From Trichinella spiralis (lineage: Eukaryota > Nematoda > Enoplea > Trichinellida > Trichinellidae), in the NCBI GenBank assembly GCA_000181795.3, contig CM012953.1, forward strand, positions 11,686,691-11,750,690: 64,000 nt of DNA, read 5' to 3'. Below, piece by piece: positions 1 to 64,000 of the stretch. The stretch's first letter is position 1. Each line of letters begins with the position of its first letter. The notes under the pieces were generated by a model, which saw only the letters and a program-made list of their open reading frames with translations, did not search any database and had not been told where the DNA came from. The position numbers and the translations under genes were made by a program.

Positions 1-907
1 GTCGAGCGATGATAAAAGCTAATAGTTGGCGTATGCCTATTTATAAATATGTCGAGCGGCGAGCTGTTTTTGTTGGGCGATCGATTATTTTTCAGTGCAA
101 CATGAAAAAAGAATTTGAAAATTTTATCCCTTACAACAGTAGCTGGCGTTTAGGTATTCAATGGCTTCGCTTGACGCCTCATGGTTTTCTGCCAATTGCA
201 TACCCGGATGCATTTCCGATGGCATATAGGTAAAAAAAGTTTTCAATTTTACCACTATTTAATGTTTAATGTTTAGAAATTATGAAATATCAAACGACAC
301 ACTGAAAATAATCAGTGCTCAAGAAGATTTGCACAGTGGATTGTACATGTGCACAGTTAACAGAGGGCCACATCAAGTGTTTGCTACTGCCTTTGAATTA
401 AGTTCAGCAATTTATCCATATTGGTCAATGATGTTGCTAATTTACAATTTTAGGTGTAGATGTATGCAAATTTGAAAATTTCCTTTATATAGATTATTGT
501 AAATTTGGTGTTTGCGAAATATCAAAGGATGATTTCAATTTAACAGAACTCAACTGCGCATGTGAACCTGGATACAGTGGTTTCGGTTGCATTCACAGTG
601 ATGCATTTTTATTTCTTTCATTTTTTAAAATTACATCTATTTGCTGAAAGATTTTCTTATCACAGGAACTAAAATTCTAAGAACGTATATATGGTTGGCG
701 TGGATTCCAGTATTTGTCATGAGCTCAACTACAATAGTTGCAGTGACCATTATCTTCTTCGTCGTCGATGCAAGGTAACGAGCATGAAGAAGTCTATTTT
801 TCTAAGTACTCAATATAAAAGATTTTTTTAGAAAAAAGAGAAAAAAGTATGCAAGGCATCGAATAATAACATATCGAAACATGATAGAAGATGATTTGAA
901 GGATTGA
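1..907 (+). CDS. Ig + EGF-like + transmembrane protein, copy 1 (5' partial)
   Basis: The gene is cut by the window start. Exons seen are roughly 1-231, 278-399, 453-598, 666-776 and 832-907. An Ig-like half-pair comes first: a Cys in FQCNM, then Trp in IQWLR, then the DLHSGLYMC turn that marks the second Ig Cys. One EGF-like domain follows with spacing C-x10-C-x4-C-x13-C-x-C-x8-C and the typical CEPGYSGFGC end. A hydrophobic helix follows (from LRTYIWLAW to IIFFVV), then a short basic cytoplasmic tail ending DDLKD. This order (Ig, EGF, membrane span, tail) is that of neuregulin/vein-type growth-factor precursors, so a membrane-anchored ligand or adhesion role is inferred. The gene at 1361-2360 is a tandem paralogue with the same EGF spacing and the same intron phase after the EGF exon. 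The true start and any signal peptide lie outside the window. Confidence 0.7.
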
Positions 908-1360
908 AGAAATGCATTTATTGTTAAATTTATTTAAATTTATTGCAAATGTAGCAGATATGAAGATATAATTTCAGTCATACCATTTCATTTTCCATAC
1001 TATACCAATATTTCAAAAGATAAATAACAACAATTTGAAAAATGAATGACAAATATACTTTTCATATTATTTTTCTTGTTTACACTCGATTCATTATCTC
1101 CAATGAATATTTTGTAATAGTACACAACCGTGAAAAACGCATGTTTAAAATAATAAACAGTACTTTATTTGTTTATTTTCAATGTATTAATTTAAAAGCG
1201 TATTTGTTTATCTTAATTGAAATTTAAATAATTAAAAACAAAAACAATAAATGTGATAATTATAAACTGTTGAAATTTAAACTTTAAAATACCACCAGTT
1301 TGAGTGTAATTTAAACTAAGCATTTTATGCAAACTGTTCAAACACAAATATCCGGATCAA
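908..1360. other. Intergenic, no gene seen
   Basis: This is AT-rich spacer between the two Ig-EGF paralogues. Only short ORFs without recognisable content occur. It presumably holds the 3' end of copy 1 and the promoter of copy 2. Confidence 0.5.
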
Positions 1361-2360
1361 ATGCAGATTATTAGCTTTTCTGGTAAAATGAAAAGGTATT
1401 TCAAAGGGATGTTACCCATTTTAATTGTATATTTTATACTGATGATGCAAAGTGTGACGTCGGATTTAATAAAAGATGAAGAAGGATATATAGAAATTCC
1501 TCCTGTTCAGTTCCGCAAGGAAGCGTATTTTGATCTTCGAAGCGGTCACGGCGCTACAATTTCTTGCCAGAGTATCAAGGAGGAATTATTACCGTTCGTG
1601 AAATCTGAAGAAAATTGGCAAACCCAAACACACTGGTATAAAAAAAATGATTCAAACTGGCAGTTAGTTACCGTACCTAGCGACATGCCGCAAATTTTAC
1701 AGTAAACATAATTTTTCTCATTACAACAACAATACAGGTCATGCGATTGGTTTAGAAATTTACGATTTTATGGTGAAGATATCGAAATAGCAAGTTTATT
1801 AGCTGGCGTGCACAACGGAGATTATCTTTGCATAGTTTCCATTGTAAACAAAAGCATTGCCGTTGCGATGAACATTCGCTTGGGTAAACTGAATTTAAAC
1901 AGACAAATAAGAAATAATTTATTGTCATATTCTACTTTTTTTTCAACAGATGTTTTCGATTGTAAGCAACATTTTAGCGTCTCCCACGGTTATTGTTTTC
2001 ACGGATTATGCAGCATATTGGACAAAGATTTCAAGCACAGTCGGATGCACTGCGATTGTCAACCAGGTTACAGTGGCTTGTATTGTGCTGAAAGTTTGTT
2101 CATAATCTATTATTCAATTCTGAAAAGCAGAAACTAACGCGATATGATTCAGGAAACAACGACGCATTTCTGCATAACAGAATATGCTGGATACCGTTTT
2201 TCATCATCGCATGCGTTGTTGCACTTGTTGCAGTGGTGGCATTTTTCGCTTCATTTGCGCGAATGTTAGCAGTAACTTTTTTCTTTCAATGTTTACATGC
2301 TAAATGATGGTCCATTTCAGCACCAAACCCAGAGTTTACTCAAAGCACAATATCAACTGA
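1361..2360 (+). CDS. Ig + EGF-like + transmembrane protein, copy 2 (complete)
   Basis: Five or six exons are seen: about 1361-1701, 1738-1884, 1950-2093, 2153-2269 and 2321-2360. The product starts with a signal peptide (hydrophobic LPILIVYFILMM); the start may be the Met at 1361 or at 1388. An Ig-like domain (ISCQS, then HWYKK, then NGDYLC) is followed by one EGF-like domain with spacing C-x10-C-x4-C-x13-C-x-C-x8-C, ending CDCQPGYSGLYC. Then come a membrane helix (IPFFIIACVVALVAVVAFF) and a tail of about 17 residues. The CxC-x8-C end and the 13-residue loop before it resemble EGF-family ligands such as neuregulin. It is a tandem duplicate of the gene at 1-907. The ligand role is inferred from architecture only; an adhesion or immune-type receptor is the alternative. 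Confidence 0.75.
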
Positions 2361-2822
2361 CATTCAAGCCGACACGTGATTAGCAATTACAAAAAACTGA
2401 AAATAACAAGTCAACAAAATTATTGACTGAATTATTTGAAAAACTGCAATGATTTAAGAAACCATATTTGAATATTGCATCGACAGCTTTGGAAATCAAC
2501 GTAAGCAATAGATCCTTCACTCAAATTTTATAAACTATAATTATTATCATTGTCTCCAATATATATATAATTTACTTATTGCATTTTAAACTGTTTCGCT
2601 TAAATTGTAATTTTAAATGCTACCGTAAAATATTTTAACGATTATAAAAATATATTTCAAAGTTGAGTATTCAAAAATGGAAACAGACAATGCTAAACTG
2701 CTTCAAAATCTTAATAACTAATTTTCATTCAATTATTATTTGAAAGATTTGCAATGAAAATATTTTGGACAACTTCAACGTTATATATTGATTTATTCAA
2801 GAAAAATAAAATGAAGAAGATA
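2361..2822. other. Intergenic, no gene seen
   Basis: AT-rich spacer between the 3' ends of the Ig-EGF gene (+) and the P2 gene (-). Nothing coding is recognisable. Confidence 0.5.
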
Positions 2823-3650
2823 TCAATCGAATAAACCAAATCCCATATCTTCGTCTTCTTCTTCACTTTCTTCTTTTTTCTTCGTATCTTCTATAACGCA
2901 ACAAAAGTAAAAAAATAAAATAATTTTCAAAAAATTTTAGAATTGTTCAATACCTTTCTTGCTACTTTCAGTAGCAGCTGGAGCTGCAGCGTCAGCAGCC
3001 ACACTCGCACCACCGGTAGCTACTGCCGGTCCACTGGGAACACTAGACAACTTTGTGGCACCTGTGAAAAAATACCATAAAATATTAAAGTTCTATAAAT
3101 ATTTTTTATAAGCGTTTAACAAAACAATCATACAATTCAGCTAAAATGTTAACCTATATCGGAAACCGTACATGTAAAGCTTTTCAAGATTGTTTTTCTT
3201 TTAAATTCTTCACGCGTGAGCAAAAATTATTATCGAGGAATGGATTGTGAAAATTATAATACATGTAAATGTCCAACTTAAGTTTTTAAAAAATAATGCA
3301 CAGTAAATACCGACAAATCAGACAATAACTGATTCCATAGCATAAATACAATGCGATAGCTGAATTAAAACAAATAAATAATTGTCTAATCAAAGCAGAA
3401 TGCACATGAATTTTTTTAACATTATGAACATTTATATAAATTATATAAATTAAGCAAAATAAAAATGAATTGAATTACCTTCTGCGATCAATTTTAACAG
3501 GTCATTTCCTTTACAAGAATCAACGACCATTTTAGCTTTACTTTCATCAAATTCATCAGTTGCAGAACTGATAATTTTTTTTAAATCAGCAACTTCAGGA
3601 TTACTTTTTCCTCCAATAACAGCAAGGCAATAAGCAGCTGTGTATTTCAT
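2823..3650 (-). CDS. RPLP2: 60S acidic ribosomal protein P2
   Basis: P2 forms the lateral stalk of the large ribosomal subunit with P0 and P1 and recruits translation GTPases. Three exons are seen: 3479-3650, about 2953-3061 and 2823-2890. The protein begins MKYTAAYCLAVIGG, the P2 hallmark (compare MRYVAAYLLAVLGG). It continues with the helical dimerisation domain, then an Ala/Pro/Gly hinge (AAPAATESS), and ends in the conserved acidic tail EEDEDMGFGLFD. The length, about 113 residues, is normal. The start was chosen at MKYTAAY, not the Met five codons upstream, because family members begin there. P1 is encoded at 46581-46922 with the same last twelve residues. Confidence 0.95.
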
Positions 3651-5058
3651 CTTGGTTATCTTCAAACTTCAACAAATACCAATTTTTAAGGTGTCGAAGG
3701 TTGCCAACATACGTACAGTAATATAATAATAAAGTTCAATTAAATGCAATTTACCAAGAATAACTTTTAGCATAATAATTAAAATTAGATTTAAAAAATG
3801 CTTCAAATGATACTTTTAATTTTATGTGAAAAATTTTATTTGATTTTATAATATTTTATTAATTATAAAGTAGGTCCAATGAGAAATTAATTGATTGCAA
3901 ACAAGTAGTTTAGTTAAATTCATTATTTGGAAAATGTATAGCTTCAATATTATAAAATGTGCTTTTTTAAATATTTTTTGAGTAAATTTATAATTCAAAT
4001 AAACATTTACAGTAGCTATGCAGAAATGATGTTTTTTATATATATGCATTTAAATTTTACATTTGATGGAAATAATAAGAAAATTTAAAAAATATAATAT
4101 ATTGTAAAATTTGTTTTTGAGATCTGTTCTGCTGAATAAAATAATTTTTATTTTCTTGCTCTATTTTAAAATTTATGTTTTATTTTTTAAGTAGTTAGAG
4201 TGATCATGAATAAGCTTCAAGCTATATTTATTTTTAGAAAAGTCAGCAGACTGTTTGAATTTGATTAATACTTTCTTACAAAGTGAATAATGTGTTGTTG
4301 AAAATATGTCAGTTGCACAGTATAATGTGAGTGTAAGTGACGCGATGCCACCGGAGACATTGCACCAAAGATAACGGATCAAATTTTGTTCCCTGATGCG
4401 TTCAAATTTTCAGTGTATTTATCATGTATTTTTGATAAGAAAATAATTGCAAGTCGAAGTGAAAGAAAGTCGAAGATTTTTTATTTCAACCAGAAATGCC
4501 GAAGTAAGTGAGTTTAAACTTATTCTAATTTCATTTAGTCAACAGTATCATTTTATTAACGTAATTAATTGAATAATTACTGGTGTGTGAAATGTTTTAT
4601 CAGAGCAAAAAAAGAGAATACATTCATTCAGTTTAAAGTAAAAACAACTTTTTGAAACAAGTGCCAATAAAATTATTTTAGTGCAGATTTTAAAGTTATT
4701 TATTTTCCAAAATGATGCAGTTTAATGCAAATAAACGATCTCATCTTAGACCGTTTTACCGATTTTGGTCTGATTGGTTGCTCTAGCACTGAGGCAGGCG
4801 ATCCAAATGCAACTAACTGCCGCTATCCAATTACGCATTACGGACTAAGCTTGAAGCCAGCTAGGATTTTGATGAATTGCTTTCACTTCCCATAGGAGAA
4901 AATTCAATTTTCCTCAAGCGTGTCAAATTGAATTCCAACCCTGACCAAACCGACTTTTGCTACCAGTAGCGAACGCTACAAAAAGCAAAAACTGTAGTAC
5001 AGTTTCATTATGACAGAATTTTATGAAATGATATATTTATATATATAATAAAAGTATA
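3651..5058. other. Intergenic, no gene seen
   Basis: Spacer between the divergent P2 (-) and K2P channel (+) genes. It is mostly AT-rich. A more balanced patch at about 4740-4985 stands out in base composition but carries no ORF, tRNA or recognisable RNA. Promoters of both genes are expected here. Confidence 0.4.
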
Positions 5059-8000
5059 ATGAGCCTTCATCAATGGTTGGAGAACATTTGGTCATCAGTA
5101 TGTTTGAAAATATTATTTGTTTGAGTAAAAATATGATAGATATATTTTTTTATTTAGAAAGCAAAAGTAATTCTTTCTCATGTTGGACTGATTTTAATTT
5201 TTTGCACATATGTATTGGCTGGATCGTTTATTTTTTATCATCTAGAACAAGATAATGAAATTAAGATACGCGAAAAAAGTTTCGCTGATGTACTTGAAAC
5301 ACGGGATCGTCTGTTTGATGCAGTTTGGCATGGGGGTTTAGAAAATCCTCCCTCCCCTCAACAGTTGGCTAACTTGGTGGACAATTTGACCAATGCATTG
5401 TTGGATGCTTTTGACACACGTTTTGTCAGTGCTCAACATTTTTCCAACAGTACAAAGCCAGATGATGTGTGGACTTATTCATCATCAGTATTTTTCACCG
5501 TCACGTTTCTTACTACCATAGGCAAGTATTGTATTTTTTTACAAATTTATACGACGCAATCGAAGCAAAAAGTATAATTTTCATTATCGTCAGTCCTATG
5601 ATCACTGCAATGAAATTTATAATCAATTTAATGTTCTTTTCACTTTAAATTTTACACATCATACACTGTGAATAGCAACTCTGAAAGGTACTTTCTTCAG
5701 GTTTTTTAATGATAAATTGTGATTCAGAATATTTTAAAATATTTTCTTTACAAAGTTTTGTAACGATTTCATTGTCGATTGCTTTTGTAGAGCAATTATT
5801 ATATCCAGTCGCTTTCAGTAATGAAGTTTTGAAAGCTGGGAAAAATTTATCCTACAAATTTAAGTCATAACTGAAAGCCAACTTTAAACGAACAGTTATC
5901 TGGATTTATTCTGAGCAGTTCACTTTTCTAACTGTATAATCTTGCAATTTTAATCAGAATACTGCCATATTTCAAAAAAGAAATATAATTTAATAATGCA
6001 AAATATATCAATTATAAATATGAATTATTAAATTAACATTCTAATGCTGATTTTAAAATGAATACTTTTATTTGGACACGTCATTTAAATTTTGAAATTA
6101 CTTTAATTTTCAGCCAAAATTATTATTAAAAACTTTTTATAATAGCAATTTTATTAATTTTTAAATAAAAAGAATTAAAAGTGGTAATTATCGTTCTTTT
6201 GATCATGAATATTGAGAAAATATTTTAAAAGTTTTTCGTCAAAACTAAAAACTTTTACCCTTTCTTGTGATTATAAAATATTAATGATAGTTTTATTTCA
6301 AATGAATTATACTAAAATTATATCATAGTTTTTCATTCTAAAAAAGGAAGCAAATCTAAGTGAAATTATTTAATAAGTAGCATGAAATTGCAAGATATCT
6401 GCTTCACTTTTGGATGGCATATTTTGACGATTTCAGAAATCTTTTGCTGTCAAAATAATAGTCTATTTTTAAAAACTTATCTGAGCCAATATCAAACTGC
6501 TTGTATCATTTTGCTTTAAGCAGTGATAAGGCAAGTCAAAGAATTTTTATTTTGCTCTTATTTTATTTTCCATCTGAAAGCTTCATAGTATACATGTTTG
6601 TTTTTATTTTTTTGTGATTGTCTTCTTGTAGTATAAAATTTAATAAGTAATAAATAAAGTAAATTAAATAATTTGAAAATGAAAAATTTGCATTTCTACA
6701 CCCTTTTTACAGTTTTCTGTAAATGCATGGTTGTTTTATTTATTATAATTAAAAGAAATTTATCGAAATAGTTATGAAAATTACAAATGAAATAATTAAC
6801 TAATGTTCATTATAAAATTAGCTGCTTTAGTGATAAAATTAAAATTGATCCCTGTCTGAGAAAGCTAATAAAGTGATTTCATTCAGTCCAGGGTGAAACA
6901 TGTTGATGCTAACATTGAGATGACAATGAAACGCATTTGATTCGATATGGCAAAAGTTAATATACTTAATATTAATGAAAAATAAATTTTTTTGCTTTTG
7001 CTGCTAATATTAAATTTAATTAGTTTAATTAAAATGTTATTTTGGGAAAATTAAATTTGCAATTTTAAAATGATCTCATCTTCAAAATGAAGATTCGATA
7101 CTTTAGAATAAGCAACTTCTATTGATAAATTTGAAATTGAATTTGTTTTTGAATGTTTCTAAAATAAAAAAATTTTATAGCTACATTCTCATATCGGCAC
7201 ATATTATTTATAAAGCCTATCGTGAATGTTTTTCACATAATCTTATAAAAAAATTTTCTGTAATTTATTCTGAAATGTCAATATTTGAAAATAAATAAAC
7301 AACTGAATGATGATTGTAATTTAATTTTTGTTTAATATTTTTTCATAAATATGAATAATGTGTTGTTGTAATTTCACAAGAAAAATTGATCAGATGAAAT
7401 TGTTACGTGGCACATTTTAATATCATTCTTTATGTTACAATATTATATAGCAAATGGTGGTAATAAATTCATATGAAACTATTTAAAGTTCAATTTGCAT
7501 TGCAGTGAAAATGCGTTGATCAACTTTTTCAATGAAACATTTGAACATGTGAATCAATAATACAAATAAACTGCCTTAATGGTATCAATCAAACGTTCTC
7601 CAGTGATAAAGCGCAAATTTTATTTTCCCATTCAAACATGATTGCACTTTCCGATACAATTTCGTCGATGGAAATAAATTTATTTTGTCATTGATAAGAA
7701 AAATAATTTCTTAGAATAAAAAAAATTCTAGTAATAAATAAAAAAGAAATTTTATTTGAATTTGAAATTAATTTTTTGTTTAAATTGAAAATTTTTAATA
7801 AAAAAAGGAAAAATTATTTTGAAATGAAAAGAATTAAGCAATAATAATGATAACAATATGCTTAGAACTTGAAACTATCAAGAGGGTATTTTTGATTATA
7901 CTTGAAAAATATTTATTGTTATTCCATTTCAATGTTAATTTCATATTCAATGATGATGAGATGAGATGAGAAAAGAAGGCATTTTCAAATCAACACATAT

Positions 8001-9333
8001 CAAACGAACATTGATTTTGCAATTATCTTGTACAGCTCGAATTATTTCAACTGCGAGTAAATTTGGATTGAATTAGCATTAGCCAGTGAGTAGCCAGTGG
8101 CTACTACCAACTAATTCATGCTAAAATCTGATTTTCTTTCCAGGGGTGCGTGTAACTCTCCCTCTCTCCTCAAATAGCCTTTTACGATCTATTGAACGAT
8201 AGTTTAATTCTATGATTAAGAAATTTTTACGACTTAAAATGTTGAAATAATTTATTTACAGAAAAGAACTGTGAAAAATTTTAATTAACTTGCAACATTT
8301 TCATTTTTGTAGAATAACATAAAATCAAGACTTAATGTTGTTATAAAGGGAAAAGAAGTTCAGGGTAAAAAAAGAAAAGAAAACCAATATCCAGCCAATA
8401 AATAAATAAAAATATCCATTTAATTTCACTTTTATTATTTTTAAAAATATGAATTAATATAATAATGTTTTTATTGTTCAACAACTTGAAGGTTTTGGCA
8501 ATCCGAGCCCGTCGACGTTTCGTGGACGTCTGTTCTGTGTGTTTTACGGTCTGATTGGAATTCCGTTGGCTTTGATCACGATCGCCGATTCGGGCAAATT
8601 TCTGGGCGAGTTCATGGTTCACGTTTACAGCGCTTGCAGGGGGTCGATTTTGAAGCGAAGGCGTGGCAAAGAGCAGGAACAGTCGGCTGCCGTGGAACAA
8701 AGCACCGTCGGCTGTGTGGACGTGGACGACGACGAACGACGCCATTTGCTCATTTCAGAATTGGACAAAGTTGGCTTGAGGGAATTTGCCGACGTGCCAG
8801 CCGGTCTGGTGTTCGGCGTTTTCCTCAGCTACACGGCACTAGGCTCGCTGCTTCTGCATTACGTCGAAAGGTGGGATATTGTGGACGCGTTCTATTTCAC
8901 CTTCGTCACCATGACCACGGTCGGATTCGGCGATCTGATTCCCGAGCAACGGTCCTGCTATTTGTTGATCCTGCTTTACATACTGGTCGGCTTGGCTCTG
9001 ACCACGACGCTGATCGACCTGGTCGGTGTCAAGTACATCATCAAGGTCCACTATTTCGGCCGGGCAATCCAAGACGCCAGCTGGACAATGGTCCGAATCG
9101 GTGGCAAGCTCATTCGGCTGGACGAGTTGGTGAAAAGTTCGTCCGCCATTTGGCAGCGTCGGTTCGGGTCGGTTTTCAAGCCAGAGCAGGGGAAAAAGCC
9201 AACGCCCGGAGCCTTCTGCCCCCAGGACATCAATCGCATACGGTACATTGATTTTCCAATGCGGACGGCTTCGAAACCATTCAACTGCATCACCGACGAC
9301 ATGCAACGCCACTGGCAAATAACCAATCTTTGA
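5059..9333 (+). CDS. Two-pore-domain (K2P/TWK) potassium channel
   Basis: K2P channels carry background K+ leak current across the plasma membrane as dimers. Three exons are seen: 5059-5097, 5158-5521 and 8492-9333, giving 414 residues. The order is a short N-terminus, M1 (from SHVGLILIF to FIFYHLE), a long extracellular M1-P1 loop with potential N-glycosylation sites, filter 1 TTIGFGN, M2 (FYGLIGIPLALITIA, a family signature), a cytosolic linker, M3, filter 2 TTVGFGD, M4 and a short C-terminus. Both filters are intact. The 2970-base second intron starts with GC rather than GT and splits the Gly codon of filter 1; the frame across it regenerates the filter exactly. Exon 3 is much richer in G+C than exon 2. 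It is convergent with PUS3, 175 bases away. Nematodes have many TWK paralogues, so no exact symbol is given. Confidence 0.92.
5522..8491 (+). other. 2.97-kb GC-AG intron of the K2P gene
   Basis: The intron lies between the two coding halves of filter 1. It begins GCAAGT after an exonic G and ends in an AG after a short run (ACAACTTGAAG). It is AT-rich and I see no nested gene, tRNA or long repeat. A stretch near 7960-8170 is slightly less AT-rich but has no ORF. Confidence 0.75.
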
Positions 9334-9508
9334 CATTTTTCCCTTCCCCACTTTCAGGTATATTATTATTATTATTAGAGTTGTTGTTTAATGGAACGTT
9401 TCTCAATTTTGAACAATATTTTTAATATTATTATTTTTCAACAACAACAACAACAACAACTGTAAATCTTTGTGCTTTTTTTTCCATCTAAAATCATACA
9501 TCTAAATT

Positions 9509-11471
9509 TTATCCGGACAAATTCTCAACCGCTTCTTCTTCTTCTTCTTCGTTCAATGATTGCTTGGTGGTATCGTCAGCGGTGGTTCGTTTTGTTCCAA
9601 GCTGTTGTTTCTTCTTTTTCGCAATTTTTTCTTCCAACGATTCTGACAAAATATAAAACAAATTTTAATTCTTTTTCTATGACGGAAACTAAAAGTATAT
9701 CAATAAAGTTCCATTTATTTCATTCATTTATTCACACAAAAATAAAAGATTTAATTTAATTTAATTTAATTTAAAAAACAATACAAATTACTTCCAACTG
9801 ATCTGCCTTTCAAGGGTCGGTAGGAGTGGGACAACAATTCTGGATGTAAAATTGAAGTTGTGTTCAAATCTAAATTCAAACTTCAGTTGTGCATAATCTT
9901 TCGAGCAATACAATATCCATACCGGCAGTTGTAGAATTGTTGGGCATCAAACTCAACAAACTGTTCATCATATTTTCTATTATTTCAACTCTGCAATTAG
10001 AAGAAAATATTTGTTTTTTCAATCACAGATACACTGTTGCTGTGCACTGATTTACTTAATTGCAAAATTAACCAAAGTTCTCTGCAAGTTGCTTATACAT
10101 TCCATTATAATTCCCTCTTTCCAGTGCCATTCCAGATTATCATATTGACAACCGTACAAAACCAAAGGCCATCCTGTAAAATTTGGAAAACTTTTCTTTT
10201 CACAAAAAATAATAATCATAAAAAAAAGAAAACCTACCCACGACCATAGAATATTGCGGTTTGGCGGGACAGAGTTCAGTATTCAACAGCCATTCAATTA
10301 CCTCAACAAAATATAAGAGCTATATTGAATACAATGAACGAGTAAGTGAACAATCTGGAAAATTTCTTTACATCCGGCTGCTCTTTCCCTTCACCAATGG
10401 CAAACAGTACGCTCATAATACAACGTATTTGGTGCCACAAAAATGCATTTGCAACAATCGTAAAACAGCACAACGTTCGCCTTGATGAAAAAAATGTGAA
10501 AAATAAAAAAATTTCTTTTTTCAAACAATCATTTTAGCAACTCACGAGTTCAGTCCACCTGCGTTCACTTTTGTAAACTGAACGTCGAATACAGTACGAA
10601 CGCAGGATTGGATTTCATTTTTTGACATGTCAATTTTGCAAAAATTTCTAAAATCATGCTCGCCAATCAACCGTTTGGACGCTTGTTCCATCAGCTGAAA
10701 ATACACGCAAATAGTCCCACGTCGAAAGTTGGAAAACAAAGCAACGATTGCTGAGAAATGGAGAAAATCCACTACAGTACTCACCTTCAAATTCAGTGCA
10801 CCTTTGGGGAAGAAATATTTGTACTGTCTGGAAGTGCAGTTGTATCGAGCGTTGAACGTTCTTTCCACCGGAGCCCAGGCGAGGACTCGAATTTCTTGGG
10901 GCAGAACGCTGTTGAGAATTTTTGCATAGTCGAGCTCCTCCGATTTGGGCGTTGTCTTCCGACTGGTTGGCTTCGGCTCGTTGGGACAATAGCCGTCGGG
11001 TTCAAAAACGCCCACGCCCGTTGTCTGGTTACTTCGTACATCCAACGACAGAACCTGAAAGTTTGGACAAAAAAGAACAGAAAATTACAATTGAACAATT
11101 TCAAAAATATTGGCCCAACTTGACTGAAAGCGCTGACTGTTTTGTCTGTACGACCGCAGCGACTGTAATTAGCTGTTTCCAGAGATTGGATCAATTTCGT
11201 TTCAATCAAAGCTTTGAAAATCTTCGATTCAACAGTGTTCTGTGAATTATTTTGCGCACAAAAACCGTCCAAATCCCAACCAAGATATGCAACCATCAAT
11301 GCAATATGTCTCCGACAATATCTGCCAAATGTTCAGTAAATAAATAAATAAATAATAAATATTACATCCTCACATATAATAAAAACAAGATTAAAAAAAT
11401 CAAATCAATACGTAAAATTGTAAAAAAATGTACCTGCTAAAATCAAACTGCCTCTCAACTTTTCTTGGCAT
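9509..11471 (-). CDS. PUS3: tRNA pseudouridine(38/39) synthase
   Basis: This enzyme of the TruA/Pus3/Deg1 family isomerises uridine to pseudouridine in the tRNA anticodon stem-loop at positions 38/39. About nine exons lie between 11471 and 9509. Landmarks are the N-terminal FDFSRYCRRHIALMVAYLGW, the catalytic motif SRCGRTDKTVSA with its Asp (usual form GRTDKGVSA), RYNCTSRQYKYFF, GEHDFRNFCKID, then AFLWHQIRCIMSVLFAIG, then KPQYSMVV and WPLVLYGC. The C-terminal part continues through SYRPLKGRSVG to a Lys-rich, then Glu-rich tail ending ENLSG. The exon joins are supported by frame and by homology to known PUS3. The start at 11471 lies just after an acceptor-like TTTCAG, so a further upstream coding exon cannot be excluded. 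Confidence 0.9.
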
Positions 11472-12407
11472 TTCTGAAACAAAATTGTCAAACTAAATCA
11501 GCAAAAAAATGAACATGTAAAAAATTTATTCAACAGCTAAGCTATACAGCTGCAATGCCACTCTTTCGTTCGCTGATTATTCAGCCTCTTCCTCGCCAAA
11601 GCATGGCTACTAAGAAAACCAATTACATGGGCATCGTTTGAGTAAATTTAAAATTATGAAACTTTGACAAAATTTATTTAAAACATTCTTATCGTTCATA
11701 CTTGTTTGGAAATTATACACATATACCATACGGTTTAATAATACCAGTTGTGAAATGCATTTCCAATTTACGGCACAGTTTCATCATTTATTTAAGTATA
11801 AAAGTAAAAATTATGAATTTTATGAAAATTAAATTTTAAAAAAGACTGATGATTCCCTGTGCAACTGCTGAAATTTCAGATTGCTCAAAGCATACAGTAT
11901 ATGAAAATCAAGTACTGATTACGAGTTTCACTCAATGCATTGTTTTAAAGTCATGTTAGTTATTGTACAAAAAATAAGTGAAAACAATTCCAATTCAACT
12001 AAAATATTGAAAATTAAATCGTTTCGCTTCTTGATATTTTGTGCATACAAAAAATTATTGGTTTTGTTCTTCAATTCACAATTTACCACTGCACAGTTGC
12101 AGAATTATCACTACTAATTCACCCACCACTGAATTTATTAATGCACCAAAAAAATATCGATGTGTTCAAGCCTAATCTACAAAAGTGCAACATAATATAA
12201 ATCACATAAGCAATAATCAGTGTACGAGTAATGAAACAAGGCAAGCGAGCAAAGAGAATTCCCCTCCTATAATAAAGTGATGTAATATCGTAGAAGAAAA
12301 TTATTACTCGCGACAGTTGACAAAACTTGAAATACCAATACTTTCGAATAAGAAAAGAAGTTTTTAACGTGAAAATGTATATGGATCATGGCTATATGGG
12401 ATTTTCT
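11472..12407. other. Intergenic, no gene seen
   Basis: Spacer between PUS3 (5' end) and ST13 (3' end), both on the minus strand. It is AT-rich. A patch at about 11560-11640 with slightly higher G+C may be the 5' leader of PUS3. No convincing ORF was found. Confidence 0.4.
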
Positions 12408-15400
12408 TCAGTCCAAGTTTGTATCGGCAAACATGCTCGCACCACTCGACTTGCCATCCTTTTTGTTATTATCATCGTCCTTTTTATTATCCGATTGACC
12501 AGAAGGCGAAGTGAACATACTCTGCAACTTGGCCAACATTTTGCTGATCTTCGGATTCGACTGATATTTCAGCAAATTCATAGGATTTTTCTTCACATCT
12601 TCAAATACTCGAATCAATTCTGGATCCTGACAATAATCAATAATGAAAATGTAAAATCAAATGAAATTTTTGAAAAAGTTCATTGAATTCACACACGTTC
12701 ATAGCTTCCATAATTTCTGGATCGGACATGATGTTACCAAAATTAACCCCTGATAAATCTGGCATGTTTCCTCCCATATTTCCTAAAAAATCCTGAAACA
12801 AAACATACAATTAACTTGATAAATTAAAAAATAAATAAATACATTAAATGCTGATTTCAAAAAAAAACAACCATAATTAATTTAAGCAAATTTCACATGA
12901 GAAAAAAAATATGCGTATTTACAGCAAATGGATTGCCAGTTTGGGGTTTTTCATTTTCGGGAGAAGTTGGATTTTTCTTCTTTTCTTCGGCATTTGCAGT
13001 GTTGCTGCGTTCCGATCCACCTCCACCTCTTTGTTGCTGCTGCTGCTGTTTTCGTTCTTGCTTCTTACGTTCTTTTTTACGTTTATGTTCGACAAGTTTC
13101 TTCGCCTGAACAAAACCCACAATCCACCTCTTATTAACAACAATGAAGCAGATTAATCAATCAACTGATTAATTAATAATAAATAGTCATTTTCACTAGA
13201 GAAAAAATTATCTAAAAAAATTTTTTCATCATTACTCAATCAAAAAAAACAAACCATCACTAAGTGAAACAATATAAAAAAAGATTCGTTCAACAAATTA
13301 TTATCTTTCAATAGATGAGACAGATGATAATTTCTTTCTGTTTCACAATTTTTCTCCAATATGCATTAAAATTTTCAAATAAATTCCATGCACAAACACA
13401 CGTCTGGGAAGAAATATTAGATAATATTCTACTTATTATAAACAATTGATTAGAAAAAAAAACAACAACAACATTTGCATGATTGAAAAATACTGCTCAG
13501 CCGTGTGATTGGTAAACAAAGTGAAAATGTTCAAGTTGGTTTTTGCTGTTTTGCAATGCTATTTGCCTACTGCTACTGCTAGCTGCTTCTTCCCAGCAAA
13601 CAGAACGACGACACACTTCGCTTCACTAACATGCAAACACACACACACACACACGAGCACGTCAGAAACAAAGAATCTCAAGCAAAAGAATCCCATTCTT
13701 TATCGGCTGGAACAGCAGAAGTGATATAGTTTATATATTATATATCAGTAGCAGTAGCAGTAGCAGTAGGAATGATAGCAGCAACAGCAACTGCAACAGC
13801 AACAACAGCTTCAATGAAAAGCTAGTCATCTAAAGCTTTTCACATTCTGTCGTCATTGGAAACGAGCAAAAAAGAAAAAGTTGAGCTTTGAAAAGCCGAG
13901 CGAGTTCAGAGCGCCCATTAAAACGACAGCTGCACTGAACCGAGCAACATCAAGACAAGCAACTAAAAATACAACTACGCTCAGATTGGACGTGTTGGGT
14001 TTGTTGTCGAGCTCTTCAAACCCATTCCTTTCCTTTATAATAATTTTCTTTTTCCTGCAACCAATAATCAACTTTCTCTCCCCCCCTCCCACCCTCTCTC
14101 TTAATATCTCTCTCTCTCTCTCTCTCTCTCTGTGTTTTCAAGCTTGTTTTTGCTTTTCAGAACAAGCTTCACTGACGTAAACCGAGCGAACGCGTGCGAT
14201 CAGCGTGTGACAAGCATGAAACATCGTAACAACAAACGGCCCGTATCCAAATTCGAAAATTCCCACCATCACCGGATGTGGTGAATTTGCTCCTCTTCCT
14301 ACTCAGCTTTGCTGAATAAATGACCGAAAAATTTAAATAACCCTCTGAAGACACAGAAACGACGATGCTTGTTGAAACGTTTCACAAAACATCGCTGATC
14401 GCAGCCGTCTGTCATCATCTGCTGCTCCTTTCGACCCTGGTCGACGGAACAGGTAATTAATTGAAAGATCACCTCCTTTTCCACACGACACTATTCCGTA
14501 CATTTAATTATTAAGAAAAACGAATCCACCTCCAAAAAACCAAACCAACATACGGTTCTGCCAAGTCGAAGGAGCTGGCAGATGGCGGCACTGATGAAAA
14601 TCTTCTTCTTCTAGTCGACGACGAAGAAAATGACGACAGCCGGACGACCGTTGAACAACTTCGACGTATTTTTAGCAAAAAAATCAAACCCATCCAAGAC
14701 GAATTTCATTACAACGATTTCAATTCTCACTTCATGACAGGTAAACAAACATAAATTTGCTTGCTCTTCATCGATGTATTCGAATTCTTGTTCCATAGTT
14801 CAATATACTTATTATTATTATTCATTATATCCACCAAATTTTAATGAAATGGATATTGTGACCAGTTGGGAGGAGGAGAGCCAACACCAAAGTAATCTCT
14901 TGTATGGAGAAGAAGAGAAGTGCAGTGGATTATTATATTCAAGCATAATTGTTTCATTTTTCTGCCAAATGTTGATTGAATATTTTTGAAAACCAAATTG
15001 CAGAACGCGACATTGATGCCAAAGCTGTCGTGTTGGTAACGGGACCGGTAGGTTCGGGCAAAACGAGCCTGATCGCTCATCTGCTCGGCATGAAAGTCGA
15101 AGACATTGACGATTCATCACCATCATCATCATCGCAACAATATACGAACGGTAAACTTGTGTAAAACACAAACATTTCGTTGGATACAAATAAAACACGC
15201 CATCGTATATAGATGATGTGAACAATGATGGTCGTGGCGGCATTGGTCGGGGAAAATTCCTCGTTGTCGCAGATGCGTCGGACAAGGGCGTCGGCCGGAT
15301 GGACAGTGGTGATTCGTTGTTGGACGACCGGCATGGACCGTGGTTCGAGTGGTTCGGCCGTTTCGGTCGACAGTTCGTCGAACGGACGAGAACGTTGCGA

Positions 15401-18400
15401 GTGCAGAATCGTCTGCTTCGGCACGTGACGCTGGTCGAGGCGCCGCTTCCGTCGCCAGACCAAAGTGGTCAAAAGGAGACGCCCACGCAGGGGATATTCA
15501 ACGTGTTCGTCGACCGAGCCGACCTGGTGCTCGTCGTGGTCGAGCCGTGGTCGATACCAGTCGGCGAACAGTGGTCGTTCGGTGGGTTGTTGAAGCGCGT
15601 TAGCTGGAAAAAAGCCAACTTTTCGGTCAGCGACCACGACAGCCAGCTTCACCGCCATCGTGTCCGATTGGTCGTCAACAAAGCGGACACGGTGGACGAG
15701 GACCAACTGCGCCTGGCGTTCGGCTCGACAATGTGGTCGCTGGGAATGACGGCATTGGCAGGCGCGGTACCGCCGCCTGTGGTTTACTTCGGCTCATGGC
15801 TCCGAACCACCGAAGACGGTGGCGTTGCCGCCAAATTCCGCCGGGATCACATCCGCTTGACGGACGATCTGCTGATGCTGATCAACAACTGGATGCCGGA
15901 AAAGGTGGCTTCGTTGCGAGAGCACGCGAGCCGTGTAAAAGCGCACGCGATTCTAGTAGACGCCTACGTGCGAGCGTACCGGCGCCGGAAAAGTCTCCTT
16001 TTCGACGACCACGCCCTGGCGCGGTCAATTGTCGACACACCCCTGCGGTTCGGAGTGTACGAGTCGGCAGCTAGCCGGCTGGCCGTAAATCGACTGGGCT
16101 TACAACTCGACACTGTCGACCGAGAGTATGGCGCCTTTTTCGCCCTCCACCCGTTGGTCACCCAACGCGCTCTGAACGACCTCTGCCACTTCCTGTTCGG
16201 CTGCACCAAGATGGACAATCTCCAACAAGCCATCGACGTCGATTTGCCGTTGCTGCAGTCTCATTGGAAAATCAAAAACAAGAATAGCATCAACCGGCCT
16301 CGGATGTCACGTTCACCAACTGCAGAAGAAGATTCGTCGGAAAAAATGTTCACTTACAATGCCACAGCAGCCGCAACGCAAAAGCTTCACCACCACCACC
16401 ACAACAAAACCACCGCCACCACCATCGCGAGTAAGAAGAGAAAAACAATATGCAAAAAAAAATTTTTTTTTGTTTTCTTCATTCACACTACTTTTCTGTT
16501 AAGAAAATATTTCAACGTCAAATTCTGTGAACGATGCCGTCGTGAATGTGAAAAGGAAAAATGGCGTGAGAAAAAAAGAAAAGCAGGTACAAACTACTGT
16601 CCCCTGTCCGAAGTACAGACTCTCCTGTACACCGTCGGAAGACAAGCGTCAAAAGAAAGATGATGCAGATCAGAAGCAGTGTCCAAAGTATAGAATTTCT
16701 TGCAAACAAAATCTGACCGCAAGCAAGCAAGCGCCGTTGCAAAAATCCACCATCCCCACCACGTTACAACGTTGTCCCAAGTACAGGAAAACGTGCAAAT
16801 CAACGCCGGCACCGACTGACACTGCCACACCTTCCGCTGCTCCACCGACCCAGACAACAAAGCATTGTCCAATTTATCGAAAATCATGCAGCACCAAAGC
16901 ACAACAAAGCAGCAGCGGCAACGGAAGGCCAGAGTTGAACAAGAAAAAGCGTCATTGCGTGAAAAAGAGCAGGATGAAAAAGCAGCACATCGAAGAGCAG
17001 CTACGATTGAAAAAAACCAAGAAAACACCGCCCGCGGTTCCGGGGTGCAAAATTTACAGGAAAAGCTGCTCGCCGGCAAAATTGGAACCACCACAAGTGC
17101 AAAAGCCTCGCTGTCCCAAGTACCGCAAGACCGCATGCTCGAACCAAACCCTCACTGCGGCAGTGCCAGCGACCGTGCCGACACCGTCCCTAGCTGGGGG
17201 CACCGAATCTCTGACCACCGGGATAGGGTCCACGAAGCCATGCAACCGTTTTCGACTCTCCTGTCAAAAATTGCTAGCCAATCTTGCTTGACCGATCCGC
17301 CAAATAATTTTACCCGATACCCTGGGGTTTTTTTTCGGACAATTTTCCCTCATCCCCTGAAAATGTATCCTCGTCCAATTGTAATGTTTATCATTTTTAA
17401 ACTCAAACCTATTGTACACTTTCAAAAAGGGGGAATGGAAAAATACAGTTCGATTGAATATTGCAGAACAACAAGAAACACTTTTTGAAAATGAAACGGC
17501 ATTCTTATTATTAGATTTTTTTTCTTTCACAATTAATTCATAATTATAAAAAATAATCTGAAACATGCACAACTTTGTACTGAAGTGAAATTGAAAAATT
17601 TTAAGTCAAAGTAAAGTCGAAAAAATTTTCAATTTACATTCAAAAGCAGAAAACTTACGTATTCTTCAACTTCTTTGAGCCACTCGTAGCATTCTTCGTT
17701 GTAGTCGAGATTGTTGGCCTTGCACAGATCATAGTAAGCATCTTCCCAATGGCCCAGCATCCTTAACCACCACAAAGCCGTAAATGAACGTTTCAATTCA
17801 ACAAAATGCTCACCGATTCGCTTTTCCGCGGTATTTGTAAGCAATGGCGGCGTTCGGATTCAAACGAATCGCCTTGTTGCAATCACGAATAGCTGCCATT
17901 GGCTTTTTCAAATTCACCAACACTCTGAAAGTTATTTCAAAAATGGACAATCTTACAATTGCTGCATACTATATTTGAGAAGAAAAACAAATATGATTTC
18001 TACAACACATTATGTATAATGCTGCAAAAAATTAATATTGAAAAAATAATCTTACCCAGCCCGACGACCGTACAATAAAGTTGACACTGGATTTAAGCAA
18101 ATCGCCTCTGAATACAAGTCCAACGCTTTGTCATAATCCCCTTGAAAGATATAATTTCAAACGTTAAGAAAAAAGCAAAATCAACCTTTTAAATACCGTT
18201 CTTAGCTGCTTCCATTGCTTTCTGCTGTTTCGCATTGGAATTATCAATCATCTCTTCGGTTATCTGAAATATTTCAAAATTGTCCACACCATCAAAGATA
18301 TAATATTGTTTTCAATACTTCGACGTTTTCATCACCAAATGGAAGAAACATTTCGTCTTCGGGTTCCATCACCTTGACATTACTGAATTCTACACAAAAC

Positions 18401-19052
18401 AGATTTAGTGGAAAATAAAAGTAAAATTGGACATTTGAATTCAAATTTGATTTGTCGAGAATCAATGCATACGAAATTGTCTCAACGCGTCTAAAACCAT
18501 TTACACAATAATAATAATAATAATATATACCGTACCCAGTTCTGATTCGGACGAGCTTTCCTCTTCTTGTTCAGCTCTTTCCTGAAGTGAAATGACAATT
18601 ATGAATTATAAACCAGAGAAAATGATATTCCACTTCGAAATCCTACCTGTGCATTGTTAGCAGCGTTGTTGTTTTCTGGCGGCGGAACTGTTGCTCCCAA
18701 ACTAGAAAAAAATAACTGCAATCATGTGAAAAAAACTGAACAAAAATCCAAAAGAAAAATGAGGGGAAAAATTCTCGTTGACGTTGTTGAAAAATGTCAA
18801 CAGTTAATGATCATAATAAATTTTTAACTTGATCAGCTAAATCAAAAGCACAACTATTGGAATGTTGTTCAACAAATTTTATAAATACTGCTGGGAGATG
18901 AGCACTGAAATTATCATACGGAACACAGAAAGCCGATACCTTTCCAAGTATTCTTTGTAGAATGAAATACGCGAATTGTGGAGCAAACTTGGGTATTTCT
19001 TGCACTGTTCCACAAAACTGCGCAGCAAGTTCACTTGTTCCTTAGTGATCAT
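12408..19052 (-). CDS. ST13: Hsc70-interacting protein (Hip, ST13)
   Basis: Hip is a cytosolic Hsp70 co-chaperone that stabilises the ADP state and helps client transfer. About eleven exons run from 19052 to 12408. The N-terminus matches the Hip dimerisation segment ([19 protein letters not shown], then [14 protein letters not shown]). A Ser/Glu-rich acidic linker and GDENVEV follow, then [18 protein letters not shown] and three TPR units ([53 protein letters not shown]). Next is a charged helix ([19 protein letters not shown]). The STI1/DP domain is last ([38 protein letters not shown]). The 4553-base intron between the last TPR exon (ends 17659) and the charged-helix exon (begins 13105) joins in phase 0 and hosts an opposite-strand gene. 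An AG acceptor 11 bases before the ATG suggests trans-splicing or a 5' UTR intron. Confidence 0.93.
13630..14135. repeat. Cluster of microsatellites upstream of the nested gene
   Basis: Three simple tracts are visible: a CA run at about 13635-13655, a GTAGCA run at about 13746-13769 followed by a CAA/CAG-rich stretch to 13810, and a CT run at about 14106-14131. They lie inside the ST13 intron, upstream of the nested gene at 14365, so they overlap its likely promoter. Confidence 0.8.
14365..17291 (+). CDS. Secreted sarcalumenin/EHD-like dynamin-family GTPase with Cys-repeat tail
   Basis: Five exons (14365-14452, 14615-14740, 15004-15150, 15213-16430, 16504-17291), all joined in phase 1, give 788 residues. 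Exon 1 is a signal peptide ([12 protein letters not shown]). A helix with [17 protein letters not shown] matches the segment before the GTPase in EHD and sarcalumenin proteins. The P-loop is [12 protein letters not shown] and the guanine-specificity motif is [18 protein letters not shown], followed by [16 protein letters not shown] and [17 protein letters not shown], all EHD/sarcalumenin signatures. The switch-2 DxxG is degenerate ([10 protein letters not shown]). No EH domain is present. A His/Thr-rich linker leads to seven Cys-pair repeats of the form C-P-K-Y-R-x-[ST]-C (16602 to 17270), set in basic sequence. A luminal Ca2+-store role like sarcalumenin is inferred; no KDEL-type signal is seen. 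The tail has no family I recognise. The gene lies wholly within an ST13 intron on the opposite strand. Confidence 0.82.
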
Positions 19053-20797
19053 CTTTTCGTGCACTGTATTAAAACAAAATTTCACAAATTAATTATCTGG
19101 CTGAACGTGAAATTTATGAAACAACTCTTCATAAAAGTTGAATATAAATGAAAACGAGGTGACTATTTCAAATTTTTAAAATAATCCCTTAACAACATGA
19201 ATCTAATTCTTCTTTTCTACAATAATATAAAATGCACAATTCCCTATTTTCATTGGTAAAAAATTAATCATCGCGTTGTTTTGAGAACTATAATCATCAA
19301 TTGAAAACTGATGAAAACACAATAAATGTTATTTTGTGTAATAATATTAAAAAAAATAAAATTAAATCAAGTGAGATTAAATGAAAGAACTGCATAATGC
19401 GATTAACTGAGGACGATCTAGCCGATAAGATGGTTCTATAGGTATCAATGTGATTTTCATGCTTTAATGCAATGCGTCGATTTACTGTAACATCAAAATA
19501 AGAAAAATATCAAAACTCTGTTTTATCAATAAGAACTTAATCATTGTAAAAATTCTTTAGTAAATTCAGAGTTGTCAAAATTTTCAACTGAATTTTCTAT
19601 TCAACAATAACTAAGTTGTCAAAAAAAATTTTTTTTTTTCGAATACGTTACACAATACATTATAATATTGTTGAAATCTGCTTAAATTTCCAAATAACGT
19701 TGTTATTTCATAACGCAAAGTTTCGGTTCAATATTAATGAAAATGTCATATTTACCAAGATACACAGTAAAATATAATTAGGGATTAAATTTATTTTTCA
19801 AAAAAAGGGAAAAAAGTGTCGACTGTAAATAGGATACGTTAAGATATAAAGCTATTAAAATTGTAATTTAATGTGACAAAATGAACAGAAAATGATGTCT
19901 TTAATTTATTTTTTTGTACAATTTCATTTACTAATTCAAATGAAATACTACTAACACAATCTGTTTTCAGTACAAATAATTGAAGTGAAAGTAGTAAAAA
20001 CGAGGATGTTTCGGTATTTATATTTTTTTCAGTTAATTCAATACTTCAAAATACTGGAATTATTGAATAATTAATCTAAAATGCTAAATGTACGAGAGAT
20101 TATTGTTTTTTAGAAGCTACAGGAAGAAAAAGTTTACTTACAAGTTACAGTTATTGATATTTAATATAATTCAGCCGAATGGCAGAATACAATTTGGTAG
20201 AAAGTGAAATACCGTTAAAGTTTCCCAAAATCATCATAAAAAATACAATACGATTTCAAACACAATTTTCAAAACATAAATATATGTTTTATTAATGAAA
20301 TGGAAACATTTCCTCGACTAATAAATTTTTTAAATGTTAAACGGATATTCACTTCCAGGCATTCTATAAGTTCATCAAATTTTTTGTACGAATATGATCA
20401 ATAAATAAATATATTCAACTGGAAAAAAATATTTTTATGAATATTCAAAGGAAAAAGAAAAAAAAATTCAACATTCTTAAATTTTCATTTGCACATCATG
20501 ATTCATTTTCAAATGCAAAAAATTCACTTCCATGAACAGAAAAGAACATCATTATTATTATCTTGGATAAATAAATGCAGGAATGAATAACATATTATTC
20601 GCAGATAACTGCATTATATAAGGGATGCATTTACAAGTTAAAAAAAACAGCAAAAACTGAAAATGAAGTGTCACGAGGTGATGGTGATGAATAATTAATT
20701 AACAGACAGACTAGCTAGCTGGCTAGCCCGCTATATTTTCAGATTTAATTAAATAAAAAACAAAAACAACATTGCCTTTTCCATGCACCCAAGATCA
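19053..20797. other. Intergenic, no gene seen
   Basis: AT-rich spacer of 1.7 kb between the ST13 5' end and the 3' end of the SR-type gene, both minus strand. Only short chance ORFs. It includes the presumptive ST13 promoter and the 3' UTR of the SR-type gene. Confidence 0.45.
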
Positions 20798-23700
20798 CTA
20801 CTGGTCTGCGGCGTTTTTGTTCCGCTTAATTTTTCGTCTGCTTCTTTTCTGCTCTTCACGTCCGCTGTCGTCTGAAGTTGGCAAAGATCCGCTTGCTGTT
20901 GCTGCTGAAGAGCGGCCACGCCTTCTTTTCGACAAATGGTCACTTCCATTGCTGTGCACTGTTTCCGACGATTCGGCCGGGGTATGAGAAGCTGAACTAC
21001 CACTACCGCTGCTACTGCTGCTGCTGTTACTACTAATACTGTTACTAGTAGTAGCATTCGAGCCTAAATTTGGTATATAATTTCAAATTAATCACAAACA
21101 ATGAATATTGTCGTTAAAGGCTGCTCACTTTCTGATTCGCTTCTTCTTCTTCTTTTCTTGTTACTTCTTATCTTCTCCTTTTTTACTTTCCTCTTCCTCT
21201 TTCCAGTAGAAAAATCGCTACTCTCGCTGCAGCTATTACTACTAGTGTCAACAGTGCTTCTACTGTCGCGCATTCTTCTTCTCCTGTAAGTACCGCTTTT
21301 ACTTGAAGCACTGCTAACGCTGGTAACAGGCGACGACGCTGTAGACTTGCTGTTGTTGCTGCTGCTGCTGTTGCTATTACTACTGTGACTACTACTACTA
21401 CTACTACTACTATTACTACTACGGCTACGGATACTTCCAATTCTACTGCTGCTACTAGTGCTGCTAGTGCTGCTGCTGCCGCTATCAGCACTTGTGGAAC
21501 GATGCCTGCGTTGACGTCGACGATACGATTCCTCGTATACTTTTCTCGACCGACGACGATTATTAATACTACGACGACGCCTTTTATTATAAACCAACCC
21601 ATCATCATCTTCACCAACATCACGAATACGCGATCGTTTCCTGCGTCGACTGTTACTTTCAGAAGCTGACGTGGAAACCGACCGTCGACGTCGACGCTTC
21701 GATGACGCCTCAGACCCTCCAGCACGTCTCCAAGAATGACGCTCTGGAGACGCTGCTGCTGATCGCTCTTCTGACAATTTCTTCGGCTGGTCAGTCGATT
21801 TGACAGACAAGCCAGGACTGAGACGATGTTCCGGCTTGATGACTGCCCGCTTAGGGCGCAAATCCAAACCCAAAGCCGGATGCTCGTTTTCGCTTTCACT
21901 GCTACTAGCCGCGAAACAAGCCTGCTTGCCGATGCCGACCCTAACTTGCTGCGCAACTTCTTCAACAGGCTTGTTAGCACGTTTAAGCAAAGCGTTGTTT
22001 TTCATTTTCACGTACTGTTTCAACTGACGACTGATCAACGATTTGCTCGCTTGACGCTTTTCTTCCGTCAACAATGGTTCCACTGAACTTTTTTTCACTG
22101 ACAAATCCACTGGCATATTCACAACACTACTGGTGCTACTGTTGTTACTGTTGTTGTTGTTGTTGTTGATGATGATGCTGTTGTCGGTGCTAATGATGTT
22201 GCTGTTGTCACTGCTGCTGTTGTTGTTGTTGACGTTGTTTTGGTTGTTGTTGTTGATGATTGGAAAGATACTGTTTCCACTGATCTTGATAATGTTCGTC
22301 ATGTAACTGCTATCAAAGTTGCTAGTGATGTCACTGACAGACGGCACTTGCAGCACTGGTGGCGGCGGCGGTGGACCGACCGGCATGTCTATATCCTCAG
22401 GTCGAACTTTTGTCTTACGACCACTATTGGCCCAGGTCGAGGTGTACGTTGCATTCTGATTGTAGTACGTTGTGTATGTAGCATAACCATAACTGTAATT
22501 ATTGTAATATGATAAACTTTGATTCCACATCTGAGCATTATCGAATAACTCTTTTCTACTTCCATCGTTTGGGGTTATTCTTTGGCCATCTGCACTGGGA
22601 AAGTAAGCCGGCGAGCCGTCAGTCACTTTCACTGGCATCATCATATTTCCAAAAGAGTCAACAGGATGCAATGGCTGCATGTTCGCGCCTAACGGAAATA
22701 CTGGCTTTCCCTATAGTAGAAAGAAATTAAAGTCTATAATTGTCAATAGTTTACAATTACTTGCAGAAGTATAGCCATTAAGTTGACCACTTAACTGATG
22801 TCTTAAAAATCAGAAGAATAATTCAAAAATCAACAATTTGCATAAAATACCGATTACAACAACAACAAAATGTATATTTGCAACATGTACAACATATATA
22901 AATTAACATTGGGAATGTACTCCTAAAAGTAGAAAATATTCAGCTGCACTTATTAACCGAACACTTCATTGAACATTTGCATGTGAAAAAATCATATATC
23001 TTTTTCACACTTAGCCACACAATTTCTATAGCTTCATTCAAATGAGTCAATCTCTCAAATATGACCATTTCCATTCCCGAAGTAAACAAATAAAATGACA
23101 TGAAATTGCTTCGTTAAACTTGTAATGTTAACTTAAACTTTAAAAAAATATTGCTTACTTGACTATCCACAGGAACAATTGCCGTATTGTTGGGTCCAGT
23201 AGGAAACACTGGCATTCCATCCTCACTAACGGGAAATACTGGCTGGTTATTCTGATCAACAGGAAAGATGGGTTTATTATCTGGTCCAAGAGGAAATACC
23301 TAAAAATATGAAAAATAAATAAATATTAATAACGTAGACAATGTACATTAAGTAAACACTGCACATCTGCATTGCAACACAATATTTCTACAAAAATTTC
23401 ATCTCAGAATATAAATGAAACTTTTTTCATTTGAAAGCATAATTCTGAATGATAAAAATAGCTGAGCATTGATAAACTTAACGCACTGTTCAAAATTTGC
23501 ATGCACAAACAAACCCTTTTTCCTTCTGGTCCAAACGGCAACATTGGCTTGCCGTCAGCATTTACTGGGAATTTTGGTCGACCTTCTTCATCAGTAAATA
23601 AAGTGGTTGCCTTCAAATCCTGATCTTTATCATCTTTGCTCATCACATCGCTACCTGTGTCTAACTGATGCGCTGCTTCAGGTTCCGCAGCTGATGAACT

Positions 23701-24668
23701 TATTTTTTCTACAGATGATGCAGCCAAATCCAGCAATGATGATGACTCCGAAGCAACTGCATGTAAATCTGGATTTTCAATTGGTGCTTCGGGAGGTGGA
23801 GGTGGTGATTCCAGTAGTGGAAGAGGTGATTCTAATAGTGGAGGTGGAGGTGGAGATGGAGGTGGAGGTGGAATGTCGTCATCAGCAACAGCAGCTGTAA
23901 TTGCCAAATCAGCCTTATAATTGCTGCCATCTTTACCAAAATCTAAACTCAGAATCTGATTTTAACAACATAATTACACATTGCATACAATATAAATTAC
24001 ATTTCGAACTTACAGAAAGACTAGAAAATACGCAACAATTGGAATACTTGAAGAATACTTTACTTAAAAGATAAAATATTCCGTAAAACACTGCTTGCTC
24101 ATATTTAACTTTCATTTATTCTACACAAAGTTATTAACTACGGTTAAGTTCGATTTTAAAATGGTCAATTTCTTTTCATAACATATGCATTTCTTTTTTC
24201 CTTTGTTTTCATTTATCAAAGTATCAGCAGTAAAAATATTTTCTTACTAATATCTTATCAGCTGACAAAAATAAAAGTATAAAGTTATAATTTTACCAAT
24301 CAACTAATAACATTTATCGCCAGAACTCAAAACAAAAGCAAACATGACAATATCATGTGCGGAAAAGCAAATCCTAACAAAACATTTTAAATAAATAAAT
24401 AATAAAAATTTTTACCTGTGGCAGTATTGTCCCACAAAACAAATTCGCCATCTGGTCCTTGATAATACCAATAACCTTCTAAATTTTGCGCGTACCATCG
24501 CATCTCATCGTCGGTGTAATAACTGAACTGCGCATCAGAATGTTGAAATGTCAAACCGTGACAATAGGAAGTTGTTGTTACAGATGGTGTAGAATCATCA
24601 ATGCTAGCCGGTTGATATGATATATTGCTGATTACTGTATCGCTCCAATTTTGAGAAGTAAATGCCAT
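20798..24668 (-). CDS. SR-type Ser/Arg-rich nuclear protein with proline decapeptide repeats
   Basis: Five exons are seen: 24416-24668, about 23518-23942, 23161-23299, about 21131-22711 and 20798-21062. The N-terminus is aromatic-rich (MRWYAQNLEGYWYYQGPDGE). A Pro/Leu-rich stretch and an acidic Ser-rich segment follow. Then come about nine tandem ten-residue units of consensus P-V-F-P-[VL]-[GD]-x-[DN]-[GN]-K, crossing two introns in phase 0. After them come a Tyr/Asn-rich patch, poly-Asn and poly-Ser runs, and a long Arg/Ser-rich region (RRRRRSVSTSASESNSRRRK). The tail is Ser-rich and then Lys/Arg-rich, ending RNKNAADQ. RS regions imply a nuclear, probably splicing- or transcription-linked role, which is inference. 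I do not recognise the family. An acceptor AG lies two bases before the ATG. Confidence 0.75.
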
Positions 24669-26548
24669 CACTAAAAATTTATCAAATTAAGTAAATCATC
24701 ATCCCACATATTATAAAAATATATCAATCACTAGAATATTACTATATTCAGATATACTTTCTATGTTAAATATTTAATTAGTGCTATCACGGCATGTATT
24801 TTTAAAAAACTTCATAATTTCATGTACAAAACATGCAAATATTCATAGAGCCACTTGCAACTTTCATAACTACGTTCTTCAACGTACATACCATGCAGAT
24901 AAAATGCAAGTCTTATCCTAATTTGAATAATTACCAAAAATAAACTAATCTGAAAAGCAGCTTTCGTTTCCTAATTTTCGTTGTCAGAGTTAACAGCAAT
25001 CATCCCACATAAAGTAAACAAAGCTCAAATTTAGCACCCTGAGAAAAACATTAAGAATTTTATTCACTCAATGTATTTTATTCCCATAAATATTTCGTAC
25101 AGTGATTGTAAAACATAAAAAAAATAAAATCAAAAAACCCTAAAAAACAAAACAGTAAAAATATATCTAAAATGTCTTACATAATTTTCTCAAATCAAAA
25201 CTTGTTCCTTTGTTAGAGGACATATTACAGTTCAACTATTAACAATAAAATAGGTAACCGTTATTAAAAATTCTATTGTTATACTTATTGCGTAAAATTA
25301 ATAAAAACGAATTTTTTCTATTAAACAATATTAACATAAAACAAAAAAATAATATTATTGTAATTATCAAGTGATAAAGTTCAAAAAAACGAAATACTTT
25401 ACAAAGCCCAACAGACTGCAGGCAGGCACGCTAGGTGGACAATCGCACTTCTAAAATGGAATAAGTTTAACAATGAAAAAACAGTTGGACGCGTAAGGCG
25501 TGCAACGTTAGCCTCACAAAACCAAAAAAGTGAAGAATGTAAGCAACCAACAAGTTCTGAATTAACACAGGCGATTTATCGCTTTGGGAAAGCATCATTG
25601 ACTGAATATACGCTGAAATCGGTAATTTTAAATTTATGCGGGCTTCTCAGCGAAGTTCACCTCAGAAACTGGAATAACTTACTCATGTTACATAAATCCA
25701 AGAACAACTGGCTAAATTAAATATTAATGAGCAAAAATTAACACACAACCTGCGTACTCTATTACAGTTGGGTATCAAAATTACACTTTTAATAATCAAG
25801 ATTAAACTACAGTATTGTTCAAAGATTTTTATTGACAAAAATTACGTAAAAAATAAAATTTAAATATTATTAAAAACTAAATAAAAATTGGTTTTATGAA
25901 AATAAACACTCTTGAAAATTAAGTATCACGTACAAATGATAAATTTTAGCTGTGGGCGTGATCAGAAATTTGGAATCAACCAATCAGACACACCGCACGT
26001 TTATACGTGTACCTGTTTTATTTTTTAATTGTACTACGTATATATAGTCAACAGTTTTGAGAAATTCAAGAGTATTGGACTGTATATTTATTTTCGTGAC
26101 AATTTCATTTAGTTTGAATTGCTTTCGAATCTTGTTTTAAAGTTATGATAACCGAATAAGAGAATTGGTTAAAGTTTGAAGCGTCGTTGAGAATGGACAA
26201 ATTTGTTCTCTTAAACAAGTAATGAACAAAATAAATAATAAAAAGATCTCAAAAATAAAACTGCAAGACTATCTAAAAAACAATCATTAAAATAACATGT
26301 GAAGTTAGCATACATACACAATCGAAACAAAAGGTCGACAGTACGATGACGTCATCACCACGTTTTCACTTTCCGATCGTCAGGTTTTATTAAGTCTATT
26401 GTTATTACAGTAAGTATTTTAAAAATTTGTGAAGTACTTTAATTTATATTTTTTATTATGTATGTATATTTATTTTTTTTTGCCTTTTTATTTCAACAAA
26501 TTATTAATTGGTGTTGGATGCAGGCTACAGTAATCTTTACTCTTTCAA
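24669..26548. other. Intergenic region between divergent SR-type gene and TM2D3
   Basis: The spacer is 1.9 kb, AT-rich and without a convincing ORF. It should hold both promoters. A CCAAT-like element (AACCAATCAG) lies near 25978, a TATA-like run near 26039, and a perfect cAMP-response-type palindrome at 26347-26354. Confidence 0.4.
26347..26354. promoter_or_regulatory. CRE-like palindrome TGACGTCA
   Basis: A perfect 8-base TGACGTCA, the consensus for CREB/ATF-type bZIP proteins, about 200 bases upstream of the first TM2D3 Met. An 8-mer is expected by chance about once per 65 kb, so this is suggestive only. Confidence 0.3.
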
Positions 26549-27259
26549 ATGTTACTGTATAACTTTTGTAGAATGCTCATTATTTTGAATTTAATGGTTG
26601 ATCACTTGTGTGTCTCTAGACTTTTTCTGTTTGCATTTTATACGTTTTCATTGGGCCCTTTTGTTACTGAACTGCTCGTGGCTGCCGATTCATACGTACC
26701 AGTCAGAAAGGTGGACATCAGCAAAATTTGCCGCACCAGTTCTGCCTGCAGTGCATTGCCAGCTAGTTGTGTGGAATGTGAATTTCCTTCGGATTGTCAT
26801 TATGGCCAGGAAGTTAAGACGTTGTGTAAAGCTAAGCACAATTCAACTTGCTTAGGGGAGCGTCAGTTTGAACGAAGCGCGAACTGTCGATTTTGTTACT
26901 TAACCGAAGCTAGATATCATCACTGCGAAGCAGTTTTCAACTGTAGCTCCTATGCACCTCCGTTGAGCAATCAGATTCCTGTGGTATGTTGGGTTGATGA
27001 AACGGTAGTTTGTATGGGTCGTCGAGTATTTTACAAAAAAGTGCCATGTAATTGGACAAGCGGGTACAGATGGTGGAAAGCTTTGGTGTTGAGTATCACG
27101 TTGGGTGGTTTCGGTGTGGATCGATTTTATCTTGGCTTATGGCGGAGCGGACTTGGAAAATTGTTCAGTTTTGGCGGTCTTGGAATTTGGACAATTATCG
27201 ATGTTGTTTTAATTGCAGTTGGCTATGTTGGGCCGGCTGACGGTTCAGTTTACATGTAA
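26549..27259 (+). CDS. TM2D3: TM2 domain-containing protein 3 (almondex orthologue)
   Basis: TM2D proteins are small membrane proteins with a DRF motif between two helices. TM2D3/almondex acts in Notch signalling and phagocytosis in flies. This gene is a single exon of 236 codons. An N-terminal hydrophobic signal segment leads to a Cys-rich ectodomain with CVECEFPSDCHYGQ, CKAKHNSTCLG and CRFCY. The C-terminal TM2 domain follows: LSITLGGFGVDRFYLGLW, then GLGKLFSFGGLGIWTIIDV and GYVGPADGS, nearly identical to animal TM2D3. The end after the second helix is normal for the family. The start could also be the Met at 26573, directly after an acceptor-like TTTTGTAG. Confidence 0.95.
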   Translation: MLLYNFCRMLIILNLMVDHLCVSRLFLFAFYTFSLGPFVTELLVAADSYVPVRKVDISKICRTSSACSALPASCVECEFPSDCHYGQEVKTLCKAKHNSTCLGERQFERSANCRFCYLTEARYHHCEAVFNCSSYAPPLSNQIPVVCWVDETVVCMGRRVFYKKVPCNWTSGYRWWKALVLSITLGGFGVDRFYLGLWRSGLGKLFSFGGLGIWTIIDVVLIAVGYVGPADGSVYM

Positions 27260-27747
27260 AATTTTGTATTGTCATTTTTATTCATCAGATATTTGATTAG
27301 TTATTTCTTTTTTTTTGTAATAGCTGTCTGTAGTGATTGCTTAAATTTATTATTAAAATATATGCTTGACAGGAAAAATTACATTTTGAAAACTTTGTGA
27401 TTTTCAAGATTGCACTTTGCGTATCCTCACGTCAGTCACAGAAACAGTTCAGTAAACGTTATATTAAGGAAAGTAAGGCAAAAGCAGATTTCGTGAAAAG
27501 CAAATGTTTTATAGCTACATGATCTGAAACCTGTTTATGCAATGATATTATTTGATTTTAAATGTAATTATTTTTCTGTTGTTTAGTATTAAAGCAACTG
27601 CTCTTTGTTCAATTGTCAGATTTATTTTTTGCCACAATGCTATTGAAAACTGCATAACGTGACGTGTTTTTCGTTTTTCTTAATCATCTAACATTGAAAA
27701 ATTGTCATAATTCATCATTTTTGATCAGTTTCAGTTTGCTGTTATTG
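27260..27747. other. Intergenic, no gene seen
   Basis: AT-rich spacer between TM2D3 and DNA polymerase kappa, both plus strand. An acceptor-like TTTCAG lies 13-14 bases before the polymerase ATG. Confidence 0.5.
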
Positions 27748-30386
27748 ATGGAGTTGAACGACACAAAAGCTGGTATGGAAGGTCTGGATAAAGTAATGAT
27801 GTTTTTATGATCCATTGCTGTTTTGTTTTATTATTTTTTAATTTTGTTTAGGAGGCGATCAACGCATTGATTCGACAATGGTCGAAAGGTTCAAGATTTT
27901 ACGAACATCAGTTGAAAAGAAAAAGCCGCATTGACGAACGCTTGAAAAAAATGCAGGCGTCAGTTGAAAAAATGGGCGCTATGGAAATTCATAATTCCGA
28001 GTTGAAGGTAAATTAAAATAGGTTGTATTTTGTGTTTATTTTTATTATTTTTGAAAATAAATAGATGGATAGAGTAGTGGCAATGTTGGAAAGCAATCGA
28101 GACTTCACCCACACGATTTTTCACGTAGATATGGATGCATTTTATGCAGCGGTGGAGATGCGCGACAATCGTTCTTTGAGAAACATTCCCATGGCAGTAG
28201 GAAGCAATTCGATGCTTGTAATATTGATTAGTTATATTATTTTTTGTGTTATTTGATTTTCCATTTTATAGAGCACTTCAAATTACGAAGCTCGTAAATT
28301 TGGAGTAAGAGCAGCTATGCCGGGTTTCATCGGCAAAAAATTATGTCCTCAGCTTACAATTGTTCCGTGTAATTTTGAAAAATACAGTGCAATTAGTCGT
28401 GAAGTTAAAAATATTTTAAAATTATATGATCCGAATCTGTGTTCCGCAAGTCTTGACGAAGCGTATATGGATGTGACTGAATATCTCGTTCTTCGACAAT
28501 CACAAAATACTCCAGTTTTTCATCGGAGTGTTCATTACACGGGTGAATGCGACTGCCGGTGGCCGTATAAATATCTTCCATGTTGTGTTTTACGTGAAAG
28601 CACGAAAATTTCGAGTGAAATTTGCAATGAATGTGGAAAACTTTGTATACATGTGGAAGATGAAGTTGCTTTTGGAAACAATGCAGAGGAAGTGGCCAGG
28701 GAAATTCGATTTTTAGTGGAACAAGCAACTGGTCTGACCTGCAGCATTGGTAAGATAGAGATATTCATATTGATGTTTTATATAATTCAATGCATAATTA
28801 TTTGTTTAATTGAAAAAATATTACTATGCAAATTTTGAACGCTTTCAGGTATTGCACCAAATTCAATGCTGGCGAAATTAGGCTCAGATATCAATAAACC
28901 CAATGGACAATTTCACATGCGAGCTGATCGTAATTTCATTGTTGATTTTCTTCGAAATTTGCCCATCCGTAAAGTAAAACACAGTTTTTATTTCAAATTT
29001 ATTTAAAAATTCATTATTAGTAAAAAAAGAATTTTGTTGTGAGTAAATTGCACAAAGGGGAAATTCATATTGTGAAATATTTCAAGGTATGCGGTATTGG
29101 TGCAGTTACTGAAGCTCTTCTGAACGGTTTGGGCGTGTCCACTTGTGGAGAACTTTACCAAAGGCGTGGCATTCTTGCATTGGCTTTTTCTGAAAGAAGT
29201 GCTATTTCATTTTTGCGCATATCGTTGGGAATAGACGACGAATTTTGTGACAAGTATTAAATTGTCGTTAAATTTTATGGGATTTTTCTTTTTTTAATTA
29301 TCATTGTAGAGATGACGAAGTGGCGTCAAGGAAGAGTATCAGCACTGAGAGGTTTTTATTTGAAATATATTTATGGGGTTTATTTATTTATTTTTTTTTA
29401 TTAATGAAGTTGCATTTAGAACATTTTCCGAAATTAGTGAACCTTCACGTCTTTTGGCTGTTTGCCGCAAACTGTGCAACAGTCTATCCGAAGATGTTAT
29501 TGAAAGAAATTTGAAGGTATCTAGGAAGTGGTATAATTTACTTTTATTTTTCTTAAATACGACCTTTGTGAATTCATACGGGCAGGTGAATGGCCTCTAT
29601 TTTTTCACCTGTGAAATGACTTGCCATTTTTCTATAAATGGAAATAAAAGCAATTTTATTGTAAAAATTGCTTTTGTTGAAATTGTTGAAAAAAGCACGA
29701 ACTTGTAAAAATATCCGTACTTGTTTATGATAAATAAAATTTACATCTTTTTGTGAAGGTGAACAATGGGAATGAATAATTTTTCCAGGGGAAAACGGTC
29801 ACGTTGAAGGTGAAGACGATCGACTTCGACGTTCGAACTCGCGCCAACACTGTCGATCGATATGTACAAGCGGCGGATGAAATCTACAACATTGCTTCTT
29901 CCCTGTTGCAAGAAGAAATCCGAGCTCGATTGCCAAATCCGTTGCGTTTGAGATTGATGGGTGAATTATTAATTATTATTTACCATTTCATTGATCGAAT
30001 CGACCAACTTGCATTTTTTAGGTGTTCGTCTGAGCACTTTGCAAGAGTCCAAGGTGGAAAACAACAATTCATTGGATCGATTTGTTAAAGTGGATAAAGA
30101 TTTGTCTTACGAGGAAGAGGATTTGGATCACAGTAAGCCTTGCTGTTCGAAATCTTCAGATTTGGTGGAAATGTTCGAATGTCCAATTTGCAATGTCCAG
30201 AAGAAGCAGGTGAATTTGACCGCTGTCAACCGTCACATTGATCTCTGCTTGAACAAGTCGATTATCAAGCAAGAGTTGGCGAACGAGGGTTCTGATTCGG
30301 CTGCGACGTGTTCGAAAAGAAGAAAATTGGAATTGAAAAAGCGGATCAAGTCCAAAAGCATATTGGATTATTTTTCCCCGTGCTAA
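27748..30386 (+). CDS. POLK: DNA polymerase kappa (Y family, translesion)
   Basis: Pol kappa extends past minor-groove and bulky lesions in the nucleus. About ten exons run from 27748 to 30386. The N-clasp is recognisable ([26 protein letters not shown]). The palm has the metal-binding [17 protein letters not shown] and [11 protein letters not shown]. The fingers carry [41 protein letters not shown], the [15 protein letters not shown] helix-hairpin-helix and the little-finger part [11 protein letters not shown] to [12 protein letters not shown] follow. The C-terminus has a single C2HC ubiquitin-binding zinc finger ([11 protein letters not shown], then HIDLCLNKS), where vertebrates have two. 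It ends with [10 protein letters not shown], a PCNA-interacting-box-like end. Catalytic Asp and Glu residues are present. The protein is shorter than the human form because the region between palm and zinc finger is compact. Confidence 0.95.
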
Positions 30387-36112
<5,726 letters not shown>

Positions 36113-36567
36113 GCACTTTTTTTTCTTCTTTTCTCTTGAATTTCAGATAACTGATACAAATAACATTGTTAGAGAGAGAGAGAGCTGTGATGAGTGCCTT
36201 TTGATTTTTAATTTCTAAACGGCAGGCAAAATAGTATTGCTTTTTCATATTGTGCTTTTTGTAGTTGGTTCAATTGTGAATAAAATGTGATGTTGGTTAG
36301 AAGGAAAAAAACATTTTTTTTCATTTTATTAATGCAATAATAAATAAATAATTCATTATTACAAAATGATGCATACAGGTAGGTATTTTTGTACATTTGG
36401 AACAGGCAGATGAATAGTGAGGGAATGGGAGAGAGAGAGAAATGTGGAGAAAGCAAAAGAATATGAAAAGAAAAAAGAATGTTGTTGTAATATATTTGTA
36501 TAAAATAAAGTAATTATTGTTGTTGTTAATTGGTTAATGTTGATCATCGGTTGAAAAATCGATCTGG
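36113..36567. other. Convergent 3' spacer between coronin and PAIP1
   Basis: The two genes point at each other across 455 bases of AT-rich DNA with GA-rich runs near 36172 and 36430. An AATAAA at about 36280 fits coronin polyadenylation. No ORF of interest. Confidence 0.5.
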
Positions 36568-38103
36568 TCATCGGTTTTGATTGTTGTTCGTGTTTACCAT
36601 CATTAAAAACTTTTCGTACGCTTCAGCCATAAGCAAATCTTCTTCAGACAAAACAACGTCGCAGTTATCACCGTTGTTTGTATTTGTGTTGTTGTTTGTG
36701 TTTAAGTTGTTGTTGTTATTGTTGTTGGTAGTGGTAGTGCTAGTGCTGGTGGTACTGGTCATTTCATTGCCACCGTCTAGACCGTTGTTGTCGAATTCGG
36801 CCAAAAAGTCGCTCTCTTCCGACGTCAACGGCTGACCATCCGGACCGTAGTGGACACCGTCGCTGTGGTCGAGCAACGAATTGGCGACCGATTCGGCCAC
36901 GTCGCGCGCCGACTCGCACGCTTCGGCGATCGAACGCAACTGTTCGGCGCTCTGTTCCCACTGGCGCCGACAATTGGCCAACGTCTTGGCCAAAAATAGT
37001 ACACTGGACGACTGGCGTTGCAGAAACGACCGGTCGTCGATGGCGGCGAACAGACGTCGCGTCTGGTCCGGCGCGTGGCGCAGCAGCATCGCGCCGCTGC
37101 ACTTCAGCGCCGTCAGCGCGCAGCGCAAATGGGCGTCGCTTTGGCGGGCCAGCAGCTCTTCGAGCAGTTCGAGCAGCGCGTCGAGGGCGAATTCGTTCGG
37201 CGCCGCCCCTTGTTCAGTCTGGGCGGCCAGTTCGGACAAAAAGATGACAAAGTTGTGCAATCGCGGCGCCAACTGGTCACTGTCCAACAGGGTCGATCGG
37301 TTCTCCAGTTCGGCGTGGCAACGGCGCAACAACAGCTTGCGGAACAAGTCGGGCGCGTCGGGACAGCCGGTGAACTGTGCGTTGAAGTGACCGGTCAGTC
37401 GGGCCGCCTGGTAGCTGAAATGCGGATAGGACATGCACACGTCGAAGAACTTGTCGACCACGGCCGCCAGATCGTGCTCCGTACGAACGCAGCAGTTCAA
37501 CTGGCCGGAAATTTGCCTGGCGATCAGTTCATACTTGGCCGGGTCCATGTACAACTGCGACAACCAATTGACCAACTCCCACAGAAAATACTGCATCACG
37601 TTGGTCTGTTCGACGGAGACTGTCTGCGGCGCGGTTGTCGTCGGCGCCGCCGCCGCCGCCGCCGTAGCTCCTCCACCAACTCCGGTCGACTCTTTCTGTC
37701 TCATCGCCAGCGGTACAAACTCCGGCGCGTCCAAACGCCATTTGAACGTCGTGCCCGACGACGGCGCCGACGAGCACGTCGACGTACTCGTCGGCGTAGT
37801 CGCGGTCGTCGACTGCACGTTGCACAGTCGGGAAAAATCCCGACAAAGGTCGGACGACGACGAACCTCGCTGGTGCACTTGCGCCTGCGAATACTGTACT
37901 CTTGGAATGACAGCCATCGGTGGTGGCTGAGGAGGAGGAGGAGGAGGCGGTGGCGGTGGCGGTGGCTGCTGGTAGCCGTAATGACCCGGCTGACAGGTCA
38001 CGTTCGGCTCGTTCGCCGCCGCGGCCGCTGCAGCCGCCGCAGCCGCTGCCGCCGGCGAGATGTAAATTCGATCCGACGAAATGAACGCGTTATACGCGTG
38101 CAT
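36568..38103 (-). CDS. PAIP1: Polyadenylate-binding-protein-interacting protein 1 (MIF4G)
   Basis: PAIP1 bridges poly(A)-binding protein and eIF4A/eIF3 to stimulate cytoplasmic translation. It is a single exon of 511 codons. The N-terminus has poly-Ala and poly-Pro runs. A PAM2-type motif (FKWRLDAPEFVP) is present. The MIF4G domain starts about residue 165 (QYFLWELVNWLSQLYMDP) and includes ISGQLNCCVRTEHDLAAVV, YPHFSYQAARLTGHF, FRKLLLRRCHAELENR and HNFVIFLSELAAQ. A C-terminal Asn/Thr-rich spacer leads to an acidic helix EEDLLMAEAYEKFLMM, matching the EEAYEKF PABP-binding end of PAIP1. The coding region is intronless and strongly G+C-rich (third positions mostly G or C), unlike the flanks. Confidence 0.88.
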   Translation of the reverse strand: MHAYNAFISSDRIYISPAAAAAAAAAAAAANEPNVTCQPGHYGYQQPPPPPPPPPPPPQPPPMAVIPRVQYSQAQVHQRGSSSSDLCRDFSRLCNVQSTTATTPTSTSTCSSAPSSGTTFKWRLDAPEFVPLAMRQKESTGVGGGATAAAAAAPTTTAPQTVSVEQTNVMQYFLWELVNWLSQLYMDPAKYELIARQISGQLNCCVRTEHDLAAVVDKFFDVCMSYPHFSYQAARLTGHFNAQFTGCPDAPDLFRKLLLRRCHAELENRSTLLDSDQLAPRLHNFVIFLSELAAQTEQGAAPNEFALDALLELLEELLARQSDAHLRCALTALKCSGAMLLRHAPDQTRRLFAAIDDRSFLQRQSSSVLFLAKTLANCRRQWEQSAEQLRSIAEACESARDVAESVANSLLDHSDGVHYGPDGQPLTSEESDFLAEFDNNGLDGGNEMTSTTSTSTTTTNNNNNNNLNTNNNTNTNNGDNCDVVLSEEDLLMAEAYEKFLMMVNTNNNQNR

Positions 38104-41100
38104 TGTTCACCGACCGACCGTGGATTGTTTCACTTCGCCGCAAACCAATGATCCGCTCGCTATTTGCTTTTTTTAAATATTCCTTTAAATCACCTTCAAA
38201 AAATGTAAAATTTTCATGAAAAAATAATTAATGCATATTTTTGAAAAATTCCATTTCTCCAGTACAATGGTAAAAATTACACTTCGACCATTTCATAAAA
38301 CAAAAAATCACTTTATTTTACAACTGTATTATACTATCTTGTCTTAATCATCAATTCAAACATAATATTTGCACACATTTCGCGCACAGTTTACTTTCGG
38401 TATACTGAAAATGTGTATTTACAAACAAATTCCCAATGAAGCATCACGACACAAAAATAAACCATAAAACCATAATAAATATCAAATATTAGAAAAAGAA
38501 TATCATGATTCATAAATTAATAACCAACTTTTTTTCAATTCACAATTTCATACTGTTCAATTATGCACACAATCAAATTAAGTATACTATGAATGAGAAC
38601 ATTCATTATTTTTGAATTTAAATTCAAAAAACTTCACCCATTTTTTTGTATTTCCATCGTCATTTTAACTTTTTATTATATTCAGTTCATAGATAAAAAA
38701 TTTACGTGTTTCTTCATTGCTTTGAAAAACAGTAAACAAATATCATATAAAGTAAAGCAACGAAGACAGCGCTCACAGTGCACACAACAATTCAACAAAA
38801 TTCTAAATATGTAAACCAACGATAAATTCATTCAAATCAAGCAATTAAAGGCAATAAATATATGACGTACATATTACTTTTCATTCCACTTCATACCGAA
38901 AATACTGTACAAATGAAAACAGATACACACACACACAGTAACTATCGTTATAGAACTAAATATTGCATCAGAATATTAAAATACATTACACACATTTTTT
39001 AAACTACTAACTGTTTTGAATATTTTACATTAATAATTCTTGATTACTAAAAATTACTTGCAAAATGCTAACTTTTCAATAATAAGTACAGTAAAAAATC
39101 TAGTCAAAATAACAATACAATTATTTAAAAATATTCAATGAAATTATATCGTTAAAATTCTAAAAATTTTCTCGTTTTCACCATTCAGTAACAGCATTTG
39201 CAATTGCAACAGTACTTACATGAAAAACAGAGCGAATATGATGAGAATGGAAAATGTCTTTCACTCAAATTATAAGTAGACAACAACAAATAAATGAAAT
39301 AAATCACACTGGAGAACAAAAAATTATCGCTGCTATAAAATTATAAATAATCTTCACAAAATAAAAACTCGCACGTTTTAACATAAAAATTTATAGATAT
39401 TTATTTATTTATTTAAGAAATAAAGATTTCTACATTGACATCTACGCATCGTACTATGCAATAATTATTCATTTTAGTCTCAATAAATCCTCCACTATTT
39501 CTCATTTGAATACTCATGGCTAGTTAACTAACAAAACTTTGCTAATGTACTGTTCAAAAAATCAATATCTAATAAATAGTTCACACTTCTAAAGTACGTT
39601 CAAAATAACAAATCAATTTCAATGAAACAAAACCACAAATTATAATAAAAACCAATGAATTTTGCATCAAAAAATTATAGACAGATAAAGGATTTTTCAT
39701 CAAAATTTTCAATTCTTTACAGTAATCAACAACGCACATCGTTGCTTTTACAGAACAAGATCAAGACGCTCAATAGTTGAATAAACTGCACTTTCTCAAT
39801 ACTATTTAACAAATAAAATACTTATTCCTCATAGGCTACACTCTTATTTAACCATTCGAAACAAGCAATAAGACAATAACTTCCTTTACTGAATAATCAA
39901 TTTTTTCAGCAAAAAATCTACTAACCTATAGCTAAGATGAATTTACAAGGCGACTCACCTCTCAACAGTTGTAAACAGTTAAAACTAAAAGCCCCGCTCA
40001 ATCTGAAAATGACCTATTTTAAAATTGCTTTAGGAAAATCCAAAATATCTTTCTTAATTATCAATTTTGGCATATGTTGTTATTTCTCTCACTTTTATCT
40101 TACTATACGGCATTTTTAAATGGAAAATGCAGTTAACAATCATAATAAACAGTTTAATAAAATAAAATTCAGAAAACAGAAAAATATAATTCATACACTG
40201 CTAATGTTTACAGTTTACTTTTCACATTACACTTGCCATCACGTAATCTCAAATATATACATCCTTTACTATTATTTTATTAATAACAAACGATAAATGT
40301 TATAAACAAAATCTTACTGTTTTTTACTGTTGCAGCTTCAAGTGCAAATCGAGAAGAATTAATTCAAATTCTCACAACTGTACTGTCACAACGTGCCTCA
40401 GTTTCAGAAAATCAAGTATTAATATTAAATAAATATTTTTCATTGTGTAAACTATTTAGATACGCTTATAAAAGAGGTTTTAATAAAATAATAAATAAAT
40501 GCTACAGTTTTACTAAGTTGTTGATATGAAATCAATAAATAAGCAAATATTCACAATTAATAAGAGAATTACACTTGCTCAGCAAGCATGAGCACGGCTA
40601 CATTTGTAGCAGAAAAACAGATAACTCGATTTCTGATTTTATCGATTGATTTTCTTCATTTATCTTTTAATTATTCCCAAAATTAATTGCATAACGTTTT
40701 ACTGGTTAGAATTTAGAATTTTGTACACTTTTGCGCTTCGTTGTTGCACTGAAGTATGAAAATGGCATTGTAATAAATAGTTTTTTGTAATCTAATGTGT
40801 TACATATCATTTAATTTCATCTTTTGCACGGCAGTTGATTACGTTATCAGTTTTAAAAAATTAGATTGAGCAATAAATAAACATTAATAACTGAATAATT
40901 ATTTCAAGTATTATTGTTCTTATTTTAATTTGTAAAGATTGCATTTTAGGGTAAAGATTTTTATTAAAAAATCTAAACTATAAGTTGTAGCAAATGAAAC
41001 GTTTAAAAATGCTAAATTTTATCTTAAAATCTCTTCAAATTATGCTAAATGCGAAGTTTTTGTAAACTTAATCAACTGTTTATTTGCATATTTTTGCTAC

Positions 41101-42650
41101 GGAAATGTTATCATAAGTATAGAAATAAAAAAAAGGAATGGCATCTTGAAGTTGGTTGTTGGAAAGTGCAGGCGTTGAGGTATTAGACAATGTTTAACTA
41201 CATTAATTCAATTACACGTTTACACGTTTTAACACGTTTAATTTAAATTTTACAGTTTCACTCCGAGCAAGGTTGTTGAAATTTAGCCGCATCATATGCT
41301 TTTCTCCCGCTTTGCTATTTTCACGGATAGTTCTGGCGTATTTCTGTTATTTCATAAAAAAATGATTCGGCCGGTCATCGATTTTAAACGATGATATTAA
41401 AAGGCGAAGTGAAAAAAGCAGTTTATTATTTAAAAAAAGGCAATGCTATTATCAAAAAGAAATATGTCCTTATGTTTTTACGATGGTTGAAAATGGCGAT
41501 CGCAGTTTTTAATGTATGCATTTTTCAACAGTTAAACATGAAATAAACATAAAAGTAGTTGAGAAAAATTTCTATCGATTTCTTTTTATTTTTATTAAGC
41601 ATGATTAATTTCCTGTTTTGTTATTATAACCTTTTGATAAGGTTTTTTTCTATCAGACTTATTACATAACGTGCGCTGTTTGTTTGACGCATACGCAGGT
41701 GTATGCATTTCAAAAAAGCATTGTGTATGATCATTTTTCATTGTACTAGAAAAACAGATTATGTCAGATGTAATTGCATAATAGTATCATTGTTATCAAT
41801 TAATAAAATATTAGGAAGTACTTTTCATTACTATGTACATGCAGTACTGGCATGATTAATTGTAACTATGATGATTTGTGCATCGGAAACGAGTTTTCCT
41901 TCGAAAAAATTAGGCAAAAAAATTGCAAATCAACGCATACATTGAAAACAGTGCACTTACTTTTCAACATAAATTAATAACATAACAGTCAAATTAAACG
42001 AGTAATAATGCACTGAAGTATGTAAGCCGAATCCATACGATATGGTAATAAACTTCAAATGTCCCTAGTTATTAGGAAGCTATAAAATTTGATATAATTT
42101 TAAAATTTAATGAAATGTAAAATTATGCATATGGATTAAATTCAAATCTTTTGACTTATTATTTTGACCTTTTGATCTTTTGACTTTAATGCATATTCCC
42201 TTTATTTTTTACTGTTTTATTTATTGATCATTTATTTATTTTTTTTAACAATTACAACTATTTTATTAAATAAAATACAAAAAGGTAACATTAAAACGTG
42301 AAAATCACGAATTAAATACTATAAAAATTAATCTTCACTCACCTTTATTTTCATTTATTTACTTTTGAGTGATATTGATTTATGTTTTTATGATATAACT
42401 TTTTGTAGTTTTTATAATTTAATTAATCACAAAGTGGCTTATTTTATAACGTTTGAGAGTAATAATCACTGTGACGGTTATTTTGTTATTTATTTGCTTT
42501 TTGCCTGTCTTCATTTTATTGTTGTGTTTTTTTCACAGAATTAAACATTCACAGCATTTACAGATGCGTATTTCAAAAATTTTTTTACTACCATTTTAGT
42601 TTACCTCCAGCTGTGCTTTAATATTGAAGTGTGCATGAAGCTGTTGTAGA
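38104..42650. other. Intergenic, 4.5 kb, no gene seen
   Basis: A long AT-rich spacer between the divergent PAIP1 (-) and WSB-like (+) genes. I see only short chance ORFs, a small CA run near 38930 and repeated ACACGTTT words near 41214-41240. No tRNA or transposase was recognised. Confidence 0.4.
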
Positions 42651-45090
42651 ATGGCTACAAATACTAGTAAGCCTTTAGTTATTTTAATAATTATACCATA
42701 TGCTGATAAGTTATGTATGCAGTTATTTTATTAATATTAGTATCCATTATTTGTTTTTAATATTACATAAAGTATGGAAATAAATAATACAGTTTGTAAT
42801 GTTTAATATTTTAACGATTTTCAGATTTTCTTCATGAATTATTGGAAATTAGTTCCCCGCAGGGACAATTTGCCTTCGATACAGATTCACGGACACTGAT
42901 AGCTTTTGCTCCAAATGATTCGGCTGTAGCTTGGGCAAGTCAAGGTTGTTTCATCACAGTGGTACTGAATCATTCCACCGACAATACCTCTCAAAGTAAT
43001 TAAGATAAAATACATTTCATTCTTGTAAACTAGTGCTCAAATTAATTTTACCAGTGATTTTTTTGTCATGTACTTATTTTATATTTTAAGTGAAATTATC
43101 TCTCAGTATAAATTATTTTGCGTAATACAGTTTTTGAATTGATTATTTTAGGCATTTTTGAAATTTTTTGAAAATTGCTTTTTTCTAAATTTGAAGTATT
43201 TTTGATTTGCTTACGTACGCAATATGATACTAAACGAATTTATTCAAATTTAAATACTACTGTTGTTGTTTCAACTGGGAATTTTTTTTGAGGAGAAAGA
43301 CATGAAACAACAAAATAATTATGAGATATTTATTTTGAAAGTTTGCAATTTAAAGTGAACATCATTTTAAAAGTTCTCTTGAAAAAAACAGCGATTGAAT
43401 ATGAATGTATTGTTTATTTCAGACTGCACAAGAGCTTTGTTTTCTAAGGAAAATTTGAGTCGTCGTCGTATAATTATTGTAGAATCAAATGCTATGGTGT
43501 TTTCAATCGCTTTTGGATATGCATCTCTGTCAAGTTTTATATTTCTTTTTGGTTCCGCTAGAAATGAAATGAGAAAAAATGATCGAGGTTCTGTACTACT
43601 TCTAGCTGCTGGTATGGATGATGGCAGTATTCGCATTTATTGCCCCAAAACAGGTTGATCTCAGATTTAGCATTGGCCAAATTTATTTTATTATTTTCGG
43701 TTCATTAGGTTCTTTTCTTATGCAACTTCTTGACCACAGAAGCATTGTTTGTGATATTAAGTTTTCACCTTCAACGGCATCCATGCGATCTACGCTGTTG
43801 TCATGTTCAAGAGATTCAACGTTGAAACTCTGGGATATGGATGATCAAGGGAACATGTTCAGAACTCTTGAGGTAAGTTTTGCAGTTTCATTATTTATTA
43901 ATTATTTTTTGTTAATCTTTCATTTAATGTTGAAATATTCATGTGATTGAAAATTTTTACTGTTGACGTTAATTTGACATTTCGCTTTTTTCTTGGCACA
44001 CTAGGGTCATGGTAACAGGGAAATCGTTACATGCTGTTCTTGGTCTTTTGACGGAAAATATGCTGCCAGTGGTGGCACCGACACTATGGTAAGTTATTGG
44101 TTGCTTGCTTTTATTCTAATTTACATAAGTTTAATCATAATCATTAAAAATAAGCACAATCTGATATTGTATTGATTGACTTGATTGCAATTGCATGCAG
44201 CATATATCGTTAACTGGTATAATATTTTTTTATTTATTATTTTCTTATTATTGTGAAATTTGATGTTTGTTTCTTTTTGCATGTCTATTTTCCTCCTAAT
44301 GTATGAATGGTTTTTTGTTTTGTTTCTGTTTACTGTTTAGCTAATTATTTGGGAAACTGCTCGTTGGACTCCGTTCCATTACCTAAGGTCACACAGAAAT
44401 GCCATCACATGCTGTGAATTTGCCGCGGACAACACTTTGATTGCTTCATGTTCTATGGACACTTCACTTATACTGTGGAATTACCATTTCGGTTATCCGC
44501 TTGCTTATTTTTGGTAAGGATGCTTATTTGTGTTTTGTTGCTATAAACTGGGTTTGCTTTTTATTATTAGGCATCGAATTCCTGCTCCTCAAACCGTATT
44601 TCAATTTTCTTTGAATAGACACCATGTTCGAGATTTGTCTTTTTCAACAGATTGTCAACACATGGCGACAGTATGTGATGATGGGTAAGTTTTAATTTTT
44701 GTCGAAATGTTGCATGCAGTCTGTAATGTTAAATTTTAGAAATGTTCGAATTTGGAGCATCAACCACGTGACATGTCCAAAATACATAAAGACAGTACAA
44801 GACTGCTCTTCCGTTGCTTACTCCAATGATGGTTCAATTTTCATTATTGGGTAAATATCACCCTAATTTATTTTACTGTTATTGGAAAAATTAGTTGCTT
44901 TTGTAGAGACAAAAAGGGTTCAGTACAAATTTACTCTGCCCGGTTGTCAGTTCTCAAATTGGCATTTTTAGCTCGAAAAATTGTACTGCAGAATTACACT
45001 GAAAACGACCTAATGAAGGAAAACATACCCGACATCTTGAAAAATTATTTGCATTTCAGTGAAGTGGGAATTGGGGTAATGCAGTGGTAA
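42651..45090 (+). CDS. WD-repeat and SOCS-box protein (WSB1/2-like)
   Basis: WSB proteins are substrate receptors of ECS (elongin-cullin-SOCS) ubiquitin ligases. Nine exons run from 42651 to 45090, each join in frame. The N-terminus (TLIAFAPNDSAVAWA) fits the WSB start. WD units follow: GMDDGSIRIYCPKTG; DHRSIVCDIKFSPS to DSTLKLWDM; GHGNREIVTCCSWSFDGKYA to MLIIWETARW; SHRNAITCCEFAADNTLIAS to LILWN; HHVRDLSFSTDCQHMATV to NVRIWSI; then DCSSVAYSNDGS. The order and the two late blades match WSB1. The C-terminus LKLAFLARKIVLQNY to IPDILKNYLHF aligns with the SOCS box ending IPSKLLEFLSY. An acceptor-like TTGTAG is one base before the ATG. Assignment to WSB1 versus WSB2 is not possible, and invertebrates usually have one. 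Confidence 0.8.
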
Positions 45091-46053
45091 CCAACAAATC
45101 TTGAGCTGTTTTTTTTGTTTTACAACCCCCTGCTTGGTTTTTCTCTGCTGTTCTTGTTTAGTGATAAAAATGCGGATAATGTTTATCCAGCTTGTTTACC
45201 TTTTCTTTTCTTTTGACACATTAATCAGTTATTAATGATACACAGTGTTACTGACTTAACACAAATTACTTTCACTTTTTCAGTGGATTAACAATGCAGT
45301 GTGAATAAAAGTTTTAGAATACATTATTGACTGGAATAATAATTTCTCTAATATTAATTATTGTACGTAAGTCGTTTTTTGAAAATTAAATTTATGAAGA
45401 ATCTGCCCAATAGGAATGCATTAGGCATATTAATATGTCAAGAAATTTAGACTAGGTAATACATTCAATTTTAATTTGCTTGCTCATATTTCTATAAAAA
45501 GGGATAATTCAAAAGCAATGAAATATTAAAATAAAACAATTCTTACGAAATAAAGTTAAAAATATTTCATCAAATAGTTGTATTGAAGTCGAATGACTGA
45601 TAATTTATCAAAATAAGAAAAGCAATTTTATCATTTATTCTGAAGAGCAGTCGACCTGAAAATAGTACAACATAAAAGCATTAATGTTGGAAAATCTTTA
45701 AATTGTTGAAATGTCTGGAAATGTTTTTAATTTTGCAAAATTTGGAAATATAGCTAAGGCAATAAACTCTTTTTAATTATTTAACATAAAACATCCTGAA
45801 TACACGTATTTCATACTGTACATACCAATAAAATATTAAAAAAATAAATTTTGAATAATTTCATGCTTAATTTAAAAATTAACTCTGAAACACCTTTTTA
45901 ACTGTAATACTTTGAACGTTAATCATTTCGTTGTTCAGAATAACTTAATGGTCGATTTATAAATAATAATACACTGTAGCGAACACAACGTAATTTGATG
46001 CTCGGTCAGTGGACTGTTTTGTTGTTTCCGCATTATGATAGATCGTCATAGCA
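45091..46053. other. Intergenic, no gene seen
   Basis: AT-rich spacer after the WSB-like gene. No supported ORF. Confidence 0.5.
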
Positions 46054-46365
46054 TTATGCTATAAATTCGTCAGCCAGTCGAGCGGCCTCTTTGATCCAGC
46101 AGTTGCGCGGATCCACACAACCGGGCGTGGCCCGTTGTCTATTGCCCATTCCTATGCCTTCAGCACGCCTCCATGCTATGCCGCCATTGCCCAACACTAG
46201 CAGCCAGCTCGGATGGCCATTGAAATCATTTTTTACCACCCTTAATGGTGTCCCTGCCGTCCTCGACTCATATACGGGCATCGTGGAATCTTGCATGGGC
46301 CTCGCGGAGTTTGCGGGAAATTCGCGTTTCCAACATACACATAATTTTAATTGAAATAAATACAA
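46054..46365 (-). CDS. Orphan G+C-rich ORF, function unknown
   Basis: An uninterrupted frame of 103 codons, much richer in G+C (46060-46330) than the DNA on either side. It has an N-terminus with weak hydrophobic character and a segment WLLVLGNGGIAWRRAEGIG followed by two Cys and a charged end. I do not recognise it. It could be a small gene, a captured fragment, or the ORF of a dispersed element. The opposite strand is also open over the same interval, which weakens the coding case. Confidence 0.25.
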   Translation of the reverse strand: MYLFQLKLCVCWKREFPANSARPMQDSTMPVYESRTAGTPLRVVKNDFNGHPSWLLVLGNGGIAWRRAEGIGMGNRQRATPGCVDPRNCWIKEAARLADEFIA

Positions 46366-46385
46366 AATTGCTAATTACAGAATAT

Positions 46386-46386
46386 C

Positions 46387-46417
<31 letters not shown>

Positions 46418-46420
46418 ATT
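46386..46420. repeat. AAAT tetranucleotide microsatellite
   Basis: About eight AAAT units in a row between the orphan ORF and the ribosomal P1 gene. Confidence 0.85.
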
Positions 46421-46580
46421 TAATAAAAATTCCGAATAAAACTTTTGCATTTATATGCCAACGTTGGTTCTATTTTCGCATCATCCGATCAAAACAGCAA
46501 ACAAAAAATTAAATTTTACGAAAACAGAATGCTCATCAACTGAAATTTATTTCTGCTTTGCTAAACATATTATTCACGTT

Positions 46581-46922
46581 TCAATCAAATAATCCAAAGC
46601 CCATATCTTCGTCTTCTTCATCAGATTCCGGTTTCTTCTCCTCTTTCTTTGCCGCAGGTGCGCCAGCTTCAGGCTTTGGAGCTTCCGCAGTGGCAGGCGC
46701 TGCTGCAACCGAAGCTGATCCAATACCGCAGCTTAAACAATTTAACAAATCTCCAATGTCCACTTTGGATAACGCATTCACATAAAGATTTAACCAAATT
46801 TTATCAACGTGAACATTTGAAGCTTCCAGAACTGATTGAAAATTTTCCATTGTGATACTTTTACCACCATCGTGAAGAATCAAAGCAGCGTAGCAACAAG
46901 CCAACTCAGTGCTCAAAGCCAT
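46581..46922 (-). CDS. RPLP1: 60S acidic ribosomal protein P1
   Basis: P1 pairs with P2 in the ribosomal stalk. It is a single exon of 113 codons. The N-terminus MALSTELACCYAALILHDGG is the P1 signature (ASVSELACIYSALILHDD). The dimerisation helices follow (SVLEASNVHVDKIWLNLYVNAL, shown in part), then an Ala/Pro hinge with Lys/Glu and the acidic end DEEDEDMGFGLFD. The start at 46922 fits family members, and an acceptor-like TTCACTTAG lies four bases upstream. Its partner P2 is at 2823-3650. Confidence 0.95.
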   Translation of the reverse strand: MALSTELACCYAALILHDGGKSITMENFQSVLEASNVHVDKIWLNLYVNALSKVDIGDLLNCLSCGIGSASVAAAPATAEAPKPEAGAPAAKKEEKKPESDEEDEDMGFGLFD

Positions 46923-48419
46923 TTTCCTAAGTGAAAGGACTGATGTTAATATTTTACACCGTAAAACTGAGAACATGAAACATTTAAATTATCAATTAAA
47001 TCAAAAACATTTGAACCATTTAAAAGTATCGCATCAAATCTTTTTTCCATGCAATGACAAGAAGCAAAGTATTTTAAACTGTAAGAATGAATTGAAAGGA
47101 AACAAGAAAAGACAAATGAAACAATACTATAAACATTACACTAATCTGAAAATGTAAAAAAGATTTCTAAAATTAGACAGCTCACGCAAAAACAAAAAAA
47201 ACGGCACAAACATTAGGGATCCTATAGAAACATAACGGATGTAACAATTACAGTAGCAATACACGTAAAGAATAAAAAGTAAGTTCAATTACAGAATGTG
47301 GAATAACTAAATACGAGTGGTAATAAAAATCTTCAAATAATTTATGTACTATGTCAAATATTCAAAAAAATTGTAATAATTTTATTTCAAATCGGTGAGT
47401 ACGCACTTGATTTCGCAACTTTAATAGGCCGACGGCTTTGGATACTTCACATTACTTATTATTGGCCATTAAGAGCAGCTGTTTTATTGGCTACTTCTTG
47501 TACCTTTATGATTGGTTACCACTTCGCTGGAATAGGATCTCTCCGTAAAATTCTCAAGGATAATTTTCTATCTGTTGGCAAAAAGTCGAGCTTTCATCGC
47601 ATAGCTTCTGTTTACATAGCTATGGCGTAATAGCATTGTGGTCTCCCCAAAACTTTTCATTGATTGAAACATTTCATGTAAAACCAAATACTGCGGCCTT
47701 CTCTATCATAATGGAAAACGGTTCCTGCGATTGCATTTAATCTAAGTCAGCTTTCGATAAATTACTATCTTAAAGACTCCTCAATAATAGTTATTAAACT
47801 TCAAATAAAATTTTTTACAATGGCAATATTCAAAATTACATGACAAATGCATTCCAATGGCATGCTGCAAAGAATTTCTACATGCAATCAGAAGAAAAAC
47901 CGTTCTTTTTAACGTAAAATATGAATATATTAAGTGAATAATAAAAATGGTAACTAAAAGTTCAAACTTACAATGCAGCACCGTAGATAATAACTGTTCA
48001 ATTAGATAAACAAGAAATTAGAGTGTTTCGAATGACAATGAACAAAGCAACAAAAGTGGATTAGAGAAACTGCAATTAATAATGAGAGCGTGCAAATCAT
48101 TTGCCGTTAATAACGTTATCAAATTACAATGAACGAAATTACACATAATTATATTATTATGTCACACCTTCTTAATTATTGGGGAGATAACAATGCTAAG
48201 ACTTAAACAAAAGTGAATGAACATTTAGTCTGATATACAACAATAAATTACAAAATTAAGCTTAAGTTTGTTTATCATAACATCTATGTAGGACATCAGC
48301 GAAATCTACAGCTAGAAAAACAAAGCATTTTTTGTGAACACAAGCAAGTACGGGTCACTGAGCTCAGCCAATGAAATAGCAGAGCAAACGATATCCTCCT
48401 CTGATGTTATGGCATTTAG
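46923..48419. other. Intergenic, includes left part of the duplicated segment
   Basis: No supported gene. Three ATTGG (reverse CCAAT) words at about 47463, 47488 and 47511 lie about 550 bases upstream of the P1 start in the orientation expected of minus-strand CCAAT boxes. From about 47700 the sequence is the left end of a segment repeated near 61348. An 82-codon frame that is open in the second copy (61307-61555) is interrupted here. Confidence 0.4.
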
Positions 48420-49438
48420 ATGAAACTCATTCTGCAAATCGGAAGAGCGAGAAGAATGTCGGATGTACGGGACGAGAACAAGGCGCCAAAAACCAACGAA
48501 GACAGCCGTGCAGCAAAGGGAAGTATGCAGGCACCATTGGTGAAAAAAGAAAAAAATCGTAAGTAGCAAACTTTGAGCAATTTGTAGAATAAGCAACAGA
48601 GGAAAAGTAACAAAATGCACTGAGAATCATTTGTACATGTTGCGTAAGTTCATTGGAGAAGGCATAAAAATAATCTCATCTTATCATCTTCTACTATCAG
48701 TGCATAGGCTAGAAATTTAACTGGAATTGAATTCATTAATAACATAGGTGATTCTGAAATTTCTTTAATAAGGCTGCTAAAGGGAGTAAAACTGCGGTAT
48801 ACTGCATGACTGCAATGTCATTTTCAAAATTATTTGCTTTATTTTGTTTTAAGCATCAGAGAGCACTCTAAAGAAGGTTTTGAGCAGAAAAAAATTTCAT
48901 TTGCAGATGTTCTTTTTTCTTCATCCAATATATTTTCATTTCATTTCTTTAATTCCAACTATCAAATCAAAAAAGACAAAGTTATTTTGGATACACCATA
49001 ACACACATGTTTAAATAACAGCAATTTCAAATAAGATTTGCATACGTGTGTAATATATGAGATTTCTTTAATTTCAGTTACATACCATTCTACAAATATA
49101 TTAAACAACATGATAGTTTCAGGAACAAGAGAAAATTTAACAGAAGAAGAAAGGATCATGCTGATGATGAAGGAATCCACAGAAGCATACGATCCAAAAT
49201 AGTAAGTAAAATACAGAGTTGTGATCATTTATAAATATCATCTTTTAGTTATGTAAAAATTCCTCAAAGGAAAAGAAAATCAGCATGGTCATCTTACTGC
49301 AAGCGGTGCAGGAAGGAAGGGCACTGCATACAGAATTGCCCACTGGTATGTTTATGTCATAATTAAGAAATCAGCTTTATAATTAATGGCAAATTTTCAA
49401 TTTTTCAGCTGCATTACAAAAGAAGAAAAGACTGCTAG
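48420..49438 (+). CDS. RBBP6/Mpe1-like zinc-knuckle mini-protein, copy A
   Basis: Four exons (48420-48558, 49123-49201, 49249-49345, 49409-49438) encode 114 residues. The centre, EEERIMLMMKESTEAYDP, then YYVKIP and the CCHC knuckle CKRCRKEGHCIQNCP (C-x2-C-x4-H-x4-C), aligns with the segment of RBBP6/Mpe1 that precedes and contains its zinc knuckle (EEDKIKAMM, EYDPINYMKKP, CFRCGKPGHYIKNCP). RBBP6 works in mRNA 3'-end processing. The DWNN ubiquitin-like domain and the RING finger of the parent family are missing. The N-terminus is basic and charged, and the C-terminus is LHYKRRKDC. Copy B has the same four exon lengths and intact frames. RNA binding or competition with full-length RBBP6 is inference. 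Confidence 0.7.
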
Positions 49439-50373
49439 TAACAAGTAAAATCTATTAATTATTTAGGCAAATATAATGAAAATAATAATATTTCATTTAA
49501 ATGTGATTTAAGTGCACAATTCACATAATCACTGAATCAATCTTTGCTTTTTAATTACTTATTTTTTGCATAAAAGCTCACAAAGTGAGCTGATTTTATA
49601 ATTGCTCGTTGACTTTAATAATGCCTTTATTTTGGTGTAAGAATTTCATTTGCTTGATACGTACGGCAGATTTGCATTTTGATGATACAGAAAAACTGAC
49701 TGCGAATTTTCCAATGTCCTGGTTAAGAAAAAAGAAGAAGCGTGAAAGCCCGGATGCTATACCTTAAAGCATATTATGCATTTATCACTTACAGTTTGAT
49801 TGCTAACTGTATATGCTCATCATTATTTTAGTATATTATTTGTTGTGTTTATTAATAAAAGTTTTAATGCAATTGGAAGTACTTGATAAAATAATATTGT
49901 TCTGAGGCTGAAAAGGAAGTATAATCGCGGGTAGACTTATAATATTACACATTAACTTTCAAATGCATATAGTAATTTCGCATCTTTATGTTACAAAAGT
50001 ATATTTAAGAAATTATTATCATCCTATGAAAAGCGCAACCAAATTGATGTTAGCTTGTATTGCAAATCCAAATAGGATATGCATCTTACTTTTTATAATA
50101 CTATGCAATTTGCAAATTTGTCTTGAATAACATAGAAAATATTTATGTTAAATAACTGAAATGATATCAGTTGTTTTATTCCTTTATACAATATACCGTA
50201 CGTTTACAATACACCTATATTTTTTAATTAAAATTTAATTGAAAATGAATAGTTAACAGTATGACACTTTATAATACCATGAACATTTTATTAATGCAAA
50301 CAGAATAATTATCTTCATAGTTTTACATACGTAAATTGTTATTTAAATAAAAATTAAATTGTAATTTAGAGCA
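49439..50373. other. Intergenic inside copy A
   Basis: AT-rich, no ORF of interest. A short perfect hairpin (GCTCACAAAGTGAGC, about 49577-49591) recurs in copy B and lies downstream of the zinc-knuckle gene. Bases 50072-50319 are specific to copy A. Confidence 0.5.
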
Positions 50374-50764
50374 TTAGTATTTTCCACGAAAAAACAGAAA
50401 GCCCTTGTTTCCAGCGACGAAGTGTACACAATGACTGTCTTCAAATGTAACTTTCGAAGAAAATTTCCGACCAACAATGCAATGCCAAGGTGGCATATAC
50501 TTCTCATCTAATGTTAATTTTATTGCTTTTGCAATCTGAAATAAATATTAGAATTATTTTCACTTTCGCGAAGTTTAATGAAGAAAAAAATAATTTCACA
50601 TCTCTTTCATCATTATATTTTTCCAACGTGCTAAACGTTATTTTTATGACATCACGCAGCATGCTCATGTCCATATCAAGAAAACACAGCTGAACAACTT
50701 TCTTGAATTCCTTTTGCAGGGCTTCTTCCAATGTTGCGAAATTTGTTTCACATTCGTTTTCCAT
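50374..50764 (-). CDS. Divergent DYNLL-type dynein light chain, copy A
   Basis: LC8/DYNLL light chains are small dimeric hubs of dynein and many other partners. Two exons (50600-50764 and 50374-50535), joined in phase 0, give 108 residues. The core is LDMDMSMLRDVI, then TLEKYNDERDIAKAIKLTLDEKY, PPWHCIVGRKF and VTFEDSHCVHFVAGNKGFLFF. It matches DYNLL ([58 protein letters not shown]). The WHCIVGR signature is kept. The target-groove strand GSYVTHETKHF is altered to SSKVTFEDSHC, and an N-terminal extension of about 25 residues is present. An alternative upstream start is possible. Copy B (63771-64000) keeps the frame with only a few replacements. Confidence 0.85.
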
Positions 50765-51761
50765 TCTCGCACAATAAATGGAAATGCGTGTTGTGCAGGC
50801 AAGCAAAATAAAATACTGATTTACAAATTGCACCTTTGAAATTGAAACTACTCGTATTTTAAAGTGTCTGGATTTAAAGCACTATTCTGTAAATTTTAGC
50901 ATGGTTTAAACGTAGCTCAAAATGAATTTTCTGGTGCTATTATAATTATTATTACTTTTATTTAATATGCACTAATAATAATTCTTCTAGTATGTGCTGC
51001 GTGATATGCATAAGAAATGCAAAGCAGCAGTGTAGTTGAAACATAGTTTAGTATTATTTATCATTTAATGAAAGATCATTTATTTCATTATGTATTTTAG
51101 TCAATATGTGAATGAAAAGTAAAAGATGTAAAAGTATTAAACAAATAATTTTGACGATGCTAAGTTAGAACGGTAAAAATGAAAAGCGACAGGAAGATTA
51201 AGCAGTTTGAAAACCCGTGCACTTTAACTGAAGTACTTTAATTCAATAAAATATTTCCTTCCTTGACAATAACCATGTTCTGATCTTGCATTGCAATATA
51301 CAGTTTTACAGAGAATAATTTATTTCAGTAAAAATAAAATGTCATACAATTTACGTTATTAATAATAATCTTGATTAAATTACGCTTTATAATAATATTT
51401 GTGTCGTTAAATAAGTATTGGCTTAGTTTAGATAGTTCCACATTTTTGATCAACAGCGATTTTTTTATCAGCGATCAAAATATTATAAATGAAAAATGTG
51501 AATGTGAAATCCTTGTTTGAAAATTTCTGGAATTTTCAGCTAAAGCAATTAAAGAACATTATTAATATAAACGAATGCGTAATTTTATTTTATGCATGAA
51601 AATTGTATTTCAAATCAAAATCACTTAGTGTACGGTAAAACGTAAAATTTACATTTCAAATTAAATCAAAATTCAAATTCATTTATTATATAAATGTTTT
51701 AATATGTTATTAAACAGCATTTTATAATATCATAATGTGATTGAATATATCCATTGATTGA
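50765..51761. other. Intergenic, no gene seen
   Basis: AT-rich spacer between the dynein light chain and the next minus-strand gene. Nothing recognised. Confidence 0.5.
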
Positions 51762-52556
51762 TTAGTTCTTATCGATTATTTTAATTGCATTTGTTTTTGG
51801 ATCAATCTAAAAAGCAAAAAAATATTATGTTTAAAAATAATTAAGTATTTCAAAATAATATTGTTACATAGATATGAACAATTTCAGGGAGTAGTTTATT
51901 TTGTGATTCATCCACATTTCGTTTTGTGGACATTTCGCCATCAGCACCGATGATAATCTCTGGTACGATCACTTTGGTAACAGTTTTCCAATTTATAGTT
52001 TTTTCAGGAAATTCTTTGAATTTCTGCATATAATCGGCAGTGTCATCCGGNNNNNNNNNNTATTTCTGATGTTGAAAGGGAAACTTTACCTTAGCATTGG
52101 TTTGAAGCTTCAAAATTTCTGTTTTAAAATCTTGAAGGTTAACACCAACAGGTTCTGTTAAAGGCAGCGGATCATTTTTGTCACTGAGCAAAATTTGTTT
52201 TACAGAAGTCGGGTTCAAGAATACTTTGTGTGTTTTATCCAGAACTGCCAAATTATATTTGAAATTTTCATCAATTCCATTTTCCAAACCTAATATTCCT
52301 TTGTAAAATTCAGCTAGAACTTTCAAAGTAGCCAATTCAGGTGTGGGTTTGTCAATTGATGACCGTTTTACCTTTATTATAAAAATGGAAATAAAATAAC
52401 TAAAAAATAAAAATATTAACAATTTCTTACGTTGCCCATCAATACTGGATCTTCCAAATGTAGCTGTGTTCCCCTTGATGTACCATTATGAGCAATTGTT
52501 GTTCTAATGGATACAGTCACTTTTTTTTGCTTTCGAACATTGCAGTTGTAAGCCAT
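51762..52556 (-). CDS. Unrecognised three-exon protein with internal assembly gap
   Basis: Three exons (52431-52556, 51868-52371, 51762-51806), all phase 0, give about 224 residues; the gap of ten n at 52051-52060 makes the exact length unknown. The N-terminus is basic with many beta-prone residues (MAYNCNVRKQKKVTVSIRTT). The middle is helical (LKVLAEFYKGILGLENGIDE) and the end is DPKTNAIKIIDKN. No signal peptide, membrane span or Cys motif is seen. It reads as a soluble intracellular protein. I do not recognise a family. Three consistent splice joins support a real gene. Confidence 0.6.
52051..52060. other. Assembly gap (10 n)
   Basis: Ten unresolved bases inside exon 2 of the unrecognised minus-strand gene. 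The frame is open on both sides if the gap is one base more than a multiple of three, as ten is, but the number of n may be arbitrary. Confidence 0.95.
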
Positions 52557-54848
52557 TGGCTGTTTTCAACAAATTCGAATGGCGGAAAATGTGCAATTTA
52601 TTAAACCATTCATTGACTAAAACATTTTTGGTCACACTTTAAATACTTTAAACAAAACATATTTTTTAATGTTACTTTAATATTCTATTTAAAATTGAAG
52701 TTTTAAATATGGTTCTGTTTCACAATTATGGTTTTAATATACGTAATTTGAATGTTAAATTGAATTTTTATAATTTGAATTATTGTTAATTCTGTGTAAC
52801 AAAAGATTCATAAATAGCATTGATTATTTTAGGTAATGAATAGATCCAAAGTAAAAATCATAAATTACACTTGTCTATAAAACTTTCAAACAGCGCCCTT
52901 TTTTGAACAATTGTAAAGAATTGTCTTTTTGTTAAAAAAACTGATATTCTATTATTGTAAAACAGTATATGTAGACATGAAATTGTTTATCTAATATTCA
53001 GAAATATATACTTGTATTTTTCTAAAGCGTTTGCTATATTGATGGTGAATTTGTAGCACACATATAAAATACTTTAAACAGATTTGAGTTGCTGACCAAA
53101 AAAGCTGACGGTTGATTTCTCAGATCTCTAATAAGAAATTTATGGTAACATGCAATAAACCAGCAGATAATATATAGCACGATATTCCTAATTACTTTCA
53201 TGTTTCAATACGCAAAATGTTTTCTTTAAAATTTTCATATCTTTCATAATACTTTTAATTTTTAAATATCATAAAAAAGTATTCCAGATGACATTTTCTG
53301 GGTTTACAATCACGGAAAACTTCTAGCATTTTCTTCTTTTTATAATTCATTTGTTTTCCATTTTGTTTCCATAATAATCAATATTTAAGAAATAGCTACA
53401 TACTTTACTGTATTTCATTGTGGAAATGTATAATGCGACGGTAAAAGATCAGCCTGACAAAGCGGAATATGAAAAGTACAAAAGTATGATAGCAATCAAC
53501 TTCCTTTAATCAACATCTTTTTTTATCCTTCTAGAATCCGGCTATTGACTATCTTCATTAAGCTGAAAAAGCCTTTTGATCAGCTGTAGCACTTCATATC
53601 CCTAAACGGTTTCGAAACTGAGAACTGACGAAACATTTGTGGGTGAATTTTCTGTTGTTCACCAAAGCGAAAATAAGGATTAATAAAAATAATGATACGT
53701 GATATATTATGCAACTACTTTTGAACACTTGCAGTGTTTCTTGTCTTTGGCTTCCCACTCAAATTTGTTTGAAGCGCACATGAACTGCAAACTGCTAAAG
53801 AAATGGTCAGTTATTTGAGTATTAATGAAAATCACATCTACTTTAATTACTGAATCAATGAAATTCTGACATTAAAATAACAGACATCATTTTAGTTGAC
53901 CTGCAATTATAAAAGAGTACATTTTTTTAATTATGGTAAATAAAAAGTACGAATATGATGAGAAAAGATTTATTAAATGCATATGTTAATTACACAATGA
54001 AATTATACACGAACACGATTTTCATATAAATTTTGTTTAAATGAATAATTGATCCCTAATTGCTACTCGCCGTCTCTTCTTTTAAAATGAAGCTTCAAAA
54101 TTAAACATTTTCCATTAATCATATAACCGATTGCTTAATTGACATTCATAGCTCGTGAATTAAAATTCATTATGTTGAAAAGTCATTAATCAAATGGTTT
54201 TTAATATACACTGTAATTTTAATGAAATGAAATTTATTGATGCAATTTGATTATCCATTTATTTCACATTTTTCAATGTTTCAGTCCAGCACGCCCATTT
54301 TTTCAAAATTCGCGAAATGCTTCAAAAAGAAATATCAGTAAGCCACGGACCATAAAAATAAATAATGGCGGAATAATATGATTATAAAGCAACGGGGGCT
54401 AACATTGATCTGAACAATACAACGGAGGGTTAATTTATATGAGTGGTGTGTATTTATGGTCTAATTATTTGCCTTTTTATTTAGCGAAAGATCAAAATTA
54501 TTTTTAGATGTGGTGTCAAATCTGCCACAGATCTGAAGTAATAAAGTAATGCCATAACACATAATGTTGATATATCATCCAGTTTAATTGGGCATATAAA
54601 ATAAATAAAAAGTATTTGTATTGCTATACAAGAACATTTAGATCAAAAAGTCAATGAAAGTTTTCAAAGTTGTTATGCATTAATAAGCACAAATTAAGAA
54701 TTTTGTAAGTTGTTTCAAATTAAAATTCCTTGCAATTAAGAATTTTCAAATATGCCGTAATCAAATATGCTTATACACCTATTATATAATCTGCGGCATT
54801 TATATTGAAATGTATCACCATCATTCTTTGAAGGCTCGTTTATTAAAG
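52557..54848. other. Intergenic, 2.3 kb, no gene seen
   Basis: AT-rich spacer between divergent genes (unrecognised protein, -; PAN protein, +). Only chance ORFs. Confidence 0.5.
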
Positions 54849-57800
54849 ATGCAGAAATGTTACTTCAACACATCTTATCTTTTGTTCTGTGCTTTTTGCA
54901 GTTTGTTGCAAGTATTTAAAGAAAAGCTGTGAAATGATTTTCTCAAAAATTCTGCTTTTAGGTATCATATAGTTCAGAAATGAAAATTTATGTTCCAATG
55001 ATAGATAAAATTTGTTTATTGCAAGAAATAGGAATTCGAGAAGAAATTCTGAACAGCATGGAACTATTTATGTCTGCTGCTTCTTTCAAATATTGTATTG
55101 CATATAGCTACTCTGATTTCAGTCGTTACAACTACTGCATATTTGCCTATAATGAAAAAACAAGGTCTTGCTCACCGCTGTATGACCTTCCAGAAGAAAA
55201 CATCATTGACAACAACAGTGAGCAGTTGTACGATTTGCAGTTTTATAAAGTATCAAATTGCTTGCCAGGTAGGTTGCAAAGTTTAGTGCTAAATAGTTAT
55301 CTGTTTTACCTCAATATACACATAAAAACTTTTACGTAATATTTTCATGTAGCTGAGGGCTTCATGTACTCTTTTGAAGAAGAGGTTGAACAAAATGTCA
55401 GCAAAATTAATGCAGTTAAATTGAAAGCGACGGCAGAAATTTGCATTGTTGAAAGGCATCCTTTCAGTGAAAACTTTTTGCTGAAACGCACCGGGATGTT
55501 TTTTCTAGAAAGTTTAGAGCTGTGCCTTGCACAATGCAGGGTACTATCAGTGCGTGGCAAGTGCCATGCAGTGTTGTTTTCTGGTGAAGATGGAGTTTGC
55601 CTTCTATTACGACAAAATCAGCCACTGCAGAGTAGAGATGTAATGAGGAAAAGCGCATCACAATTTTTTACAATGAATTACTGTTATTACAGTGAGTTTG
55701 AAAAACCGTTTTGATTAAAAACAAATACGAAATTTTATAATACATAAAAGATTTATAGAATTTATTTTTCTTTCATTAAAATTTGTTTATGATTTAATTT
55801 CAAAAATATCGTTACAATTAAAATGTGCGTATTTCTGGATTTAACAGACATTTTAGCGTATGATTAAATATGCATTAATTTTGAAACATCGATAGATGAG
55901 ATTAAGATTTATTCTGTAATGCAAATATTTGAAATTCATTGCATAATTAAAATTATTTTGAATTCTACATTTAGATTGCATTTGGCAATGATTTTAACAA
56001 GGTTTCATGTGCTGTTCCTCTGTTTGTTTATGTTAAGGGAATGTTTTTGAAAGGAATAAAAGTTCACCACCATTCATAATATGCTTTCAGATATGACGGA
56101 AAGCTCACAAAGAAGAGATTACAATGGTAGAGTAAAAAAAATAAATTCACGTATTGGATCAATGCGATTTCAATGCACAGTTCATGAAATTCCTTTGCTC
56201 AGAAAGCACATGAAACAACTGTGCCTATTATGGAAGTCGAAGACTCTCCAACATTGCATTAAATTCTGCGCTCGGCAGTATAGGGCAAATTTATGCAATG
56301 CTGTTTATTTCGAAGCAGAAGAAAAAACTTGTTTGCATCTATTGCTTAACGCTAGTCAAGCACTTCATGAATATACAAAAAGCAAAAAAGAAACGATTCA
56401 TTTCATAGAGAAATGTGTTGAAGGTATCAAGTATTTAAATAAACATATTTACAAATTGTGCATTCCACTTTTTATTTATTACATTATTGCATAAAACGCT
56501 TAATTAAAATAGCATATATGGAATTGATTTATAAATGTTTGTCACCTCTTGCGGAAGTCTAATTTATTCTAATAATTCCACATATTTCGTATCACATGCT
56601 ATAAATGATAGAATATTTGCAATAAATATGAAATTTATTCCAGTAACCGAACGACAGGAATATCAGCAGGAATCTGCCATTAATCGCATTCAATCAGATG
56701 TGACAAGCACATCTTCTCCATCAAGACCAAGAAGCAGTAGAACACATAATGCCCGTGGTAAATTCATTTTTGCATGTAATAATATCATTAATTCTTGCAG
56801 ATTACGTTTAATCTGTTTTTTCTTTTTGTAGAGCAACAGCCAGATTTTTTTTACTACGTGGCATCTGAAAATGTTCAAGAACGATTTGCAAAACTTTATG
56901 AATTTTTTGAAATTTGTGAAGTTCATCTGTTAAACATCAGCATAATTCGGAACGCTTTTGCATATCGAATTCCACGAAAAATTTATTCAATGAACAGATG
57001 CCTACACATATGCAGACGGCATACTTCATGTATGGCAGTACTGTTCTCAGAACTACATCATCAATGCAAAAAAATATTCAAAGGGCGAAGCGGCAATTTA
57101 ATATTGGTTCACACTCATGAATTGGTTTTTGCACTGAAAGGATGTTTCAAAGGTAAAAATTTTATTCTGAACAACTTTTAACATATTAAAACTTTGTTGT
57201 ACATATTTTCTATTCTTCAACACAGAATTGTCAATTTTTCTCTTTTTAATTAATAGTATCATAAGTCGCTTCATTATAGGAAGGGCAGTTGCATTAATTG
57301 ATGAACAACATTAGGAACTAGCAATCAAATGAATAATGAGTTAATTAAGTGTTTTCATTAAATGTTTTTAAACCTACTTTCATACAGTTTATTAGTCCAA
57401 TAATAGCAATATTAAATAAATAAAAAACATCTTTTGTTTAATTTTGAAAATATCCAATGACCCACTTTGTAGAGCAAAATAATTAAAGATTTGTGTGTGA
57501 AGTACTTTATATTTGTAAAAAAAAACTTCGTGGATCAAAAAGCAAATCATATCTGTGTACCGACATTCAATTATTGTATAAATTTCAGTTTTGAGAAATG
57601 CAGATACATTGTTCATTCTTCACAGTATATTTTTATGAAATACGCTTATGATTCTGTTTAACAGATCGCCCTGATGAGCGAAAATTCAATGCTGGCCCAC
57701 TGTTTTATTATTTTAAAGAAACTCAAGAAATTTGTGCAGTCGAAATTTACAAGCAAAAAAATTTAACATCCTGGAAAGTAATGACGATCAAAAAAGATGT

Positions 57801-57999
57801 CGGCAATTTTCAAGTTTGCCTATTAAAATGCATTATAACTAATCAATGCAGTGCGATCAATTATTTTCTTACAAAAGAATGCTATTTAATAAAGCCAGCA
57901 AAGGAAAATTTCAATTTCGTTGTCAAGGATAATTCTATTTTTGCTGAGGTACTGTACTGTGAATCAGGAACTTTGGTTGATGTAATTCGACAAAAATAA
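54849..57999 (+). CDS. Secreted protein with five PAN/apple-like modules
   Basis: About seven exons are seen: 54849-54911, 54962-55267, 55353-55691, 56093-56423, about 56642-56757, 56832-57151 and 57666-57999. The first exon encodes a signal peptide (NTSYLLFCAFCSLLQ) and joins in phase 0 to VSYSSEMKIYV. Five Cys-rich modules follow, most with the PAN pattern C-x3-C, then C-x-A and a later single C: FKYCIAYSY to RSCSPL; ELCLAQCR with GKCHAVLF and GVCLLL; QHCIKFCA with NLCNAVYF and KTCLHLL; NRCLHICR with SCMAVLF and HQCKKIF; QVCLLKC with QCSAINYF and ECYLIK. A Ser/Pro/Arg-rich linker lies between modules 3 and 4. No membrane span was found. PAN modules bind protein or carbohydrate. An extracellular or cuticle/secreted role is inferred. 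The first-exon choice is the least certain part. Confidence 0.7.
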
Positions 58000-59269
58000 T
58001 TTTGTTTTGATTTTTCCATTATATTTATGCAAATAAACAGTGCATTCATGTCTACTGATGCTTTTCCTTATTTAATTTTATTATTTCATAAATATAAATA
58101 TGAGATGCATATGCGGGTATGCAACAATAGGCTATCATGGAGTACATGATATGAATATTTTCTTGGCAGGTATTTGCTGCAATATTTTTTGTTAATAATT
58201 TTATTGTTTTTTATTAAATAAATTATGAACCCGCTTCGTAACGCAGGTTCTGATAACAAGAGTTCACCTACATATTAAAATTGAGGTTTCTATTCATAAA
58301 AAGCTGAATCATGTAAATTCATGGAAATATACGATGAAATATGAAATGGCAAACAATGATAATTCATGGAAAATTACAGAATTTTTGCAGCAAACGCTAG
58401 AAAGCAAAAAATACACTGCTATATCATACTGCAAAATTAAATAAACATTCCGCTTTCTTTGTTCACGTTTCAATTGTCAACATGACTGAGAATAACTAAT
58501 GCAGAATTATTGGCATTGATTTTCCAGAATTCTTATTACATGAGTTATAAAATAAAAGAAATAAATTTCAAATCAATTCAGCACTTAAAAATGCCAAGCA
58601 AAAGCATAGCAGAGCGTGGTTTCGATCCACGGACCTCTGGGTTATTTGACCAGCACGGTTTCCCTGGGCCACTCTGCTGTTTCACTTTATTTTCATGTAT
58701 TTATTTTAAAAGAAATATAAATTATGACGTTGTACCTGAAAACATTGCTGAAACAACTCTGCAATCTTGCAGAAAATTTGCATTATCAAATCTAATTATT
58801 ATTTCTTTGTATGATGAGAAATTCAATATCTTTATTACTTTATATGCATATTTCAGCATTTGTCTTCTTTTTATTTATTAGAAAAACTTTTTTCATAGAT
58901 GTATTTCATTGGTGAACAATTATGAGATTAATCTATTCACTTTTTAACACCATAAATTTTGAAAAACAATTCACATTTGACAGTTATGAAAAACAAGTTC
59001 TTAAAACACTGCTCCTCAAGTGAGTGTATTTCAAATATAGCACTCTTTAATGTTATCGAAAAATTACCTGAATTGATTTGATTGATAAACTGAATAATTT
59101 TTTATTTGCAGTGCAAAACATTACTGCCAATTAAACAATATAATTTATTTTATTTTATTAAATACATGTATTACAAGACATCCCTCCCACAAGAAGTCAC
59201 CTGAAAAAATCTTTTAAGCAGTTACTGCTGGACAAAAAACTAAATATGTTTTCTGCACTAGGCAAAGCA
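58000..59269. other. Intergenic except a tRNA relic
   Basis: AT-rich spacer between the PAN protein gene and the ornithine aminotransferase pseudogene. The only recognisable element is the initiator-tRNA-like copy at 58607-58678. Confidence 0.5.
58607..58678 (-). pseudogene. Initiator tRNA-Met-like pseudogene
   Basis: A 72-base block on the minus strand matches a eukaryotic initiator tRNA-Met almost end to end. It has the A1:U72-type acceptor AGCAGAG/CTCTGCT, the box B variant GGATCGAAACC special to initiators (no TTC in the T loop), and the right half of the anticodon arm, ATAACCCAG. The D arm is altered and the anticodon loop reads CAAATAA, giving AAT instead of CAT, with one broken stem pair. 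Box A ends in A, not G. It is best read as a decayed tRNA copy. On the plus strand it produces a chance reading frame that looks coding. Confidence 0.8.
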
Positions 59270-60459
59270 TTAAAGAACATGTTTTATGACGGAGCATGCT
59301 ACTAGCATCTGAGACACGTCGATCACCAATGGTGGAGCAAATCGAATTATATTTCCATGCGTGATTTTGGCTAAAAGTCGATTTTTTAATAAGCGAATGC
59401 ATAATTCTCAAGCATCATAGCCACTGTTGATTTCTATTGCGTTGAGAAGACCCTTGCCGCAAACAGCTTTTAGAATTGCACTTGGCAAGCCATGCGTTTG
59501 TTGATGAAAAAGTTATTCCATCTTAAAAGCGTTAGAAGCTAAATTTTCTTCATCGACAACTATTACAGCAACCATCGTAATTCGGCAAGCTAATAGATTA
59601 CCTCCAAAAGTAGAGCTCTTCTGATCTGGCTAAATGTTAAGCATAATTGAATCATCACACAAAACCGTCAAAATTAGATAACAACCGCATAATACCGTTT
59701 TATCCAAAATAAGGATGTCATTATGAACATTCTCATAGTAAGAACACAACCATTTTCCTGTCCGTCCTAACCCTGTTTGAACTTCATCTACAATCAATAA
59801 AACGTTATACCTCGGACAAACTTCAGCAACTTTTCTCAAATAACCACCATCTTCTGCCGCCCTGACGCCTGCTTCACCTTGAATAGGTTCAACCATAAAA
59901 GCAGCAACATTATTACCATTCGTGTTCAGCACTTTTTCAAGAGCCGCCGGATCATCGTATGGAATAACTTTGAAATCAGGCATAAAATACCAAACCCATA
60001 ATAACATTCCTAATCCGTGCTTGATGAGACAGCGACTAATGATCTTCCCCAAAATTTGTCTTCAACAAATATCACTTCAGCTTTATTTTCTGGGACTTAC
60101 TTCGCATCATATGCCCAACGTCGAGCAAGCTTCATTGCACTCTCACAACCCTCAACGCCGGAATTGATGGGTAACAGTTTGTCATAACCAAACAAATTTG
60201 TCATAAATTTTTCATATTCTCCTAAAACATTTGAATTCGTCCCACGTGAGCAAAGTGTCAGCCTACCATCCTGCTTTTTTAACGCTTCTATAATTTTCGG
60301 ATGACAATGGCCTTGGTTAACTGCTGAGTATGCAGAAAGAAAATCAAAGTAAAGTCGTCCATCTACATCCCAGACAAAAATGCCCTCACCACTCTCCAAC
60401 GCCACTGGCAGTGGCTTATAATCATGTGCATCATGCTATGCTCCGAAATCAAACATGGT
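59270..60459 (-). pseudogene. OAT: Ornithine aminotransferase processed pseudogene
   Basis: OAT is the mitochondrial PLP enzyme linking ornithine and glutamate semialdehyde. Homology runs without introns from [23 protein letters not shown] (shown in parts) through [22 protein letters not shown] and [14 protein letters not shown]. It continues through [28 protein letters not shown] and LCDDSIML to NIIRFAPPLVI. In-frame stops occur at about 60436, 60097, 59630, 59513 and 59408, and a frameshift lies near 60020. The active-site Lys region (normally GKALSGG) is degraded to DKTVLCG. The mitochondrial targeting part is missing. Intron-free, 5'-truncated and multiply broken, it looks like a retrocopy. 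No functional product is expected. A live OAT gene presumably exists elsewhere. Confidence 0.9.
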
Positions 60460-61347
60460 TTGTGAATTTGAACTGATTTCTGCACAGCATAAATACATCC
60501 AACCGATGGGAAAAATCTCTGAGAAACTATGATAGCTGCATATTACAGCTCAACTTGTCGCAACAATTTGTAAACAACCATAAACAGATTTTCAGGGTCG
60601 AATGACATTCAAAAGTGTTAACATTAATTCATATTTACTCTCGATAGAAGTTTATAAAAGTTTGATGGATAATTTCACAATGAAAAATTACGTTCATCTT
60701 TCAAATCAATTTATATAAGCGCATCCATATATTTCAATCAGTTTCACCTAAAATTCAATCAGTTTATACAGAAAATAAATTATTATCAATACCAAATCTA
60801 AGCAAATAGAAATTGACGTGAAATATTGTTGAAAAAGAGCCAATGGTTGTACAACGAAATCAATTACTACTGAATGTTGGAGCCTGATATTCGATGAACT
60901 GCAATCATCCGTGGATATATGTAGATACGCGTGTGTGTGGGTGAGATATATACGTATTTTTTGTCAGTTAATAAACTTAGTCGTCTCAATCGTTTTTTTC
61001 TGTGTTTCTTTAAATACTCCCTGTGGCTGCTGTGTTTGTATTTACAAGTCCTACGGCTGCACAATTGTGATTTAAGCTGAATCTTAAAAGATCTTTTGTA
61101 TTTTTGCGTGTTAGACAGCGGATTCATTTGAAGTGTGCTTGTTGCATGTCGACGTTGCATGCAACTTAGAGTCTACTGAAACAACGTTCAGGAGGAAAGG
61201 CTTAAAAAATCTCAACACTGTGGAATCCTGGAATTGTCAACACAAAACATGGAATCGGAAAAACTTCTGATTCAGCTTAACGGAGAGAATTAATCTCCAT
61301 TTAAGTTTGAAATTAAAGCTGTTCTCAGAGCAAGGGACTGCCCTTTC
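60460..61347. other. Intergenic, no gene seen
   Basis: Spacer between the OAT pseudogene and copy B of the duplicated segment. It has moderate AT content with several short ORFs and none I can support. Confidence 0.45.
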
Positions 61348-61555
61348 TATCATAATGGAAAACGGTTGTTGTGATTGCATTCAATCTAAGTCAGCTTTCG
61401 AAAAATTATTATCTTTAAGACTTCTCATCCATAGTTATAAAGCTTTAAATAAAAATTTTTACAAAGAAAATATTGAAAATTACTTGACAAATGCATTCCA
61501 ATGGCATGCTGCAAAGAATTTCTACATGCAATCAGAAGAAAAATCGTTTTTATAA
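61307..61555 (+). CDS. Short ORF at left end of copy B, doubtful
   Basis: An 82-codon frame with no recognised motif except a CCDC cluster near the middle and a helical C-terminal half. The homologous stretch of copy A (about 47700-47915) has in-frame stops, so it is either a gene fragment decaying in one copy or a chance frame. Confidence 0.2.
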   Translation: MKLKLFSEQGTALSIIMENGCCDCIQSKSAFEKLLSLRLLIHSYKALNKNFYKENIENYLTNAFQWHAAKNFYMQSEEKSFL

Positions 61556-62063
61556 CGTAAAATATGAATATATTAAGTGAATAATAAAAATGGTAACTAA
61601 AAGTTCAAACTTACAATGCAGCACCGTAGATAATAACTGTTCAATTAGAGAAATAAGCCAATGAGAGTGTTTCGAATGACAATGAACATAGCAACAAAAG
61701 TGGATTAGAGAAAGTGCAATTAAAAATGAGTACGTGCAAATCATTTGTTGTTAATAACGTTATCAAATTACAATGAACGAAATTACACATAATTATATTA
61801 TTATGTCACACCTTCTTAATTATTGGGGAGATAACAATGCTAAGACTTAAACAAAAGTGAATGAACATCTGGTCTGATATACAACAATAAATTACAAAAT
61901 TAAGCTAAAGTTTGTTTATCATAACATCTATGTAGGACATCAGTGAAATCTACAGCTGGAAGAACAAAGCATTTCTTGTGAACACAAGCAAGTACGGGTC
62001 AGTAAGCTTAGCCAATGAAACAGCAGAGAAAACGATATCGTCCTTTGATGTTATGGCATTTAG

Positions 62064-63083
62064 ATGAAACTCATTCTGCAAATCGGAAGAGCGAGAAGAA
62101 TGTCGGATGTACGGGACGAGAACAAGGCGCCAAAAACCAACGAAGACGACCGTGCAGCAAAGGGAAATATGCAGGCACCATCGGTAAAAAAAGAAAAAAA
62201 TCGTAAGTAGCAAACTTTGACCAATTTGTACAATAAGCAACAGAGGAAAAGTAACAAAATGCACTGAGAATCATTTGTACGTGTTGCGTAGGTTCATTGG
62301 AGAAGGCATAAAAATCATCTCATCTTAACATCTTCTACTATCAGTGCATAGGCTAGAAATTTAACTGGAATTGAATTCATTAATAACATAGGTGATTCTG
62401 AAATTTCTTTAATAAGGCTGCTAAAGGGAGTAAAACTGCGGTATACTGCATGACTGCAATGTCATTTTCAAAATTATTTGCTTTATTTTGTTTTAAGCAT
62501 CAGAGAGCACTCTAAAGAAGGTTTTGAGCAGAAACAAAATTGCATTTTTAGATGTTCTTTTTTCTTCATCCAATATATTTTCATTTCATTTCTTTAATTA
62601 CAACTATGAAATAAAAGAAAACTAAGTTATTTTTGATACGCCATGACACATTAGTTTAAATAACAGCAATTTCAAATATGATTTACATGCATATGCAACA
62701 TATGAGATTTCCTTAAATTCAGTTACATACCATTCTACAAATATATTAAACAACATGATTGTTTCAGAAACAAGTACAAATTTGACAGAGGAAGAAAGGA
62801 TCATGCTGATGATAAAGGAATCCACAGAAGCATACGATCCAAAATAGTAAGTAAAATACAGAGTTGTGTTCATTTATAAATATCATCTTTTAGTTATGTA
62901 AAAATTCCTCAAAGGAAAAGAAAATCAGCATGGTCATTTTACTGCAAGCGGTGCAGGAAGGAAGGGCACTGCATACAGAATTGCCCACTGGTATGTTTAT
63001 GTCATAATTAAGAAATCAGCTTTATAATTAATGGCAAATTTTCAATTTTTCAGCTGCATTACAAAAGAAGAAAAGACTGCTAG
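62064..63083 (+). CDS. RBBP6/Mpe1-like zinc-knuckle mini-protein, copy B
   Basis: Four exons (62064-62202, 62768-62846, 62894-62990, 63054-63083) have lengths identical to copy A (139, 79, 97, 30 bases), all splice sites kept and no stop, giving 114 residues. The knuckle CKRCRKEGHCIQNCP is unchanged. Differences include QTSTNLT for RTRENLT at the start of exon 2, one Met to Ile, and one Ser to Phe just before the first Cys. As in copy A, no DWNN or RING domain is present. Retained frame and splice sites argue that the copies are not simple pseudogenes, though recent duplication could explain this. Confidence 0.7.
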
Positions 63084-63220
63084 TAACAAGTAAAATCTAT
63101 TAATTATTTAGGCAAATATAATGAAAATAATAATATTTCATTTAAATGTGATTTAATTGTACAATTCACATAATCACTGAATCAATCTTTGCTTTTTAAT
63201 TACTTATTTTTTGCATAAAA

Positions 63221-63235
63221 GCTCACAAAGTGAGC
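63221..63235. repeat. Short inverted repeat (hairpin) in copy B
   Basis: GCTCACAAAGTGAGC, a 6-base perfect stem with a 3-base loop, matches the one near 49577 in copy A. It is followed by AT-rich sequence and lies downstream of the zinc-knuckle gene. Confidence 0.5.
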
Positions 63236-63770
63236 TGATTTTATAATTGCTCGTTGACTTTAATAATGCCTTTATTTTGGTGTAAGAATTTCATTTGCTT
63301 GATACGTACGGCAGATTTGCATTTTGATGATACAGAAAAACTGACTGCGAATTTTCCAATGTCCTGGTTAAGAAAAATGAAGAAGCGTGAAAGCCCGGAT
63401 GCAATAGCTTAAAGCATATTATGCATTTATCATTTACAGTTTGATTGCTAACTGTATATGCTCATCATTATTTTAGTATATTATTTGTTGTGTTTATTAA
63501 TAAAAGTTTTAGTGCATTTGGAAGTACTTGATAAAATAATATTGTTTTGAGGCTGAAAAGGAAATATAATCGTGGGTAGACTTATAATATTACACATTAG
63601 CTTTTAAATGCATATAGTAATTTGGCATCTTTATGTTACAAAAATATATTTAAGAAATTACTATCATCCTATGAAAAGCGCAACCAAATTGATGTTAGCT
63701 TGTAATGCAAATCCAAGTTTTACATACGTAAATTGTTATTTAAATGAAAATTAAATTGTAATTTGAAGCA

Positions 63771-64000
63771 TTAGTATTTTCCACGAAAAAGCAGAAAGCC
63801 CTTGTTTCCAGCGACGAAGTGTACACATTGACCGTCTTCAAATGTAACTTTCGAAGAAAATTTCCGACCAACAATGCAATGCCACGGTGGCATATACTTC
63901 TCATCTAATGTTAATTTTATTGCTTTTGCAATCTGAAATAAATATTAGAATTATTTTCACTTTCGCGAAGTTTAATGAAATAAAAAATAATTTCACATCT
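63771..64000 (-). CDS. Divergent DYNLL-type dynein light chain, copy B (partial)
   Basis: The terminal exon 63771-63932 is complete and open. The upstream exon begins at 63997 and leaves the window. It keeps PPWHCIVGRKF. Against copy A, Ser-His becomes Gly-Gln in the FED segment and one Phe becomes Leu near the C-terminus, with silent changes elsewhere. Normal splice signals are present. Confidence 0.85.

What the first reader, a model, noticed from the sequence alone, without database searches (positions are those of the whole stretch)
14365..17291. Sarcalumenin/EHD-like GTPase fused to a seven-fold CPKYRx[ST]C repeat
The signal peptide, P-loop, NKAD motif and EHD signatures are clear, but the DxxG switch motif is degraded and no EH domain exists. 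Instead, exon 5 adds seven Cys-pair repeats (C-P-K-Y-R-x-[ST]-C) in a basic context, joined in frame in phase 1. I know of no such fusion. Short CxxYRxSC loops could form disulfides or bind metal or nucleotide in a secretory compartment.
Basis: partly seen in the sequence, partly recalled or inferred. Interest (0 to 1): 0.8.

Follow-up and report, generated by a model that had tools for sequence, protein, structure and literature searches.

The report
Trichinella sarcalumenin with cysteine-loop tail
A Trichinella worm gene is predicted to make a relative of the muscle protein sarcalumenin that has lost key residues of its GTP-using switch and carries a tail with seven copies of a short cysteine-paired motif, a combination seen in several Trichinella species whose function is unknown.

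Summary
Exons 14365-14452, 14516-14740, 15004-15150, 15213-16430 and 16504-17291 (phase-1 introns) encode 821 aa. The genome is Trichinella, by identity with T. spiralis Tsp_01717. The protein is sarcalumenin-like: phmmer 158 bits to whale sarcalumenin, 66 to EHD2; EHD_N, no EH domain. P-loop and NKAD are intact; DxxG has become EAPL and the switch-I PTT is lost. Exon 5 adds a basic tail (net charge +43) with seven C-x-x-[YF]-R-x-[ST]-(A)-C motifs.

Predicted proteins of three other Trichinella species carry the same fusion. Motifs are 56 of 57 residues identical to T. pseudospiralis, linkers 146 of 199, the GTPase region 369 of 430. Synonymous codons among the copies are randomised (67 of 113 pairs differ, 65.8 expected). 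So the motifs are old or convergent, and kept by selection on the peptide. No other protein or genome place searched has the tail, but those searches were shallow.

Most likely it is a lumenal sarcalumenin with little or no hydrolysis, whose tail carries disulfide loops as a multivalent binding arm; that role, and the transcript join, are inferred. The gene sits in a 4.55-kb intron of an opposite-strand ST13/Hip gene. New variant of a known kind.

The parts
14365..14452 (+). exon 1: start Met and probable signal peptide
   Evidence: conserved start in P0001 and P0004; signal peptide by eye
14516..14740 (+). exon 2: start of EHD_N helix region; acceptor 14516 chosen because EKRIHLQ is present in P0001-P0004
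15004..15150 (+). exon 3: end of EHD_N and P-loop GPVGSGKT
15213..16430 (+). exon 4: rest of GTPase-like domain (DxxG replaced by EAPL, NKAD kept) and sarcalumenin-type helical part with a C-x5-C pair shared with whale sarcalumenin
16431..16503 (+). intron 4, 73 nt, phase 1; not a multiple of 3
16504..17291 (+). exon 5: basic tail with seven Cys motifs and stop codon; its only Met is tail residue 157, after motif 4 and before motif 5
16605..16628 (+). motif 1 CPKYRLSC
16680..16703 (+). motif 2 CPKYRISC
16773..16796 (+). motif 3 CPKYRKTC
16866..16889 (+). motif 4 CPIYRKSC
17046..17069 (+). motif 5 CKIYRKSC
17112..17138 (+). motif 6 CPKYRKTAC
17241..17264 (+). motif 7 CNRFRLSC
13106..17658 (-). 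intron of a minus-strand ST13/Hip gene that contains the whole sarcalumenin-like gene (splice ends placed by eye from the translated join)

Best explanation
This is the Trichinella sarcalumenin: a secretory-pathway glycoprotein with an EHD/dynamin-type nucleotide-binding fold. It has probably lost efficient hydrolysis (no switch-I PTT, no DxxG) but kept the P-loop and NKAD. In place of the acidic calcium-binding part of long-form vertebrate sarcalumenin it carries a flexible, strongly basic C-terminal arm. The arm holds seven short loops, each probably closed by a disulfide between the two Cys of C-x-x-[YF]-R-x-[ST]-(A)-C and presenting an aromatic-Arg pair. The loops most likely act together as a multivalent binding surface for acidic partners in the ER/SR lumen, or outside the cell. 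Shown by sequence: gene structure, relation to sarcalumenin, motif losses, tail conservation, saturation of synonymous codons. Inferred: the transcript join, lumenal location, disulfides, loss of hydrolysis, flexibility and the binding role.
For: The only non-Trichinella hit of the protein search is whale sarcalumenin (phmmer 158 bits; BLASTP 169 bits, 27% identity, residues 71-494), against phmmer 66 bits for EHD2. EHD_N is over its cut-off and no EH family appears. The genome keeps a separate EHD-type gene with PTT, VDTPG and NKAD, so this is not its only EHD-type gene. EAPL stands in place of DTPG in all five aligned Trichinella rows, from four species. The tail has net charge +43 (37 to 39 in P0001, P0003, P0004) and 15 Cys, and sequons NIS, NLT and NQT/NHT recur in the four full-length tails, which fits lumenal exposure. 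Against T. pseudospiralis: motifs 56 of 57 identical, linkers 146 of 199, GTPase region 369 of 430; Fisher p 4e-6 for motif against linker and 0.003 for motif against GTPase region. Motif codons: 67 of 113 same-residue pairs differ, 65.8 expected.
Against: No cDNA, localisation, redox or biochemical data. All relatives are gene predictions. The T. spiralis model P0002 (Tsp_01717) has other exon ends: it drops most of the EHD_N helix, part of motif 1 and part of motif 5, although it still joins exon 5 to the GTPase part. P0003 and P0004 have VTN at the place aligned to the whale PTT, so one Thr may remain there in those species; the alignment is gappy at that point. The AlphaFold model is of very low confidence everywhere (mean pLDDT 30.7, 5 sequences), so neither loops, disulfides nor the GTPase fold are supported by structure. 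One tail Cys (residue 711) has no partner in a motif. No ER-retention signal was seen at the C-terminus (by eye). Only one sarcalumenin from outside Trichinella was available.
Confidence: 0.45

Rival explanations
1. The protein leaves the cell: a secreted Trichinella protein in which the basic Cys-loop tail binds host or extracellular polyanions such as glycosaminoglycans, the sarcalumenin part being a re-used scaffold.
For: Signal-peptide-like start and no retention signal, both by eye; several sequons and tail net charge +43; tail found only in Trichinella so far.
Against: Vertebrate sarcalumenin is described as resident in the SR lumen (PMC10000884, passages). No paper linking sarcalumenin or Tsp_01717 with Trichinella was found; no secretome data set was searched.
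Confidence: 0.2
2. The tail is a redox or metal-binding module: seven Cys pairs sense lumenal redox state or hold a metal and so regulate calcium handling.
For: Cys pairs fixed in four species; disulfide control of ER calcium stores is described for other proteins (PMC7016017, passages).
Against: The motif itself has no His or acidic ligand, and the tail matches no Pfam family. Within each motif the aromatic and Arg residues are as fixed across species as the Cys; the one change is Thr to Ser in motif 6. Redox sensing alone would not need that.
Confidence: 0.13
3. The tail is a precursor that is cut at basic sites into small disulfide-ring peptides.
For: Ring-sized C-x6-C units (C-x7-C in motif 6) separated by K/R-rich linkers.
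Against: KR occurs at only 3 tail positions and RR at none; KK occurs at 8, six of them between residues 146 and 173, so dibasic sites do not flank the motifs regularly; RK occurs at 6, four of them inside motifs. No amidation glycines follow the motifs (by eye). Fusion to a 500-residue GTPase-like body would be unusual for such a precursor (general knowledge).
Confidence: 0.05
4. Exon 5 belongs to another transcript, or the join is an annotation error repeated across species.
For: No cDNA; P0002 uses different exon ends around motifs 1 and 5; the species models may come from one pipeline. Other plus-strand genes in the window were not examined as partners.
Against: Splice sites and phase agree. 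The only Met of exon 5 lies after motif 4, so an ATG-started ORF inside it would hold motifs 5-7 only. The enclosing ST13/Hip gene is on the other strand. The protein reads across the junction in much the same way in P0001, P0003 and P0004.
Confidence: 0.06

Closest known systems
Vertebrate sarcalumenin (whale P0005)
   Same: EHD_N helix, P-loop, NKAD, helical part with C-x5-C; 27% identity over residues 71-494
   Different: Trichinella lacks the PTT of switch I and DTPG, lacks the long acidic N-terminal part seen in P0005, and has a basic C-terminal tail with seven Cys motifs
EHD proteins (EHD2/EHD4 structures; EHD-type gene of this genome at G000:C2)
   Same: EHD_N and dynamin-type nucleotide fold; 66 bits to EHD2
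   Different: No EH domain, probable signal peptide, no DxxG
Deposited Trichinella 'Sarcalumenin' proteins P0001, P0003, P0004 and Tsp_01717 (P0002, 'hypothetical protein')
   Same: Same gene, same tail
   Different: P0002 differs in exon ends; 0 papers were found

Membership tests
Sarcalumenin | EHD_N plus P-loop plus NKAD, no EH domain | tested here: met
Sarcalumenin | closer to sarcalumenin than to EHD | tested here: met
   phmmer 158 bits to whale sarcalumenin, 66 bits to EHD2; only one outside sarcalumenin was available and no tree was built
Sarcalumenin | signal peptide and lumenal glycoprotein | tested here: inconclusive
   hydrophobic start by eye and sequons; no predictor, no localisation
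Sarcalumenin | calcium-binding acidic part (long form only, so not required of every sarcalumenin) | tested here: not met
   tail basic, +43, and no long acidic N-terminal part; the 53-kDa vertebrate form does not bind calcium either (PMC10000884, passages), so this does not exclude membership
Sarcalumenin | SR location and effect on SERCA | not testable with these tools
   needs worm tissue
EHD protein | C-terminal EH domain | tested here: not met
   no EH family in Pfam scan
Active dynamin/EHD-type GTPase or ATPase | switch-I Thr and DxxG | tested here: not met
   EAPL in place of DTPG in all five Trichinella rows; no PTT in P0001, P0003 or P0004, though P0003 and P0004 have VTN at the aligned place
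Active dynamin/EHD-type GTPase or ATPase | P-loop and NKxD | tested here: met
   GPVGSGKT, NKAD

The most novel reading that the evidence does not exclude
Trichinella turned a lumenal sarcalumenin into a non-hydrolysing scaffold with a new kind of polyvalent arm, made of repeated eight-residue disulfide loops that present an aromatic-Arg pair. The arm replaces the calcium-buffering arm, or acts outside the worm in the muscle cell it lives in.
Probability: 0.17. Interest if true: 0.7.

Novelty: new variant of a known kind. Interest (0 to 1): 0.42.

Why it matters
It shows a calcium-store protein that has lost its switch residues in one parasite genus and carries a repeat that is more conserved between species than its GTPase region. 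That makes it a test case for what sarcalumenin does without hydrolysis. The repeat is also a short Cys-pair motif with no Pfam match, with possible roles in the lumen or at the surface of a muscle-dwelling parasite.

Tried and rejected
Acceptors 14582 and 14615 for exon 2: in frame, but the 14516 version is what the other species show. Searches were run with the 788-aa version that uses 14615; the 821-aa version was used and in the scripts.

Second copy of the tail in the genome: the protein search gave 2 matches, the gene itself and one at E 0.06 with three TGA inside. The strict DNA pattern gave 3 matches, all in exon 5. The relaxed one gave 6, 4 in exon 5 and 2 elsewhere that carry an in-frame TGA, against 1 for the reversed control.

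Origin of the tail from the vertebrate sarcalumenin C-terminus (NRYRK): not significant, 227 of 2000 shuffles score as high.

Wider protein searches: the tail search returned 4 proteins at E up to 10 among 1436 candidates, all Trichinella. The search with an alignment returned 4 of 7998 scored candidates at E up to 1e-5, all Trichinella; it did not even return whale P0005, which was in the query alignment, so it is no evidence of absence. These searches need shared exact words, limit length and, scored only the candidates sharing most words. Absence in Trichuris or other nematodes is not shown.

Structure: the AlphaFold model is too poor (mean pLDDT 30.7; some searches returned the same result), so no fold search was made.

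Literature: sarcalumenin with Trichinella 0 papers, Tsp_01717 0 papers, CPKYR with nematode 0 papers. Of I saw listings only (20 of 774, 12 of 32, 10 of 20, 2 of 2 and 10 of 37 papers); of PMC10000884 and PMC7016017 I saw passages.
Full report
Gene and organism. The window lies in a 53.1-Mb genome of 14 contigs. The top four protein matches are Trichinella and the fifth and last is whale sarcalumenin. The window protein is identical to T. spiralis Tsp_01717 (P0002) at 47 of 47 motif, 171 of 171 linker and 407 of 408 GTPase-region residues where both align; P0002 has gaps at 10, 33 and 25 positions. Five exons with four phase-1 introns give 821 aa. The exon 2 acceptor is 14516, since the residues EKRIHLQ that follow are present in P0001-P0004.

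What the body is. EHD_N scores over its cut-off and no EH domain is found. The only non-Trichinella hit of the protein search is whale sarcalumenin, phmmer 158 bits, against phmmer 66 bits for EHD2; BLASTP gives 27% identity over residues 71-494 at 169 bits. A separate EHD-type gene with PTT, VDTPG and NKAD lies on contig 2; its EH domain was not checked. In the window gene P-loop and NKAD are kept. DTPG has become EAPL in all five Trichinella rows, from four species. The PTT of switch I is missing, replaced by a Ser/Asp/Asn-rich stretch; P0003 and P0004 have VTN at the aligned place, so one Thr may remain there. By general knowledge of P-loop GTPases, this should allow nucleotide binding but impair hydrolysis. 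That was not tested.

What the tail is. Exon 5 encodes 261 whole residues with net charge +43, 15 Cys and seven motifs. Of 20,000 shuffles, 0 gave two or more motifs and 9 gave one. Against T. pseudospiralis the motifs are 56 of 57 identical, the linkers 146 of 199 with 5 gapped positions, and the GTPase region 369 of 430 with 3 gapped. Fisher p is 4e-6 for motif against linker and 0.003 for motif against GTPase region. Against T. zimbabwensis the figures are 56 of 57, 155 of 199 and 362 of 430, with p 6e-5 and 0.001. Against T. patagoniensis, a closer species, they are 57 of 57, 194 of 204 and 427 of 433. Among the seven copies (the extra Ala of motif 6 left out), 113 codon pairs encode the same residue and 67 use different codons, with 65.8 expected from random codon choice in this gene (the pairs are not independent). 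The copies are therefore old, or arose by convergence, and are held by selection on the peptide. Spacing is irregular: 25, 31, 31, 60, 22 and 43 residues.

Is the join real? Donor, acceptor and phase fit. The only Met of exon 5 is tail residue 157, after motif 4, so an ATG-started ORF inside exon 5 would hold motifs 5-7 only. The enclosing gene is on the other strand; other plus-strand genes of the window were not examined. The protein reads across the junction in much the same way in P0001, P0003 and P0004. Against this, P0002 uses other exon ends, all are predictions, and they may share a pipeline. cDNA is needed.

Surroundings. The gene lies in a 4,553-nt intron (13106-17658) of a minus-strand ST13/Hip gene. 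Seven open stretches of that strand were scanned. Two gave families over their cut-off: HipN at 18882-19088 and STI1/HOP DP at 12411-12656. The stretch 17813-17968 gave TPR matches below cut-off, but its best matches among solved structures are Hip (4j8d, 4j8f). The HipN stretch also matches a Hip structure (4j8c, E 0.0003). The DP stretch matches only TIC40 at E 0.0044. The other four stretches gave no family over cut-off. The intron ends were placed by eye, from the join reading LKEVEEYAKKLVEHKRKKERK and from recall of ST13.

How specific it is. Tail searches reached only Trichinella (4 of 1436 candidates at E up to 10), and nothing similar was found elsewhere in the genome. A wider alignment search also returned only Trichinella, and missed whale P0005 although it was in the query. 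These searches are word-based and cannot exclude divergent relatives. The deposited proteins of three species are already named Sarcalumenin; three literature searches found 0 papers.

Mechanism. Vertebrate sarcalumenin is an SR-lumen glycoprotein with a calcium-binding insert in its long form and a 53-kDa form that does not bind calcium (PMC10000884, passages); that the insert is acidic is recalled, and the N-terminal part of P0005 is acid-rich by eye. Sarcalumenin and EHD are traced to one progenitor with a dynamin-family GTPase domain (PMC7016017, passages). Here the added arm is basic and Cys-paired, so calcium buffering by it is unlikely. Multivalent binding through disulfide loops is the most economical reading, and it is inferred. 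The AlphaFold model was too poor to help.

Noticed in passing
window 12411-19088, minus strand: ST13/Hip (Hsc70-interacting protein) gene whose 4,553-nt intron (13106-17658) contains the whole sarcalumenin-like gene on the opposite strand.
   Followed up: partly
L016 (G000:C2:2174500-2183000), minus strand: EHD-type gene with P-loop, PTT, DTPG and NKAD, the only EHD_N match that one search reports in the genome (the EHD_N of the window gene is split by an intron and was not hit).
   Followed up: partly
window 16431-16663: If intron 4 were retained, the exon-4 frame stays open to the stop at 16663 and would give a different basic, Cys-containing C-terminus.
   Followed up: no
P0002 (Tsp_01717): The deposited T. 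spiralis model cuts out most of the EHD_N helix and parts of motifs 1 and 5, perhaps a gene-prediction error.
   Followed up: no
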